Origin: Aliidiomarina taiwanensis | GTDB lineage: Bacteria > Pseudomonadota > Gammaproteobacteria > Enterobacterales > Alteromonadaceae | DNA: 64,000 nt | Reading direction: 5' to 3' | NCBI RefSeq assembly: GCF_003987015.1 | Contig: NZ_PIPQ01000001.1 | Coordinates: forward strand, 372,001 to 436,000 | Part shown: one piece after another, positions 1 through 64,000 of the stretch | How the letters are laid out: each line of letters begins with the position of its first letter | Position numbering within the stretch: position 1 is the first letter of the stretch | Notes under the pieces: generated by a model | What the model saw: only the letters and a program-made list of their open reading frames with translations | Database searches by the model: none | What the model was told of the DNA's origin: nothing | Program-made: the position numbers and the translations under genes

Positions 1-1372
1 AAAGGTACACGGAACTGTTACGATCGAAGCTGATGGTATTGTCCGGCTTGTCGTACTGAATAGGTTTAGCTTGGTCCGCTAACTCCATGCCTTCGTGGTC
101 TGGGCGGTTGTCTTTAATGGTGAAAGGCAACTTACCACCAAACCAATTTTGGTCGATGGTATTATAAGCGCCGCCCATAAAGGTGCCGAATTTATGCACG
201 GCAGGTCCAAAGTTACGCGAGCGGTAAAGCTCGTCGTATAGCCAAGAAGCCTTAAAGCGTTCCTCGTGCTCCACGAGGTCTGTGTGGGCTTGGTCCGTTT
301 GCAGGGCAGCAAAAATGCTTTCCGCAGCCAGCATACCGCTTTTCATTGCAGTATGGTTACCTTTGATTTTTGCAAAGTTGAGTGTGCCTGCTTCACAGCC
401 GGCTAAAATAGCACCAGGCATGGTCATTTTCGGCAAACTATGGAAACCACCTTTGGTTATTGCACGAGCACCATAGCTGACACGTTTCCCGCCTTTCAGC
501 ACATTTTCAATGTTGGCATGGTGTTTAAAACGCTGGAACTCGGCAAAAGGGTTCACATGGGGGTTGGTGTAGTTTAAGTCGACAATAAGGCCAACAAACA
601 CTTGGTTGTTTTCCGCATGGTAGAGGTAACCACCGCCGCTGGCATGGCCTTCAAGTGGCCAGCCCGTGCTATGCACAACCAAACCTTCTTGGTGTTGTTC
701 AGCAGGGATGTCCCAAATCTCTTTAAAACCAATCGCATAATGCTGCGGCGACTTGTCTTTGTTGAGCTCATATTTAGCTATCAGCTCTTTCCCAAGGTGG
801 CCACGGCTACCTTCAGCAAAAACGGTGTAACGGGCACGTAGCTCCATACCCGGCATGTAGCTGTCTTTTTGCTCACCTGTGGCTGAAACGCCCATATCTC
901 CGGTAATAACACCTTCAACGGCACCTGACTCGTCATAAATGACCTCGGCGGCGCTAAACCCTGGGAAGACTTCAACACCTAAAGCCTCTGCTTGTTCGGC
1001 GAGCCAGCGACACATATTACCCATACTGGTAATATAGTTACCTGTATTGTGGAAGGTTTTAGGTACCATGAAGTTGGGCAACTTGCTGGCTTTTTGTTGG
1101 CTAGCAAAAAGGAAAATATCGTCGCCTGTCACGGGGGTGTTGAGGGGGGCACCGCGCTCTTTCCAGTCGGGGAAAAGTTCTGCTAGTGCACGCGGTTCAA
1201 AGACAGCACCAGAAAGAATATGGGCGCCAATTTCTGAGCCCTTTTCGATTACGCAAATTTGTAGCTCTTTCTCTTCTTTTTGTGCCAGTTGTCCTAGTTG
1301 GCATGCGGCGCTCAGGCCCGCTGGGCCACCGCCAACAATAAGCACATCAAATTCCATACTTTCGCGTTGCAT
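1..1372 (-). CDS. Electron transfer flavoprotein-ubiquinone oxidoreductase (partial, C-terminus beyond window)
   Basis: ETF-QO takes electrons from reduced ETF, which is fed by acyl-CoA dehydrogenases, and passes them to ubiquinone at the inner membrane. About 457 residues are visible. The N-terminus has the FAD dinucleotide-binding motif VGGGPAGLSAA near residues 13-23, followed by GSEIGAHILSGAVFEP, typical of the family. The C-terminal part with the 4Fe-4S cysteines would lie beyond base 1. The start at 1372 is chosen because AAGGAG lies 5 bases upstream. It sits just downstream of the GGDEF-EAL gene on the same strand and near the liu operon, whose isovaleryl-CoA dehydrogenase (10,954-12,126) would deliver electrons through ETF, so the placement makes functional sense. 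The identification is strong. Confidence 0.93.
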   Translation of the reverse strand, partial: MQRESMEFDVLIVGGGPAGLSAACQLGQLAQKEEKELQICVIEKGSEIGAHILSGAVFEPRALAELFPDWKERGAPLNTPVTGDDIFLFASQQKASKLPNFMVPKTFHNTGNYITSMGNMCRWLAEQAEALGVEVFPGFSAAEVIYDESGAVEGVITGDMGVSATGEQKDSYMPGMELRARYTVFAEGSRGHLGKELIAKYELNKDKSPQHYAIGFKEIWDIPAEQHQEGLVVHSTGWPLEGHASGGGYLYHAENNQVFVGLIVDLNYTNPHVNPFAEFQRFKHHANIENVLKGGKRVSYGARAITKGGFHSLPKMTMPGAILAGCEAGTLNFAKIKGNHTAMKSGMLAAESIFAALQTDQAHTDLVEHEERFKASWLYDELYRSRNFGPAVHKFGTFMGGAYNTIDQNWFGGKLPFTIKDNRPDHEGMELADQAKPIQYDKPDNTISFDRNSSVYL

Positions 1373-1390
1373 GGCTACTCCTTAAAGCTA

Positions 1391-3610
1391 TTACGAAATA
1401 ATTTGAATTGGAACTAAGCCTTCATAGCGCGTTAGTAACTCGGTCATTTCAGAGCTAGGGATAGGGCGGCTAAATAGGAAACCTTGCCCAATGATACAGC
1501 CCCGCTCCGTTAGGAAGCTCACTTGCTCTTCCGTTTCAACACCTTCAGCAACGAGTTCTAAGTCTAAACTATTGGCTAAATTAATAATGGTTTGAGTAAT
1601 GGTTGCATCGTCTTTGTCGTCCGGTAGATCTTGCACGAAAGAACGATCGATTTTCAACACATTCACCGGGAAGTGTTTTAAATAAGAAAGCGAGGAATAA
1701 CCCACACCGAAGTCGTCTATCGCTAAGGTCACCCCTTCTTCACGCAAGGCGTGCATAAAGTTTGTATGCGACTTGATGTTCTCGATAAACACTTGTTCGG
1801 TTAGCTCAAGTTCTAGTAAGTGACTCGGAATACCGGTTTCGTCGATAACACTTAAAATATAGTCCATTAAGTCTGGTGACTGTAGTTGCTTCCCAGATAA
1901 GTTGACCGACAGTTGTAGGTCGGACATGCCCATATCGTGCCAGCGCTTTAATTGGGTACAGGCAGTTTTTAAAACAAAGTTTGAAATAGGAATGATTAAC
2001 CCCGTGTCTTCCGCCACAGGGATAAATTCGTCCGGGCCAATAATGCTGCCGTCTTCGTCAATCCAACGGACAAGAGCTTCAAGCCCGACAATACGGCGAC
2101 TAGCCATATCTATTTTCGGTTGGTAATAAACCGATAAATGCTCATTTTCAACGGCTTCACGCAAGCGTTTTACCAGTTCAATTCGTGCATTAAGTTCTTC
2201 ATGCAGTTTGTGGCTATAAACATGGTAAACAGAGCGGCCAAGCTCTTTGGCTCTGTATAGGGCGGTGTCGGCATTACGCATTAAGTCGTCGGGCTCTTCG
2301 TCGCTAGCTTGGTTAATGGCTAAACCAATGCTACCGCTGACGAACAATTCGTAATCTTCAATATAAAATTGCTTGTTTAAGGCTTCTAGTACGTTTTCGG
2401 CTAAATGTTCTAAGGCAGAGACAGAAGGAATGTTGACCACTGTCATGGCAAACTCGTCGCCGCCGAGACGCGCTAATAAACCCGACTCGGGCTGTAATTC
2501 AGCTAAACGTTTAGCTACGGACTTTAAAAGCTCGTCGCCGAGCGTATGGCCTAAGGCATCGTTTACGTCTTTAAAGTTATCGAGGTCGATAATGAGGGCG
2601 CCGACGCGCTTATCGGAACAGTTACAGCCTTTGAGTGCTTTTTCTAAGTGTTCGTTCAAGGCGTGACGGTTGGCTAGGCCGGTTAGTAAGTCGTGGGAAG
2701 CCAAATAAGCCATGCGCTTTTCTACACGCTCGCGCTCTTCAATTTCTATGTATAAGTCGATATTCGTGTCGGCAAGCTCTTGTGCACGTACGCGGCTTAC
2801 CCCAAGCACATACAAAGACGCTGTCATTAAACCAGTCGCGCTTAGCCCAGCCAATAACACCAACAGGGGTAAATGACTGCGCATTTCACTTAAGCGTTCG
2901 GGTGAAGGCCATAGTTCAAAGTGCAGCTCTTGTTCAAACGAGTGAACTGTTGATGTGGCACGCCAGGCGTCGTAATGCTTATTTTGTCCTGCGAAGTCAA
3001 ATAGCACCTTGTTGTCACTGCTACGAATTTGAAACATGGAGCCATCGGCTAAATACGTGGCCAGCGTGGCGTGTAGCAGCTGTTCAGAGTTAAGAATCGC
3101 AACATAGTAACCTTTAGGCTGCGTCGCTAAGTGAGGCGTAATAATGAGAATATCGAGAGGATTATTCTTAATAGCCCCAGCTTGAATTAAATGGCGGCTA
3201 TTATGGCGTATGCTTTCAAGGGACTGGCCGGTTTGATCAGCAAAGCTAGTCCCAACAATGTCTTTGGCTAAATCTGAGGGGTAGGCAGCCTCAATGGTGC
3301 CTCGCTCGTTAACCCACAGTAAAGCGGAAAAATTTGGGTAATAAGTTTGAATAATCTCGCCTTCGTTCAGCCAGGAGTCGCCTGTACGGTTCGGAGTGTC
3401 GGCATGTTGTCGGGCAATCCAAGTGAGACCAAAAACATGGGCGCGCACTTCCTTACCTACTTCGCGTTGCAGCGACATGAGCTCGTTTTGCAAGCTAGCG
3501 CGTACTTTCTGGTTGTCTATATACCACAGCACAGAAGACGCTATGAGCGTTAATAAAAATCCAATAACACCTGCGGCAATAGCTTGGCGGAAGTGAGAGA
3601 AGTAATGCAT
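1391..3610 (-). CDS. Membrane-bound GGDEF-EAL c-di-GMP signalling protein with periplasmic sensor
   Basis: A 739-residue protein predicted to make and/or degrade cyclic di-GMP. Transmembrane helices lie near residues 11-30 and 247-269 and flank a periplasmic sensor of about 215 residues that looks CHASE-like (FSALLWVNERGTIEAAYP near 94-111). A short coiled-coil-like linker leads to the GGDEF domain with intact GGDEF at 383-387, then an EAL domain with EAL at 511-513 and IDDFG at 631-635. Both catalytic signatures are intact, so either or both activities are possible. The GGDEF domain lacks the RxxD inhibitory site. AGGA lies about 6 bases before the ATG. It is preceded by a long inverted repeat (3623-3670), and its 3' end abuts the ETF-QO start. 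Its signal and ligand are unknown. Confidence 0.93.
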   Translation of the reverse strand: MHYFSHFRQAIAAGVIGFLLTLIASSVLWYIDNQKVRASLQNELMSLQREVGKEVRAHVFGLTWIARQHADTPNRTGDSWLNEGEIIQTYYPNFSALLWVNERGTIEAAYPSDLAKDIVGTSFADQTGQSLESIRHNSRHLIQAGAIKNNPLDILIITPHLATQPKGYYVAILNSEQLLHATLATYLADGSMFQIRSSDNKVLFDFAGQNKHYDAWRATSTVHSFEQELHFELWPSPERLSEMRSHLPLLVLLAGLSATGLMTASLYVLGVSRVRAQELADTNIDLYIEIEERERVEKRMAYLASHDLLTGLANRHALNEHLEKALKGCNCSDKRVGALIIDLDNFKDVNDALGHTLGDELLKSVAKRLAELQPESGLLARLGGDEFAMTVVNIPSVSALEHLAENVLEALNKQFYIEDYELFVSGSIGLAINQASDEEPDDLMRNADTALYRAKELGRSVYHVYSHKLHEELNARIELVKRLREAVENEHLSVYYQPKIDMASRRIVGLEALVRWIDEDGSIIGPDEFIPVAEDTGLIIPISNFVLKTACTQLKRWHDMGMSDLQLSVNLSGKQLQSPDLMDYILSVIDETGIPSHLLELELTEQVFIENIKSHTNFMHALREEGVTLAIDDFGVGYSSLSYLKHFPVNVLKIDRSFVQDLPDDKDDATITQTIINLANSLDLELVAEGVETEEQVSFLTERGCIIGQGFLFSRPIPSSEMTELLTRYEGLVPIQIIS

Positions 3611-3622
3611 TCGAGTCCTGTT

Positions 3623-3670
3623 AATCCGCTGTTAATAAAAGTAATACGATGATTACCTAAACAGCGGATT
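3623..3670. repeat. Long inverted repeat in the leader of the GGDEF-EAL gene
   Basis: Outer arms AATCCGCTGTT (3623-3633) and AACAGCGGATT (3660-3670) pair perfectly over 11 bp. An inner stem GTAAT/ATTAC (3641-3645 and 3652-3656) lies within the loop. On the minus strand there is no U-run after the stem, so it is not a typical terminator for the acetoacetyl-CoA synthetase transcript. It could be a processed or regulatory leader of the GGDEF-EAL gene. Confidence 0.6.
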
Positions 3671-3688
3671 TTAGCAACCTTAAACCAA

Positions 3689-5647
3689 CTATCGAGCGAG
3701 CTCTTTCCGTTCTTTAAATTCATCTAAAGCTTCAGGATTAGCCAAAGCGTCTGTATTTTTGACGGTTTCGCCATGAATCACTTGACGCACAGCTAATTCG
3801 ACAATTTTACCACTAATAGTACGAGGTATATCATAAACTTGTGCTATGACAGCAGGTACATGTCGCGGAGTCGCATTGGCACGAATACTGCGCTTTATCT
3901 TATCTCGTAGGCTTTCATCGAGCACTATGCCTTCCCTTAGGCGCACGAATAGAACCACCCGCTCGTCGTCGTTCCAGCGTTGGCCGACGGCAATAGACTC
4001 GAGTACCTCTTCAACTTTTTCCACCTGACGATAAATTTCGGCGGTGCCAATACGCACGCCACCGGGGTTTAACACTGTGTCGGAGCGGCCATAAATAACG
4101 AGCCCGAACTGAGGAGTGATTTCTGCGTAGTCACCATGGGCCCAAATATTGTCAAAGCGTTCAAAATAGGCTTTGTGGTAGTTTGTGCCGTCAGGGTCGT
4201 TCCAAAAGCCTGTTGGCATACAAGGGAAAGACTGCTCGCAAACAAGTTCACCTTTTTCACCTTTTAAAGCCTGGCCTTGTTCGCTGTATACATTCACAGC
4301 CAAGCCGAGCCCAGGGCTTTGCAACTGGCCACGGTACACAGGTAAAATAGGGTTGCCCAAGGCAAAGCAGCTGATAATGTCGGTACCGCCAGAAATGGAC
4401 GATAAGCACAGATCTTGCTTTATATCCCGATAAACAAAGTCAAAGCTTTCAGGAGTCAGCACAGAGCCTGTGGTTAAAATGCTACGCAAGGACTTCAGCG
4501 AATGAGTTTCACGTGGTTTTACTCCAGCTTTTTCCAGTGCTGATAGGAACTTAGCGCTGGTTCCAAATACGGTAATATGCTCTTTGTCGATGAGGTTGAA
4601 CATGGCTTCAGGGCTTGGATAGAAGGGCGAACCATCAAATAAAGATAAGCGCGATCCAACGGCTAGGCCTGACACCAGCCAGTTCCACATCATCCAGCCA
4701 CAGGTGGTAAAAAAGAATAAGTTGTCGTGGCGGTCAAGATCTGTATGCAGCACATGCTCTTTCATGTGTTGCAGTAAGGTGCCACCAATACCATGTACAA
4801 TGCACTTAGGCACTCCTGTTGTGCCTGAGCTAAACATGATATAGAGCGGGTCGTTAAATGCCCGCGGTACAAACTCAATGTCCCGAGCTGTACTATCCAT
4901 AAAATCGTGCCATAAAATGGTATTTGGCACTGCGCTGTTTAGGCCTGCAAAGGGAATGACCACCAGAGTTTCTATGCTCGGAATAGCATTGCGGATGGCT
5001 GCTACTTTGTCGCTTACATCGAGAGTTTTGCCATTATAGAAGTAGCCATCGACAGCGAACATAACTTTTGGCTCTATTTGGCCAAAGCGGTCTTGTACGC
5101 CTTGCACGCCAAAGTCGGGTGAACAGCTTGACCAAACAGCACCTAAGCTGGTGGTGGCCAACATAGCCACTATGGTTTCAATGCAGTTCGGTAGCATGCC
5201 GGCGACTCGGTCACCGGCACGAACACCCAAAGACTTTAGGCGTGCCGCTACTGCCGCCACCTGATGGTACAACTCATTGTATGTGAGTTGCTGGCGTTGG
5301 CCCTGTTCATTGGTGAAGACAAGGGCAACACGGTCGTCGCGGTAACGGAGTAGGTTTTCAGCAAAGTTAAGTGAGGCCTCAGGAAACCACTGGGCACCAG
5401 GCATTTTGTCGCCATCGAGAAGAGTTTGTTCGCCTTTGTGGCCGATGACCGCAAAAAAGTCCCACAGCAAAGACCAGAATATTTCCTTGTGTTGCACGGA
5501 CCAAGCGTGTAAGCGCTGGTAGTCACCACCAAAGGGGACGTCAAGCTGGGTGTGCTCCTCTACAAACTCCATAAAACGAGTCATATGTGCACGTTCGATT
5601 TCGCTGGCACTGGGTTGCCACATAGGCTGTTCGTGTTGGCTCATCAT
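3689..5647 (-). CDS. aacS: Acetoacetyl-CoA synthetase (acetoacetate-CoA ligase)
   Basis: Activates acetoacetate with ATP and CoA to acetoacetyl-CoA in the cytoplasm. The 652-residue protein belongs to the ANL adenylating family: phosphate-binding loop SSGTTGVPK at 273-281, an acetoacetyl-CoA synthetase type N-terminus (WFPEASLNFAENLL near 87-100), YGRSDTVLNPGGVRIG in the hinge region, and PRTISGKIVE with the catalytic lysine near the C-terminus. The start lies beside the stop of the HMG-CoA lyase gene (5649), so the two are very probably co-transcribed. It would use the acetoacetate that the lyase makes, and the thiolase at 12,779 would cleave the product. Many other liu clusters use a CoA transferase at this step. 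Two adjacent ATG codons (5647, 5644) are both possible starts. Confidence 0.93.
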   Translation of the reverse strand: MMSQHEQPMWQPSASEIERAHMTRFMEFVEEHTQLDVPFGGDYQRLHAWSVQHKEIFWSLLWDFFAVIGHKGEQTLLDGDKMPGAQWFPEASLNFAENLLRYRDDRVALVFTNEQGQRQQLTYNELYHQVAAVAARLKSLGVRAGDRVAGMLPNCIETIVAMLATTSLGAVWSSCSPDFGVQGVQDRFGQIEPKVMFAVDGYFYNGKTLDVSDKVAAIRNAIPSIETLVVIPFAGLNSAVPNTILWHDFMDSTARDIEFVPRAFNDPLYIMFSSGTTGVPKCIVHGIGGTLLQHMKEHVLHTDLDRHDNLFFFTTCGWMMWNWLVSGLAVGSRLSLFDGSPFYPSPEAMFNLIDKEHITVFGTSAKFLSALEKAGVKPRETHSLKSLRSILTTGSVLTPESFDFVYRDIKQDLCLSSISGGTDIISCFALGNPILPVYRGQLQSPGLGLAVNVYSEQGQALKGEKGELVCEQSFPCMPTGFWNDPDGTNYHKAYFERFDNIWAHGDYAEITPQFGLVIYGRSDTVLNPGGVRIGTAEIYRQVEKVEEVLESIAVGQRWNDDERVVLFVRLREGIVLDESLRDKIKRSIRANATPRHVPAVIAQVYDIPRTISGKIVELAVRQVIHGETVKNTDALANPEALDEFKERKELAR

Positions 5648-5648
5648 G

Positions 5649-6551
5649 TCACCCTTTGTTTGCTAAGGCAGCTTGGCTTACCAAAGAACGAGGTGCCTGC
5701 TGCAATGAATTACAAATGTCGTGTCCTGCGTTAATAATAGTGTCGAGGTCAACGCCTGTTTCAATGCCCATGCCCTGTAGCATATACAGCACATCTTCTG
5801 TGGCTACATTGCCGCTGGCTCCTTTGGCATAGGGGCAGCCGCCTAAGCCTGCGACTGCACTATCAATGACCTGTACCCCTAAAGGTAAGCAGGCACTCAG
5901 GTTGGCAAGTGCTTGCCCGTAAGTGTTGTGAAAGTGTAAGGCAAGTTGTTCCATTGGCACATGCTCGGCGACAGCACTGAGCATGCGTTGAGCGTGGAGT
6001 GGGGTGCCCGTGCCTATGGTGTCGCCGAGGGATATTTCGTAGCAACCCATAGCATGAAGCGCCTGAGCAACACGCACGACCTCGCTAATAGGTACGTCGC
6101 CTTGGTACGGACAGCCAAGGACACACGACACATAGCCACGAACCGGGATTTGAGCAGCTTTAGCAGCCTCCATTACTGGCTCGAAGCGCTGTAAAGACTC
6201 AGCAATAGAACAGTTAATGTTTTTCTGGCTAAACGCTTCAGAGGCAGCACCAAACACAGCCACTTCGTCTGCGCCCGCCGCAAGGGCGAGTTCAAACCCC
6301 TTCAGGTTCGGAGTTAACGCCGAGTAAGTGACGCCCGGCTTGCGCGTTATTTGGGTCATCACCTGGTGGCTGTCAGCCATTTGCGGCACCCATTTGGGGC
6401 TGACAAAGCTACCCGCTTCAATGGTAACTAACCCAGAAGCGGACAGAGCATTAATTAATTGAACCTTTGCCTCGGTACTGACAGCTTGTTCGTTTTGTAG
6501 TCCATCTCGTGGGCCTACTTCTACAATGCGTACGTGCTTAGGCATCGCCAT
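5649..6551 (-). CDS. liuE: Hydroxymethylglutaryl-CoA lyase
   Basis: Cleaves HMG-CoA to acetyl-CoA and acetoacetate, the last carbon-carbon cleavage of leucine degradation. The 300-residue TIM-barrel enzyme carries [10 protein letters not shown] at 12-21, the metal-ligand HFHNTYG at 206-212, and the active-site loop [14 protein letters not shown] at 235-248 with its cysteine at 239. Length matches the family. It lies between the biotin subunit of methylcrotonyl-CoA carboxylase and the acetoacetyl-CoA synthetase, in the usual order of a liu operon. Confidence 0.96.
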
Positions 6552-6561
6552 ATTAAGGTCC

Positions 6562-8514
6562 TTATTCGGTTTCCGCTAAACTGACCAGCTCGGCGCCATC
6601 GCTCACCAACTCACCTGCTTGGAAGAACACCTGTTCGACCACGCCATGGAATGGGGCGCGAATCGTGTATTCCATTTTCATCGCTTCCATAATTACCAGC
6701 GCTTGGTCTTCTTCCACGGTGTCGCCAGGAGCAACATAAACAGCAACGATGGTGCCATTCATGGGAGCGGTCATGGTACCTGCTTCTTCTTCATGAGCAA
6801 GTTCCGCAAGGGCATCGTATGGCGCAGCGTCAAAGCGACCAGCCGCCGTAAAGAGTGTATACCCCTTACTGGTCTGGGCAAAGTGGGCACTGAAGCGTAA
6901 TCCGTTTACGCTTACCTGAGTGTCATCGATTAACACGACGGTGCGACCAAGGCTTGGTAGGTAGTAGCCTTCTGTTGTTTGCTCAACGGTTAAGTTTTGA
7001 AAGTCTTGACCCACATGCAGCTGTACCTGTTGTTGGCTCGGCCCGTTCATTTGCCAGCCTTGTAGCCGGGTCCAAGGGCTATCAGCTGGTTTGTTTTTCA
7101 GCAACGCAGCACGCACAGCTATCACAGCAAGGGCGTCGGTTTCCGCTTCAGGATTACTCCTTAGTTCTAAGTCTGTTTGGTAGTCGTCAATAAAGTGGGT
7201 GCTCACATTTCCTTTTACAAATTCCTTGTGACTGGCAATACGGTGTAAGTAGTCGGTATTGGTGGTCACACCGGCAATATGTGTTTCTCGCAGTGCCAGT
7301 TGTAATCGGCGTAAAGCCGAGGCTCTGTCTTTGTCCCAAACAATCAACTTGGCTATCATTGGGTCGTAATAGGCGGACACTTCGTCACCTTGGACAACGC
7401 CCGAGTCGATACGCACATGTTGAGAAGTAGGAGCGAAACGCAAATGTTCCAGCACACCAGTACTGGGCATAAAGTTGTCGTCGGCATTTTCGGCATAAAT
7501 GCGCGCTTCAAAAGCATGGCCGTTGAGTTGTAGATCAGCCTGTTCCATGGGGAGTTTTTCCCCGGCAGCTACACGCAGTTGCCACTCGACTAGGTCGACC
7601 CCGGTGATCATTTCAGTAATGGGGTGTTCCACCTGCAAGCGGGTGTTCATTTCCATAAAGTAGAAACGACCATCGCTGTCGAGCAGGAACTCAACGGTTC
7701 CCGCACCTTCGTACTGAATGGCTTGTGCGGCACGCACTGCTGCTTCGCCCATGGCGCGGCGGGTTTCTTCGGTTAAGCCAGGCGCTGGCGCTTCTTCAAT
7801 GACTTTTTGGTGACGACGCTGCACCGAACAGTCTCGCTCGGCTAGGTAAATGGCGTTGCCGTGCTGGTCGCAGAAGACTTGAATTTCCACGTGACGGGGC
7901 TGGGTGATGTACTTTTCCACTAGCATTTTGTCGTTGTCGAAAGCGGCCTTTGCTTCGCGGCGAGCAGAAGCCAGAGCTTCGTCGAACTCGCTGCTACTAT
8001 GAACAATACGCATGCCTTTACCGCCACCGCCATAGGCCGCTTTTAACAGCACAGGGTAGCCCATGTTGTCGCTTTCACTGCGCAACAGGGCGTCGCTTTG
8101 GTCTTCTCCGTGGTAGCCAGGGACTAAAGGCACCTTGGCGTCTGCCATAATGGTTTTCGCCGCGCTTTTAGAGCCCATAGCTTGAATAGCGGTGGTCGGT
8201 GGTCCAACAAAAATAAGGCCTGCTTGTGCAAGCGCTTCGGCAAACGCTTCGTTTTCAGCTAAAAACCCATAGCCAGGGTGCACTGCTTGCGCCCCAGTGC
8301 GCTGTGCAGCAGCAATAATTTTATCTATGCATAAGTACGACTCGTTGCTTGGCGCTGGACCAATGTGCACGGCTTCATCGGCTAATAAAACGTGTTGGGC
8401 ATTGTGGTCTGCATCGGAATAAACCGCCACCGTTTGTATGCCCATTTTGCGGGCGGAATGAATAACACGGCAGGCTATTTCGCCCCGGTTCGCAATTAAT
8501 ACTTTATTTATCAT
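6562..8514 (-). CDS. liuD: Methylcrotonyl-CoA carboxylase, biotin-containing alpha subunit
   Basis: Carries the biotin carboxylase and biotin carrier functions for carboxylating 3-methylcrotonyl-CoA to 3-methylglutaconyl-CoA. The 650-residue protein starts with a biotin carboxylase N-domain ([10 protein letters not shown]), has the ATP-grasp glycine loop [11 protein letters not shown] near 170 and the metal/substrate motif [12 protein letters not shown] near 290, and ends in a biotinyl domain with AMKM, whose biotin-accepting lysine is K613. It overlaps the 3' end of the methylglutaconyl-CoA hydratase gene by 11 bases, which indicates translational coupling. The beta subunit is encoded two genes upstream in the same operon. 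The neighbours distinguish it from acetyl-CoA or propionyl-CoA carboxylase. Confidence 0.95.
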
Positions 8515-9325
8515 CTTGTGCCTCGTTCGTGTGTGGGGCAGTGGGTACCCAGTTGGCCGTCCGTTTCTCTAAAAAAGCACTCAGCCCTTCTTGGCCTTCG
8601 TGAGAAACACGAATATGGGCGATGCGACGTGCCGTTTCTGTCACTAAGTCTTGGTCGAGAGGGGCATTGCTTACATGTTCAATAAGTTCTTTTGCTGCCG
8701 TAACCGCAGCAGGGCTATTGTTCAGTAAGGTATTGACTAACTCTGTAACCTTCGCTTCTGCCTCAGGAAGTTCGGCAAAAACTTCATGAACAAGCCCAAA
8801 GTGTGCGGCAGTCGTTGCACTAAAACGCTCAGCTGTCAGCATGTAGCGACGTGAAGCGGCATGACCCATAGCGCGAACTACATAGGGGCTAATAACCGCA
8901 GGAATCAGGCCAATGCGTGTTTCAGACAAGCAAAAGCTAGCTCGTTCCGTGGCTATAGCGATATCACAACAAGCAACTAAGCCCACAGCTCCGCCAAAGG
9001 CCGCGCCTTGTACAAGCGCAATGGTTGGCAGTGGGTGATGGTCTAGCTCCCACATCAGGGCACCTAACTCACCAGCGTCCTGCAAGTTTTCTTGCAGGTT
9101 CTTCTGCGCCATGCCGCGCATCCAGTTCAAGTCAGCACCAGCAGAAAAATGGCGGCCGTCGCCGCGTAGGACAAGCACGCGGGCTTTGGCATTCTCTTTT
9201 AAGCTGGCTAAGGCAGAACGCAGCTCGGCTATCATGGTGTCGTCGAAGGCATTGTGCACCTCTGGACGGGCCATGGTTAACGTGGCGACACCTAAATCAT
9301 TGACCGCTAAAGAAACATAGTTCAT
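8504..9325 (-). CDS. liuC: Methylglutaconyl-CoA hydratase (enoyl-CoA hydratase family)
   Basis: A crotonase-fold protein of 273 residues. In this operon its expected role is hydration of 3-methylglutaconyl-CoA to HMG-CoA. The oxyanion-hole segment HFSAGADLNWM (near 59-69) and the second active-site segment GAAFGGAVGLVACCDIAIA (near 106-124) are intact. The sequence alone gives the crotonase family; the specific substrate is inferred from the gene order between the two methylcrotonyl-CoA carboxylase subunit genes. It overlaps the downstream biotin subunit gene. Confidence 0.92.
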   Translation of the reverse strand: MNYVSLAVNDLGVATLTMARPEVHNAFDDTMIAELRSALASLKENAKARVLVLRGDGRHFSAGADLNWMRGMAQKNLQENLQDAGELGALMWELDHHPLPTIALVQGAAFGGAVGLVACCDIAIATERASFCLSETRIGLIPAVISPYVVRAMGHAASRRYMLTAERFSATTAAHFGLVHEVFAELPEAEAKVTELVNTLLNNSPAAVTAAKELIEHVSNAPLDQDLVTETARRIAHIRVSHEGQEGLSAFLEKRTANWVPTAPHTNEAQDDK

Positions 9326-9334
9326 ACAAACTCC

Positions 9335-10942
9335 TTACATGCGGAACACGCCAAAGCGTGTGTCCTCAATGGGGGCGTTTAGGGCCGCAGCAATACTTAA
9401 ACCAAGAACGTTGCGGGTTTCTTTCGGGTCAATAATGCCGTCATCCCATAAACGGCCAGAGGCAAAGTAAGGGTGGCCCTGGCGCTCATAGGTGTCGATG
9501 ATGGGCTGTTTAAAGGCCGCTTCATCTTCGCTGCTCCATTTTTCACCTTTGCGTTCTTTATTGTCGCGGGTTACTTGTGCCATAACTCCCGCTGCCTGCT
9601 CACCGCCCATCACTGAAATTCGGGCGTTGGGCCACATAAACATAAAGGTTGGGTCGTAGGCACGACCACACATACCGTAGTTGCCTGCGCCATAACTACC
9701 GCCAATCAAAACGGTGAATTTTGGTACCTTAGCGCAGCTAACAGCGGTCACCATTTTCGCACCATGCTTGGCAATACCTTCCGCTTCGTACTTTTTCCCA
9801 ACCATAAAGCCCGTAATGTTTTGTAAAAACACTAAGGGGATTTTGCGCTGAGCACAGAGCTCAATAAAGTGAGCTCCTTTTTGAGCGGACTCGGAAAACA
9901 AAATACCATTGTTGGCAATAATGCCGACAGGGTAACCGTGAATACGTGCAAACCCAGTCACTAAGGTGTTGCCGTAGTTTTGTTTAAACTCGTCAAAGTC
10001 CGAGTCGTCCACCACTCGAGCTATTACTTCACGGGCATCATATGGCTTGCGTAAGTCGGTACCAACAATGCCGTAAATTTCTTCTTCAGGGTAACGAGGC
10101 GGTTTCACAGGCGCTTCGTGTAAGCGGGTTTTTTCTCCACGATTTAAGCGCGCGACTGAACGACGTGCAATAGCGAGAGCATGTTCGTCGTTCACAGCAA
10201 AGTGGTCGGCTACACCTGAAATACGGGTGTGCACGTCGGCACCCCCGAGCTCTTCTGCGGATACTTCTTCACCGGTTGCAGCCTTCACTAACGGCGGTCC
10301 CGCTAAGAAAATAGTGCCTTGCTCTTTGACAATAATGGACTCGTCGGCCATAGCCGGTACATAGGCACCACCTGCGGTGCATAAGCCCATCACCACTGCA
10401 ATTTGCGGAATGCCTTTCGCCGACATGGTGGCTTGGTTAAAGAAAATACGACCAAAGTGGTCACGGTCGGCAAACACATCTTCTTGGCGAGGCAGGTTAG
10501 CCCCTCCAGAGTCCACGAGGTAAATACAAGGAAGGTGGCAGCGCTCAGCAATTTCTTGGGCCCGTAGGTGTTTTTTAACCGTCAGCGGATAGTAGGTGCC
10601 GCCTTTTACGGTGGCGTCGTTCGCTACTATCATGCACTCTACGCCATTGACATGGCCAATGCCGGCAACAATACCGGCAGCGGGCACGTAGTCGTCGTAT
10701 ACGTCCCAGGCTGCAAACTGACCAATTTCAAGAAAAGGCGAGCCAGGGTCGAGCAAACGTTGAATGCGGTCGCGCACCAGCAGTTTACCCCGGGAAACGT
10801 GGCGCTCTTGGTAGCTTTTACCGCCGCCTTGCTTTATTTGTTCGACCTTGTCGTGAACGTCCGCCACTAAAGCGCGCATTGCTTTGTCATTTGCAATAAA
10901 GGTTTCGTCCCGCGGGTTCACTTTACTGGTTAAAATTGCCAC
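9335..10942 (-). CDS. liuB: Methylcrotonyl-CoA carboxylase, carboxyltransferase beta subunit
   Basis: Transfers the carboxyl group from carboxybiotin to 3-methylcrotonyl-CoA. The 535-residue protein has the two crotonase-like carboxyltransferase halves. Typical segments are [17 protein letters not shown] (N-half), [35 protein letters not shown] and [17 protein letters not shown] (C-half). These match methylcrotonyl-CoA carboxylases more closely than propionyl-CoA carboxylases. It pairs with the biotin subunit encoded at 6562-8514 and lies 11 bases after the isovaleryl-CoA dehydrogenase gene in the same operon. Confidence 0.95.
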
Positions 10943-10953
10943 AGTGCCACTCC

Positions 10954-12126
10954 TTACTTCGATTCGTTAAATAATTCGCGACCAATCAGCATGCGTCGAA
11001 TTTCTGAAGTGCCGGCACCAATTTCGTACAGCTTGGCGTCGCGAAGTAGGCGACCTGTTGCGTATTCATTGATATAGCCGTTACCACCGAGGAGCTGGAT
11101 GGCGTCGAGGGCCATTTTCGTGGCTAGCTCGGCTGCATAAAGAATAGCACCAGCAGCGTCTTTACGTGTTGTTTCGCCACGGTCGCAGGACTTAGCGACA
11201 GTGTAAACGTAAGCTCGCGCGGCGTTCATTTGCGTGTACATATCAGCAATTTTGCCTTGCACCAGCTGGAACTGGCCAATTTCCTTTCCAAACTGAGTGC
11301 GCTCGTGAATGTAGGGCACCACAATGTCCATACAGGCCTGCATAATGCCGAGTGGGCCTGCGGCCAGCACAGCACGCTCGTAATCAAGGCCACTCATAAG
11401 AACTCGAACGCCTTCGTTTAACCCACCTAAGATGTTCTCGGCAGGTACGCGAGCGTCTTCAAACACCAGTTCGCAGGTGTTAGAGCCACGCATACCTAGT
11501 TTGTCTAGTTTTTGTGCGGTGCTAAAGCCTGGTGTGTTGTCGCGTTCAATAATAAATGCCGTAATGCCTTTGGCACCTGCGCTTGGCTCTGTTTTAGCGT
11601 AGACCACTAAGGTGTGTGCATCAGGACCATTGGTGATCCACATTTTATTACCATTTAATATGTAGTGGTCGCCGTCTTTTTTGGCGTGGAGTTTCATGCT
11701 CACCACATCCGAGCCTGCGTTTGGCTCGCTCATGGCTAGGGCGCCCACATGCTCACCAGAAATAAGCTTGGGTAAGTATTTCTCTTTTTGTGCCTGAGTT
11801 CCGTTAATATTAATTTGGTTGACGCATAGGTTGGAGTGGGCGCCGTAACTTAAGCCCACTGAAGCCGAGGCGCGGCTGATTTCTTCCATCGCAATAACGT
11901 GCTCGAGGTAGCCCATGCCGGCACCCCCAAACTCTTCTGGTACAGTAATACCTAATAAGCCCATGTCACCAAACTTTTGCCAAAGGTCAGCTGGAAACTC
12001 ATTTGCTTCATCAATGGCCGCAGCGCGGGGTGCAATTTCTTCACGGGCAAAGGCATTCACAGCTTCACGTAACATATCGGCTGTTTCACCGAGATCGAAA
12101 TTAAGAGACTTAAATTGACTGATCAT
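10954..12126 (-). CDS. liuA: Isovaleryl-CoA dehydrogenase
   Basis: Oxidises isovaleryl-CoA, formed from leucine, to 3-methylcrotonyl-CoA and reduces ETF. The 390-residue protein shows acyl-CoA dehydrogenase signatures [10 protein letters not shown] (131-140) and the C-terminal [12 protein letters not shown]. The likely catalytic base is E250 in [15 protein letters not shown]; a glutamate at this place in the LDYER/LDLER context is characteristic of isovaleryl-CoA dehydrogenases rather than short-chain enzymes. It is the first structural gene after liuR. Its electrons would pass through ETF to the ETF-QO at the start of the window. Confidence 0.95.
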
Positions 12127-12136
12127 AAACGTATTC

Positions 12137-12559
12137 CTAAGTTAATTTTTCTTCGAGCTCTGCACGGCATCCGGCTTCAACTGCGTTGAGTTCGTGGAGT
12201 ACCACTTTAATATCGTCGAGTTGTTGGTTCAGGGCGGCTTTCTTGTCTTCAATAAGCTGCAACATGGTTTGTAATTGGTTTGCGCTACTGCCATCGCGCT
12301 CATACATGTCAAATAACGTTTTCGTTTCAGCCAGGGTAAAGCCTAATCGTTTACCGCGAAGAATAAGCTTGAGGCGAACGCGGTCTTTTTGGTAATACAC
12401 CCGCGTTTGACCTCGGCGCTCAGGAGCAAGCAAACCACGGTCTTCATAAAAGCGAATGCTGCGCGTGGTGATATCAAACTCACGAGCTAAGTCGCTAATG
12501 CTAAAACTGTCTTGGGTGCGACGGACGCGCTCTGGATTCGTCGCAAACGTGTTTGTCAT
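12137..12559 (-). CDS. liuR: MerR-family regulator of the leucine utilisation operon
   Basis: A 140-residue MerR-type regulator. The winged HTH is at the N-terminus ([24 protein letters not shown], residues 21-44), followed by a C-terminal coiled-coil dimer helix (residues 90-135). It is the first gene of the minus-strand liu operon, 10 bases before liuA, as in other gammaproteobacteria where LiuR controls branched-chain amino acid degradation. GAGG lies about 8 bases before the ATG. A palindrome of the LiuR type lies 57 bases upstream (12,616-12,631), so control of its own operon, and possibly of the divergent thiolase, is likely. Confidence 0.92.
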
Positions 12560-12615
12560 GCTGAAGCCTCTTTAACCTCAATAAATGTTGAAATTCCGTG
12601 TAAGCTTAGATGAAG

Positions 12616-12631
12616 TTGACGTTAACGTAAA
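12616..12631. promoter_or_regulatory. Probable LiuR operator
   Basis: TTGACGTTAACGTAAA is a near-perfect 16-bp palindrome (arms TTnACGTT / AACGTnAA). It lies in the 219-base region between the divergent liuR and thiolase start codons. Its form agrees with the LiuR motif known from comparative genomics of leucine-utilisation operons in proteobacteria. Direct evidence of binding is absent. Confidence 0.75.
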
Positions 12632-12778
12632 GGGGCGCTTGCAAGGGGGGAATGCCTTTTTGTATCGAAAAATTAACGCTTGCCATGTTTGTTTGTAACT
12701 TAAGTAGTAGGTAGTTTCGTTTGTTTTATTGCTGAGGTGTGCCAAAATGCGCACAGAAAAAATTCCAAGGAGTTAGAT

Positions 12779-13960
12779 ATGAGTTCAGATGCAATTGTAA
12801 TTGTGGCCGCCGCACGCACCCCAATGGGGGGTTTTCAAGGAGAGTTAAGCCCTGTCAGTGCACCCGAGTTAGGTGCGACAGCCATTCAGGCTGCCGTTGA
12901 GCGAGCCAAACTTGCAGCCGATGACGTTGACGAAGTGCTAATGGGCTGTGTTTTACCGGCGGGCACGAAACAAGCGCCGGCGCGTCAAGCTAGCTTAGGT
13001 GCCGGCTTGCCATACAGCGCAGGGGCTACCACAGTGAACAAAGTATGTGGCTCTGGCTTGAAAACAGTGATGATGGCCCATGACTTGATTGCAGCAGGTA
13101 GCGCTCGTGTGGTTGTAGCAGGTGGCATGGAAAGCATGTCCAATGCGCCTTACTTACTTGATAAAGCGCGAAGTGGTTACCGTATGGGGCATGGTCAAGT
13201 ACTTGACCACATGATGTTAGACGGCCTACAAGATGCGTATGAAGGCTTACCCATGGGGAACTATGCACAAGCAACCGCAGACAGCTACGGCTTTAGCCGT
13301 GAAGATATGGATGCTTTTGCCATTCAGTCCTTAGAGCGTGCTCAAAATGCGATAAAGCAAGGCCATTTTGAACAAGAAGTGGTGCCTGTAACTTACCGTA
13401 CACGTAAAGGTGAAGTCAGCGTTCGCTTTGACGAACAGCCAGGCAAAGCGCGTATTGACAAGATTCCTACTTTACGTCCTGCTTTTACCAAAGATGGAAC
13501 CGTAACAGCGGCGAATTCCAGTTCTATTTCCGACGGTGCGGCAGCACTTGTGGTAATGCGTGAGTCAGAAGCAAAAGCACGTGGCTTAACTCCTTTGGCT
13601 CGTATTGCTGCACATGCAACCCACTCACAGAAACCAGCGGAATTCACGGTTGCCCCTGTAGGCGCTATGAAGAAGGTACTCGACAAGGCCGGGTGGGCTG
13701 CAAATGATGTCGAACTTTGGGAAATTAACGAAGCCTTCGCCATGGTGACTATGGTTGCCATAAAGGACATGGCGCTTGACCCTGCAAAAGTGAACGTGCA
13801 TGGCGGCGCTTGTGCATTAGGCCACCCAATTGGTGCTTCAGGTGCGCGCTTGCTCGTGACCTTATTGCATGCTTTAAAACAGCAAGGAAAACAAAAGGGA
13901 GTGACGTCACTTTGTATTGGTGGTGGTGAAGCCGTTGCTATGGCTGTTGAAGTTCTTTAA
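12779..13960 (+). CDS. Acetyl-CoA C-acetyltransferase (thiolase)
   Basis: A 393-residue type II thiolase, expected to cleave acetoacetyl-CoA to two acetyl-CoA. Catalytic residues are visible: nucleophile C90 in NKVCGSG, H349 in GHPIGASGARL and C379 in SLCIGGGEA. The start at 12,779 is chosen over an in-frame upstream ATG (12,737) because AAGGAG lies just before it and the protein then begins like other thiolases (MSSDAIVIVAAARTPMG). It is divergent from liuR across the LiuR-type palindrome. With AacS it would complete leucine catabolism to acetyl-CoA. A strong terminator follows. Confidence 0.94.
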   Translation: MSSDAIVIVAAARTPMGGFQGELSPVSAPELGATAIQAAVERAKLAADDVDEVLMGCVLPAGTKQAPARQASLGAGLPYSAGATTVNKVCGSGLKTVMMAHDLIAAGSARVVVAGGMESMSNAPYLLDKARSGYRMGHGQVLDHMMLDGLQDAYEGLPMGNYAQATADSYGFSREDMDAFAIQSLERAQNAIKQGHFEQEVVPVTYRTRKGEVSVRFDEQPGKARIDKIPTLRPAFTKDGTVTAANSSSISDGAAALVVMRESEAKARGLTPLARIAAHATHSQKPAEFTVAPVGAMKKVLDKAGWAANDVELWEINEAFAMVTMVAIKDMALDPAKVNVHGGACALGHPIGASGARLLVTLLHALKQQGKQKGVTSLCIGGGEAVAMAVEVL

Positions 13961-13978
13961 TTCACCGGTTTAACCTGC

Positions 13979-14016
13979 AAAAGCGTTACCGCAATAGCTT
14001 GTGGTAACGCTTTTTT
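13979..14016. terminator. Bidirectional intrinsic terminator
   Basis: A 12-bp stem AAAAGCGTTACC / GGTAACGCTTTT with a 12-base loop, followed by a T-run on the plus strand and with an A-run before it. It lies between the convergent thiolase and mdtI-like genes and can serve both. Confidence 0.88.
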
Positions 14017-14020
14017 GTGC

Positions 14021-14338
14021 TTAGCTCACTACTTGCATGGTCACAATGGAAAGAATGAGAATGCCCAGCCCTAAGCAGCTAATCCAGTTGAGGGTATGGC
14101 CGAACAGGACCAGGGTTGCTAACGCGGTACCGCTAATAGACAGGGCACCCCATACAGCGTAGGCAATAAACAAAGGAATGCCTTGCACGGCAAAGCTCAG
14201 TAGTCCGAAAGCGAGCATAATAAAGGCAATGGCTAGAAAGCCAAAACGCTTGCGGCGAAAACCTTGTGACTTCTCTAAAAACACATTTGCTGCAATATCG
14301 GTTACGACGGAGCCGCTAATAAACAGCCAGTAAATCAC
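14021..14338 (-). CDS. mdtI: Small multidrug resistance subunit, MdtI-like, with Asp at the key Glu position
   Basis: A 105-residue, four-helix SMR protein. The segment ANVFLEKSQGFRRKRFG closely matches E. coli MdtI (ANVFLK..GFRRK.FG), which exports spermidine as a heteromer with MdtJ. The start is GTG at 14,338; its bases overlap the stop of the mdtJ-like gene (GTGA), and GAGG lies about 8 bases before, so the pair is translationally coupled. Unusually, the conserved membrane glutamate of helix 1 (E14 in EmrE) is aspartate here, D14 in VVTDIAANVF. Function as a spermidine or cation exporter is inferred from family membership. Confidence 0.85.
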   Translation of the reverse strand: MIYWLFISGSVVTDIAANVFLEKSQGFRRKRFGFLAIAFIMLAFGLLSFAVQGIPLFIAYAVWGALSISGTALATLVLFGHTLNWISCLGLGILILSIVTMQVVS

Positions 14339-14688
14339 AGGGTCGCCTCTTGCTTTTTCTGGTTTTGCACATAGGAACCGTAGTTAATCACCACAATGCC
14401 GAGAATGGCTAAAATCAAGGCGCCTGCCTGACCTAAGGAAATACTCTCACCGAGAAAAACAAAAGAAACCAAAGCAATTAAAAGCATGCCTAAGCCTTCC
14501 CAAAAAGCGTTGGCTAAAGCAACAGGAATACGGCTGGTTGCCTGGCTGAGTGAAAGATATGCTAACCCCACCATGAATGCGACAAACAAGGTACCAAACA
14601 ACATGTGACCCTGATTAACGAACCACTTCATCACAGTGGTGCCAATGACTTCAAACACTACGGCCAACACCATATAAAACCAGTGCAT
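14335..14688 (-). CDS. mdtJ: Small multidrug resistance subunit, MdtJ-like
   Basis: A 117-residue, four-helix SMR protein (MHWFYMVLAVVFEVIG...). The conserved glutamate of helix 1 is present (VVFEVIGTTVMKW). FWEGLGMLLIALVSFVFLGESISL resembles the equivalent MdtJ segment ([24 protein letters not shown]). The start at 14,688 is preferred over the more upstream ATG at 14,757 because AGGAGG lies 6-7 bases before it and SMR proteins begin at the first helix. It precedes and overlaps the MdtI-like gene. Together they probably form an asymmetric SMR heterodimer in the inner membrane. Confidence 0.87.
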   Translation of the reverse strand: MHWFYMVLAVVFEVIGTTVMKWFVNQGHMLFGTLFVAFMVGLAYLSLSQATSRIPVALANAFWEGLGMLLIALVSFVFLGESISLGQAGALILAILGIVVINYGSYVQNQKKQEATL

Positions 14689-14858
14689 GAAAAACCTCCT
14701 TATATAAGGTTGTAGAGTATATCGTGACGGCCATGGCTGAGAGTAGTGGACAGACACCCTATAAACTATGAAACTTATCTTGTTCGGCTTGCATTTACTT
14801 GATATTCAATGAACTGTGTACCAGCAATTCATGTACTTTCAGAACCAAGGATATAATA

Positions 14859-16394
14859 ATGAATAAGTGGCTTTTGGGTGCAGCTGTAGCCTGCACACTC
14901 ACACTAGGTAGTGTTCATGCGCCTGTGTTTGCACATGATCAAAGCACAGACTTTCGCCGTACCGTTGAAGCAGAGTCTGTGGTTGTAACCGAGCATAGAA
15001 CCCGTATTAATGGGGAGCGAATAACCTACAAAGCTTACAATGGTTTTTTGCCCGTATGGAATGAAGAAGGGCACCCCATTGCAACCTTGCATTACACCTA
15101 TTACGAACGCCAAGGTGTGCGCGAGCAAGAAAAGCGGCCTATTATGTTTTCGTTTAATGGTGGCCCAGGCTCAGCATCGGTTTGGATGCAAATAGCTTAT
15201 TCTGGTCCGAAAGCGCTTCGCGTTGACGATGAAGGCTTTCCTATTCAGCCCTATGGCGTGAAAGACAACCCTTATTCGGTGCTCGACACAACAGACATTG
15301 TCTTTATTAACCCAGTCAATACAGGTTTTAGCCGCGTGTTGCCGGGGCCAGACGGGAAAATGCCGTCGCGGGATTGGCAGCGCGAAACCTTTTTTGGGGT
15401 GAATGCAGACGTAAAGTACCTAGCTGATTGGCTTGATACGTTTACCACACGTTATAACCGCTGGCGCTCTCCGAAATTCTTGATCGGTGAAAGCTATGGA
15501 ACCACCCGAGTAGCCGGGCTTGCCCACGCGCTGCAAAACAGACAGTGGATGTATATTAATGGCGTGGTGCTAGTTTCACCAACAGACATTGGTATTGAGC
15601 GGAATGGCCCAGTGAAGGCTGCAAACCGTTTACCGTACTTTGCCGCTGCTGCTTGGTATCACGGTCAATTACCAAGCGACTTGCAAGAGAAAGACTTGTA
15701 CGAGGTTCTGCCAGAAGTAGAAGCGTTCACCCTTGACACTTACTTGCCAGCATTAGCTAAAGGAGCATGGTTAGACGAGCAAGAGCGTGCTGATGTGGCG
15801 CGTCAAGTTGCACGTTACTCAGGCTTAAGTGAAGAAGTTGTGTTGCAAAGTAATTTAGACATCAGCACCTCCTTCTTTTGGAAGGAACTGCTGCGTGACG
15901 AAGGGTATACGGTTGGACGATTAGACTCGCGTTATAAGGGGATTGATAGAAACGATGTGGGCGCTCGTCCTGACTTTAACTCGGAGCTTACCTCGTGGTT
16001 GCATTCGTTTACACCGGCCATTAACCACTATTTACGTGAAGAGCTAGGCCTGAAAACCGATCTTAAATACAACATGTTTGGTCCTGTTCATCCGTGGGAT
16101 AGAAGCAACAATAATACAGGTGAGCAATTGCGTTTAGCGATGGCTCAGAATCCCTATATGAATGTGATGATTCAGTCGGGATATTATGATGGAGCAACCA
16201 ACTATTTTGATGCCAAATATAATATGTGGCAACTAGATCCAAGCGGGAAAATGCGTGATCGCTTGTCCTTCAAGGGCTACCGGAGTGGACACATGATGTA
16301 CTTACGTCATGAAGACTTACGTCTTTCCAATGAACATTTACGTGAGTTTATTTTAAATTCATTGCCAGCAGAGGGTGAAGCAGCGAAATACTAA
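14859..16394 (+). CDS. Secreted S10-family serine carboxypeptidase
   Basis: A 511-residue protein with an N-terminal signal peptide (cleavage probably after VFA, near residue 25), so periplasmic or exported. S10 signatures: substrate-binding NGGPGSASVWMQ at 100-111 and the nucleophile elbow GESYGTTR with S212. D444 (SGYYDGATNYF) and H478 (SGHMMYL) are the likely other triad members. The start at 14,859 is chosen for AAGGA 7 bases upstream and for the clean signal peptide; an in-frame ATG at 14,799 lacks both features. It faces a TonB-dependent receptor across a shared terminator, consistent with extracellular peptide use, though no direct link is shown. Confidence 0.93.
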   Translation: MNKWLLGAAVACTLTLGSVHAPVFAHDQSTDFRRTVEAESVVVTEHRTRINGERITYKAYNGFLPVWNEEGHPIATLHYTYYERQGVREQEKRPIMFSFNGGPGSASVWMQIAYSGPKALRVDDEGFPIQPYGVKDNPYSVLDTTDIVFINPVNTGFSRVLPGPDGKMPSRDWQRETFFGVNADVKYLADWLDTFTTRYNRWRSPKFLIGESYGTTRVAGLAHALQNRQWMYINGVVLVSPTDIGIERNGPVKAANRLPYFAAAAWYHGQLPSDLQEKDLYEVLPEVEAFTLDTYLPALAKGAWLDEQERADVARQVARYSGLSEEVVLQSNLDISTSFFWKELLRDEGYTVGRLDSRYKGIDRNDVGARPDFNSELTSWLHSFTPAINHYLREELGLKTDLKYNMFGPVHPWDRSNNNTGEQLRLAMAQNPYMNVMIQSGYYDGATNYFDAKYNMWQLDPSGKMRDRLSFKGYRSGHMMYLRHEDLRLSNEHLREFILNSLPAEGEAAKY

Positions 16395-16412
16395 GCAGCA
16401 CAGAGCCCAAAT

Positions 16413-16451
16413 AAAAAGGCTCGCTTCATCAATTTGAAGCGAGCCTTTTTT
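16413..16451. terminator. Bidirectional intrinsic terminator
   Basis: A 15-bp perfect stem (16413-16427 with 16436-16450) containing GGCTCGCTTC / GAAGCGAGCC, with an A-run on the left and a T-run on the right. It separates the convergent S10 peptidase and TonB-dependent receptor genes. Confidence 0.92.
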
Positions 16452-16465
16452 AATGATTACGCTTA

Positions 16466-19036
16466 TTAAAACGAGTAGCTTACTTTGCTGTAAACAAAGC
16501 GGCCACGTGGGTTGTGCACTGAAGAAGCATAGCCATAGGTGGCGCTGTTAAGGGCCACAGGTGGTTTTTCGTCAAGCAAGTTAGAAGCGCCAAAAGCCAA
16601 CTGCATGTTAGGCGTTAGGGCGTAGCGCATTTGTAAGTCGACTAACAGTTGCGCGTCGACCATGCGAGTTTTTGATGCTTCCACCTCATTCGGCGCTTGG
16701 TAGTCTTCAAACTCACCAATGTAGTTAAAGCTTAAACTAACACCCATGGCTTCACGGGACCATTCGGTACGGGCTGTCCAGCGGTGTGCCGGGTACTCAT
16801 ACTCACCCGTGTAGTCGATGCCATTCTTTTCAAACTTCTGCAAGTATGACCAATCTACGCCAAAGCGTAAGTCGCCCAAGCTGTCGAGGTTCATTTTATA
16901 GTTCGCTGAGACATCTAGCCCCGTTGCTTTTTGCGAAGCAAAGTTAATATAACTGTTGTGAAGCTCTGCTAAGCCACCCAGGGTTTCACCCGGAAGAGGG
17001 TCATGGCGTACACAAACAGTGCTGTTCGGGTCATTACACTCAGCGGCATATACGTTTTCGTAATCGTTTTGATCAATCTTATTGTCTTGCGTGATAGACC
17101 AATAATCAAAGGATACGTCAAAAGCTTCCGTTGCCTGCCATACGACACCTAGGTTGTAGTTCGACGATTCTTCCGCTTCTAAGCTGTCTGAACCACTAAA
17201 GATAATCGTGTAATCGAGCTGATCACAGCCATTCCCCGACTCCTGACAGCGGTAGGTGTCAACAAAGAAAGTGGACACTTGTGAAGGACCTAAGCCAATT
17301 TGTGCTAAGGACGGTGCGCGGAACCCTTCACCATAGGAAGCGCGGAAGGTGAGGTCGTCCGTTGCACGCCACAGTAATTTTGCCTGAGGGTTAAAGGTTG
17401 AACCGAAGTCACTGTATTTGTCGTACCGGCCTGCCACGGTTAACTCTAAGTCGTATGTGATAGGCACTAGGAACTCAGCATAGGCTGCCCATTGATCGCG
17501 AGCGGCTTGAGCTTGCACCGACTCAGTCCCAAAAATAAGCCCGCGTTGGAATTGGTCGTCGGGTTGGTCAAATACATCTTCTTCTCGGTACTCAAGACCA
17601 GCAGCCATAGAAATGAAATGGTCACCAAATTCGAACAGCTCACCTGTGATGTTGGCATCCCAAGCGGTTAAGTGAGACTGACCTTGGCGTACCAAGGTGG
17701 TAGTAATGGCATCAATTACTTCTGGGCTGTTTACGTGCCCACCGAAGGGGTTGTAATTTCCGGCGTTGATTTGCTCTTGTAAAAAGTCGGTACGAACCCA
17801 GCCCTGACTACGGTTACCCGTTTGCATACTGGAGCTGCGTCCTTTTTGGAATGAAGTGTCCCACTGCCACTGATTCCAGTCGCCCCGAAGACCGGCTACA
17901 AACCGTATGGTGTCCGACTCAATATCCCAAATACGGGGGCCGGCGTCGACCGTGCGGAAGAAGTTGATATCGACCCGCTCATTCCAAGGGTTGTTTGGGT
18001 GATCAGCCGGCACATATAAACCTGCATCGGCGTCCAGTGGCGTAGGCGCACCACCGGCTTTCGATCGGTTATGTTGGGCTGCAATTTCAATATAGCCTTC
18101 AATAGAGTCGGTAAGTTGGCGCTTGGATAGAATTAATGCACCAGCACGCTCAGCTTCTGGAAACACCTGTGCAAAAGGTCCGTAGTTAAAGACGCAGCGG
18201 GTACCTTTTAGTGAATCTGGAGGACAGTCAGGGTCGGCCACCTCTTGGCCATTTAAAATAAAGCTACCAGGAAAACCACGAGAGGAACGACGGTCGGGTC
18301 CACCTTGTGCGGTTTGGTCAGGATTCCCAAACTGGCCCATTTCAGAGCCCATAATAGAGGTGTTTTTCCAGTAGTCCATGATAATTGTGGTAGAGCTGCT
18401 TTCACCTTTCATGCCCCAGACCATGTTCATGGTGGTTTCTTCGTAACTCACGTCGCCCGTGGTACCACCGTAGCTTGCTGAAACATCTAAACCATCGAAA
18501 TCATCACGCAGGATAATATTTACGACACCGGCTACAGCATCAGAGCCGTAGATCGCAGAAGCACCGTCTTTAAGAATATCAATACGCTCAATGGCAGCGA
18601 CTGGTATGGAGTTAATATCCACAAAGGTATTCGCAACCCCTTCAGCGAAAGATGACACGGCAATGCGACGACCGTTTAAAAGAACAAGGGTAGAGTCAGC
18701 GCCAAAGCCACGTAAACTAATGGCTGCAGCACCATTAGCTGTGGTGTCTTGGCTATTTCCTTGGGTTGAAAAAGTACCCACACCGGCTGCGGGTAATCGT
18801 TCTAATATTTGCTGGAGGTTATTGAAACCCGAAGCTTCAATGCGGTCACGATCAATGACTTCAACCTGGGAAGCACCTTCCATACTGGTGCGATTAATGC
18901 GTGATCCTGTTACTTGAATGCGCTCTACGCGCTTAGTGGTGGCAGACTCCTGCTGATCCTGTGCCTGCGTATAAGGGGCAGCTAGTGCAGCAGAAACAGC
19001 TAGCATACTAAGTGATAACTTGAGGTTTATTTTCAT
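16466..19036 (-). CDS. TonB-dependent outer membrane receptor
   Basis: An 856-residue outer membrane receptor with a signal peptide (cleavage after YTQAQ, near residue 25). The plug domain follows (RIQVTGSRINRTSMEG, then SLRGFGADSTLVLLNGRR near 108-125), then a long beta-barrel ending in aromatic F (VSYSF). It belongs to the large class common in Alteromonadales that includes peptide, carbohydrate and siderophore importers. No ligand can be assigned from sequence. The gene stands alone, with no sensor, anti-sigma or tryptophan-halogenase partner beside it. Convergent with the S10 carboxypeptidase gene. Confidence 0.94.
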   Translation of the reverse strand: MKINLKLSLSMLAVSAALAAPYTQAQDQQESATTKRVERIQVTGSRINRTSMEGASQVEVIDRDRIEASGFNNLQQILERLPAAGVGTFSTQGNSQDTTANGAAAISLRGFGADSTLVLLNGRRIAVSSFAEGVANTFVDINSIPVAAIERIDILKDGASAIYGSDAVAGVVNIILRDDFDGLDVSASYGGTTGDVSYEETTMNMVWGMKGESSSTTIIMDYWKNTSIMGSEMGQFGNPDQTAQGGPDRRSSRGFPGSFILNGQEVADPDCPPDSLKGTRCVFNYGPFAQVFPEAERAGALILSKRQLTDSIEGYIEIAAQHNRSKAGGAPTPLDADAGLYVPADHPNNPWNERVDINFFRTVDAGPRIWDIESDTIRFVAGLRGDWNQWQWDTSFQKGRSSSMQTGNRSQGWVRTDFLQEQINAGNYNPFGGHVNSPEVIDAITTTLVRQGQSHLTAWDANITGELFEFGDHFISMAAGLEYREEDVFDQPDDQFQRGLIFGTESVQAQAARDQWAAYAEFLVPITYDLELTVAGRYDKYSDFGSTFNPQAKLLWRATDDLTFRASYGEGFRAPSLAQIGLGPSQVSTFFVDTYRCQESGNGCDQLDYTIIFSGSDSLEAEESSNYNLGVVWQATEAFDVSFDYWSITQDNKIDQNDYENVYAAECNDPNSTVCVRHDPLPGETLGGLAELHNSYINFASQKATGLDVSANYKMNLDSLGDLRFGVDWSYLQKFEKNGIDYTGEYEYPAHRWTARTEWSREAMGVSLSFNYIGEFEDYQAPNEVEASKTRMVDAQLLVDLQMRYALTPNMQLAFGASNLLDEKPPVALNSATYGYASSVHNPRGRFVYSKVSYSF

Positions 19037-19153
19037 TGCCTACGTTCCTTTTTTCACTAAGATGAAACATTCAGGTTACATAGGTGTTACTTAAAATCAA
19101 CATTTATAACTGTAAAGTCATACGGATGTGTTTTTTTTACGTGTATGCACTAT

Positions 19154-19190
19154 AAAAAAAGCCCTGATACTAAAAAGCAGTATCAGGGCT
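19154..19190 (-). terminator. Intrinsic terminator after the RhlE-like helicase gene
   Basis: A perfect 12-bp stem AGCCCTGATACT / AGTATCAGGGCT (19,160-19,171 and 19,179-19,190) with a 7-base loop, followed on the minus strand by seven U residues. It lies 20 bases after the helicase stop codon. Confidence 0.93.
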
Positions 19191-19210
19191 TGTTGGTTCT
19201 ACTATTGCGT

Positions 19211-20461
19211 TTACCCGCGACGGCGGCTCCGGCTGCCTTGCTTTTGTTCGCCAGATCGTTGGTCTGGACGAGGGCGGCGTTTCGGACGGTTTTGTCCTGG
19301 TGGGGGTAAAGACACTTTGCCTGTTAGCTCTACGGGAGCAAAGCCTTCGAGTTCAGCCCGTGGGATTTTCTCGCCAATCAGTTTTTCCACAGCCCATAAT
19401 AGCTTGGTTTCTTCGTCGGTAACTAAGGAAATCGCATGGCCCACTTCGCCGGCTCGGCCGGTACGACCAATTCGGTGCACATAGTCTTCCGCCACATGGG
19501 GCAGATCAAAGTTCACTACATAGGGGAGCTTTTCAATATCAAGTCCGCGTGCTGCTATGTCGGTGGCCACGAGCACTTGCACTTGTTTGTTCTTGAAGTC
19601 GGCCAACGCCTTGGTACGAGCTCCTTGGCTTTTATTCCCGTGAATAGCAGCTGCTAAGAAGCCTTCTTGGCTTAATTGCCGTACAAGGCGGTTGGCACCA
19701 TGTTTGGTGCGTGAGAAAACAAGCACTTGCGGTATTTCAAGTTGACGCAGTATTTTCATCAGCATACGTGGCTTCTTGGTGCGCTCGGCTGTATATACGA
19801 CCTGTTCAATCCGCTCGGCGGTGGTGTTCGCTGGCGCCACAGAAATTTCTACTGGGTTTTGCATTAACCCTTTCGCAAGCTCTCGAATGTCTTTAGAGAA
19901 AGTGGCAGAGAACATTAAGGTTTGGCGCTTAGCCGGCAGTAACCGAATAATTTTCTTAATGTCGTGAATAAAACCCATGTCCAGCATACGGTCTGCTTCA
20001 TCAAGTACTAACATTTCTAACCGTGGAAAACGGATAGCATTTTGCTGATAAAGGTCGAGTAAGCGGCCTGGGGTGGCCACTAAAATATCAACGCCTTTAC
20101 GAAGTCGCATCATTTGTGGATTAATTTTGACACCACCGAAAACAACCGCATGGGATAAAGGCAGATTGGTGCTGTACTGTGCGACACTTTCTGCAACCTG
20201 GGCTGCCAGTTCCCGTGTCGGTGTTAAGATAAGTACCCGAGCCGTATTCGCTTCAGCGCGTTTACCTTTCGCTAGCTTTTCTAGAATAGGTAAGGTGAAA
20301 CCTGCGGTTTTGCCTGTACCTGTTTGAGCTGCGGCCATCACATCTTTGCCAGCGAGAACAGGGGGAATTGCTTGTGCTTGAATGGGAGTTGGTGATGTGT
20401 ACCCTGCTGTTTCAAGGGCGTTTAAAATTAAATCGCTTAAGCCTAATTCGGAAAATTTCAT
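19211..20461 (-). CDS. rhlE: DEAD-box ATP-dependent RNA helicase, RhlE-like
   Basis: A 416-residue RNA helicase. The Q motif ([10 protein letters not shown]), motif I AQTGTGKT (45-52), motif Ib PGRLLDL, motif II DEAD, motif III SAT and motif [12 protein letters not shown] are all present. The C-terminal tail is basic and Arg/Gln-rich ([18 protein letters not shown]), as in RhlE proteins. It acts in RNA remodelling and ribosome biogenesis. The start at 20,461 (MKFSELGL) matches the family N-terminus; an upstream in-frame ATG at 20,509 is possible, and neither has a clear Shine-Dalgarno sequence. Confidence 0.9.
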
Positions 20462-20554
20462 CGGTAACGCGGTACTCTTCAATGAGGGAATACAAAATGT
20501 AGAGGGCATGATAGCGCAGAACGCACTTTTCTGCAGTTGTTATCTTGTGGACTG

Positions 20555-21094
20555 CTATTTTATCAGCCCTAGTATGTCTTTAAACTCGGATGCACGGCTG
20601 TCATGAACAACTTCGTAGAGACACATTTCTAAGCCGGTTAGAGTAACGCCTAAACTTTGCAATTTAGTCACAGCAAGTTGGATGTTGGCCGGATCGCGTG
20701 CAGAAATACAGTCTACGACCAAGTGTACATTGTGGCCAAGCTTTTTTAAGTGTGCGGCTGTTTGGTACACGCAAATATGGGCTTCAATGCCACACACCAG
20801 CCAGTTTCGACGTACGGCAGTTTGCACTGCTTGGGTAAATAAAGGCTCGGCACAGGCGTCGAAGGTGTATTTTGGAATGGGTTGAAGCTCTTCTAGGAGT
20901 TCAGCCAGCTCCTCAACGGTACCGCCAAGTTTGTCGGGGGTTTGTTCAAGCCACAAAATCGGCAAGTTCAAGGCTTTTGCACCTTTGACGAGCTTGACGC
21001 AGTTTGCAATAAAAGCATCACTATTGTCGACAAGGCGAGCAAGTTTGCCTTGAATATCTACAAGGATCAGGCCGGTGTTTTCTTTATTTAACAT
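20555..21094 (-). CDS. Isochorismatase-family cysteine hydrolase
   Basis: A 179-residue protein of the isochorismatase-like fold, resembling YcaC-type hydrolases. The probable triad is D13 (LVDIQ), K75 (PIPKYTF) and C108 (GIEAHICVYQTA). The substrate is not predictable; family members act on amides and related compounds. It lies between the RhlE-like gene and hisF on the same strand, with no obvious functional link to either. Confidence 0.85.
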   Translation of the reverse strand: MLNKENTGLILVDIQGKLARLVDNSDAFIANCVKLVKGAKALNLPILWLEQTPDKLGGTVEELAELLEELQPIPKYTFDACAEPLFTQAVQTAVRRNWLVCGIEAHICVYQTAAHLKKLGHNVHLVVDCISARDPANIQLAVTKLQSLGVTLTGLEMCLYEVVHDSRASEFKDILGLIK

Positions 21095-21141
21095 GATGAC
21101 TCCTCGTCTTGCTTCGTGGTTTTATAGGTATTCTATTAAGC

Positions 21142-21918
21142 TTAGCCTAATCGTGTAGGAATAGAGTGTTTTGCTAAAAATTCTTTAAGGGCATGAATGT
21201 CAACGGTTTGCTTGTGAAACACACTGGCAGCAAGAGCGCCATCCACCTGACTGTGGTTGAAGACATCAACAAAGTCTTGCATACAGCCAGCGCCACCTGA
21301 AGCGATAAGAGGAACTTGACAGGCCTGACGCATGCGACTTAGTTGTTTCATATCGTAGCCGTTGCGAACACCGTCTTGGTTCATACAGTTCAACACAACT
21401 TCGCCGGCACCTAATGCCTGCACCTGCTCAAGCCATTCTAGGGTGGTGTAAGGAGTTTGGCTGGTTGCGCTTGGGTCGCCCGTAAGTTGGTACACAACAT
21501 ATTCATTTGTGTCCGGGTCGTAAAAACTGTCAATACCCACTACCACACACTGTTTTCCAAATGCATCATGGAGCTCCTTTATCAATTCAGGGCGTGCTAG
21601 AGCAGGACTGTTAATGCTTACCTTGTCTGCACCTGCTGCCAACACGCGTGCAGCGTCTTCAACGGAACCTATGCCTCCAGCAACACAGAAAGGAATATCA
21701 ATAACCCGGGCAACCGCCTCAACCCATTGAGTGTCAATAAGCCGCTGCTCGACGCTGGCACTTATTTCGTAAAAAACCAATTCGTCGGCACCGGCGTGGC
21801 TATAGGCTTGAGCAAGGCTAAGAATATCGCCTACAACCTCATGGCCTTTAAATTGGACACCTTTTACGACCTGACCATTCTTAACGTCTAAACAGGGAAT
21901 AATTCGTTTGGTTAGCAT
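21142..21918 (-). CDS. hisF: Imidazole glycerol phosphate synthase, cyclase subunit HisF
   Basis: Closes the imidazole ring: with HisH-derived ammonia it converts PRFAR to imidazole glycerol phosphate and AICAR. The 258-residue TIM barrel has the catalytic aspartates D11 ([12 protein letters not shown]) and D130 (VVGIDSF), and the phosphate-binding glycine segments CVAGGIGS and ASGGAG. It lies 15 bases after hisH, and the pair is downstream of a histidine leader peptide. No hisA is beside it, which is unusual since hisH-hisA-hisF is the common order. The [11 protein letters not shown] segment is slightly unlike typical HisF (NGGR..TG) and could indicate a divergent or paralogous enzyme. Confidence 0.88.
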
Positions 21919-21933
21919 GGATGTACACCTCGA

Positions 21934-22524
21934 TTATGGTTGCCAGTTAATGAAGTTTTGCAATAAGCGCGCACCCACGTGTGCGCTTCGCTCTGGGTGA
22001 AACTGCATCCCCGCAACATTATCTTTGGCCACAATGGCAGAAAAGCGCTCACCATAGTGACACTGAGCCAGTGTTGCTGTATTGGTTGAGTGCGCAAAGC
22101 TATGAACAAAATACAGGTGTTCTTGGGGGCGTAGCCCTTGGGTTAGGGGGTGTTCTTGTTGCAACTGAATGGTATTCCAACCCATATGAGGCGAGGGAAG
22201 TGGACCGACGTCGAGGGCTTGAACTTGACCTGGAATTTTACCCAAGCAAGACACCTGACCTTCTGCAGAGTGTTCACATAAAAGCTGCATTCCTAAACAA
22301 ATCCCTAAGAGAGGGCGTTCATAATCTAAGAGGGTTTGCTGCCAACCTAAGGCTTGTAGTCTTTCTATCGCTATAGCCGCATGGCCAACACCCGGCAGAA
22401 TGGCCCGGTCGTAACGAGCTAATTGTTCTGGTGCAGTGATGACAGCTGGGCTCTGTCCTAGTCGCTCGAAGGCAAAGCGCACAGAATTAATATTGGCGCA
22501 ACCGGTATTAATTATCGCAAGCAT
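21934..22524 (-). CDS. hisH: Imidazole glycerol phosphate synthase, glutamine amidotransferase subunit HisH
   Basis: Class I glutaminase that feeds ammonia to HisF. The 196-residue protein has the nucleophile C76 in GICLGMQLL and the H176/E178 pair in MQFHPERS, a complete triad. GGGGG lies just before the ATG. It is the first enzyme gene after the hisL leader and attenuator and is followed by hisF. HisH-HisF paralogues also occur in surface-polysaccharide clusters, but the histidine-codon leader argues for a true histidine biosynthesis role. Confidence 0.92.
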   Translation of the reverse strand: MLAIINTGCANINSVRFAFERLGQSPAVITAPEQLARYDRAILPGVGHAAIAIERLQALGWQQTLLDYERPLLGICLGMQLLCEHSAEGQVSCLGKIPGQVQALDVGPLPSPHMGWNTIQLQQEHPLTQGLRPQEHLYFVHSFAHSTNTATLAQCHYGERFSAIVAKDNVAGMQFHPERSAHVGARLLQNFINWQP

Positions 22525-22603
22525 AAGTTCCCCCGCGTGTCTTATAAAGCAAGGGAAGGGTTAAGGGGTAACACTTCATAAAACTGTCCTTTTCCAATTG
22601 TGT

Positions 22604-22626
22604 AAAAACCTGAGCGGAGCCTCAGG
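22604..22626 (-). terminator. Histidine operon attenuator (terminator hairpin)
   Basis: On the minus strand CCTGAG-GCTCCG-CTCAGG followed by five U residues forms a terminator between the leader peptide and hisH. Upstream, two mutually exclusive hairpins (22,670-22,707 with 9 bp and 22,656-22,681 with 7 bp, sharing 22,675-22,678) could couple ribosome position to terminator formation, as in classical attenuators. Confidence 0.82.
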
Positions 22627-22700
22627 GCGGAAAAGAAAGAAGATGTTGACTCGCCAGAGGTTCCGTTTAGGAATAACCTCTCAGCGAAAAACCTGACAGG

Positions 22701-22751
22701 TTATTCCGGTGAATGGTGGTGATGATGTACGGCGGTCTGGTTTAGCGTCAT
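22701..22751 (-). CDS. hisL: his operon leader peptide with five consecutive His codons
   Basis: A 16-residue ORF, MTLNQTAVHHHHHSPE, with codons CAT CAT CAC CAC CAT in a row. A weak AGG lies about 10 bases before the ATG. It is followed by alternative hairpins and an intrinsic terminator ahead of hisH, the arrangement of histidine attenuators in enteric bacteria, where ribosome stalling at His codons under shortage of charged tRNA-His allows read-through. It is too short for ordinary gene finders. Here it precedes hisH directly, not hisG. Confidence 0.9.
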   Translation of the reverse strand: MTLNQTAVHHHHHSPE

Positions 22752-22801
22752 ATATGAACCTGATATTGGTCATTGCTTGCCCTCATAAAAACATACATAG
22801 G

Positions 22802-22829
22802 GTTATAAGAGCAAGCATTTTCTGTCCAA
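22802..22829 (-). promoter_or_regulatory. Candidate his promoter
   Basis: On the minus strand TTGGAC (22,824-22,829) and TATAAC (22,802-22,807) are separated by 16 bases and lie about 50 bases before the hisL start, just after the recD stop. An inverted repeat TGCTTGC / GCAAGCA (22,774-22,780 and 22,811-22,817) flanks the likely transcription start. The -35 match is poor. Confidence 0.45.
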
Positions 22830-22841
22830 TATACGACGGAT

Positions 22842-24908
22842 TTAATTTTGCAAGCCACTGGCGCGCTGTACGCGTCGGGTAAGGGTGTTGGCCAGAACCT
22901 GCGTATCGCTATACAACAGGGTAAAAGCCTCACTGGAGCGGGTGATGCCCGTATACAGTAGTTCTTTGGTTAACACCGGCGTGTCGTGACTAGGAAGCAC
23001 TAAGGCTGTGTGCGTAAACTCGGAGCCTTGGGACTTGTGCACTGTCATCGCAAACACAGTTTCCACGCCTTGCAAGCGACTTGGTAGCACCCAACGGATG
23101 CCCCCCTGACCGTCAGGGAAAGCGACACGCAGCACTTGCGACTCAGGCCACTCAAAGCATATTCCAATGTCCCCGTTCATCAGTTTTAAACTGTAGTCGT
23201 TGCGGGTAACTAATACAGGGCGACCTGGGTACCATGCGGGGTTGCCCTGGGGCAAGAGGCCACGCAAGGAGGGGATAGTTTTAAGCGCATTCAACACCAG
23301 TATATTGAGTGCGTCCACCCCCCAAGGTCCCGTACGGACAGGTGTCAGTAATTGAAATTGGCTATGGGCTTTGAATACAGCCAAGGCCCATGGGTCAAGT
23401 GACTCCCGGGCATCTGTGCTTGGGCGCAGTTTGATAAGCTCGGTCAAATAGGTTTGGTAGCCTTGTTTTACTAAGTTCTTTAACGGGCTGAAAGGGCCTT
23501 CAGCCGCCGCTTTTGACGATTGAAATTCGGGTTTTTGCAGGCGAATGAGTTCTAAGTTGTGCTGAGGGCTGACAGCAGAGCCAGTACGGGCATACTGTGT
23601 ACAGATAGCTTGTATGTCTGCGGGCGTTGCTGTCCCCGAGTTCACACTGTCCGCTAAAGCACCAATACCAGGGTATTTAGCAAAGCGATAGCTGTGGCGC
23701 AACATGGTGGTGGCTTGTGCTAAGGAAGAGCCTGAAGCATTGAGCATTCCTTCGGGAATGCTTTGTTGAGTGACCTGCTGTAACCACTGAAGTGTTGCCG
23801 ATGTATAGTTTCCTTGGGCTGCGCTACGGCAGAAGTCACCTAGTACTGAGCCCGCCTCTACGGAGGCAAGCTGGTCCTTGTCACCTAGTAAGATCAATCG
23901 CGTATGGGGCATGAGGGCGTCAAATAGTTTGGCCAGCATTTCCACGTCAACCATAGAAGCTTCGTCAATGACCACCAAGTCAGCAGGTAAAGGTTGCTTT
24001 GCATGATGGCGAAAATGACGCGAGCCAGGACGACTGCCAAGTAAGCGGTGCAGGGTGGTGACATCGGTTGGAATATCCTGGCGACAGTCGGCCAAGTCAC
24101 CGCTCAATTTGACCTGCTCAATTCCTTTGGTTAATGACTCACTGAGCCTGGCTGCTGCTTTTCCTGTTGGTGCGGCCAGACGAATGTTTAAAGGGGGTCG
24201 TTTCTGTGATTGCTGTAGTCCTTGGAGAAGCGCTAACAGGCGTATGACGGTTGTCGTTTTCCCTGTGCCAGGACCGCCCGTAATAATGCCAAACCCGGTT
24301 CGCGACGCTAAGGCGCATGCTATTTTTTGCCAGTCGTTTGCGGGCTCTTCAGCAGTGACATTTTTAGGAGGGAAAAGCTGGGTTAAAATACGGGCCGTGT
24401 CTTCTTTCGACCATTCGTGTTGGTTCTGTAAACGTTGCTGTATACCCGTTTGGATTTGTTGCTCGTATACCCAATAGCGGCGTAAATACAGCAAAGGCGT
24501 TTGTTCGCTCCCGGCTAAAACCAAGGGGCTTGAACTGTCACTTGGAGACTGGCCATGACGTGCGTCCGTCACCGCATTGCTCGCTAAGAGAGCAGCAACC
24601 CATTGCTGCAGTTGCCAGCCTTGCAGGCAGTTGCTGAGTTCTTCGGCAACTGGACATTCGTTGTGTTGCGGGAGTGCCTGTTGCGCCTCGTCTTCACTCA
24701 GTAGGGCTGCCGGATCGGCTAACACACTAGCCAAGTCAAGACAGACATGACCATGGCCATTGCGCTCGCTTAATAAGGCCGTGGCAAGCAAGAGCTCAGG
24801 ACTTGGACTGCCAGCATGCTCAGCTATAAAACGAGTCAGAGCTATGTCCAAGCTGCGTAATGCGCCTCGTGCTGCCCAGCTCTCTAATTGGTTTAATACA
24901 TCATTCAT
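22842..24908 (-). CDS. recD: Exodeoxyribonuclease V subunit RecD
   Basis: The 5'-3' helicase subunit of RecBCD, acting in double-strand break repair and degradation of linear DNA. The 688-residue SF1B protein has Walker A GGPGTGKTTT (211-220), motif II VIDEASMVD, LLGDKDQLASVEAG (motif III) and the C-terminal TVHKSQGSEF (motif V region). The N-terminal RecB-interaction domain is present. It overlaps recB by 4 bases, giving a recC-recB-recD operon. Length is a little above the E. coli protein. Confidence 0.95.
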   Translation of the reverse strand: MNDVLNQLESWAARGALRSLDIALTRFIAEHAGSPSPELLLATALLSERNGHGHVCLDLASVLADPAALLSEDEAQQALPQHNECPVAEELSNCLQGWQLQQWVAALLASNAVTDARHGQSPSDSSSPLVLAGSEQTPLLYLRRYWVYEQQIQTGIQQRLQNQHEWSKEDTARILTQLFPPKNVTAEEPANDWQKIACALASRTGFGIITGGPGTGKTTTVIRLLALLQGLQQSQKRPPLNIRLAAPTGKAAARLSESLTKGIEQVKLSGDLADCRQDIPTDVTTLHRLLGSRPGSRHFRHHAKQPLPADLVVIDEASMVDVEMLAKLFDALMPHTRLILLGDKDQLASVEAGSVLGDFCRSAAQGNYTSATLQWLQQVTQQSIPEGMLNASGSSLAQATTMLRHSYRFAKYPGIGALADSVNSGTATPADIQAICTQYARTGSAVSPQHNLELIRLQKPEFQSSKAAAEGPFSPLKNLVKQGYQTYLTELIKLRPSTDARESLDPWALAVFKAHSQFQLLTPVRTGPWGVDALNILVLNALKTIPSLRGLLPQGNPAWYPGRPVLVTRNDYSLKLMNGDIGICFEWPESQVLRVAFPDGQGGIRWVLPSRLQGVETVFAMTVHKSQGSEFTHTALVLPSHDTPVLTKELLYTGITRSSEAFTLLYSDTQVLANTLTRRVQRASGLQN

Positions 24909-27900
24909 AGAGCAGTTCCTTGCAATAGGGCGTCCAGTTGTTCGATAAGCTGTTTGGGTGGTTTGTCATAGAACAAACCACTTGTTAAATGGCCATGCAT
25001 ACCACGCAAAAACACATACACAGCCCCACCCACATGCGTGTCGTAGTTGTAATTTGGTAGCCGTGCTTTAAGCAGACGATGTAATGCCACCAGGTATAGA
25101 ACGTACTGCATATCGTACCTATGCATCAGCACTTGTTGCAGCATAGCTTCTTGGGTGTAGTCTAAGTCATTGTTGCCAAGCCGGTTAGACTTCCAGTCAA
25201 TCACATAATAGCGACCATTGTGTTCGGCTACTAAGTCAATAAAGCCTTTGAGCAAGCCGTTTAAGCTATTGGCTTGGGCTACGGGACGTGCAACCTGATT
25301 TAGCGTATGGCGACGCACTAGCTGGTCAAGGCTTTGTGTGCTGACCTGATGGCTTTCCAGCATGAACTCAAGCTCCACAGCCACTTGCTCCGGCGATAAA
25401 GCGCTTAGACGCAGACTGTCGGAATGCTGCTCACTCGCTAAAGACCATTCTATTTGGACAAAGTCGAGTAACCACCCCCATAAGGCTTCTGCATATTCAT
25501 CAATATGGCGACGTTGGCAAAACGTGAAGAAGTTAGCTTTGCTTTTTTCATTCTCCGCCACAATGGCCGCAAAGCCTTTGGTGACGAGTGTGTCTTCCTG
25601 CCTAAACTCTTGCACCGCGGCCCACTCCAAGAGAGTATGCAACAAGGTTCCCCAGGTGGCCCCTGCAGGGAAGTGATGCATAACATTCAACTTCGAAAGG
25701 GGCTGTGTGTTGGTTGCCAATGGCTGTGGTATGAGCTCGGGCTCGACGGCACCAACTTTCACTTCCTCTTCGCGTTGTTCGTCGCGTGGGCTACTGGTGT
25801 CTCGGTCCGGTGTGGCTGTGTTCGTGGCCATAGGCAGTTGTGAGCTTTCCGCTACGGACTCAAACTGGATCGCCGAGTAACTGGCTATCCACCAGTTGGT
25901 TAAGTTGCCAAGCTGTGGCAACTCCACTGGCTTGAAGGTGGTGGATATTACCTTTTCAAACACAAGGTCACTACTTGTGGGTTCAGCCAAGGTAAAGCCG
26001 GCCTGGGTAACTTGTTTTTCCAGGTTGTTCGTCTTAGCGACATTTAATAAATAGCCCATAGCACTGAGGTCATAGTCCTTATAGGCGCCTATACCAACCC
26101 ACTGGCAATGGCTGGCCCGGGTTAAAGCAACGTAGAGTTTACGAATGTCTTCCGCTAAACGTTCGTGATCTGCTTGCTTTAGCCGTTCAGGGGTCGCCTG
26201 CAAATACAGGCTAAGCTCGCCAGCTTCGTTATGTACTTTTAAGGGCACATCGTTCTTTTTAGTCACTCTGCAGTGGGTGGCGAAGGGCAAAAACACCAAG
26301 GGATATTCGAGCCCTTTCGATTTATGCACGGTGACCACTTGTACCAGTTGGCTGTCACTTTCCAAACGAAGTTGCTGAGCCTCGTTGTTTTCGTCAGGAC
26401 TTTCTTGCTGCTCTTGTAAATAACGAATGAGTGCTTGTTCGCCGTCGAGTTCAGCCGATGCCTTTTGCAGTAATTCCGCTAAATGGAGCAAATCAGACAT
26501 TTGGCGCTCACCACCGGGCTGTTGCAATAAACGTTCGGCCAGCTTGAAGTCTTTAATAAAAAGGTGAACCACTGCGAGGCTGCCTTTTTGTTGCCAGTCC
26601 CAATGGTACTGCACAAATTGTTGCACACGGCGTTCCCAAACCAACTCATCGCGGTTTAAGGCGTCTAATTGCTGTAGGTCTAAGCCAAGTGCTGGCAGCG
26701 AAAGGGCTTTGCGCAATAAGGTGTCGTTATATGGCTCGGCGACGGCACGCAATAAATGCAGCAAAAGAGTCGCAGCGTCGGACTGAAACACACTGTTTTT
26801 TTCTGACAAGTAAACACTTGCAACCCCTTTGTCTTGAAGGGCTTGGCGAACCTTGTCTGCTTCCCCACGGTTGTTTACAAGCACGGCAATATCCGCGGGT
26901 GCAAGTTGCTGACGCTCTTTCACTTCGCCCTCAGGGCAGGCTTCCACCAACCAAGCCCGCTTTTCTTGGGCTGCAATCAGCAGTTTGGTTATTTCTGTGG
27001 CGGTCGCTTCGCTTATAGTCTCTTCAAAAGCGCCTTTCGTGAGTGTGCCTTCGTCTGCCGCTGGCATGACCCAAGCGAGCATGGGGGCATAGGGCGTGCC
27101 GTCAAGTTCTAACCAGAGGTGATTACTTTTCCCTGGTTTGACTTGCACAAAAGGAATGGGATTTTCGTTGCCTTGTTTAAACAGAAAAGCGCCTTGATCA
27201 TGTTTATCTGCTTGTGCAAATAGAGTGTTCACCGACTGAATAAGTGCCGGTGCAGAACGGTAATTATGGTCGAGCGTATAATGGCGACCAGCGGTTGCTT
27301 TTTTGGCCTCTAAATAGGTATAGATATCGGCCCCGCGAAACGCATAAATAGCTTGCTTCGGATCGCCAATCATAAAAAATGCGTGGTCAGGGCTCGACTC
27401 CGCAATATTATAAATACGGTTGAAAATACGGTATTGCACGGGGTCAGTGTCTTGGAACTCATCGACCAGTGCGACTGGAAACTGTTCCCGAATGGCAGCA
27501 GCTAAGCGCTCACCACGTTCACTGTGGAGTGCCTTGTCCAAGGCATCGAGTAAGTCTTGGTTGCTTATCATGCTTTGTTGCTTTTTCAATAAAGCAAGTC
27601 GTGCAGCTATCCAATGCGTGGCATGGCTTAGCAAGTCACTCAAAGGGCAGGGTAAGCTCGCAAGTTGCTGTGGCAACTCGGCCAGTGCTTTACAGCCTTC
27701 ATTTGCCCAAGGGATAGCCGTTTCATCGGTCCATATACTGGTGTCGAGTAAAGCGAGGCGTTTAAAAGAGGCGCTTTTGTCAAAGTCGAGATCCGGCGCA
27801 TCCTCTTCGTTTGCAGTCCACTCTAAGAGCTTGTCCACAACCCCACCAATATGGCGTTTATTTAATGACGTAGCTTTATAAGCTTTTGCCTTGTTCGCTT

Positions 27901-28690
27901 GCTCAAAGGCAGCTTGGAGTGCTGGTAAATACTGACTTCGCCATGCTTCTTTTAATGGTGTCAGCACAGCTTCTTTTTGCTGCTTCGTTGCTGCTATAAG
28001 CTCAGCAGGAGCCTGCGTAGGCTTCGATAATAAATGACGTTGCTCTAGCAGGTTCAATACTTGTTTGTGCGTGTCCCGGGGCGAATGGAAAAAGGACAGT
28101 ACGTGCTCTAATTCCTCTGACGGTAAGTGCATATAAAAATGTCGCCAATAGTCTTCGGCCGCTTGCTGCAACAGGTCCGTTTCACTTTCAATTAACTCTT
28201 GTTGAAATAAGTTCCCACTGTCAAACGCATGCTCTTTTAACATGCGGTAGCACCAGCCATGAATGGTGGATATAGACGCTTCATCCATCCACTGTGCTGC
28301 CATATCGAGTTTATAGGCAGCGCTCATAAGAAGCGTGTGTTGGTCTGTATGGCCTGCGGCTAAACCTTCTTGAATCACGGCGTCGCGCAGTTGCACCAAT
28401 AATGGGTCTGGGCTTTTTAAGGTGGTGAGGTCGGCGCGAAAAAGCATGGCAGTTTCAACCAAACGTTGCCGAATGCGTTCTCGTAGTTCCTTAGTTGCAG
28501 CCCGAGTAAAAGTGACCACTAGAATATTGGGTGGTAATAAAGCTTGTTTATACGCAAGGCTGCCCCCTTGCTGCAACACGAAGCGCACATACAGCATGGC
28601 CAGAGTATAGGTTTTACCAGTACCCGCACTGGCCTCTATCAATGCAGAGCCCTGCAATGGGTAGTGAAGCGGGCTTAATACTTGGCTCAT
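24905..28690 (-). CDS. recB: Exodeoxyribonuclease V subunit RecB
   Basis: The 3'-5' helicase and nuclease subunit of RecBCD. The 1261-residue protein has SF1A UvrD-like motifs: Walker A ASAGTGKTYT (20-29), VDEFQDTDPVQYRIF, and TVHKSKGLEYPLVFLP. The C-terminal nuclease domain is intact, with the metal/catalytic residues in VIDWKSNRLG (D1165 and K1167). Stop/start overlaps of 4 bases join it to recC upstream and recD downstream. The linker before the nuclease domain (near 960-1000) is acidic and low in complexity, as expected for the tether. Confidence 0.96.
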   Translation of the reverse strand: MSQVLSPLHYPLQGSALIEASAGTGKTYTLAMLYVRFVLQQGGSLAYKQALLPPNILVVTFTRAATKELRERIRQRLVETAMLFRADLTTLKSPDPLLVQLRDAVIQEGLAAGHTDQHTLLMSAAYKLDMAAQWMDEASISTIHGWCYRMLKEHAFDSGNLFQQELIESETDLLQQAAEDYWRHFYMHLPSEELEHVLSFFHSPRDTHKQVLNLLEQRHLLSKPTQAPAELIAATKQQKEAVLTPLKEAWRSQYLPALQAAFEQANKAKAYKATSLNKRHIGGVVDKLLEWTANEEDAPDLDFDKSASFKRLALLDTSIWTDETAIPWANEGCKALAELPQQLASLPCPLSDLLSHATHWIAARLALLKKQQSMISNQDLLDALDKALHSERGERLAAAIREQFPVALVDEFQDTDPVQYRIFNRIYNIAESSPDHAFFMIGDPKQAIYAFRGADIYTYLEAKKATAGRHYTLDHNYRSAPALIQSVNTLFAQADKHDQGAFLFKQGNENPIPFVQVKPGKSNHLWLELDGTPYAPMLAWVMPAADEGTLTKGAFEETISEATATEITKLLIAAQEKRAWLVEACPEGEVKERQQLAPADIAVLVNNRGEADKVRQALQDKGVASVYLSEKNSVFQSDAATLLLHLLRAVAEPYNDTLLRKALSLPALGLDLQQLDALNRDELVWERRVQQFVQYHWDWQQKGSLAVVHLFIKDFKLAERLLQQPGGERQMSDLLHLAELLQKASAELDGEQALIRYLQEQQESPDENNEAQQLRLESDSQLVQVVTVHKSKGLEYPLVFLPFATHCRVTKKNDVPLKVHNEAGELSLYLQATPERLKQADHERLAEDIRKLYVALTRASHCQWVGIGAYKDYDLSAMGYLLNVAKTNNLEKQVTQAGFTLAEPTSSDLVFEKVISTTFKPVELPQLGNLTNWWIASYSAIQFESVAESSQLPMATNTATPDRDTSSPRDEQREEEVKVGAVEPELIPQPLATNTQPLSKLNVMHHFPAGATWGTLLHTLLEWAAVQEFRQEDTLVTKGFAAIVAENEKSKANFFTFCQRRHIDEYAEALWGWLLDFVQIEWSLASEQHSDSLRLSALSPEQVAVELEFMLESHQVSTQSLDQLVRRHTLNQVARPVAQANSLNGLLKGFIDLVAEHNGRYYVIDWKSNRLGNNDLDYTQEAMLQQVLMHRYDMQYVLYLVALHRLLKARLPNYNYDTHVGGAVYVFLRGMHGHLTSGLFYDKPPKQLIEQLDALLQGTAL

Positions 28691-31600
28691 TCGGATGCCT
28701 CCACTTTAATGGCGTGGTACAGAGGAGTGTAAAGCGCTTCCGTGACCGCTATAAAGTCTGGGTGCGCTTCCAATGCGTCAAAGTCGGAATAGATGGCAGC
28801 AAAGTGTTCTGCGTATTGGGCGTCTCTGCTGTAGTCTTTTTGGGCTTTATCGAGTGCAACGTTATCTGGCTTGCCTTCCGCTTTCGCTTCCACCCATTGA
28901 ATACCAAGGTTTAAGGCTGTTGGTAAGGGGGCTTGCATGCCTTGCCACCACCAAGTAACTAACTGTGCAAGTAATTCTTGTGCTGTTGCCAAGGTTAATC
29001 CGGGCATGCATATGGTGCCCTTAGGCGACAGCACATGGGTCGGCACAGGCTGTTCCTTGAGAACCTGGGTCAATAAGTGTTGCAGCCAAGGGCGCGTTAA
29101 GTTGCGCCAAGTATATTTCTTACCTTTTACAATATCGCTTGTTTGCACAATCACCTGTTGGTATTGGTGGCTTTCATTATGTCGCATTAAATATGGGCTG
29201 TTTAATTCAATGGCGAGTGCATGACCTTGAACTTTCACTGTATGCGTTCGGCTTTCAGGCATGCTTAATGGGGTGAAGTCCTCGCAAATACCCTGCCAGG
29301 CGCGAAACAAGTCGGGTAACAGTTGTGACATATCATCGGCCTGGAGTGCCCCTAAAGCCCCCTCAATGAGCGTACCTTGGCGCACCAATGTGGCAATAGC
29401 TTGCTCTAGCTTGGCCGCATAGTCTTGAGATGACAGCCCCAGCTGAAAGGTGTCTAAAATAAGCGTGTCCTTGAGACTCCATGCTTCTAAGCCGTTGAAT
29501 TCAAAGCTTTCCACATCAAGGGGGATGTCTGCTTCATGGGGGGCATGCACATGAAAACGTTCTTTATAAAGCGCCTCGGTGGGACAGCGTAAAAAGTCGT
29601 TGAGCTGACGCAAGCTCAAGGTGCTTTCGGGGTACCAAGGTGGTAGCTGCGGCCACTCTGCCACGGGCAGTTGTTCTGTAGGGGGTTGCTGCAGTATGGA
29701 CTGCCATTCGTGAACGAATGTATGTAGGCGCTTGTCGTTGGCGTATTCTTTGCTTTCAGGGTTTGGCTCTACAAAGTATCTTGGACTAAAAGCTTGTAGG
29801 GGGTGCTCCGTCGTTAGCGCGGCTAATATGCTTTCGTCACTATTAGTTAACGTCCAACCCGCCTGAATATGGTCTCGTAATTGCCCCACCAAAACCGACG
29901 GTGGGCGTTCTGTGTTGTCACGAATACTTCGTCCCACCCAGCTAATAACCAGCTTTTTCCGTGCCGACAAAAGGGCTTCCAAAAACAGGTAACGGTCGTC
30001 TTCACGGCGGCCACGGTCACCTGGACGGTAGTGTTTTGACATTAAGTCAAAGTCTGCTGGGCGGACACTGCGAGGGTAGTCACCGTCGTTCATCCCCAGT
30101 AACCACACTTGTTGAAAGGGGATGGCTCGCATGGGCATTAACGTTGCGAAATTTATGGCTCCACCCAAAAATTTTTGCGTGAGAGTGGGTTGGTCTAAGG
30201 CACTTAATAATTCTTCAGACACAACTTGAAGGGGCAGTGCTTGCTCTGCCAAACCGCCGTGCTGCCATGTGGTTTCAAGCTGTTCAAATTGAGTTTCTAT
30301 CGTTGAAAGGGCCCAGCTGTCGGCTTGGCTTACTTCCGAGAAAAAGCGTTGTGTAATCTCCTGCATGATGTCTAACCAGACTTTAGGCGTATGCAGGGCT
30401 TGTAATTGTTCTCGCGTATGCGCTAAGTCGTTTAGCAGCTGGGTTAAGGGGCCAAGCAAAGCGGCTTCAAGACCAGCAACTTCATCGTGAGGTTCAATGC
30501 CTAACCAAGGGCCGCTGGCGCCACTGGCAAAACCAAGTAGTAAGCGACGCATGCCGAATAACCAGGTGTTTTGCTCTTCTTCAGGTAGGCCTAATTCAGC
30601 TCGTTGTTTGGCGTCGAGCCCCCAGCGTATATTGGCCCCACGAATCCATTCAGTGAGTCGCGGCAAGTCTGCCTCAGCAAGTTGGTAACGCTCTCGTAGC
30701 GCAGGCGTATCAAGAAGGTCTAATAGTTCGCTGACCATAAAGCGCGAGTGGGGCAAGCCCAAAATGCTTTCAAAGGCGATAAGCAAGGTATTTTGGCCTC
30801 GCTGGCCTTGGTCGGCAATGTGGAAAGGTAAAAAGCGGGAGTCCCGCTGGTCGCCACTGCCAGCATAACGGCCGAAGACAGCCTGAATATGAGGCGCATA
30901 ATCATTAATGTCGGGAACCATAACCAGCACATCTCGTGGTGGTAATGACTCACCTTGTGCATGGGCTTGTTCGAATTCTTTGAGCAGTTGGTCATGCAGA
31001 ATTTCCACCTCGCGCTGGGCACTGTGGGCGACAATAAATTGCAAGCTTTGGTCTTGTTCAGGGTCTATGGTGCAGCCCATGTCCTTTCGTTCTTGCAAAG
31101 GCCGGAGGTCGAATATATCAGACTGTAATTGAGCTAAGAGACTGGTGTTGTCTTCTAAAGGATCGCGATAGATATCAATACTTTTTTGTAATGCAGCAAG
31201 GTGCTCTCGGTACTCTTCGGGTGTGTCCTGTTCGTCCAGTAAATGTAAATAGTCACGGCCTTGTTTTCCCCAGGAAGCAAGCAGTGGGTGCCCGGCTAAA
31301 TGTAAGTCTTCTGGGTTTAAGTCGGCGGGTACTTTACGTGCACGAATACGCTTGTACTCTTGGCGTAATAATTCTTTGCCTTCCACAATATCGCCCCAGT
31401 AATGCTGGCACGGGTTACTGGCAAACACGAGCACTTGTGTAAAGGGTGCTATGGCATGTAATAAGTCGAGGGTTTGCCGTGGTAATGAAGAAATACCAAA
31501 CACCAGCACCCGGCGGGGCAAGCCACTTGGTCTGTGCTCTGGAGAAAAATTGGTGCAGGCTTCCAGAACAGCTTGATGGATGCTTGCTCGGCTGGCCCGT

Positions 31601-32262
31601 GCCCATGGAGACTCCGACTCTGCCAAGTGCGGGTCGTTTTGCACATCGGTAACGAGCAAGCGCCACACAATGGCTTGCCAGCGGTCAGCTTGTTCAAGAG
31701 GCAACTGTTGCATTTGAGCCGTTATGATGACGTCTTCATGTTGCTCCCAGGCAGCAAGCCAGTCGGCTCGATACACCTGGTATTGGTCATATAAGTCCGC
31801 TAGGTTCGCAGCCAGTTGGTGTAACCGCCGCGGGTCGTCGTCTTGCGCTAGAAAGCTTTGCAGTGGTTCGAGTGCTTCGATGGACTCACCACTAACTTGT
31901 AAACGTGCCTCAAGCCCTTCCCAGTTTTGTAATAATTGATATATGCGCCACGTGAGGGGCCCTTTGTCGTAGGGGGAAATAGTTGGAAGTTCATCAAAGA
32001 CGCTTCGATACACCTGCCATAAAAAGCGGCCCGGTAGGTCCACATTCATGGCGGCGGCAATCCCGCAACCCCCTTTGTCGCGGGCGAGCGCCATTTTTAG
32101 CCACTGTGCTATCCCGTTACTTTGCACCAGAATGCACTCGTGCTCTAGAGGACGCAGAGGGTGGCTAACAATCCAATGGCTTAACAGATCGCGGAGATCT
32201 TCAAGCCGGTTGCCTTGTAAAAGCATAAACCCAGGTTGCAATGGGGCAAGTGTCGAGGCCAT
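28687..32262 (-). CDS. recC: Exodeoxyribonuclease V subunit RecC
   Basis: The Chi-recognition and scaffold subunit of RecBCD, an inactivated helicase-nuclease fold. The 1191-residue protein has the RecC N-terminus (LVQSNGIAQWLKMALAR), the VMVPDINDYAPHIQAVFG segment and the LNDFLRCPTEALYKERF segment near the nuclease-like domain. It is the first gene of the recCBD operon. In E. coli, ptrA lies between recC and recB; here the two overlap directly. The Chi sequence recognised cannot be read from the gene. Confidence 0.94.
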   Translation of the reverse strand: MASTLAPLQPGFMLLQGNRLEDLRDLLSHWIVSHPLRPLEHECILVQSNGIAQWLKMALARDKGGCGIAAAMNVDLPGRFLWQVYRSVFDELPTISPYDKGPLTWRIYQLLQNWEGLEARLQVSGESIEALEPLQSFLAQDDDPRRLHQLAANLADLYDQYQVYRADWLAAWEQHEDVIITAQMQQLPLEQADRWQAIVWRLLVTDVQNDPHLAESESPWARASRASIHQAVLEACTNFSPEHRPSGLPRRVLVFGISSLPRQTLDLLHAIAPFTQVLVFASNPCQHYWGDIVEGKELLRQEYKRIRARKVPADLNPEDLHLAGHPLLASWGKQGRDYLHLLDEQDTPEEYREHLAALQKSIDIYRDPLEDNTSLLAQLQSDIFDLRPLQERKDMGCTIDPEQDQSLQFIVAHSAQREVEILHDQLLKEFEQAHAQGESLPPRDVLVMVPDINDYAPHIQAVFGRYAGSGDQRDSRFLPFHIADQGQRGQNTLLIAFESILGLPHSRFMVSELLDLLDTPALRERYQLAEADLPRLTEWIRGANIRWGLDAKQRAELGLPEEEQNTWLFGMRRLLLGFASGASGPWLGIEPHDEVAGLEAALLGPLTQLLNDLAHTREQLQALHTPKVWLDIMQEITQRFFSEVSQADSWALSTIETQFEQLETTWQHGGLAEQALPLQVVSEELLSALDQPTLTQKFLGGAINFATLMPMRAIPFQQVWLLGMNDGDYPRSVRPADFDLMSKHYRPGDRGRREDDRYLFLEALLSARKKLVISWVGRSIRDNTERPPSVLVGQLRDHIQAGWTLTNSDESILAALTTEHPLQAFSPRYFVEPNPESKEYANDKRLHTFVHEWQSILQQPPTEQLPVAEWPQLPPWYPESTLSLRQLNDFLRCPTEALYKERFHVHAPHEADIPLDVESFEFNGLEAWSLKDTLILDTFQLGLSSQDYAAKLEQAIATLVRQGTLIEGALGALQADDMSQLLPDLFRAWQGICEDFTPLSMPESRTHTVKVQGHALAIELNSPYLMRHNESHQYQQVIVQTSDIVKGKKYTWRNLTRPWLQHLLTQVLKEQPVPTHVLSPKGTICMPGLTLATAQELLAQLVTWWWQGMQAPLPTALNLGIQWVEAKAEGKPDNVALDKAQKDYSRDAQYAEHFAAIYSDFDALEAHPDFIAVTEALYTPLYHAIKVEASE

Positions 32263-32305
32263 AGAACATCCTTATAGTTGGTGTGGCGCCCATTAAAGCA
32301 AATAG

Positions 32306-32326
32306 GTGCGACAATACAAGTCGCAC
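32306..32326. repeat. Inverted repeat upstream of recC
   Basis: GTGCGAC-AATACAA-GTCGCAC, perfect 7-bp arms around a 7-base spacer, 44 bases before the recC start codon and in the gap between recC and the small secreted protein gene. No U-run follows on either strand, so an operator or a short RNA hairpin is more likely than a terminator. Confidence 0.5.
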
Positions 32327-32397
32327 TTAGTGAAAACGTGGGATTTGGCCAGTGCTATTCGGTAGAGAAGTTTGGTTTGTGTATGGGCCCATCGCTG

Positions 32398-32781
32398 TTA
32401 TTGCCGCAGTGCTTCTAGGTGTTCAGCCAGGCTTTCTGTTATAACCATGTGTAAATAGTCTAGGTAGTCAGGGTTACAATCGCTGTCAATCAGTCCTTGC
32501 GTGGAAAGGTTCGCCTTTGCACGAATATTGTCTGGGTTTGTGTATCGTTCTGTTAGTTCACGGTAACTCATGTGTGTTTTGGCGATGCTTAATCGGTCGA
32601 GCTCCTGTAGTTTGGACTCACTCAAGGCTATATGGCTTCCGCATGCTTCGTCAATTTGCTGTAGAGACACCTGGTGAATGCGAATTTGGGTGACTGCCCG
32701 TTGAAGTTCATCAGACTCTGAAGCAAAAAGGGACGAATGAAAGAAACCTATCATACAAAATACGACAATATGAGCACGCAT
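32398..32781 (-). CDS. Hypothetical secreted small protein
   Basis: A 127-residue protein of unrecognised family. A probable Sec signal peptide occupies residues 1-20 (MRAHIVVFCMIGFFHSSLFA), giving a mature periplasmic domain of about 107 residues with two cysteines (DEACGSH and DSDCNPDY), which could form a disulfide. The mature part looks mostly helical. A GGGAG lies about 8 bases before the ATG. It is transcribed in the same direction as recC but is separated from it by 135 bases. No function can be assigned. Confidence 0.6.
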   Translation of the reverse strand: MRAHIVVFCMIGFFHSSLFASESDELQRAVTQIRIHQVSLQQIDEACGSHIALSESKLQELDRLSIAKTHMSYRELTERYTNPDNIRAKANLSTQGLIDSDCNPDYLDYLHMVITESLAEHLEALRQ

Positions 32782-32884
32782 GGGGTTAGCTCCCTGTCTT
32801 GGAAAGTGTGAATTTCATGTTACTTAAAATGAACATGAAGGCAAAGCTTATTAAGCAGTATTCCGCTTGATTGCCTTTGGTTCG

Positions 32885-32905
32885 ACTCATAGAATGAGAC
32901 TCATT
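32885..32905. repeat. Overlapping palindromes upstream of the lipoate ligase gene
   Basis: CTCAT-AGA-ATGAG-A-CTCATT forms two overlapping inverted repeats; AATGAGACTCATT (32,893-32,905) is a perfect palindrome around a central A. It lies 31 bases before the start codon at 32,936, a position suited to a regulator. The regulator is unknown. Confidence 0.45.
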
Positions 32906-32935
32906 ATTTTTGAGGTTTGAGGGCAGGGTGTAACG

Positions 32936-34000
32936 ATGAAGCATGAAATAATGCACGGTGAGTATAAAGTACCAGGTGGTAAGCTGGTTGTAGCTGATAT
33001 GGAAGTACACCAAGGAATCTTGCAGAATGTCAGTATTTCGGGAGACTTCTTCCTAGAGCCTGACTCGGCTTTAACACACATTAATGAAGCCTTGAATGGT
33101 TTGCCTGTGTCCGCCAGCCATAAAACCTTAAGTACCGCAATTCAAGAAGCCCTTGGCGACGACGTGATGATGTTTGGTTTTTCAGCAGAAGCAGTGGCAA
33201 CAGCAGTACGCCGAGCGTTGGGGCAAGCCAGTAGCTGGCTTGATCATGAATTTACGGTTATTCCGCCTGTCACTTTACCAGCAGCTCAGCATGCAGCGTT
33301 AGACGAGGTGATAGCAAACTCGGTTGCACAGGGGGTGCGCGGACCCACCTTACGCTTTTGGGACTGGGACGACTCGGTTGTTGTTATTGGCTGCTTCCAG
33401 TCGGTACGAAACGAGGTGGATATGGAGGCTGCGGCACAAGAAGGGGTGCAAGTGGTGCGTCGTGCAACCGGTGGTGGCGCTATGTTTATGCAACCTGGCA
33501 ACTGTATAACCTATTCACTCACTGTGCCTACCTCGATAGTGGATGGCATGAGCATTGAACAGTCCTATCAGTTCTTGGACGCATGGGTGCTTGCTGCGCT
33601 TGGTGAGGTGGGAATAAAAGCCCACTACAAACCCCTGAACGACATTAGCTCGGAACAGGGAAAAATAGGGGGAGCAGCCCAGAAGCGCTTTGCCAATGGC
33701 GTCTTGGTTCATCATGCCACGATGGCTTATGACATAGACGCCGATAAAATGTTACAGGTACTTCGTATAGGTCGGGAAAAACTGTCTGACAAAGGCACTA
33801 AAAGTGCGAACAAGCGCGTAGACCCGATGCGAAGTCAAACAGGCCTGTCTCGAGAGGCCATTATAGACGCTTTTATTGCGTACTTTTCGAGTACATATAC
33901 AAGCCAAGCGGGCGACTATTTACCAGAAGAGCTAGCTGCAGGAAAGCGCCTTGTAGAGGAAAAGTATTTAACGGACGAGTGGTTGTATAAAGTAAACTAA
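32936..34000 (+). CDS. Lipoate-protein ligase with the accessory (LplB-like) domain at the N-terminus
   Basis: Predicted to attach lipoate to lipoyl domains of 2-oxoacid dehydrogenases or the glycine cleavage H protein. The 354-residue protein has an N-terminal small domain (1-97: HGEYKVPGGKLVVAD, NVSISGDFFLEPD) that resembles the accessory domain found at the C-terminus of E. coli LplA or as separate LplB in archaea. It is followed by a catalytic LplA domain with RRATGGGAMFM (175-185) and the reactive-lysine segment NDISSEQGKIGGAAQKR (K243). The domain order is thus reversed relative to E. coli LplA. An AGGG Shine-Dalgarno sequence precedes the ATG. SucB in this window would be a natural client. 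The exact acceptor is unknown. Confidence 0.87.
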   Translation: MKHEIMHGEYKVPGGKLVVADMEVHQGILQNVSISGDFFLEPDSALTHINEALNGLPVSASHKTLSTAIQEALGDDVMMFGFSAEAVATAVRRALGQASSWLDHEFTVIPPVTLPAAQHAALDEVIANSVAQGVRGPTLRFWDWDDSVVVIGCFQSVRNEVDMEAAAQEGVQVVRRATGGGAMFMQPGNCITYSLTVPTSIVDGMSIEQSYQFLDAWVLAALGEVGIKAHYKPLNDISSEQGKIGGAAQKRFANGVLVHHATMAYDIDADKMLQVLRIGREKLSDKGTKSANKRVDPMRSQTGLSREAIIDAFIAYFSSTYTSQAGDYLPEELAAGKRLVEEKYLTDEWLYKVN

Positions 34001-34014
34001 CCGTCTGAAACAAC

Positions 34015-34040
34015 AGGGCTACCCTAAAAGGAGTAGCCCT
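34015..34040. repeat. Inverted repeat after the lipoate ligase gene
   Basis: AGGGCTAC / GTAGCCCT, 8-bp arms around a 10-base loop, 15 bases after the stop codon. No U-run follows on the plus strand, so it is at best a weak terminator or an mRNA 3' stabiliser. Confidence 0.45.
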
Positions 34041-34097
34041 AAAAGACTGGCAGTTAGCCCCTCGCCAATGCATGAGACGTAGTAAACTAGAGCCACA

Positions 34098-34697
34098 ATG
34101 AAACCGTTAAATAAAACAGTGGCTTTTATGACCTTCGATTTAAATAGCCGTTATGGCTTAAACCCCGCCCACAGTGAAGTGGTAGACGCTTGCTCACACA
34201 TTGAACCATGCCACGCGCTCGACATGGGCTGCTCTAACGGGCGTAACGCCCTTTACCTGAGCCAACAAGGTTTCCAGGTAACTGCCGTGGATAACAACCC
34301 AAGCGCGGTAAATATGCTTGAACAAATTATCCAAGAAGAACAAATAAGCACGATTCAGACAGAGGTTTACGACCTTCATGAGGCGCAGTTAAAAGGGCCT
34401 TTTGGCTTTGTTGTGTGCACTGTAACCCTGATGTTTCTTAACCCAAACCGGGTCCAGGCGGTCATTCGTAACATGCAAGACAGTACTTTTGAAGGTGGCT
34501 ATAACTTAATTGTGTGCGCTATGAACACTTCGCAACACCCGTGCCCTATGCCTTTTCCCTTCACCTTTGAAGAAAAGGAATTAAAGGAAGCCTACGCTGG
34601 CTGGGAGCTAATTAAATATAACGAAGACCTTGGCACTATGCATAATGGCGCACAATTGCAGTTTGCGACTTTATTGGCACAAAAACCAAAGAGTTAG
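34098..34697 (+). CDS. tehB: TehB-family SAM-dependent methyltransferase
   Basis: A 199-residue class I methyltransferase very like E. coli TehB, which methylates and so detoxifies tellurite. The SAM-binding motif ALDMGCSNGRNALYLS is at 40-55, and the family-specific segments TLMFLNPNRV, GGYNLIVCAMNT, FPFTFEEKEL and KYNEDLGTMH follow in order. Methylation of tellurite is known for the family; the physiological role here is inferred. The first 11 residues are longer than in E. coli, and an internal ATG at 34,128 is an alternative start. It follows the lipoate ligase gene on the same strand. Confidence 0.9.
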   Translation: MKPLNKTVAFMTFDLNSRYGLNPAHSEVVDACSHIEPCHALDMGCSNGRNALYLSQQGFQVTAVDNNPSAVNMLEQIIQEEQISTIQTEVYDLHEAQLKGPFGFVVCTVTLMFLNPNRVQAVIRNMQDSTFEGGYNLIVCAMNTSQHPCPMPFPFTFEEKELKEAYAGWELIKYNEDLGTMHNGAQLQFATLLAQKPKS

Positions 34698-34784
34698 TAT
34701 GAGGTATGTCTTGCCTATTGCTGGCAACCGTTTTATCTTCAATGGAAGATGTGGCAGTTAGCATGCGAAGCAGAAGGTAAATAT

Positions 34785-36191
34785 ATGAGCACGCCTAACC
34801 AGAAAAATATAGAGATAGCTTTAGCCGGCGAGAGTGGCCAGCAGGCAGTATCTCCCGTTTTATTAGCTGAAATATTTCAAAGCTATGAAGAGGCCGTCGT
34901 CGTGGCGGATGTGAATCGGCGTATCGTATACGTAAACTCTGCCGTAGAAAACCTGTTTGGATATAACAAGGAAGACTTATACGGGAAGGAAACCAAGGTA
35001 CTTTACGCTGAAGAAAGGGACTATGCAGAACAAGGAAATAAACGGTTTAATGTGGACAGTAGAAAAGGCCCAGAAAACTACCGAATCGTTTACCGTAGAG
35101 CTGACGGCAGGGAGTTCTTAGGGAAAACAACAGGCGCTGTTATGCGTAACATGGACGATCAGGTGAGCGGTTTTATGGGGGTTATTCGGCCCGCTCGTTC
35201 AGCAGAGCAGTCACTCGATGCACTGCAAAAAGTGAATACTATTACAGCGAATGTAAAACTAAGCCACGAAGAAAAGCTCGATGCTTTATTGCGCGTTGGA
35301 TTGAACCACTTTGGCTTAGAAATAGGCATTGTTTCGCATATTGAAGACTCCAAGTACACGGTAGACAGCTGTGTTGATTATAACGAGCAGCTAGAGCCTT
35401 TAACTGTTTTTGATTTAAGCGGCACTTACTGCGTACATACGCTGACAGAGGGAAAGCCGGTGGGCTTTCATTATGTGCGAGAAAGTGAGATTAAAGACCA
35501 CCCATGCTATCAAAACTTCCAGCTTGAGTCGTATATTGGCTGCCCTATTATGTTTGACGACAAGGTATACGGGACGCTTAACTTCTCCAGTCCTTCGCCG
35601 GTAGAGCCGTTTAATAAAGACGATTATATTTTAATTGAGTTACTGGCAGATACGGTGAGCTACTTGCTGTTTAAAAAACTTGCTGAAGAGGAAATGGCTG
35701 CGTTAGCGCGGATCGATGAACTAACAGGCTTACCAAACCGCCGCGCTACCTGGGAGCGCTTAACTGAAAATATAGAACAAGCAAGTCGTACAGGTTTGCC
35801 TTTGAGTGTTCTTTCTATTGATATTGATCACTTCAAAAATATTAACGACACCTGGGGACATGCAGGGGGCGACTTAGCTTTGGTTGCCTTTGCCCGAGTA
35901 GCCAATCAGGTGGGGCGTAAAGTGGACTTTTGCGGCCGTATTGGTGGTGAAGAATTTGTGTTTGTTTTGCCGGGAGCAGATAAGGCCGCGGCCCAAGAGT
36001 TTGGGAATAGGCTACGGGAGCGGTTAGCAGACGTGCAAGTTGAGGTTGCTGACAAAGAGCCTATTCGCTTAACGCTCAGCGCAGGCATAGCCAAGCTTGA
36101 ACCAGGTGATACCATTGAAAGCCTGCTGGCCCGTGCTGATGATGCGATGTACCAAGCAAAAGAGCAGGGCCGAGACAGGGTTTGTTTATAA
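34785..36191 (+). CDS. PAS-GAF-GGDEF diguanylate cyclase (cytoplasmic)
   Basis: Predicted to make cyclic di-GMP in response to a cytosolic signal. The 468-residue protein has a PAS domain (about 25-135, FGYNKEDLYGKETKVLY), a GAF domain (about 155-300, SYIGCPIMFDDKVYGTLNF) and a GGDEF domain with intact GGEEF at 387-391. An inhibitory I-site RxxD (R378-D381) lies five residues before it, so product inhibition is expected. No transmembrane helix. The start at 34,785 is chosen over the in-frame ATG at 34,749 because AAGGT lies just before it and the upstream part has no domain character. Its 3' end abuts the convergent GPP34 gene by one base. Confidence 0.93.
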   Translation: MSTPNQKNIEIALAGESGQQAVSPVLLAEIFQSYEEAVVVADVNRRIVYVNSAVENLFGYNKEDLYGKETKVLYAEERDYAEQGNKRFNVDSRKGPENYRIVYRRADGREFLGKTTGAVMRNMDDQVSGFMGVIRPARSAEQSLDALQKVNTITANVKLSHEEKLDALLRVGLNHFGLEIGIVSHIEDSKYTVDSCVDYNEQLEPLTVFDLSGTYCVHTLTEGKPVGFHYVRESEIKDHPCYQNFQLESYIGCPIMFDDKVYGTLNFSSPSPVEPFNKDDYILIELLADTVSYLLFKKLAEEEMAALARIDELTGLPNRRATWERLTENIEQASRTGLPLSVLSIDIDHFKNINDTWGHAGGDLALVAFARVANQVGRKVDFCGRIGGEEFVFVLPGADKAAAQEFGNRLRERLADVQVEVADKEPIRLTLSAGIAKLEPGDTIESLLARADDAMYQAKEQGRDRVCL

Positions 36192-36192
36192 C

Positions 36193-36894
36193 TTAGCAGG
36201 AACTCGAAGTGGTGCTGCTTGTTGTTGCTGCTGTTATAGCAGGCAGCATGACTGTAATCATAATAGCCGCTTGAATTGCCTGCACCGTTTCCTTAGCGGC
36301 TTGCGACACTAACTCTCCGCGTTCAAGCTGTTGTATGCGCTTCTTATGTTGCCTTAACTCTTGTTTGCTAAATACTTGAGGTAATAGCTTGGCACTATTG
36401 GCCAAAGCGGTAACGATAGCTGTGCGGGAGTCGACTTCTTGGTTTTCATCAAGCACCAATTGGCGCATAGCTTGTCGCAGCTGTTGTTCGGGTATTGGGT
36501 TGATTTCAGGATAAACTCGGCGTTCAAACAGCCATAGAATTTTTTCCTTGTCGGCAGACACAATGCCTGACTCGGCCAACGAGTTGGCGACTTTATGTTT
36601 TAAGTCTTTGATACCACCTAGCTTGAAAATCCAGTCTTTTAACTTTTTGGGTCGTTTGCTTTTTGCAATAAGCGCAAGCGCCTCGTCGAGTAGGGCGTCA
36701 CCCGTAGAAGACTCTGTTACGACTGCTACCCTATTTTTATTGTCTTCCTGAACTTGAATGCGACCAAGCAACAGCAGCTCGGCGGCGAGCGCTCCGGCTG
36801 TTGCATATTCTACATACATGCCGTTCATGGTTCCTTTCTCTTCACAAAGAGAAAGCAACATAATGGCTTGGTACAGTGTTAAGTCTTCCGGCAT
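36193..36894 (-). CDS. GOLPH3/VPS74 (GPP34) domain protein
   Basis: A 233-residue protein with the fold signature of eukaryotic Golgi phosphoprotein 3. It has the N-terminal LTLYQAIMLLSLCEEKGTM, YATAGALAAELLLLGRIQV, then TGDALLDEALALIAKSKRPKKLKDWI and a helical second half with ERRVYPEINP. In eukaryotes this family binds phosphatidylinositol 4-phosphate and Golgi glycosyltransferases; bacterial members have no established role. The C-terminus has a hydrophobic stretch (IMITVMLPAI) and a Ser/Thr-rich end with a terminal Cys (TTSSTTSSSC), which may associate with the membrane. It is convergent with the PAS-GAF-GGDEF gene and divergent from the DUF2478 gene. Confidence 0.82.
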   Translation of the reverse strand: MPEDLTLYQAIMLLSLCEEKGTMNGMYVEYATAGALAAELLLLGRIQVQEDNKNRVAVVTESSTGDALLDEALALIAKSKRPKKLKDWIFKLGGIKDLKHKVANSLAESGIVSADKEKILWLFERRVYPEINPIPEQQLRQAMRQLVLDENQEVDSRTAIVTALANSAKLLPQVFSKQELRQHKKRIQQLERGELVSQAAKETVQAIQAAIMITVMLPAITAATTSSTTSSSC

Positions 36895-37053
36895 AAAATA
36901 TTGACTCGTTTTAGGTTATGCATAGTGGTTAGATAGTAGCCATGTTTCTAATAAATAAGCAAGCTAACCCCTTTTGTGTATTGATGTACAGTGGATTTAT
37001 GCGTCATGATGCTCGCTATAAATGGTATGTTCAGAAGTGTAAGGAGTATGGAC

Positions 37054-37602
37054 ATGGTGCTACCTGCAGCGGCAGTTTTGCATAAGGGCGACGGCGAGGG
37101 CGATGCTCTTTTAGCCAGTATTATTCAGCAGTACCAACAGCAAGGCTGGTGTATACAAGGTTTACTAACAGAACAAGGCAAAGATATGACCAGCAAGAAG
37201 CCCATGGCTTTGCGGGACATACAAAGCGGTGAAGTGTTTGTTATTTCTCAGTACCGAGGCCGCGACGCCCGTGGGTGTAGCCTCGACTTAGGTGGGCTTT
37301 CCGAAGCAGGCAAAGTACTGCGCAATGTCTTGAATGATGCTGAAAACGGCAGTGTGCCCGACTTAGTCTTTATTAATCGCTTTGGTCATGGTGAAACACA
37401 AGGGAAGGGCTTAAGCAGTGAGTTTGCAGAATTAATAAGCGCGGGTATACCCGTACTCACTTTGGTGAGTGAAAAGTACCTTGACGCATGGCAAACATTT
37501 GCTGGTGAGTTGGCTGAGATTTTGCCATTAGAGCGGGAAGTAATAGAGGGTTGGTTACATGATATTCAAAAGCTGAACTGTCACCCAAATAAAAGTGATT
37601 AA
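37054..37602 (+). CDS. DUF2478 family protein
   Basis: A 182-residue protein of the DUF2478 family, recognised by the N-terminal beta strand (AAVLHKGDGEGDALLASII), GRDARGCSLDLGGLSEAGKV, and DLVFINRFGHGETQGKGLSSEF followed by GIPVLTLVSEKYLDAWQTFAG. The family resembles P-loop nucleotide-binding folds and is often annotated near molybdate-uptake genes, but no such genes are here and the function is unknown. The start at 37,054 is chosen because AAGGAG lies 7 bases upstream; an ATG at 37,048 is too close to it. Expressed in the same direction as the next gene. Confidence 0.78.
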   Translation: MVLPAAAVLHKGDGEGDALLASIIQQYQQQGWCIQGLLTEQGKDMTSKKPMALRDIQSGEVFVISQYRGRDARGCSLDLGGLSEAGKVLRNVLNDAENGSVPDLVFINRFGHGETQGKGLSSEFAELISAGIPVLTLVSEKYLDAWQTFAGELAEILPLEREVIEGWLHDIQKLNCHPNKSD

Positions 37603-37681
37603 ATTTTACTCAGAACCGGTCGATACATAGTTAAGAGGTAAACCATTTGTACTTTACATACGGTTATGTAGGAGCATGATA

Positions 37682-38248
37682 ATGTCGACGATTCCAGGCT
37701 ATACAAACACAGATCTATCGAAGCAAAACGCAACGAAAATTGAAACGAAACAACCCGCTACAACGAATAAAGAAGAAGCAAAGCAAGCTCAAAATATGGC
37801 TATTTTGCAGGCCCATGAAAAGGTGTCTCTTAACAGCGACAACGAGTCGTTGAAGTTACTTTACAAAGCCGCTATAGAAGGCATTAATGAAGTATTAGAA
37901 CCGACCATGGGGAAAAATGCGGCGCAGAAGGTGTTTGACTCGAACGTGGACACATCGCCGGAAGCGACCGCAGAGCGTATTGTTTCTTTCGCTACCAACT
38001 TTTATGAGCTATATAAAGAAGCAAACCCGGGTGAGACAGATGAGGAAACCCTGACGAGCTTTATTAATGAAATAATGAGTGGGGTAGACAGAGGCTTCGC
38101 AGAAGCGAAAGACTTGCTCACTGGGTTGCAAGTTTTTAAAGGTCAAGTGGAAAGCGATGCCAATGAAACATACGATTTAATTAAGCAGGGTATTGAAGAC
38201 TTCCGTGAGCAAACACTATCAGCTCAAGAAAGTGCCAAAGAAAAATAA
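37682..38248 (+). CDS. DUF5610 domain protein
   Basis: A 188-residue soluble, acidic, helical protein with no signal peptide. The low-complexity N-terminus (about 1-45, Lys/Gln/Thr-rich) precedes a domain with RIVSFATNFYELYKEANPG, FINEIMSGVDRGFAEAKDLL and YDLIKQGIEDFREQ, which I recognise as DUF5610. Its function is unknown. The start at 37,682 is chosen because AGGAG lies 7 bases before it; the in-frame ATG at 37,676 is only one base from that site. An inverted repeat follows the gene. Confidence 0.75.
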   Translation: MSTIPGYTNTDLSKQNATKIETKQPATTNKEEAKQAQNMAILQAHEKVSLNSDNESLKLLYKAAIEGINEVLEPTMGKNAAQKVFDSNVDTSPEATAERIVSFATNFYELYKEANPGETDEETLTSFINEIMSGVDRGFAEAKDLLTGLQVFKGQVESDANETYDLIKQGIEDFREQTLSAQESAKEK

Positions 38249-38263
38249 CAGGCAACCCTATTA

Positions 38264-38301
38264 ACAGAGAAGCGCTTTTTACATCGAGGTTGCTTCTCTG
38301 T
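38264..38301. repeat. Inverted repeat between the DUF5610 and BCCT genes
   Basis: ACAGAGAAGC / GCTTCTCTGT, perfect 10-bp arms around an 18-base loop. No U-run follows on the plus strand, so it could be a non-canonical terminator of the DUF5610 gene or a structure in the BCCT leader. Confidence 0.5.
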
Positions 38302-38326
38302 ACAATGCGCGGCCTATTTTTCAAAA

Positions 38327-39916
38327 ATGTTGGAACGCATGCCGCACTCTGCAAAAGAATCTCAATCTGTAAGCCCTGAACCTGCCCTTCATACACTATC
38401 AAATCGCATTGGTGACCCCATTATACTCACGATCAGTATGGGCTTTATTGCTTTGTTCATTGGTTCTGCCATATATGACACGACACAGCTAACTGCCTTC
38501 ATTGGACGTGGCTTTGGTTGGACAGCGGAATATATGGGGTCTTTTTTTCAGTTGATGTTACTGGCGACCTTTTTTATAGCGATAGGGGTGGCTTTGTCAC
38601 GTGCGGGTCAGGCGAAAATTGGCAATCTTGAGAAGCCAGAAATAAGCACGTTTCGGTGGTTGTCGATGGTGATGTGTACTTTGCTAGCCGGTGGAGGGGT
38701 GTTTTTCGCCGCAGGCGAGCCTATCTATCACTTTGTGGTGACCCCACCAGCCTTCGATGTGGAAAGTGGTACAGCTGAGGCTGTTGCCCCTGCGTTGGCT
38801 CAGTCGTTCATGCATTGGGGGTTCTTAGCTTGGGCTGTGTTAGGCTCGCTAACGGCCATTGTATTGGCCTATGCCCACTATAATAAAGGAAAGCCATTAC
38901 AACCTCGCACACTTCTTTACCCAGTGTTTGGTGAAAAAATACTGACCAGTTGGGTCGGCTCAGTCGTAGACGCATTATGCGTGATAGCTATAGTAGCAGG
39001 TACTGTTGGGCCTATTGGTTTCTTAGCGACCCAAATGAGCTACGGCCTTCATGTGCTGTTTGGGCTGTCGAATGGGTTCACTACTCAGCTATGTATACTT
39101 ATGCTATTGGCAACCGTGTATATAGTGTCTGCCATGACAGGCATTCATAAGGGCATTCAAGTGCTAAGCCGCTTTAATGTGTTTCTTGCTTTAGCCATTG
39201 GTGCGGTTATATTCCTCTTCGGGCCAACCCAGTTTCTAATCAATGTGTACCTGCAGTCGCTAGGAGAATACACCTCGTCTTTTTTTGAAATGGCAACCAT
39301 GACCTCGGAAACAGCGCCAGACTGGTGGATGCAGTGGTGGACGGTGTTCTTTTTTGCCTGGTTTATTGGTTACGCGCCTTTAATGGCTATTTTTGTAGCA
39401 CGCATTTCTCGTGGCCGCACAATACGGGAAATGATTACAGCTGTTGCGGTGCTGGCGCCTATTGCAACGACTGTTTGGTTTACGCTTATTGGTGGCTCAG
39501 GTATTTACTTTGAGCTTACGGGGGTCGTGGACTTAGCTACAAGTCTTGAAAACTTTTCCTTTGATGTGGCGACACTCGCTGTTGCACAAGCCTTACCTGG
39601 CGGTACATGGATGGCAGCAGCTGTGTTGCTTCTCACCACCATTTTTGTCGCCACCACAGGTGACTCTATGAGCTACTCTATTGCAGTGGTTGGCGCTGGA
39701 CATGACGCACCGCACTTCTTAATTCGAGCGTTTTGGGGTGGTGCTATGGCTATTATGGCGGGCATTCTTTTGTATATGGGGGAAGGCCAAATAGGAGTGC
39801 TGCAGCAGTTTATAGTAATTACCGCTACGCCCGTTTCTTTTATTTTGTTGCCGTCTTTATGGGCGGGACCAAAAGCTGCTTTCGCCATGGCCAGAGAGCA
39901 AAACTTGGTTAAATAA
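38327..39916 (+). CDS. BCCT-family secondary transporter
   Basis: A 529-residue, 12-helix inner membrane carrier of the betaine/carnitine/choline family. Hallmarks: SFMHWGFLAWA (helix 4), RTLLYPVFGEK, and WWTVFFFAWFIGYAP (337-351) followed by the ARISRGRTIREM loop. Of the three tryptophans that form the betaine-binding box in BetP helix 8, only the first is kept (W345); the others are F346 and Y349. The substrate is therefore probably not glycine betaine itself. The glycine-rich helix 2 segment is LLAGGGVFFAAGEP. The N-terminus is short and the C-terminus lacks the long osmosensing extension of BetP. The start may be 38,327 or 38,339. Confidence 0.88.
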   Translation: MLERMPHSAKESQSVSPEPALHTLSNRIGDPIILTISMGFIALFIGSAIYDTTQLTAFIGRGFGWTAEYMGSFFQLMLLATFFIAIGVALSRAGQAKIGNLEKPEISTFRWLSMVMCTLLAGGGVFFAAGEPIYHFVVTPPAFDVESGTAEAVAPALAQSFMHWGFLAWAVLGSLTAIVLAYAHYNKGKPLQPRTLLYPVFGEKILTSWVGSVVDALCVIAIVAGTVGPIGFLATQMSYGLHVLFGLSNGFTTQLCILMLLATVYIVSAMTGIHKGIQVLSRFNVFLALAIGAVIFLFGPTQFLINVYLQSLGEYTSSFFEMATMTSETAPDWWMQWWTVFFFAWFIGYAPLMAIFVARISRGRTIREMITAVAVLAPIATTVWFTLIGGSGIYFELTGVVDLATSLENFSFDVATLAVAQALPGGTWMAAAVLLLTTIFVATTGDSMSYSIAVVGAGHDAPHFLIRAFWGGAMAIMAGILLYMGEGQIGVLQQFIVITATPVSFILLPSLWAGPKAAFAMAREQNLVK

Positions 39917-40008
39917 ACATCAAGCTCATCTTGTGTGCTTTTTAAACCCTGCGTACACTTAGCCGTATAAGACGACTCTAAATACAATAAACACGTGGAA
40001 AAAAGCAC

Positions 40009-41234
40009 TTGTCAGCACAACAAGCACAGCAAACAGAAAAAGAAGAGCAAAAAATCCATGCGCTCACTGGGAAATTCGTGAATCCCACGAGTGAAATGAG
40101 ATTCAGAATGTCCAGTGAAGTAGGAGTGCGCTCTAGTTCACGCACGGCACTCTTTGTGGTGTCGGTTATTTTCGCCATGTTCAATATAACCGACTATAAC
40201 CTTTTAGGCTGGAGCCCTGAATACCAGATTATGCTTGCCATGCGTGTAACAGTGGTTGCAAGTTGCCTTGTGCTGGCTTGGGCAATAGGCCAGTACGGCA
40301 ACCTGACACGACGAGCCTGGTTGCACGCGTTGCCATTATGGATTTTGGCAACAGGTATAATACTGATTGTTCCTATGCGACCCGACAGTCTCCTGACGCA
40401 AATTACCGCTGTTGTTGTCTCTATTATGGCGTTCTATCTGTTAATTCCTAATCTATTGAAAGTTGCTGCCTACGCAAGTGCATACCTAAGTGTTGGTTTT
40501 GTTATCGCCGCCGTAGTATATGCTGGCATATCAACAGCAGACATTATTCGCCTTAGCCTCTTACTTATTATGACAAACCTAGTTGGCTATACAGCGTTGC
40601 TGCGTTTAGAGGTATTGCAGCGCAAACAGTTTGCATTATTGCATGAAGAACGTGACCAAAATGTGCAGTTAACGAGTGAGATAAATCATCGCAAGTCTCT
40701 TGAGCGTAAATTGAGAAGAATTGCGGAGCGAGATTCGCTCACAGGGGTTTTAAGTCGAAGCTACTTTATGCAGCGGGCGAACGCACTATTGCAACGTGCT
40801 CACTTTAATAATCAGCCTTTTTGTTTGGTCATGCTTGATGTGGACCACTTCAAGAAAATTAATGACACCTGGGCCATGTACGAGGTGATCAAGTGCTAGC
40901 CAAAGTGGCGGAGGTGTGCCACGCCTCATTGCGCCCTGAAGACCTCGTGGGCCGGTATGGTGGTGAAGAATTTGTGATAGCACTGCCTGATACCAGTGCA
41001 GAGTATGCTGCACTAGTTGCTCAACGCTTGAAAGAGAGTATTGCCGCAGTCCAGTTCACGGAGGAGCTGAATGCATTAGGCATAACGGTGACCATAGGTC
41101 TGACCGAAGCGAGCATTGAAGATGAAGACTTAGAACTACTGATTACCCGGGCCGACGAAATGCTGTATGTGGGGAAACGGGAAGGGCGAAATAAAGTTGT
41201 TGTGTACCCACAAGCGACGCCATCGCCTTCTTAA
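40009..41234 (+). pseudogene. Membrane GGDEF diguanylate cyclase interrupted by a single-base frameshift
   Basis: A protein of about 408 residues in two frames. The first part (40,009-40,899; TTG start, preceded by GGAAAA) has about six transmembrane helices followed by the start of a GGDEF domain (AERDSLTGVLSR, LDVDHFKKINDTW). It then runs out of frame and stops. The second frame (through 41,234) continues the domain with HVRGDQVLAKV, an I-site RPED and intact GGEEF. Adding one G in the run at 40,871-40,873 restores the expected INDTWGHVRGD. Whether this is a true mutation, phase variation or a sequencing error cannot be told here. The end overlaps the convergent EamA gene by 4 bases. Confidence 0.88.
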
Positions 41235-42085
41235 TATGGTTGACTTTTCGGGCGGCAAAGCCATACAGCGTATAGAATAATAAGCCCTCCAACCCAGAGT
41301 TGGCCCCATGGCACGTTTTGCCCCCAAATAAGGAAGTTGACCAGCAACCCGGCAGGAACCAAGGCATTATTCATGGTGGCCAGTTGGCCAATATTCACTT
41401 GCTTGCTGGCCATGCTCCATAATAAATACCCGCCTCCTGAAGCACCTAAACCAAGCCATATAAGCACCGCCCAGTGGGTGCTTGAGCTTGGTAAACGAGT
41501 AAAGTCAGCAAAGAAAAGCATGCCCAAACCACTTACCAGAGCAGCACCTAAAAAGAACAAAGCATAATGTTCCACTTGAGCCTTCGCGGTGTGGAGTTGC
41601 AGCCGTTTGTATGCCACTTGCCCAGCAGCAAAACAGAGGTTTGCTCCTTGGATTAAAAGAAAGCCGGTGAGGAACTGGCTGTCGATGCCTTTATAGCGAA
41701 TGATACCTGCACCAAGAACAGAGAGGGTTGCTGCAAGCCACCAGCGGCTGGGAAGTTGCTTATTATTTAACAGCCGCTCGTCGATAAGGGCGATATACAA
41801 GGGAGTAAAAATAGTAAACAAAAGCACTTCGGCAACATTTAAAAATAAAAATGCATGATAAAGCAAAATGTACATCAGGCCGATTTGCACCCCACCTATG
41901 GCCATCATATAAAAGCGCATTGGTTTGCTGGTTTGGCGTATTCGAAGAAAAGGAGAGAGTGCCACAAATGCTAATAGCATGCGTATAAATACTGCAATAT
42001 AGGCGTCTACCTGTGCGGCAAGAAACTCACCAATAAGAGAAAAACTGAATGCCCAAACAAGGGTAACGAGAATTAATAGGGGCAT
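41231..42085 (-). CDS. EamA/DMT-family transporter
   Basis: A 284-residue, ten-helix drug/metabolite transporter with two EamA repeats (residues about 3-130 and 150-280). It begins with MPLLILVTLVWAFSFSLIGEFLAAQVD and the second repeat begins LTGFLLIQGANLCFAAGQVAYKRLQ. Members export amino acids, amines or carboxylates; no substrate can be named. The start at 42,085 is chosen over an ATG at 42,109 because AAGGA lies 7 bases upstream and helix 1 begins there. Its stop codon overlaps the stop of the convergent frameshifted cyclase. Confidence 0.88.
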   Translation of the reverse strand: MPLLILVTLVWAFSFSLIGEFLAAQVDAYIAVFIRMLLAFVALSPFLRIRQTSKPMRFYMMAIGGVQIGLMYILLYHAFLFLNVAEVLLFTIFTPLYIALIDERLLNNKQLPSRWWLAATLSVLGAGIIRYKGIDSQFLTGFLLIQGANLCFAAGQVAYKRLQLHTAKAQVEHYALFFLGAALVSGLGMLFFADFTRLPSSSTHWAVLIWLGLGASGGGYLLWSMASKQVNIGQLATMNNALVPAGLLVNFLIWGQNVPWGQLWVGGLIILYAVWLCRPKSQPY

Positions 42086-42275
42086 GGGGGAATCCTTTTC
42101 TGTGAACAAAGTAGTGAAATATAATAGTATTTAGGGGTTCTCACAATGCGCCAGGCAAGGCATGCTGGTAAGCTGTTGAATAATAAGGGGTTGATAAGTT
42201 GGCAAAGAATTTGCTTATGTTCATGGGTATCATCCAACACAATCAACCGATAACAACGTATATAAGGTTTACACT

Positions 42276-42695
42276 ATGAGTATAACAACACGTCAGTCTA
42301 CAAAGAAGCGCTTAACACCCGTGGCATTATGCGGGGCGCTTATTCTTACAGCAACACTTAGCACGAGCTTGTTGAGTGGCTGTGTGGTGGTGGTCGATGG
42401 AGATAAAAAAGTATCTACTGAAATGTCCTCAAGTGAACGAGAAAAAACCAATCGCGCAACAATAGCTGGCCTTTCTTTGGGCAGCCAACCTGCCAGTGTG
42501 TTGTCACTTATGGGCACACCTGACTTTGATGAAAGTCTAAGTAAAGAGGGCGTTCATTATCGTGTGCTTTACTATCGTACACAACGGGTACATAAAGACG
42601 GCTTAACTACGAAAGATGAGTGTACTCCACTGGTATTTAAAGGCGGCGAGCTCATTGGTTGGGGCCAAGAAAAGCTGAATTTTTTACAAGACTAA
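42276..42695 (+). CDS. DUF3192 lipoprotein
   Basis: A 139-residue lipoprotein with a signal sequence and lipobox LLSGC (C36). The mature part matches DUF3192, with GLSLGSQPASVLSLMGTPDF, VLYYRTQRVHKDGLTTKDEC and the conserved ending PLVFKGGELIGWG. The family is typical of Alteromonadales and Vibrionales, and its role is unknown; the fold resembles SmpA/OmlA-type small envelope domains. Stands alone, followed at once by a strong bidirectional terminator. Confidence 0.87.
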   Translation: MSITTRQSTKKRLTPVALCGALILTATLSTSLLSGCVVVVDGDKKVSTEMSSSEREKTNRATIAGLSLGSQPASVLSLMGTPDFDESLSKEGVHYRVLYYRTQRVHKDGLTTKDECTPLVFKGGELIGWGQEKLNFLQD

Positions 42696-42714
42696 TTCAG
42701 TAAAAGCCGGAAAC

Positions 42715-42742
42715 AAAAAAGCCATCATACGATGGCTTTTTT
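42715..42742. terminator. Bidirectional intrinsic terminator
   Basis: AAAAAAGCCATC-ATAC-GATGGCTTTTTT, a perfect 12-bp stem. It ends the DUF3192 gene and the convergent RND operon; the stop codon of the last RND gene (42,725-42,727) lies inside the hairpin. Confidence 0.93.
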
Positions 42743-45700
42743 GTTGCTTCGCTGAGCAACACTGACCCAATGGCTATGCCAATGCAGTAAGCGGCTGTAG
42801 GCATGAGGGACAAAGTACAAGCTGGTCACTGTTGAAAACAACAAGCCGGAAATAATGGTAATTGCCATAGGTGAGTAGGAAGGTCCATCGCCACCGACTT
42901 GTGTACTACCAAGAGCAAGAGGCAGCAGCCCTAGCATGGTTGTTGCGACTGTCATAAGGATAGGGCGTAAGCGACGGGAAGTGCCTTCTATAATGGCCTC
43001 TTCAATGCCAAACCCTTCTTCACGCAGTTGGTTTACTTGGTCGACTAAAACAATGCCGTTGTTGACCACAACCCCCATAAGAATAAGCATGCCTATCATG
43101 GCCATCAGTTCTATGCTGTTACCTGTTAACCAAAGCCCCCAGAAACCACCTGTGATAGCCAGAATCAGTGAGCCAATAACTGCGGTTGGAAGCAGGAGAG
43201 ACTCGAACAAGGCTGCCATCACCATATAAACCAAGCAGAGGGCAAGCAGCATATTCACAGCCATGGCTTTATTTTGCTCTTGTTGTTGGCGGAAGCCGCC
43301 GTCGAGAGACCAATTGTAACCAGGCGGCAACTCTATTTTATTGAGGGTTTGCTCTAATGCTTTACGTGCTTCGCTCAGGTCCATGTCATGCAAGTTCGCA
43401 TTGATACGAATGGCCGTTTGGCGATTAAAGCGACGAATTTGCGACAAGTTTGGCTGGCGTTCAAATTGAGCCACTTGATCGAGCCGAATTAAAGCGCTGT
43501 CGTCCCGAGCAACAACGACATTCTGCAATAAGTTAAAGTCGAGTTCATACGGCTCAGGGTAAGCAGCACGAATACGCACATCGCCTTCTGGGTTATGTCG
43601 GAATGACCGTAAATTGCTCCCCCGTAGGGCCGTGGACACTTGGCTAGCTAAAGCTTGTGTGGTTAATCCATAGCGTTCCGCCTGGGTACGCGAAATATGC
43701 ATTTGCATTTCATCGCCTGCTTCACCCGTGTCCGTTTGCACATCGGTTAAACCTTCTATGCGGCTCAGTAACGGAATAATGTCCCTTGCAAGTTCTTGCA
43801 GGCGGTCGGTCGAACGGCCACTGAGGGTGATTTGTACCCCCTCATTGTCGCCGCCCTGGAACCCAAACTGCACATTACTACGGGCTAAGGCCGGCATATT
43901 GCTGCGAATGCGCTCTTGAATTTCAGGCACCGAAAGTTGTCGTTTTGGTTTAAGCAGCAAGGTAGAGCTAGCAAAGTTTGTGGTGTAATAGCTATAAACG
44001 TTTTCTAACTCAAATTCATCCTCATGGGCGTATAAATAGTTTTCAAGGCGGGTGACTTCAGCCTCAACTTCCTCTAGTGCGTACTGGCCCTTTAAGTTGT
44101 AATTCATATACAAGCGGTCGTTAAAAGCGGTGTCAGACCCATTGCTCCCGAGCTGTGAAAAAGGCAGGGCAGTGCTGGCTAATAAAAGTAGCACAAAAAA
44201 GGTGGTTGTCCGCGGGTGGTGGTGGCTCCAACGTAAGGAACGCAAGTAGGTTTGCTTCACCCGTGAAGAGGCTTTGACTTTCTTTTTCGTGGTCACTTTT
44301 AGTTTGCTCAATAGCAAAGGAATAAGGGTTTGAGCAATCAGCAAAGAGGCCAGCAAAGAAATACAAATGGCAATGGCCACATGCTCGAGGAACACGGTCA
44401 TCATCTCTTTCTTGCCAAAAATGTTAGGTAAGAAAACAATGGCTGTAGTCAAGGTACCGGCAATAATAGCCAAGGAAACCCGAGCGGCCCCAAGCTCCAC
44501 CGTCGTCTCGTTAATAGGCTTGTTTTCAGCAATGGCAAGTTCCTGCTCTTGTCGCACACTTTCACTGACAACCACCGCATTGTCGATAAGCATACCAACA
44601 GCAAGCATTAGTCCCATCATGGACAATACGTTTAAACTATAACCAAGTAGGTACATGGCGCCGAGAGTAAGGCAGATAGCTGCTGGAACCGACAGCACAA
44701 TAACCAAGGTAAGTCGCCATTCCCTGAGAAACAAGTAGAGCACCGTGACCGAGAGAAATGCACCAATTAACCCAGCCAGCAGTAAGTCGCGTAATGAGTC
44801 GGTAACACTTTCTGCTAGGTTATCCATCATCATGAGTTCTATATCATTAAACTCAGGTGTTTGTGCTGCTTCTTCAATAATACTCACGACATTGCGTGCA
44901 ACCTCTACTAGGTTGGCGCTCGAGTCTTTGAAAATACTTAAGCCAATGGCATAACGTTGGTTAAAGTGACGACCATCACGGCGACGGGGTAATTCGTAGG
45001 ACACCTCAGCCACATCAGCAATGGTTAGATAAGGGGTAATGGGTAGGGTTTCAATATCCGCTAAATTACGAAATTCGTCGGAGGCAACCAAGCGAACTCG
45101 CGCTCGATCCGTTTCCATATACCCTGCTGAGAGTGTGAAGTTAGCTGTTCGCAGTGTATTGAGTACATCACGGTCGCTTAAGCCTGAAGCAATAATAGCT
45201 TCTGGGTTTAAACGGATCATGATTTCACGCGGGTCGACGCCATATAAATCCACTTTGGACACGCCTTCGGCGCGTTCTAGCGGCTGCTTTAGTTGTTTGT
45301 TGAGCAGGTCCCAAGACATTTTGAGGTCGCGTTCACTGGAAATGCGGATTTGCAATACGGGCATATCGTCCGTATTGAAATGCATGACGTAAATGCGCTC
45401 TAAATCGCTAGGTAACGTATGTCGGATACTTTCAACCTGCTCTCGAATTTCAATACTTCTGGAGCCAATGTCTTCTTCCCAGTCGAACATCAGCACGACG
45501 ACACCTTCGTTGGAGCGTGAAGAAGAGCGTATTTCTTTAATGCCGGAAACAGTCGCTAAGGCTTCCTCAAGGGGACGCACAATCAAGCGTTCTACCTCTG
45601 CAGGCGTAGCATTCGGGTAGGGCGCACTCACCACCAACTGGGGTATGTCAATACCGGGAAACTTCTCGAGCGGCAGTAACTTTGAAGAAGCCAGTCCAAG

Positions 45701-45811
45701 CACCAGCATGGCACAGAACATCATCCAAATGGTGACAGGGCGACGTAAAGCAAAGCGAGCAAAGGGCGCCGAATACTTCGGCGCATCATGGGAATGCTGT
45801 AAATTACTCAT
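42725..45811 (-). CDS. RND efflux transporter permease subunit (second pump of the operon)
   Basis: A 1028-residue inner-membrane RND pump of the HAE/AcrB type, with 12 helices and two large periplasmic loops. The N-terminus is RFALRRPVTIWMM, and the helix 4 proton-relay region reads GMLIDNAVVVSES, with Asp-Asn where AcrB has Asp-Asp. The C-terminal GMLILMGVVVNNGIVLVDQ and GTSRRLRPILMT segments are typical. It overlaps the upstream RND gene by 8 bases. The two pumps differ greatly in sequence, so the operon could form a heteromeric or two-pump system like MdtBC. Substrates are unknown. Confidence 0.9.
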   Translation of the reverse strand: MSNLQHSHDAPKYSAPFARFALRRPVTIWMMFCAMLVLGLASSKLLPLEKFPGIDIPQLVVSAPYPNATPAEVERLIVRPLEEALATVSGIKEIRSSSRSNEGVVVLMFDWEEDIGSRSIEIREQVESIRHTLPSDLERIYVMHFNTDDMPVLQIRISSERDLKMSWDLLNKQLKQPLERAEGVSKVDLYGVDPREIMIRLNPEAIIASGLSDRDVLNTLRTANFTLSAGYMETDRARVRLVASDEFRNLADIETLPITPYLTIADVAEVSYELPRRRDGRHFNQRYAIGLSIFKDSSANLVEVARNVVSIIEEAAQTPEFNDIELMMMDNLAESVTDSLRDLLLAGLIGAFLSVTVLYLFLREWRLTLVIVLSVPAAICLTLGAMYLLGYSLNVLSMMGLMLAVGMLIDNAVVVSESVRQEQELAIAENKPINETTVELGAARVSLAIIAGTLTTAIVFLPNIFGKKEMMTVFLEHVAIAICISLLASLLIAQTLIPLLLSKLKVTTKKKVKASSRVKQTYLRSLRWSHHHPRTTTFFVLLLLASTALPFSQLGSNGSDTAFNDRLYMNYNLKGQYALEEVEAEVTRLENYLYAHEDEFELENVYSYYTTNFASSTLLLKPKRQLSVPEIQERIRSNMPALARSNVQFGFQGGDNEGVQITLSGRSTDRLQELARDIIPLLSRIEGLTDVQTDTGEAGDEMQMHISRTQAERYGLTTQALASQVSTALRGSNLRSFRHNPEGDVRIRAAYPEPYELDFNLLQNVVVARDDSALIRLDQVAQFERQPNLSQIRRFNRQTAIRINANLHDMDLSEARKALEQTLNKIELPPGYNWSLDGGFRQQQEQNKAMAVNMLLALCLVYMVMAALFESLLLPTAVIGSLILAITGGFWGLWLTGNSIELMAMIGMLILMGVVVNNGIVLVDQVNQLREEGFGIEEAIIEGTSRRLRPILMTVATTMLGLLPLALGSTQVGGDGPSYSPMAITIISGLLFSTVTSLYFVPHAYSRLLHWHSHWVSVAQRSNKKAIV

Positions 45812-48800
45812 GGCTGCTTACCTGCTCAAATTTTTTCCGGTCAAACAATTGGTACACCAAGGGGATAAACAATAGGGTCAGCAGCGTGGCAAATAACAAG
45901 CCGCTAATAACCGTGACAGCCATGGGGCTTGTTAGCTCGGCACCTTCACCTATGCCGAGCGCAAGAGGCACCAGCCCAAGAACCGTCGTCAGAGTCGTCA
46001 TTAAAATAGGACGCAGCCGCTGAGAGGAGGCTTCTTGAATGGCGGTTAGTTTGTCAACGCCTTCTGTGCGCAGCTGATTAATACGGTCGAGTAGAACAAT
46101 GGCGTTATTCACGACAATACCACTGAGCATAATTAAACCGATAAACACCACTACACTCAGCGGTGTTTGCGTTAAATATAACCCTAGTACCGAGCCAGAT
46201 GCAGCCAGCGGTACTGAAAACATGATCAACAATGGGTGACCAAAGCTTTCAAATTGCGAGGCCATGACAAGGTACACCAAGAATACGGCAAGCATTAGTG
46301 CAAACAGCAGCGAACGGAAGGAGTCGTCGAGCATCTCACTTTGTCCGCCAATACGCATGTCTACACCGGGTGGAACTTGTATGGGCTCGAGTAGTTGCGT
46401 TAAGTGTTCACCTGCTTCACGAATGTTACCGTCGGCCACCGTCATAGAGACTAAGGCGACTCGCTGTTGGCTCATGCGGGTAATTTCGCCTGGGCCTGTT
46501 TGCATTTGTATGCTGGCCACGGCTGACAAGGGTAATTCGTGTTCCGCGCCCGGGTTAACAATGAGGTCGGCAATAGACTGAGGGTCCTGTCGGCGGATGT
46601 CCGGTAAGCGCACCCTTATATCAATTTGGCGGTCTTCAAGGTTGTATTTACTTGCTACTTGTCCACCTATCTTTGTGGAAATAACCTGCGCCACGTCAGG
46701 AGCTGTTAGGCCAGCAAAGGCAAGACGCGCATGATCAAAACGAATGCTTAATTCGGGTTGTCCACTGGCAATGCCGGCACGCACATCAACAAAGTTGGGC
46801 TCATTTTCGAGAATGCCAACAATGTGTTGCACCGTTTCGCGAACGCGCACTAAGTCGTGTCCTTGCACTTCAATAAGCAAAGGCATGTCAATATTAATCA
46901 GTGTGGGGTAGTCAATACGGCTTTCAACTCCCGGGCTTTGTGCCATACGCATTCGAGCAGCTTCTATGACGTTTTGCCGCTCTTCGGTACTGAGCGACTT
47001 TTTCGTAATAATATGCAACCGACCCCAGTAGTCGCCACCTTGGCTGGCGGAAATTTGCATCAAGCTACCAATGCCGGCCACCGAGTACGTTCTTTCTACC
47101 CGCTCGTCGTCTAGAAAAGTACGTGCAATAGCTGCGAGAGTCGCATCTGTATTGGTGATATGGGTCCCCCGAGGCATTTCAACGTCCACATAGAACTCTT
47201 GTTGTTCCATGGTCGGTATTAGCTGAGTTTTAAGAGCAGGGGCAAGCCAAAATGAAGCGCCAGTAATGAGTACGAAAAGAAAGAAAAAGCGGCGGGGCTT
47301 CAGCTGCATCCGCTTCAAGCTGGTTGCGTGTAGTTTGCGTATGCCTTCAAGAAGGTGGTTAAATCCGTTTAAAATAGGACGGGTTAAAAAGACAGTAACG
47401 GCAGTAATAACCCGGCCAAGCATGCGCAACGTGCGGATGATACCACTTGGGATCCACACCAAAAGGGTGTAGCGAAGTAACGCAAATGGCCAGAATAGTT
47501 TACGCCAGCCTTTGCCTGCTTTAGGTGCTGTGTAAGTGATAATTTCAGTGCTTTGCTTTTTGTTAGCACCTCGCGATGCCAGCATGGGGATCAATGTGAG
47601 AGCGACTAATAAAGAGGCTATCAGCGCAAAGGTGACCGTGAGGGCTTGGTCGACAAACAACTGACCAGCAAGGCCGCTAACAAACACGAGAGGAATGAAA
47701 ACAGCAAGCGTGGTGAGGGTTGAGGCTGTTACAGCGCTTGCGACTTCACGGGTACCTTCGACCGCAGCCGTTTTCGTGCCATCTCCTTGGTCTTGGCGCC
47801 GCGCAATGTTTTCCAGCACCACAATGGCGTTGTCAACAAGTAAACCAACAGCCAGTGCAACGCCCCCTAGCGACATAATATTCAAGCTTAAATTAGCTGA
47901 ATACATGAGGAAGAAAGTGGCGACTACAGAAATTGGTATGGCAATGGAAATAATAAGCGTGGGCTTTAACTGGCGGAGAAATAACAAAATAACCAGCATG
48001 GCTAAAAACCCACCTATGACCGCATTGCTTTTAACCGAGCCGATGGCATTGCGAATGAATTGAGACTGGTCGCTGAGTAAGCCAATTTCATAACCTTCAG
48101 GCAATTGACTACGAATGCGTTGTAATTGCGCATAGACAGTGTCGGCAACGGCGACTGTGTTTGCGTCTCCTTCCCGGTAGAGGTTCAGCTCAATAGCTTC
48201 CTCACCATTCACACGACTAATGGACGTACGGTCTTTAAAGCCCATGCGCACTTCAGCCAAGTCACCTAGTTGAATGGGGTTGCCATTAATACTGGTGATA
48301 TAAATATTGCGCATATCCTCTAAGCTTTTAAACTGGTTGATAGTACGCACTAAGAATTCGAGGCGACCACTTTGTACACGGCCACCCGCCTGATTGATGT
48401 TCTCAGCGCGTAATCGTTGCACAATAAGCTCTGGGCTAATATTGAGCTGACTGGTTAGGGCTTCGTCAATTAAAATATGTACTTCATCTTCTAAGCCACC
48501 GCCGGTACGGACAGCCGCGACACCTTCAATACTTTCAAAGCTCCGTTTTAACTCCTCATCAGCGTAGCGACGCAAGCGTTGAAGGTTCTCGTCACCGCTT
48601 ACTGCGAATCGCATCATGGGCTCCATATTGGGGTTGAAGCGCAGAATAATAGGTTTTTCTATATCGAGGGGAATAGGCACCATGTCGAGTTTTTCACGGA
48701 CTTCAATGGCGGCCATATCCATATTGGTACCCCATGCGAATTCCATCACAATATCGGATTGGTTGGCACGGGCATAGGAAGTAATTTCTCGAATGCCACG

Positions 48801-49022
48801 GACGGTACCAAGGGACTCTTCAATGGGTCGGTTGATCAGTTGCTCGACTTCCGCTGGAGCGGCGCCAGGGTAAGCGGTTCGAATGGTCAGGCTTGGATAG
48901 CTTAAGTCTGGCAATAAAGTAACGGGCAAACGGCCTAAGGCCACCATGCCAAAGAGCACGATGGCAAGGGTGAACATCACAATAGTAACAGGGCGGTTAA
49001 CTGCTATCTGTGGAAGTTTCAT
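45804..49022 (-). CDS. RND efflux transporter permease subunit (first pump of the operon)
   Basis: A 1072-residue RND pump. The N-terminus is NRPVTIVMFTLAIVLFGMVALG, and helix 4 has GLLVDNAIVVLENI (D397, N398). It is longer than its partner because of an extra segment of roughly 90 residues (about 482-575) between helices 6 and 7, containing hydrophobic stretches (FALLRYTLLVWIPSGI, LGRVITAVTVFLT). The C-terminal IMLSGIVVNNAIVLLDR and ASSQRLRPILMT are intact. Start and stop overlap by 4 bases with the adaptor gene upstream, so expression is coupled. Substrates are not predictable from sequence. Confidence 0.9.
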   Translation of the reverse strand: MKLPQIAVNRPVTIVMFTLAIVLFGMVALGRLPVTLLPDLSYPSLTIRTAYPGAAPAEVEQLINRPIEESLGTVRGIREITSYARANQSDIVMEFAWGTNMDMAAIEVREKLDMVPIPLDIEKPIILRFNPNMEPMMRFAVSGDENLQRLRRYADEELKRSFESIEGVAAVRTGGGLEDEVHILIDEALTSQLNISPELIVQRLRAENINQAGGRVQSGRLEFLVRTINQFKSLEDMRNIYITSINGNPIQLGDLAEVRMGFKDRTSISRVNGEEAIELNLYREGDANTVAVADTVYAQLQRIRSQLPEGYEIGLLSDQSQFIRNAIGSVKSNAVIGGFLAMLVILLFLRQLKPTLIISIAIPISVVATFFLMYSANLSLNIMSLGGVALAVGLLVDNAIVVLENIARRQDQGDGTKTAAVEGTREVASAVTASTLTTLAVFIPLVFVSGLAGQLFVDQALTVTFALIASLLVALTLIPMLASRGANKKQSTEIITYTAPKAGKGWRKLFWPFALLRYTLLVWIPSGIIRTLRMLGRVITAVTVFLTRPILNGFNHLLEGIRKLHATSLKRMQLKPRRFFFLFVLITGASFWLAPALKTQLIPTMEQQEFYVDVEMPRGTHITNTDATLAAIARTFLDDERVERTYSVAGIGSLMQISASQGGDYWGRLHIITKKSLSTEERQNVIEAARMRMAQSPGVESRIDYPTLINIDMPLLIEVQGHDLVRVRETVQHIVGILENEPNFVDVRAGIASGQPELSIRFDHARLAFAGLTAPDVAQVISTKIGGQVASKYNLEDRQIDIRVRLPDIRRQDPQSIADLIVNPGAEHELPLSAVASIQMQTGPGEITRMSQQRVALVSMTVADGNIREAGEHLTQLLEPIQVPPGVDMRIGGQSEMLDDSFRSLLFALMLAVFLVYLVMASQFESFGHPLLIMFSVPLAASGSVLGLYLTQTPLSVVVFIGLIMLSGIVVNNAIVLLDRINQLRTEGVDKLTAIQEASSQRLRPILMTTLTTVLGLVPLALGIGEGAELTSPMAVTVISGLLFATLLTLLFIPLVYQLFDRKKFEQVSSHE

Positions 49023-50092
49023 TGGGTAATTGCCTCCACTTTAGCACCATCACGTAAGTTATTTTGACCGGTAATGATGAGCTCGTCACCACGCTCGAGT
49101 CCAGCGACCACTTCAAACCAGTTTCCGTCTTGTAAACCGGTTACCACTTCGACGCGTTTTGCTTCGTTTTCACTCACCACAAATACATGCGACTGGTTGT
49201 CGATACGTATCAGCGCATCTTGCGGAATGCGAACCACCTGACTACGCTCTGCATAATGCACTTGAATGCGGGCGAACATACCAGCGCGAAGCTTGAAGTC
49301 GTCGTTTTCAATAGAAAGGACAGTACGGAAAGTACCAGAGCCTGAGTCTATGACAGGGCTGACACGGGTAACGGTTGCTGTGATTTGCTCGCCAGGTAGT
49401 GCTTGCAACTGCAGGTCAGCAGGCAGGCCCGGGCGAATATAGGTAAGTGCGTGTTCGGGTAAATGAACCGTGGCGCGTAGCAGAGAACTGTCCACAATAT
49501 GGAACATGCTTTCAGGCTGCCAGGCTTGGATTAAGCGACCTGTGCGGGCGTAACGGCGAGAGATATGGCCGCTAATCGGTGCGCGAACAGTGGTCTCGTC
49601 TAAATCAATTTTAGCAAGTTCAAGACGTGCTGTTAAACTGTCAAGTTGCGACTGGAGGCGGCTCACAGCGTCGGCACTGACGAGCTGACTGGCGGCCAGC
49701 TGTTGGTTTCGTTCCAACTCTTGGCGTACGTTGCGTAATTCGGCTTCTATTTGGCTTACGGCTAATGCGTAGCGACTGGACTCAAGTTTAGCTAATACTT
49801 GCCCTTTGCTGACAAAGTCGCCTTCTTCAACAAAAATTTCTTCAATAATGCCGTTTACACGAGGAACTACATCGGTGCTTTCCTCGGCTTCGAGTATTGC
49901 ACTGGCATTGAATGAAGCGCGTATGTTGCCTTGCTCTACTAAGAGTGTTTCAACAGGAACGCCAGGCTCGTCGTTTTCTGCTTGTGCTGTTTCCGCTCGG
50001 TTCGGGTCCATATTCCCGCAACCGGTGAGGATGATAAGCATAGCTGCTATCGCAGAGGTGACAATAAAGTGGGTGCTTGTTGGTTGTTTCAT
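49019..50092 (-). CDS. RND efflux periplasmic adaptor lipoprotein
   Basis: A 357-residue membrane-fusion protein that would link the RND pumps to an outer membrane channel. It has a signal peptide with lipobox ILTGC (C25), then a barrel-sandwich/lipoyl-like half (GIIEEIFVEEGDFVSKGQVLAKL), a helical hairpin (about 110-160), the second half (DLDETTVRAPISGHISRR) and beta-barrel and membrane-proximal domains (GMFARIQVHY, DGNWFEVVAGLERGDELII). First gene of the operon. No outer membrane factor gene is present nearby; a TolC-type channel encoded elsewhere is expected. Confidence 0.92.
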   Translation of the reverse strand: MKQPTSTHFIVTSAIAAMLIILTGCGNMDPNRAETAQAENDEPGVPVETLLVEQGNIRASFNASAILEAEESTDVVPRVNGIIEEIFVEEGDFVSKGQVLAKLESSRYALAVSQIEAELRNVRQELERNQQLAASQLVSADAVSRLQSQLDSLTARLELAKIDLDETTVRAPISGHISRRYARTGRLIQAWQPESMFHIVDSSLLRATVHLPEHALTYIRPGLPADLQLQALPGEQITATVTRVSPVIDSGSGTFRTVLSIENDDFKLRAGMFARIQVHYAERSQVVRIPQDALIRIDNQSHVFVVSENEAKRVEVVTGLQDGNWFEVVAGLERGDELIITGQNNLRDGAKVEAITQ

Positions 50093-50359
50093 AAGAGCCT
50101 CAATATAATGTTTTATTCTGCGCAGAGTTATGCAGCTACTATGCCAATATTAGAAAAGAGGTGTAACATACTGATTATATTTTAATATATTTATGTCAAG
50201 ATGCTATTTCTTAAGTGTAACAATTCATTTTCACACTATTTATTAGTGCATTACGCTAACAATTAATGGACCTGTGTATTAGTTTGAAGTTCAAGGTATA
50301 AAAGAATTGAGGGGAAGGGTGCGCGGCTTTATGCCGAATGACACCAAGTTGAGGTAAAG
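50093..50359. other. Intergenic region upstream of the RND operon
   Basis: 267 bases, very AT-rich near 50,170-50,260. On the minus strand a perfect TTGACA (50,194-50,199) and a perfect TATAAT (50,174-50,179) lie 14 bases apart, which is short for a sigma-70 promoter. It probably holds the promoter of the RND operon. I find no gene here. Confidence 0.5.
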
Positions 50360-50388
50360 AAAAGGCCGCTCTTGTGGAGCGGCCTTTT
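50360..50388 (-). terminator. Intrinsic terminator after gltA
   Basis: AAAAGGCCGCTC-TTGTG-GAGCGGCCTTTT, a perfect 12-bp GC-rich stem with U residues on the minus strand, about 30 bases after the gltA stop codon. Confidence 0.9.
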
Positions 50389-50418
50389 GGTTTGGGAAGA
50401 AGCTACAAAGGAATGAGC

Positions 50419-51699
50419 TTACTTTTTAATAGGTGTGAAATCGCGCTGAGACTCACCTGTGTATAGCTGGCGCGGACGGCCAATACGCTGACTCTCTTCA
50501 CTCAGCATTTCATGCCAATGTGAAATCCAACCAACGGTACGCGACATGGCAAAAATAACCGTGAACATACTGGTTGGAATGCCAATGGCTTTCAGAATAA
50601 TACCTGAGTAGAAGTCCACGTTCGGGTAAAGCTTACGCTCAATGAAGTAGTCGTCTTCTAAGGCAATTCGCTCAAGCTCCATAGCGACATCAAGTAGTGG
50701 GTCCTTCACGTTTAGTTCTTTTAGAACTTCATGGCAGGTTTCACGCATGACGGTGGCTCGTGGGTCGAAGTTTTTATAAACCCGGTGACCAAAGCCCATG
50801 AGGCGGAACGAGTCGTTTTTGTCTTTCGCTTTGGCGATATATTCAGGAATACGGTCGACTGAACCAATTTCAGCTAGCATTTTCAAGCAGGCTTCGTTTG
50901 CGCCACCATGTGCAGGTCCCCACAGGGAAGCAACACCAGCAGCAATACAAGCGTAAGGGTTCGCACCCGATGAACCCGCTAGGCGGACTGTCGATGTGGA
51001 AGCGTTTTGCTCGTGGTCTGCGTGCAATGTGAAAATGCGGTCCATGGCTTTTGCCACTGTCGGGTTCACCACATAGTCTTCAGCCGGTACAGAGAACATC
51101 ATATTTAAGAAGTTTTCTGAGTAGCTTAAGTTGTTACGTGGGTACACGAAAGGCTGGCCAATACTGTGCTTGTAGCACATGGCCGCTATGGTGGGCATTT
51201 TCGCAATTAAGCGGTACGCGCTGCGAACACGCTGTTCTGGAACATTAATGTCTAGGTCGTCATGGTAAAAAGAGGACAAGGCGCCAGTAACAGCACAAAG
51301 CATGGCCATCGGGTGAGAGTCACGACGGAAACCATTGAAGAAATTATGTAGCCCCTGATGCACCATAGTATGGTTTGTAATGGTACTACGGAAAGACTCA
51401 TACTCTTCTTTAGTAGGTGCTTCACCATGAATAAGCATGTAGCAAACTTCAAGGTAGTCTGCATCGGTTGCAAGCTGTTCAATAGGGTAGCCACGGTGTA
51501 ATAAAACGCCCTTGTCACCGTCAATATAGGTGATTTTCGACTCACAAGAGCCAGTGGCGAGGAAACCAGGGTCAAACGTGAAATAACCGTGTTTGCCCAG
51601 TGTCCGGACGTCAATTACATCGTATCCTGCCGTACCTGTAAGTATTGGCAGCTCAATTGAATTGCCATCGACTTGCAAAGTGGCCTTTCGGTCAGCCAT
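50419..51699 (-). CDS. gltA: Citrate synthase (type II)
   Basis: Condenses acetyl-CoA and oxaloacetate to citrate. The 426-residue protein is of the hexameric, NADH-regulated gammaproteobacterial type. The catalytic segments are [25 protein letters not shown] and [14 protein letters not shown], which carry the active-site histidines, followed by the [13 protein letters not shown] region. The start at 51,699 (MADRKATL) is chosen because AAGGAG lies 7 bases upstream; a longer form from 51,723 would have no Shine-Dalgarno sequence. It is divergent from sdhCDAB, the usual gammaproteobacterial arrangement. Confidence 0.96.
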
Positions 51700-52080
51700 A
51701 GATTCTCCTTGCTTTCGTTGCATCTCGGGTGAATTAAATGTGCGCTAGTTGTACTTGATCCGACCAGTGTTTGTCAATTTTACGTAAGGGGTATTCGCTG
51801 TGTTTTACGAGAATTCTGGGGGTATATTGCCATATTGAGGGTGGACATATGGCCCTAAGCGTTATATTTTCTATGGGGTTTGTACTTAAGCTTATATTTT
51901 TAAGCTAAAGTATTAGCACTTGGTGACTTATTTAGCCGAGTCTGACGAATAATTAACCGACAACGAGCGGTTCTACTTAAGTTGGTGGGGGGTAAACCCC
52001 CTTTTCTGCATTGTATTTGGCTGTTTCGGCCGATATACTTACGGCACCGACATCCATTGCGTTTTAAGAAGGCAACAGTG
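51700..52080. other. Divergent gltA-sdhC regulatory region
   Basis: 381 bases with no gene. It holds the gltA promoter (51,748-51,777), an inverted repeat GCCATAT / ATATGGC with an 11-base spacer (51,829-51,835 and 51,847-51,853), an AT-rich stretch at 51,880-51,920 that probably drives sdhC, and the sdhC Shine-Dalgarno AAGG near 52,071. Confidence 0.6.
51748..51777 (-). promoter_or_regulatory. gltA: Candidate gltA promoter
   Basis: On the minus strand a consensus TTGACA (51,772-51,777) is followed after 18 bases by TACAAC (51,748-51,753), four of six matches to the -10 consensus. It is about 50 bases before the gltA start codon. Confidence 0.55.
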
Positions 52081-52455
52081 GTGAAAAAACAAAGACCTGT
52101 AAATTTAGAACTGAGTACTATCAGTTTACCACCCGCGGCTACTGCCTCCATTTTGCACCGTGTTTCAGGCGTTATTATGCTTGTTCTCATTGGGTTCATG
52201 GTTTGGTTGTTAGCTACATCTCTGTCTGGACCAGAAGGTTTCGCTGAAGCTAAGTCTGTTATGGCTCACCCTGTGGCACGTTTCGTCATATGGGGCTTCC
52301 TAACGGCGCTGGGTTATCACATTATTGCTGGCGTTCGCCATTTAATAATGGACCTAGGATTTGGCGTGACAAAAGGAACGGGCCAACTAACCGGGCGTCT
52401 AAGTATTGTGCTTGGTGTAGTGTGGGCCATCGTAGCAGGAGTGTGGTTATGGTAA
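52081..52455 (+). CDS. sdhC: Succinate dehydrogenase cytochrome b556 subunit SdhC
   Basis: Membrane anchor subunit of complex II that binds heme b and quinone. The 124-residue, three-helix protein begins VKKQRPVNLELSTI, matching E. coli SdhC, with SILHRVSGV near 23-31 and the heme ligand H80 in LGYHIIAGVRH. The start is GTG at 52,081, with AAGG upstream and with the position fixed by the family N-terminus; an in-frame start farther upstream gives an implausible leader. First gene of sdhCDAB; overlaps sdhD by 7 bases. Confidence 0.95.
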   Translation: MKKQRPVNLELSTISLPPAATASILHRVSGVIMLVLIGFMVWLLATSLSGPEGFAEAKSVMAHPVARFVIWGFLTALGYHIIAGVRHLIMDLGFGVTKGTGQLTGRLSIVLGVVWAIVAGVWLW

Positions 52456-52796
52456 ACGCAGCAGCAACTTTAGGTCGTAGTGGTTCACACGACTTTATTT
52501 TAATACGTGCCAGCGCATTAGTTATGGCTGCGTATGCAATTTTTTTAGTGGCATGGCTTGCCTGCAACCCAGGTGTTGATTACGCCGGTTGGGTGGCATT
52601 ATACAGCGGCCTTGGCATGAAAGTTTTTACTTTGTTAACCCTAACAGGCTTGCTCATGCATGGCTGGATTGGAATTTGGCAGGTGTTAACCGACTACGTT
52701 AAATGTTCACGTTTACGTGTGCTTTTACAATACATAGTTGTGCTTGCTCTAGGGGTTTATTGGTTCACCGGCTTATTCGTATTGTGGGGTGTCTAA
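52449..52796 (+). CDS. sdhD: Succinate dehydrogenase membrane anchor subunit SdhD
   Basis: Second membrane anchor of complex II. The 115-residue, three-helix protein begins MVNAAATLGRSGSHDFILIRASA, as in other SdhD, and contributes the heme-ligand histidine H71 in LLMHGWIGIWQVLTDYV. It overlaps the end of sdhC by 7 bases and ends immediately before the GTG start of sdhA. Confidence 0.94.
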   Translation: MVNAAATLGRSGSHDFILIRASALVMAAYAIFLVAWLACNPGVDYAGWVALYSGLGMKVFTLLTLTGLLMHGWIGIWQVLTDYVKCSRLRVLLQYIVVLALGVYWFTGLFVLWGV

Positions 52797-54566
52797 GTGA
52801 GCAGCATGAAAGTACTTGAATTTGACGCCGTAGTTATTGGCGCTGGTGGCGCAGGAATGCGCGCAGCATTACAGATTTCGCAACAGGGTATGACCTGTGC
52901 GCTGATGTCCAAAGTTTTCCCAACTCGCTCGCATACAGTGTCGGCGCAGGGTGGTATTACCGTTGCACTTGGTAATGCACACGAGGACGATTGGCAGTGG
53001 CACATGTTCGATACGGTCAAAGGTTCCGACTATATCGGTGACCAAGACGCGATCGAATACATGTGTAAGAGTGGCCCTGAGGCTATTTTAGAACTAGAAA
53101 ACATGGGTTTACCTTTCTCGCGTTTTGAAAACGGAAAAGTGTACCAGCGTCCGTTTGGTGGTCAATCCAAAGAGTTTGGCGGTGAGCAAGCGGCTCGTAC
53201 GGCCGCAGCAGCAGACCGTACAGGTCACGCTATGCTTCACTTGCTGTACCAACAAAACGTGAAGAACAAAACCACAATTTTCTCTGAGTGGTTTGTACTC
53301 GACTTAGTGAAAAACCAAGACGGCGCCATTGTTGGTGTGACCGCTATTGACATTGAAACCGGTGAAACCGCGTACATCAAGTCGAAAGCTGTGGTGTTAG
53401 CGACGGGTGGAGCAGGGCGTATTTATGCCTCGACCACGAACGCTCACATTAACACAGGTGACGGTATTGGTATGGCGCTACGTGCAGGCGTACCGCTACA
53501 GGACATGGAAATGTGGCAGTTCCACCCAACGGGTATTGCTGGTGCAGGTACGCTTGTAACAGAAGGGTGCCGCGGTGAAGGTGGTTACCTACTAAATAAA
53601 GACGGCGAGCGTTTCATGGAGCGATATGCTCCAAATGCGAAAGACTTAGCGTCCCGTGACGTGGTCGCCCGTTCCATGATGACAGAAATACGTGAAGGCC
53701 GTGGCTTAGACGGCCCATTAGGCCCGCACTGTCTATTAAAACTAGACCACTTAGGCCGTGAAGTACTTGAAAGCCGCCTACCCGGTGTATGTGATTTAGC
53801 AAAAACCTTTGCTCATGTAGACCCAGCAGAAGAGCCGATTCCAGTTATCCCAACGTGTCACTATATGATGGGTGGGGTACCAACAGATGTTACAGGTCAG
53901 GCTATCTATGTTGACGCAAAAGGCGAAACCAAACCAATTCCAGGATTATTCGCTTGTGGTGAAATTGCGAACGTGTCGGTACACGGTGCCAACCGCTTAG
54001 GTGGTAACTCATTGCTTGACCTGGTTGTGTTTGGTCGCGCTGTTGGTAAGCAGCTAGGCGAAACCCTTGATGGTAACTTTGAAGCCCGTCAAGCCAGCGA
54101 TTCAGACCTAGAAGCAGCGTTGACACGTCTAAACCGCTGGAACACTACACAAAAAGGTGAAGACCCAGTACAAATTCGTAAAGACCTACAACAGTGCATG
54201 CAGTTAAACTTCTCGGTATTCCGTGAAGGTGAAGCGATGGCTGAAGGGCTGAAAGAGCTAAGTGAAATACGTGAGCGTCTGAAGAATGCACGCTTAACAG
54301 ATACCAGCAGTGACTTTAACACGCAGCGCATTGAGTGCTTAGAGTTAGACAACCTGATGGAAACAGCGTATTCCACAGCAGTAGCTGCTAACTATCGTAC
54401 GGAAAGCCGTGGTGCACATAGCCGTGCAGACTTCCCAGAGCGTGATGACGAAAACTGGTTAGTGCATACTGTGTATAACCCAACAGACGAATCAATGAGT
54501 ACGCGCGACGTGAATATGTCACCGAAAGAGCGTGACGCGTTCCCGCCCGTTGCACGTACTTATTAA
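52797..54566 (+). CDS. sdhA: Succinate dehydrogenase flavoprotein subunit SdhA
   Basis: Oxidises succinate to fumarate and passes electrons to SdhB. The 589-residue protein has the FAD motif [14 protein letters not shown], covalent-FAD histidine H46 in [10 protein letters not shown], and the active-site segments [22 protein letters not shown] and [19 protein letters not shown]. The start is taken as GTG 52,797, directly after the sdhD stop and with GGGG 7 bases before it; an ATG at 52,806 is the alternative. Length is almost identical to E. coli SdhA. Confidence 0.96.
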
Positions 54567-54581
54567 GAGGGTCTTAAAGCG

Positions 54582-55295
54582 ATGAAAAAAATTAACTTTT
54601 CAATCTATCGTTATAATCCTGAAGTGGACACGAAACCACGTATGCAGGAATACACGCTAGAAGTTGATAAAGAACGCGATATGATGGTTCTCGATGCTCT
54701 GCTACTCTTAAAAGAGCAAGACCCTACATTAGCGTTCCGCCGTTCGTGTCGTGAAGGAGTATGTGGCTCGGATGGTTTAAATATGAACGGTACGAATGGA
54801 CTGGCTTGTATTACGCCTTTGTCTTCATTAAAAGGCAAGAAAGTAGTGATTCGCCCATTACCGGGTTTGCCAGTTATTCGTGACTTAATTGTTGATATGG
54901 CTCAGTTCTTTGAACAATACGAAAAAGTGAAGCCATACTTAATGAACGACGACAAGCAGCCGCCTGCACGTGAACGTCTACAAAGCCCGGAAGACCGCGC
55001 AAAACTAGATGGTCTTTATGAGTGTATACTGTGTGCATGCTGTTCAACGTCATGTCCTTCGTTCTGGTGGAACCCAGACAAGTTTATTGGTCCGGCAGGT
55101 CTTCTGAATGCGTACCGGTTCCTAGCAGACAGCCGTGACACAGCAACGGAAGAGCGTCTAGCAGACCTCGATGATGCCTTTAGCGTATTCCGCTGCCACG
55201 GCATTATGAACTGTGTTCAGGTATGTCCAAAAGGACTGAACCCAACCAAAGCGATTGGACAAATTAAGTCAATGTTATTGAGTCGTGCGGTATAA
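54582..55295 (+). CDS. sdhB: Succinate dehydrogenase iron-sulfur subunit SdhB
   Basis: Carries the [2Fe-2S], [4Fe-4S] and [3Fe-4S] clusters between SdhA and quinone. The 237-residue protein has the [2Fe-2S] motif with C56, C61, D64 and C76 (SCREGVCGSDGLNMNG), then CILCACCSTSCPSFWWN and CHGIMNCVQVCPKGLNP for the other clusters. Aspartate in place of the third cysteine is normal for this enzyme. A strong terminator follows. Confidence 0.96.
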   Translation: MKKINFSIYRYNPEVDTKPRMQEYTLEVDKERDMMVLDALLLLKEQDPTLAFRRSCREGVCGSDGLNMNGTNGLACITPLSSLKGKKVVIRPLPGLPVIRDLIVDMAQFFEQYEKVKPYLMNDDKQPPARERLQSPEDRAKLDGLYECILCACCSTSCPSFWWNPDKFIGPAGLLNAYRFLADSRDTATEERLADLDDAFSVFRCHGIMNCVQVCPKGLNPTKAIGQIKSMLLSRAV

Positions 55296-55337
55296 AGAAT
55301 GATCGTGCAACTCATCAATAGTTGTGACTAATATGTT

Positions 55338-55371
55338 AAAAATAGCTGTCCTCTTGGGGACGGCTATTTTT
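55338..55371 (+). terminator. Intrinsic terminator after sdhB
   Basis: AAAATAGCTGTCC / GGGGACGGCTATTTTT, a stem of about 12 bp with one G-U pair and a T-run. It separates sdhCDAB from sucAB, so sucA probably has its own promoter in the 60 bases after it, or depends on partial read-through. Confidence 0.82.
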
Positions 55372-55432
55372 GCTAAATGAACATTATAGTCACTGGTTGT
55401 CTATCTAAGTTCACGTGAAGAAAGGAAATACA

Positions 55433-58234
55433 ATGCAAGAAGGCGCGATGCAAGCCTGGATTGAATCCTCTCCTCTGGCCGGAGGTAACGCGGCCTATGT
55501 CGAAGAGCTGTTTGAGCTTTTCCTTGATGACCCTAACTCTGTTCCAGCCGAATGGCGTGAACTATTCCAACAGCTGCCTGCTAGTGAAGACGCGGACGTA
55601 AAGCATAGTGAAATTCGCGAACAGTTTCGTGCTGCAGCCAAAGCAAAATATAAGCAGGTCGGTGGTGGCGAGCTCACTTCTGAAGAAGCAGAAAAGCAAG
55701 TGCGTGTTCTGCAGCTTATTAACGCCTATCGTTTCCGTGGTCATCAGCATGCAAACCTTGACCCGCTTGGTTTATGGAAGCAAGAAACAGTTGCGGACTT
55801 GTCTTTAAGTCACCATAACTTAGGCAAAGAAGACCTCGACAAAGAATTTAATGTGGGTTCACTGCAAATTGGCAAAGAAACGGCCAAGTTAAGTGAAATC
55901 CATGCTGCCCTTGAGTCCATTTACTGCGGTTCAATTGGTGCAGAGTATATGCATATTGTTTCCACCAAAGAGAAGCGTTGGATTCAGCAACGTCTTGAAA
56001 CGCAACTTGGAAAGCCAAGCTTTAGCGCCGAGGAGCGTAAGCGTGCGTTAAAAGAGCTTGTAGCTGCAGATGGCCTTGAAAAGTACTTAGGCTCTAAGTT
56101 CCCAGGTGCGAAGCGGTTCTCACTTGAAGGCGGCGACGCCTTAGTGCCACTTTTGAAGTCGCTTATTCGCCGTGCTGGTGAAGCGGGCTCGAAAGAAGTC
56201 GTGATTGGTATGGCGCACCGTGGTCGTTTGAACGTGCTGGTTAACGTGCTGGGTAAACAGCCGAAAGAGCTGTTCGACGAGTTCGCAGGAAAGAGCTCCA
56301 CGGACAAAGCGGGTGATGTGAAGTACCATATGGGCTTCTCGTCAGACTTTGAAACCGACGGTGGCAATGTGCACTTAGCATTGGCTTTTAACCCGTCGCA
56401 TTTAGAAATTGTAAACCCCGTGGTGATGGGCTCTGTGCGCGCGCGCATGGACCGCCGTGGTTGTAAAGATGGTAGCTTAGCCTTACCCATTACCATTCAT
56501 GGTGACGCAGCCATTGCCGGCCAGGGTATTGTTCAAGAAACATTTAACTTGTCTCAAACTCGCGCTTACGGTGTAGGCGGTAGTGTGCGTGTGGTAGTCA
56601 ATAACCAAGTTGGCTTTACGACGTCTAAGCAAGAAGATGCGCGCTCTACACAGTACTGTACTGACATTGCGAAAATGGTCCAAGCGCCTATTTTCCACGT
56701 GAACGCTGATGATCCTGAAGCCGTTCTGTTTGTTGCACAACTTGCGGTGGACTACCGCAATACCTTTAAGCGTGACGTTGTGATTGACCTTGTTTGTTAC
56801 CGTCGTCACGGACATAACGAAGCAGACGAGCCGAATGCAACGCAACCGTTAATGTATCAGAAAATCAAGAAGCACCCGGTGCCGCGTGAAATTTATGCAC
56901 AGCGCTTGATTTCACAAAACATTGTAAAAGAAAGCGACGTAAAAGAACTGGTCAGTCATTACCGTGACGCACTTGATGTAGGTGAGTGCGTTGTCGATGA
57001 GTGGCGTCCGATGGAGTCTCATTCTTCGGACTGGGCTTCTTTTATTGATAAAGACTGGGACGCAGAGTACGACGCATCGATTACAGTTGATGAACTAAAG
57101 GAACTAGGCAAGAAAGTGACTACCTTGCCGGAAGGTTTTAAACTGAATAGTCGTGTGAACCGTGCTTACGACGAGCGAGTTAAAATGGCGGCTGGCGAGC
57201 GCGACCTCGACTGGGGTATGGGTGAAACCTTAGCGTATGCTTCGTTAGTAAAGGCAGGCCAAGCCATTCGCTTAACCGGTCAAGACTGTGGTCGAGGAAC
57301 ATTCTTCCACCGTCATGCGGTACTGCACAACCAAACAGATGCAGAAACCTACACGCCGCTGCAACATGTTGCAGACGACCAAGCTCCCGCTGAAATTTAT
57401 GACTCAGTGCTTTCTGAAGCAGCTGTCATGGCGTTTGAATATGGTTATGCCACCGCTGAACCGCACACTTTGGTGATGTGGGAAGCTCAGTTTGGTGACT
57501 TTGCCAACGGTGCTCAGGTTGTTATTGACCAGTTCCTAAGCTCGGGAGAGCAAAAGTGGGGCCGCCTCTGTGGTTTAACGCTATTGCTACCTCATGGTTA
57601 TGAAGGGCAAGGTCCAGAACACAGCTCAGCACGTCTGGAACGTTTTTTACAGCTTTCAGCCGACCATAACTGGTCAGTCTGTATTCCGACCACACCGGCG
57701 CAAGTATTTAATATGATTCGTCGTCAGCAATTACGTCCTGTTCGCAGACCTTTGATTGTGATGACACCGAAGTCATTGCTGCGTCATCCTGAAGCTGTTT
57801 CTTCTCTGGAAGATTTAGCAGAAGGGGTGTTCCATAATGTCATCGGCGAAACGGACGCACTTGACTCGAAGAAGGTGAAGCGCGTTGTATTTTGTAGCGG
57901 TAAGGTGTACTACGACTTAGTCGCTGCACGCAGAAAAGCAAAACAAGACAATGTTGCTATAGTTCGTGTTGAACAGCTGTACCCATTCCCACATGCGGAA
58001 ATGGCAGAGGTTCTGAAAGAATATCAACATGTTGAAGACTTTGTTTGGTGTCAAGAAGAGCCACAAAACCAAGGTGCTTGGTATTCGAGCCAACACCATT
58101 TCCGAGAAGCAATTCCTAGCGGTGCTCGTTTGACATATGCGGGCCGTGCTGCGTCTTCATCCCCAGCAGTAGGATATGCATCGGTTCATAAAGAACAGCA
58201 AGATAAACTTGTCAACGAAGCACTAAGCATTTAA
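55433..58234 (+). CDS. sucA: 2-oxoglutarate dehydrogenase E1 component
   Basis: Thiamine-diphosphate decarboxylase of the 2-oxoglutarate dehydrogenase complex, making succinyl-dihydrolipoate with SucB. The 933-residue protein has AYRFRGHQHANLDPLG, the GMAHRGRLNVLVNVLGK segment, the ThDP-binding IHGDAAIAGQGIVQET...VNNQVGFTT, and the C-terminal QEEPQNQGAW. The start at 55,433 is chosen because AAAGGA lies 7 bases upstream; a GTG 18 bases earlier lacks a site. Followed 15 bases later by sucB. Confidence 0.96.
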   Translation: MQEGAMQAWIESSPLAGGNAAYVEELFELFLDDPNSVPAEWRELFQQLPASEDADVKHSEIREQFRAAAKAKYKQVGGGELTSEEAEKQVRVLQLINAYRFRGHQHANLDPLGLWKQETVADLSLSHHNLGKEDLDKEFNVGSLQIGKETAKLSEIHAALESIYCGSIGAEYMHIVSTKEKRWIQQRLETQLGKPSFSAEERKRALKELVAADGLEKYLGSKFPGAKRFSLEGGDALVPLLKSLIRRAGEAGSKEVVIGMAHRGRLNVLVNVLGKQPKELFDEFAGKSSTDKAGDVKYHMGFSSDFETDGGNVHLALAFNPSHLEIVNPVVMGSVRARMDRRGCKDGSLALPITIHGDAAIAGQGIVQETFNLSQTRAYGVGGSVRVVVNNQVGFTTSKQEDARSTQYCTDIAKMVQAPIFHVNADDPEAVLFVAQLAVDYRNTFKRDVVIDLVCYRRHGHNEADEPNATQPLMYQKIKKHPVPREIYAQRLISQNIVKESDVKELVSHYRDALDVGECVVDEWRPMESHSSDWASFIDKDWDAEYDASITVDELKELGKKVTTLPEGFKLNSRVNRAYDERVKMAAGERDLDWGMGETLAYASLVKAGQAIRLTGQDCGRGTFFHRHAVLHNQTDAETYTPLQHVADDQAPAEIYDSVLSEAAVMAFEYGYATAEPHTLVMWEAQFGDFANGAQVVIDQFLSSGEQKWGRLCGLTLLLPHGYEGQGPEHSSARLERFLQLSADHNWSVCIPTTPAQVFNMIRRQQLRPVRRPLIVMTPKSLLRHPEAVSSLEDLAEGVFHNVIGETDALDSKKVKRVVFCSGKVYYDLVAARRKAKQDNVAIVRVEQLYPFPHAEMAEVLKEYQHVEDFVWCQEEPQNQGAWYSSQHHFREAIPSGARLTYAGRAASSSPAVGYASVHKEQQDKLVNEALSI

Positions 58235-58249
58235 CAGGTGAGAAAACAC

Positions 58250-59755
58250 ATGGCGATTGAAATTAAAGTACCTGAATTACCAGAGTCTGTTGCCGACGGC
58301 ACAGTTGCGACCTGGCACGTAAAAGAAGGCGACACTGTAAGCCGCGACCAAAACCTGGTGGATATTGAAACCGATAAAGTTGTTTTAGAGGTTGTAGCAG
58401 AAGCTGATGGTGTGATTGGTAAAATTAGTGCAGCTGAAGGCGACACAGTAGAAGGCCAACAAGTGATTGGTACGCTTGAAGCAGGCGCTAAAGGCGAAAG
58501 CAAGCCAGCAGAGGCGTCCTCTGAAAAAGACGACGCACCAGCAAGTGAAGAAGCTGACGCTACATCGGGTGGCGAAGAGGTGGACGTAAAAGTTCCAGAG
58601 CTGCCTGAGTCGGTTGCGGAAGCTACGGTTGCCACTTGGCATGTAAAAGCGGGTGAAGCAGTCAGCCGCGACCAAAACTTGGTGGACATAGAAACCGATA
58701 AAGTAGTACTTGAAGTCGTCGCCGAAGCGGATGGTGTGCTTGGTGAAATTATTCACGACGAAGGTGCCAACGTGGTTGGTCACGACGTTATCGGTAAGCT
58801 TGTGAAAGGTGCAAGTGCACCAGCGAAGGCTGCTGAAAGCGAAGCGACTGAATCAGCAGAAAAAGAAAGCTCAGACGCGGTTTCTCCTTCTGTGCGTCGT
58901 TTGCTTGCCGAGCATGGCCTTAACGCAAGTGATGTGAAGGGTACAGGTAAAGACGGTCGTATTACGAAAGAAGATGTGGAGAAGCATGTGAAGTCTGCAG
59001 GTCAAAGCAAGGCAGCTCCTGAAGCAGCTGCTGCGCCACAAACGGTAAGTGGTAACCGTACACAAAAACGTGTTCCTATGACGCGATTACGTAAAACAAT
59101 TGCCACACGTCTCCTTGAAGCGAAGAACTCAACGGCCATGTTAACGACGTTTAACGAAGTGAACATGAAGCCTATTATGGATCTTCGTAAAACGTACCAA
59201 AAAGAATTTGAAGAGCGTCATGGCACACGCTTAGGCTTTATGTCCTTCTACGTGAAAGCCGTTGTTGAAGCCCTGAAACGCTTCCCTGAAGTCAATGCAT
59301 CCATTGACGGCGACGACATTGTGTATCACAACTATTTCGACGTGAGTATTGCTGTTTCAACCCCGCGTGGTCTTGTTACACCTGTACTGCGCGACGCTGA
59401 CACACTAAGCCTTGCAGAAATTGAGTCAGGCATTAAAGAGCTTGCACTGAAAGGCCGTGACGGCAAGTTAACCTTAGACGAAATGTTAGGTGGTAACTTT
59501 ACTATCACCAACGGTGGTGTTTTTGGTTCGTTGCTTTCAACGCCTATTTTGAACCCACCACAAAGTGCTATTTTAGGTATGCACAAAATCCAAGACCGCG
59601 CCATGGTTGTTGATGGCAAGGTTGAAGTTCTACCAATGATGTACTTGGCGTTATCGTACGACCATAGAATTATTGATGGAAAAGAATCGGTTGGCTTCCT
59701 TGTCACCGTGAAAAACCTGCTCGAAGATCCACAACGTTTGTTGTTGGATATCTAA
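58250..59755 (+). CDS. sucB: 2-oxoglutarate dehydrogenase E2 component with two lipoyl domains
   Basis: Dihydrolipoyllysine succinyltransferase, the core of the 2-oxoglutarate dehydrogenase complex. The 501-residue protein has two lipoyl domains with lysines K43 and K151 (both in [10 protein letters not shown]), an E1/E3-binding domain (about 217-250, [31 protein letters not shown]) and the catalytic domain with HRIIDG (H472, D476). Residues 7-55 and 115-163 are 44 of 49 identical, a recent-looking domain duplication. E. coli SucB has one lipoyl domain and about 405 residues. Acidic Ala/Glu-rich linkers join the domains. No lpd (E3) gene is nearby. Confidence 0.96.
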
Positions 59756-59765
59756 CAGCACTTGT

Positions 59766-59799
59766 ACAGCGGCAGCATTTCGTCTGCCGCTGTCATTTT
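59766..59799 (+). terminator. Terminator-like hairpin between sucB and sucC
   Basis: ACAGCGGCAG / CTGCCGCTGT, a perfect 10-bp GC-rich stem with an 8-base loop, followed by CATTTTC. The short T-run suggests partial termination between sucAB and sucCD. Confidence 0.7.
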
Positions 59800-59819
59800 C
59801 AGGCATAAAAACGTATAAT
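59791..59819 (+). promoter_or_regulatory. sucC: Candidate sucC promoter
   Basis: A consensus TATAAT (59,814-59,819) preceded at 17 bases by TGTCAT (59,791-59,796), which overlaps the terminator hairpin. It would give sucCD a separate transcript with a leader of about 75 bases. Confidence 0.55.
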
Positions 59820-59899
59820 GTGCCTCGAAATTCGGGTAAGTAGCTAGGGTGTAAAGCCACGGTTGCTTTCATTTTGAATGAACAGATGGAACAAGCATA

Positions 59900-61066
59900 A
59901 TGAATTTGCATGAGTATCAAGCAAAGCAGCTTTTCAGAGAGTTCGGCCTGCCTGTATCTGATGGATACGCAGTCGACACAGCTGACGAGGCTGTAGAAGC
60001 AGCTAAAAAAATTGGTGGCGACAAATGGGTCGTTAAATGTCAGGTACACGCAGGTGGCCGCGGTAAAGCTGGTGGCGTTAAGCTCGTCTCGAGCCTAGAC
60101 GAAGTACGTGCATTTGCAGACAACTGGGTTGGTAAAAACTTAGTCACGTACCAAACAGATGAAAAAGGCCAGCCGGTTGCTAAAATTTTAGTTGAAAGCT
60201 GCACAGACATTGCCCAAGAACTTTACCTAGGTGCTGTTGTTGACCGTGCGACACGTAAAATTGTGTTCATGGCGTCCACTGAAGGTGGTGTTGAAATTGA
60301 GCAAGTTGCTGAAGAAACACCAGAGAAAATTTTAAAAGCGATCATTGACCCAACGGTTGGCCCTCAGCCATACCAAGGTCGTGAGCTTGCGTTCAAACTT
60401 GGTCTAAACCCAACTCAAGTTAAAGAGTTTACTAAGATTTTCTTAGGTTTAGCTAACATGTTTGAGCAGTATGATTTCGCTCTACTAGAAATCAACCCGC
60501 TTGTTATTACGGACGAAGGTAAATTGCACTGCCTTGATGGAAAGATCAACATCGACAGCAACGCACTATACCGTCAGCCAAAAATCAGAGAAATGCACGA
60601 CCCGTCACAAGAAGACGCGCGTGAAGCTGAAGCTGCTCAGTTTGAACTAAACTATGTTGCTCTTGACGGTAACATTGGTTGCATGGTGAATGGTGCTGGT
60701 TTAGCTATGGGTACCATGGACATTGTGAAACTTCACGGTGGCGACCCTGCAAACTTCCTAGACGTTGGTGGCGGTGCTACGAAAGAACGTGTAACGGAAG
60801 CATTTAAAATTATCTTGTCTGACACTGCTGTTAAAGCCGTTTTAGTGAATATCTTCGGTGGTATCGTGCGTTGTGACATGATTGCGGAAGGTATTATCGG
60901 CGCAGTTGAAGAAGTTGGCGTGAATGTGCCTGTGGTTGTGCGCCTCGAAGGTAACAACGCAGAGCTAGGACGTCAGAAACTAGAAGAAAGCGACCTAAAC
61001 ATTATTGCAGCAGAAAGCTTGTCTGACGCTGCTGATAAAGTGGTTGCTGCGGCAGGAGGTCAATAA
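59900..61066 (+). CDS. sucC: Succinyl-CoA ligase (ADP-forming) beta subunit
   Basis: Nucleotide-binding subunit of succinyl-CoA synthetase, which makes ATP or GTP from succinyl-CoA. The 388-residue ATP-grasp protein begins [19 protein letters not shown] and has [45 protein letters not shown] and [17 protein letters not shown]. Preceded by a hairpin and promoter, so it may be expressed separately from sucAB. Its stop overlaps the sucD start by one base (TAATG). Confidence 0.96.
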
Positions 61067-61938
61067 TGTCTATCTTGATCGATAAAAACACCAAAGTAAT
61101 CTGCCAGGGCTTTACTGGCGGTCAAGGTACGTTCCACTCAGAGCAAGCCATTGAGTATGGTACACAAATGGTTGGCGGTGTAACGCCAGGTAAAGGTGGC
61201 CAAACGCATTTAGGTTTGCCTGTATTCAACACAGTACGTGAAGCAGTAGAAGCAACAGGTGCGACAGCGTCTGTTATCTACGTGCCAGCACCTTTCTGTA
61301 AAGACTCTATCGTAGAAGCTGCAGACGCGGGTATTGAGCTTATCGTTTGTATCACAGAAGGCATTCCAACAATGGACATGCTCTTTGTGAAAGAATACCT
61401 AGAGCACAAAGGCGTACGCATGATTGGTCCAAACTGCCCAGGTGTTATTACTCCGGGTGAGTGTAAGATTGGTATTATGCCTGGTCATATTCATAAGCCG
61501 GGTAAAGTCGGTATTGTTTCGCGCTCAGGTACCTTGACCTATGAAGCCGTGAAGCAAACCACAGACGAAGGTTTTGGCCAGTCGACCTGTGTAGGTATTG
61601 GTGGCGACCCAATTCCAGGTTCAAGCTTTATTGATATTTTAGAGCTGTTTGAAAAAGACCCAGCAACAGAAGCCATTGTTATGATTGGTGAAATTGGTGG
61701 AACTGCAGAAGAAGAAGCCGCTGAGTACATTAAACACAATGTAACCAAGCCGGTTGTTTCTTACATTGCAGGTGTTACTGCTCCTCCAGGTAAGCGCATG
61801 GGCCACGCCGGTGCTATTATCTCTGGCGGTCAAGGTACAGCGGACGAGAAGTTTGCAGCCCTTGAAGACGCAGGTGTTAAAACAGTACGTAGCCTTGCTG
61901 ACATTGGCAAAGCATTACGTGAGAAGACAGGCTGGTAA
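61066..61938 (+). CDS. sucD: Succinyl-CoA ligase (ADP-forming) alpha subunit
   Basis: CoA-binding subunit that carries the phosphohistidine intermediate. The 290-residue protein has the CoA-site [39 protein letters not shown], and the active histidine H247 in [11 protein letters not shown]. Length equals the family. It overlaps sucC by one base, and a strong terminator follows. Confidence 0.96.
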
Positions 61939-61957
61939 GTACAGCTTATTTTCAACA

Positions 61958-61981
61958 AAGGCTCCTTCGGGAGCCTTTTTT
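61958..61981 (+). terminator. Intrinsic terminator after sucD
   Basis: AAAGGCTCC-TTCG-GGAGCCTTTTTT: a 9-bp stem closed by a UUCG tetraloop and followed by a T-run, about 20 bases after the stop codon. Confidence 0.93.
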
Positions 61982-62062
61982 ATTTAATTTGAAATCAGTT
62001 GCTTAGCAGAGTATAAAGGTGTGCTCTTTACTACTTCTTAACATAGCAAAAAGGCGGGAACG

Positions 62063-63577
62063 ATGGATGTATATCGTTTATATTTAGCGCACTTGAACCG
62101 GCGTATTTTACTGGTATGTGGGGTGTTGTTTTTTTTCTGGATAGAGAATCATTACGTTTCATTGATTCCCGAAACCACAGGTTGGTTGCAGTTTCTTAGT
62201 ATTCGGATAACAGACTTCCTTTCTTTTCTCGCTTGGCCCTTCTTTTTATTAGCTGTGGTTCAATTGTTACTGAACCGGTTCATGCTTTATGTGTATGACG
62301 GTGAGGTGCGGCCTGAACACTTTAGTTATGAATTAACGGGCTTTTTCAAAAAATACTATCTCAATATTGTTTTAGTAGGACTTGTCATTTCGCTGCTGAC
62401 GCAAGTGAGTCATGTCAGTGAACTTGGGTTCAGTGAATGGGCACAAGGGTCTGGGGTTAGCCCGGCCGAAAAGGTTTTGTTGATCCTGGTTAATTTACTA
62501 ACATTTGCAAATATAGTGGCGGCCTTTGAAGGCTCAAGTGTGCTCGCCGGCCTTACGTTTGTCTTGTGTTACTTTATTTTCGCTTTTTGTTCTGAGGCAA
62601 TAGGGGACAGAGACAAGCGGTTTGCGCCTGGGGCGAGTCGGTCTAGCAAGGCAGAGACTCAAAATGTGTGGATACGCCAAATAAAACCAGGGGCTAAGTC
62701 TCCAGCTTACTATGTGGCTGTAGTGGTCTTTTCTGCGCTGACCTTCACGTTGTTTAAGCACACACTGCCATTGTACTTAGCAATTATTCTTATTGTGTTG
62801 CCGTTGCTTTTTGTGCTGGTGAAACATGCTGCAAGTTACGTACTGTATGGCTGGGACCAAGTATTTAATATTAACGACCACCAAGGTGAGCAGACTATAG
62901 AATACCCGAGTGCTGCTAGCTGGCGTCACAGCGAGGCCTTTCAACAGACGTGGGCTCATGCGCAGCTACAACCTTTATTTCGATTTACATTTAATAAAGA
63001 ACACCTGTGGCCACTGCCATTACGCATTGCCTACGTAGCGGCCGTTGAGTTGATCATCGCGTTTATTGGCTTAACCCTGTTGGGGGGCTTCTTACTTGGG
63101 TTTAACTCGCCATTCTTTGAGTTAGTGACTGGCTTGCAACTTGTCGGTATGCTTAGCCAAGTTTGGGCTTCGGCACCGCTTGTTGTTAAACTAGGGGTGG
63201 TGCTTTTTGCAACATGGCGTACATTTACGCGGCTCAAACAGTTTGCATTCCAGTTTAAGCATAGCTCCCTCAATATTGATATAGAGCGCTTTGGTACCTT
63301 CCCGAAGTTTTTATATATTGTGATTGTAGAAGCCGTTCTTTTTGGGGTTGTCTTGGCGTTATCGGGCACGGTGATGTTCGATTTCAACCCGAACTTTACT
63401 GCTCTGGTTACAAGCTTTCAATGGGCGCAAGTAGTGACCGTTATTTATGTGAACGCTAACCTACTTTGGAAGTCAGCCTTGGCGGCTTACTTAGGGTGGC
63501 GCTGTCTCGTGCGCATTGGCCGCTTTAAGTTCGGCCTGTTTGATATTATCGGTAAGTTTATAACGGTGGACGATTAG
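62063..63577 (+). CDS. Unrecognised multi-spanning membrane protein with a tandem internal repeat
   Basis: A 504-residue inner membrane protein with about ten predicted helices (near 14-34, 50-71, 98-115, 137-178 as two, 217-262 as two, and four in the C-terminal part). I do not recognise its family. The C-terminal part holds two tandem copies of about 78 residues, 321-398 and 415-491, that align without gaps. Shared residues include Y, VE, L, G, FN, F, LVT, Q, K, WR and R. The central region (about 181-212, and 263-318) is soluble. It lies between the sucD terminator and a UbiA-family gene that starts 29 bases after its stop, so the two are probably co-transcribed. Confidence 0.8.
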   Translation: MDVYRLYLAHLNRRILLVCGVLFFFWIENHYVSLIPETTGWLQFLSIRITDFLSFLAWPFFLLAVVQLLLNRFMLYVYDGEVRPEHFSYELTGFFKKYYLNIVLVGLVISLLTQVSHVSELGFSEWAQGSGVSPAEKVLLILVNLLTFANIVAAFEGSSVLAGLTFVLCYFIFAFCSEAIGDRDKRFAPGASRSSKAETQNVWIRQIKPGAKSPAYYVAVVVFSALTFTLFKHTLPLYLAIILIVLPLLFVLVKHAASYVLYGWDQVFNINDHQGEQTIEYPSAASWRHSEAFQQTWAHAQLQPLFRFTFNKEHLWPLPLRIAYVAAVELIIAFIGLTLLGGFLLGFNSPFFELVTGLQLVGMLSQVWASAPLVVKLGVVLFATWRTFTRLKQFAFQFKHSSLNIDIERFGTFPKFLYIVIVEAVLFGVVLALSGTVMFDFNPNFTALVTSFQWAQVVTVIYVNANLLWKSALAAYLGWRCLVRIGRFKFGLFDIIGKFITVDD

Positions 63578-63606
63578 GCCCACCGTTCCATTAACGAGGT
63601 TCTCTT

Positions 63607-64000
63607 GTGTTAAAAACCATGAAGGGTGTTGCACGCTTAAACTTTCTCACCCTCACTTTACTGTGTGTACTGTTAGCGATGGCTTATGCCATACAGCAAG
63701 GGGCCAGCGTAGCCTTGTTACCACTGCTCTTCGTGTGCTTGGTGGCTTTTGGAGCTCATATGAGTGTAAACGCCTTTAATGAGTATTTCGACTTTCGTTC
63801 AGGGCTGGACAAAATAACGCCTAAAACCCCCTTCAGCGGTGGCAGTGGGACCCTAGTAAAAGCGCCCGAAAAAGCACGCATAGCCTATGTTTTTGCTTGG
63901 CTGAGCTTGCTGGTTGTTGTTTGCTCTGGCTTAGCGCTCACAGCTATTATGGGGTGGCCTTTGTTACTCATTGGGGTGCCAGGTGTTCTGATTATCTACA
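63607..64000 (+). CDS. UbiA-family prenyltransferase (partial, C-terminus beyond window)
   Basis: The first 131 residues of a membrane prenyltransferase. The first Asp-rich motif is visible in NAFNEYFDFRSGLDKITP, with the N-x-x-x-D-x-x-x-D pattern that binds prenyl diphosphate and magnesium. TPFSGGSGTLV follows, as in MenA-like and related UbiA-family proteins. Helices lie near 12-30, 36-54 and 93-131. The start is GTG at 63,607, with GAGG 7 bases upstream; an ATG at 63,619 is the alternative. The product (menaquinone-type or another prenylated compound) cannot be decided from this part. Confidence 0.87.
   Translation, partial: MLKTMKGVARLNFLTLTLLCVLLAMAYAIQQGASVALLPLLFVCLVAFGAHMSVNAFNEYFDFRSGLDKITPKTPFSGGSGTLVKAPEKARIAYVFAWLSLLVVVCSGLALTAIMGWPLLLIGVPGVLIIY

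Follow-up and report, generated by a model that had tools for sequence, protein, structure and literature searches.

In enteric bacteria, histidine biosynthesis is regulated by the hisL leader, in which a short ORF containing a His-codon run is followed by hairpins that exclude one another and by a terminator ahead of the first structural gene, and the position of the ribosome acts as the sensor. We analyzed a 64,000-nt stretch of the Aliidiomarina taiwanensis genome (the window), which carries a leader of this kind before hisH and hisF. The window leader resembles enteric hisL (RF00514) in its His-run ORF, exclusive hairpins, terminator and predicted sensing by ribosome position, but it precedes hisH of a two-gene unit and scores 16.5 bits with the RF00514 His_leader covariance model, below the gathering score of 49, which leaves it outside that Rfam entry; at the gathering score, Rfam gave no match within the window. 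The leader of the Pseudoalteromonas hisGDCBHAF-IE operon encodes a homologous leader peptide followed by hairpins and a terminator, and the hisH and hisF genes behind the two leaders group together. However, the Pseudoalteromonas leader stands before hisG and a full operon, whereas in the window hisGDCB and hisA are gone.

Other described systems share single aspects of this arrangement. In Bacteroidota and Chlorobiota, a second pair, hisH2-hisF2, lies outside the main operon and is bicistronic in one species, but the passages of that study on the pair describe no attenuator and do not say that the main operons lack hisH (PMC8305728). The terms hisFI and hisF-hisI are absent from PMC8305728. 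In Corynebacterium glutamicum, HisF seems to function in vivo in the absence of HisH, probably on ammonia (PMC3896937); that species has hisH, and the gene was removed by laboratory deletion (an unpublished result mentioned in that paper), whereas no hisH was found in two genomes discussed below, G014 and G368. The five his fusions given in the conclusion of a 2007 survey (PMC1963479) do not include HisF-HisIE, and a phrase search of the open-licence literature for a hisF-hisIE fusion returned two unrelated papers. Nor did searches of the open-licence literature reveal a trimmed foreign hisHF with an attenuator beside a hisH-less, leader-bearing native operon; hisHb, as used in the relevant part of one paper, is an aminotransferase and unrelated. 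The attenuator itself is of a known kind; what is new is the patched pathway with its two attenuators, together with the naturally HisH-less operons.

All features of the leader lie on the minus strand. The leader peptide ORF, MTLNQTAVHHHHHSPE (22701..22751), starts at 22751 and has 16 codons, a TAA stop at 22703-22701 and five His codons in a row (CAT CAT CAC CAC CAT), and reading 22751-22701 bore out the initial annotation, which had placed such an ORF before hisH-hisF. Folding with ribosome masks located helix 1:2 (22670..22707), which overlaps the leader stop codon, helix 2:3 (22650..22688) and the antiterminator helix 3:4 (22615..22665), which takes up the 5' arm of the terminator. The intrinsic terminator hairpin and U-run (22604..22626) were identified by a terminator scan and by folding: a terminator-like stem at 22626-22609 is followed by TTTTT to 22604 and precedes hisH, and the 601 scanned bases contained 2 terminator-like sites against a shuffle mean of 0.6. 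A 23-codon ORF (22508..22579) lies between the terminator and hisH, overlaps the hisH start by 17 nt and, compared by eye, occupies the position of the hisG start in the Pseudoalteromonas operon; it is probably a relic of the hisG translation start. A consensus scan of 22400-23000 detected no sigma-70-like promoter. On its own, a run of four His codons is common in this genome (37 matches versus 20 for a reversed control pattern), so the case rests on the combination of features and on homology. The combination found is that of a histidine attenuator: a his gene preceded by a leader ORF that has consecutive His codons, a U-run terminator before the first structural gene and, by computation only, mutually exclusive antiterminator and terminator structures chosen by ribosome position.

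Folding of the minus-strand RNA had been proposed as a check on the initial annotation. The 176-nt stretch 22600-22775 gave a more stable fold than every one of 200 dinucleotide shuffles (z = -3.75), and ribosome masks produced a switch. In this model, the RNA under and upstream of the ribosome was masked and the ribosome was placed at successive positions of the leader. With the ribosome at His codons 1-3, the probability of the antiterminator core was 0.98-0.99 and that of the terminator 0.01-0.02, with helix 1:2 formed; at His codon 5 the values were 0.90 and 0.10; and at the stop codon helix 2:3 reached 0.83 and the terminator 0.97, in keeping with the exclusive hairpins and terminator claimed earlier. 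In the ribosome-free ensemble the antiterminator core outweighed the terminator (0.86 versus 0.13), yet the minimum-energy structure holds the terminator. Scarcity of charged tRNA-His would stall the ribosome at the His run and allow helix 1:2 to form, segment 3 would then pair with the 5' arm of the terminator, and the polymerase would enter hisHF. When histidine is plentiful, the ribosome would reach the stop codon, helix 2:3 would form and the terminator would stop transcription. By this computed switch, the window leader is predicted to be a ribosome-mediated histidine attenuator, and a corresponding response would be expected in vivo.

The structure was compared across the window leader and 48 Pseudoalteromonas leaders, which are 48 of 54 distinct leaders after the omission of one Dyella row and of five leaders that have an alternative start further upstream. 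Across these 49 sequences, the pairs of helix 1:2 were kept in 99.1% of cells and those of helix 2:3 in 93.7%, with one pair of helix 2:3 showing two-sided changes in 21 of the 49; helix 3:4 was paired in 90.3% of cells and had five pairs with two-sided changes. Taken as a whole, the antitermination structure paired in 95.1% of cells, with two-sided changes in 6 pairs versus 1.1 in shuffles. The termination structure paired in 86.3% of cells and had 3 such pairs versus 1.8 in shuffles, a count that 47 of 500 shuffles equalled, so the covariation support is weaker there. The 3' arm of the terminator was paired in 67% of cells, a low count that is partly an alignment effect because the arm is shifted in the alignment; in the window this arm is unlike that of Pseudoalteromonas but retains its pairing. 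By equilibrium folding, the terminator swing exceeded 0.5 in 28 of 47 scored leaders, the window among them, and was absent in 19 (47 of the 49 leaders were scored; L121 gave zero in all states).

Downstream of the leader on the same strand lie hisH (21934..22524; equivalog TIGR01855) and a second, Pseudoalteromonas-type cyclase subunit gene, hisF2 (21142..21918; equivalog TIGR00735), a second copy in that the main operon has its own hisF, fused to hisIE. Both proteins exceed the NCBIfam equivalog cut-offs for the subunits of IGP synthase, HisH with 204.9 bits (cut-off 105.4) and HisF with 326.2 bits (cut-off 294.55). Window HisF2 also retains D11, D130 and K19, the last of which we take to be among the functional residues of HisF. 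D11 and D130 are described as catalytic in the part of PMC5919458 that deals with them. HisH and HisF2 of the window are most likely a predicted glutamine-dependent IGP synthase supplied to the host, in which they would have a rescue role. Directly downstream of hisF2 is a gene for an isochorismatase-family hydrolase (PF00857; 20555-21094, minus strand). Elsewhere in the genome, the other match above the HisH model cut-off is a gene of surface-sugar type on contig C11, where, with names assigned by eye, HisF-like and HisH-like genes lie beside an amidotransferase-looking gene in a cluster of surface polysaccharide type (L036:2319-4863).

Phylogenetic analysis placed the window genes with Pseudoalteromonas. 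HisF2 fell in a clade with 14 Pseudoalteromonas rows (support 100/100; 72-row tree, from 122 rows) and HisH in a clade with 13 (support 100/100; 61-row tree). The end branches are long (0.61 for HisF2 and 0.60 for HisH), so the donor may belong elsewhere than among the Pseudoalteromonas sampled, and the transfer is not necessarily a recent one. When named genomes were scanned with patterns from the window HisH protein, a choice that favours close kin, 68 of the best 80 of 219 candidates were Pseudoalteromonas, with 56-73% identity, and the other 12 had at most 49%; identity to 15 HisH proteins of its own genus was 37-49%. The leader alone matched 67 of the 68 Pseudoalteromonas loci (blastn, E <= 1e-5), the best long match of the leader region being 88% over 142 nt. 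In 67 of 68 loci hisG is preceded by a leader ORF in which three or more His codons follow one another, the 68th (L125) beginning inside hisD at a contig end, and these leaders align with the window leader along its entire length. The gene order, where the contig shows it, is hisG-D-C-B-H-A-F-IE, with hisH between hisB and hisA; three loci, L115, L125 and L177, depart from this in having no intact hisF beside hisA, and a fourth, L124, breaks off within hisA. The median match to Pseudoalteromonas was 82% for leader DNA (67 loci, partial lengths), 68% for hisH (68 loci) and 70% for hisF (64 loci), and the stretch upstream of the leader also resembles Pseudoalteromonas, by eye only.

Within the family, leader DNA was detected in 34 of 395 genomes: the window genome itself, 29 of genus g18, 1 of genus g43 and 3 of genus g45. 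None of the 16 other own-genus genomes had a match, and the window region gave no blastn match at E <= 1e-3 to own-genus loci. Since leader, HisH and HisF all group with Pseudoalteromonas, the unit is read as a foreign his operon cut down to leader-hisH-hisF. The transferred Pseudoalteromonas-type operon would have shed hisG, D, C, B and A while the leader, the attenuator, hisH and hisF stayed. The anatomy of the segment and its foreign origin are apparent at the sequence level. Two earlier proposals agree with this, namely that a his attenuator here governs a two-gene hisHF unit, the same kind of leader preceding the full operon in Pseudoalteromonas, and that an operon was reduced to hisHF with its regulator kept, the leader, HisH and HisF all being of Pseudoalteromonas type. 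It is suggested that an attenuator can travel with an operon fragment and stay plausible after most of the operon has been deleted. A conserved recD neighbourhood was considered and dropped: none of four window genes (hisH, hisF2, the isochorismatase gene and a helicase gene) lies beside recD in the 16 other genus genomes (about 1500 nt per locus), which leaves no clear example of an empty site.

A search of the rest of the genome for the other his genes and a second His leader, also proposed with the initial annotation, recovered both. The main operon, on contig C23, reads hisG-D-C-B-A-F-IE, without hisH, and is preceded by its own leader ORF, MQPINISQRHHHRHTHVRSLLI, and a terminator-like hairpin. 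This agrees with the earlier suggestion of a split his regulon in which each piece has its own His leader. The native leader scored 22.7 bits with Rfam His_leader, and its terminator stayed at probability 1.0 whichever of the five masks was applied, so no native switch is seen in equilibrium folding. Upstream of hisG, a leader ORF with at least three His codons was present in 16 of 16 genus loci examined, the host's own included (the count is without G012, whose contig starts in hisC). Two unlinked attenuators of different ancestry would thus control one pathway through the same tRNA. One hisA was found above the cut-off in the window genome, the weaker matches being the fusion, hisF2 and a third HisF-like gene on C11.

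The loss of hisH and the fusion of hisF to hisIE in the host main operon are evident from the assembled DNA. Of 17 genus genomes, 15 have hisH in its place between hisB and hisA and a free-standing hisF (257-263 aa). In the other two, the window genome (G000) and G014, hisA comes next after hisB, and hisF and hisIE form one in-frame fusion (467 aa in G000, 454 aa in G014). The two fusions are sisters inside the genus (support 100/100). Among the full-length matches listed from the 395 family genomes, only these two are fusions without a stop; 196 genomes matched at E <= 1e-100, so fusions of lower similarity could escape, and G148 (open frame 521) lay outside the translation check.

Family genomes with no HisH match at E <= 1e-12 numbered 9 of 395, or 4 of the 369 of good quality. 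HisF is present in four of the nine, G014 and G368 (good quality) and G111 and G211 (less complete), and G343 and G363 (good quality) have neither a HisH nor a HisF match and are possibly histidine auxotrophs. G014, of the same genus, shares the hisH loss and fusion with the window genome; it has no acquired hisHF and no match to the foreign leader. Its five GATase-domain matches (open frames of 408, 534, 551, 561 and 228 aa) all lie outside the his operon, and the 228-aa frame, of the size of a TrpG/PabA-type or HisH-type protein, fails the HisH model. Assembly loss could account for the absence of hisH from G014 (about 50 contigs), though the operon is unbroken. In G368, of another genus, the operon (L225 = G368:C12:73500-84500) reads hisG-D-C-B-A-F-IE with a short gap at the place of hisH and no fusion, which indicates a separate loss of hisH there.

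HisF sequences from these genomes were compared at 115 near-invariant positions. The rows used were the window, 17 of the genus and those of 104 out of 110 loci tried (matches over 240 positions), with L063-L065 being duplicates of genus rows. Departures numbered 16 in the G000 fusion, 9 in the G014 fusion, 5 in G368 and 1 in window HisF2, while the other 119 rows had a median of 0, with two distant rows at 32 and 37 and one at 5. The higher counts in G000, G014 and G368 may reflect relaxed constraint. All four of these proteins retain D11, D130 and K19. The G000 fusion carries D98A, and D is found at this position in the 119 others, window HisF2, G014 and G368; by alignment, the numbering agrees with T. 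maritima HisF up to there. D98 of HisF moves to contact HisH in the active complex, according to the passage of PMC8115485 on this residue. The substitution fits a G000 fused HisF that may still cyclise and no longer needs HisH, but the presence of D98 in HisF of the HisH-less G014 and G368 counts against this reading.

We think it likely that the window genome acquired a trimmed hisHF with its predicted attenuator after the loss of its own hisH. The loss would have left the fused HisF working on free ammonia, as it appears to do now in G014, and the foreign hisHF would then have restored a glutamine-dependent IGP synthase. An ammonia-fed HisF is feasible given that a C. glutamicum hisH deletion grows in minimal medium (an unpublished result cited in PMC3896937) and that high ammonium rescues a Klebsiella hisH mutant (PMC5919458), each as given in the relevant passage of the source. 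The reverse order, in which the ancestor of G000 and G014 gained hisHF, lost its redundant native hisH and G014 later dropped the foreign copy, is rather unlikely. The loss and fusion are common to both genomes, as it would predict, and redundancy offers an easy route to hisH loss; but this order needs three events rather than two, no foreign leader match was found in G014, and the case of G368, where hisH is gone and the whole genome gave no HisH match, shows that the gene is sometimes lost without being rescued. A wider reading of the loss-first order, that histidine biosynthesis without HisH occurs naturally in at least two lineages (G000/G014 and G368) through an ammonia-fed HisF, and that the window genome was repaired while its fused HisF drifted away from binding HisH (D98A), is one we favour slightly. 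Natural pathways without a detected HisH make the question of free-ammonia use by HisF directly testable.

The remaining alternatives concern what the window unit is. The main operon lacks hisH exactly at its expected place, as it would if the window hisHF were the native pair moved out by ordinary operon splitting, but Pseudoalteromonas is where HisH, HisF and the leader all group, and the main operon still contains a native-type hisF in the form of the fusion; contradicted by the HisF and HisH trees, relocation is scarcely credible. It is very improbable that HisH-HisF2 serves another pathway, such as surface-sugar amidation, as some HisH/HisF paralogues do. The paralogous pair on C11 beside the amidotransferase-looking gene gives this idea a precedent in the same genome, and the C11 HisH-like protein is also above the HisH cut-off, so the cut-off alone does not decide. 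The window proteins, however, score above the equivalog cut-offs for the histidine pathway and are encoded downstream of a His-codon leader, and the C11 protein branches elsewhere in the HisH tree; a surface-sugar identity was rejected on the equivalog scores and the HisH tree. Decay of the leader into a relic, with hisHF expressed constitutively or by read-through, would agree with the divergent 3' arm of the window terminator and with the empty consensus promoter scan, but we regard it as improbable: the His run, the stop position and the helices are kept, and the leader DNA is closer to Pseudoalteromonas (82%) than hisH (68%) or hisF (70%) is.

Several features of the Pseudoalteromonas operons were observed in passing. 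In L125 (4521-9771) and L177 (7314-12328), a probable mobilizable element interrupts hisF after ten codons at an identical site; about 2.6 kb of the two elements is 98% identical, and that of L177 encodes an integrase-like protein below the Pfam cut-off, a MobA-type relaxase and an exonuclease. Among plasmid records these elements had no match; they suggest hisF as an integration site. In L115 (7300-7420), from a metagenome-assembled genome, a terminator-like stretch rather than hisF follows hisA, by eye. Lastly, in eight PLSDB Pseudoalteromonas records the his leader is carried on replicons of 0.68-0.91 Mb, placing the his operon of those strains on a second large replicon.
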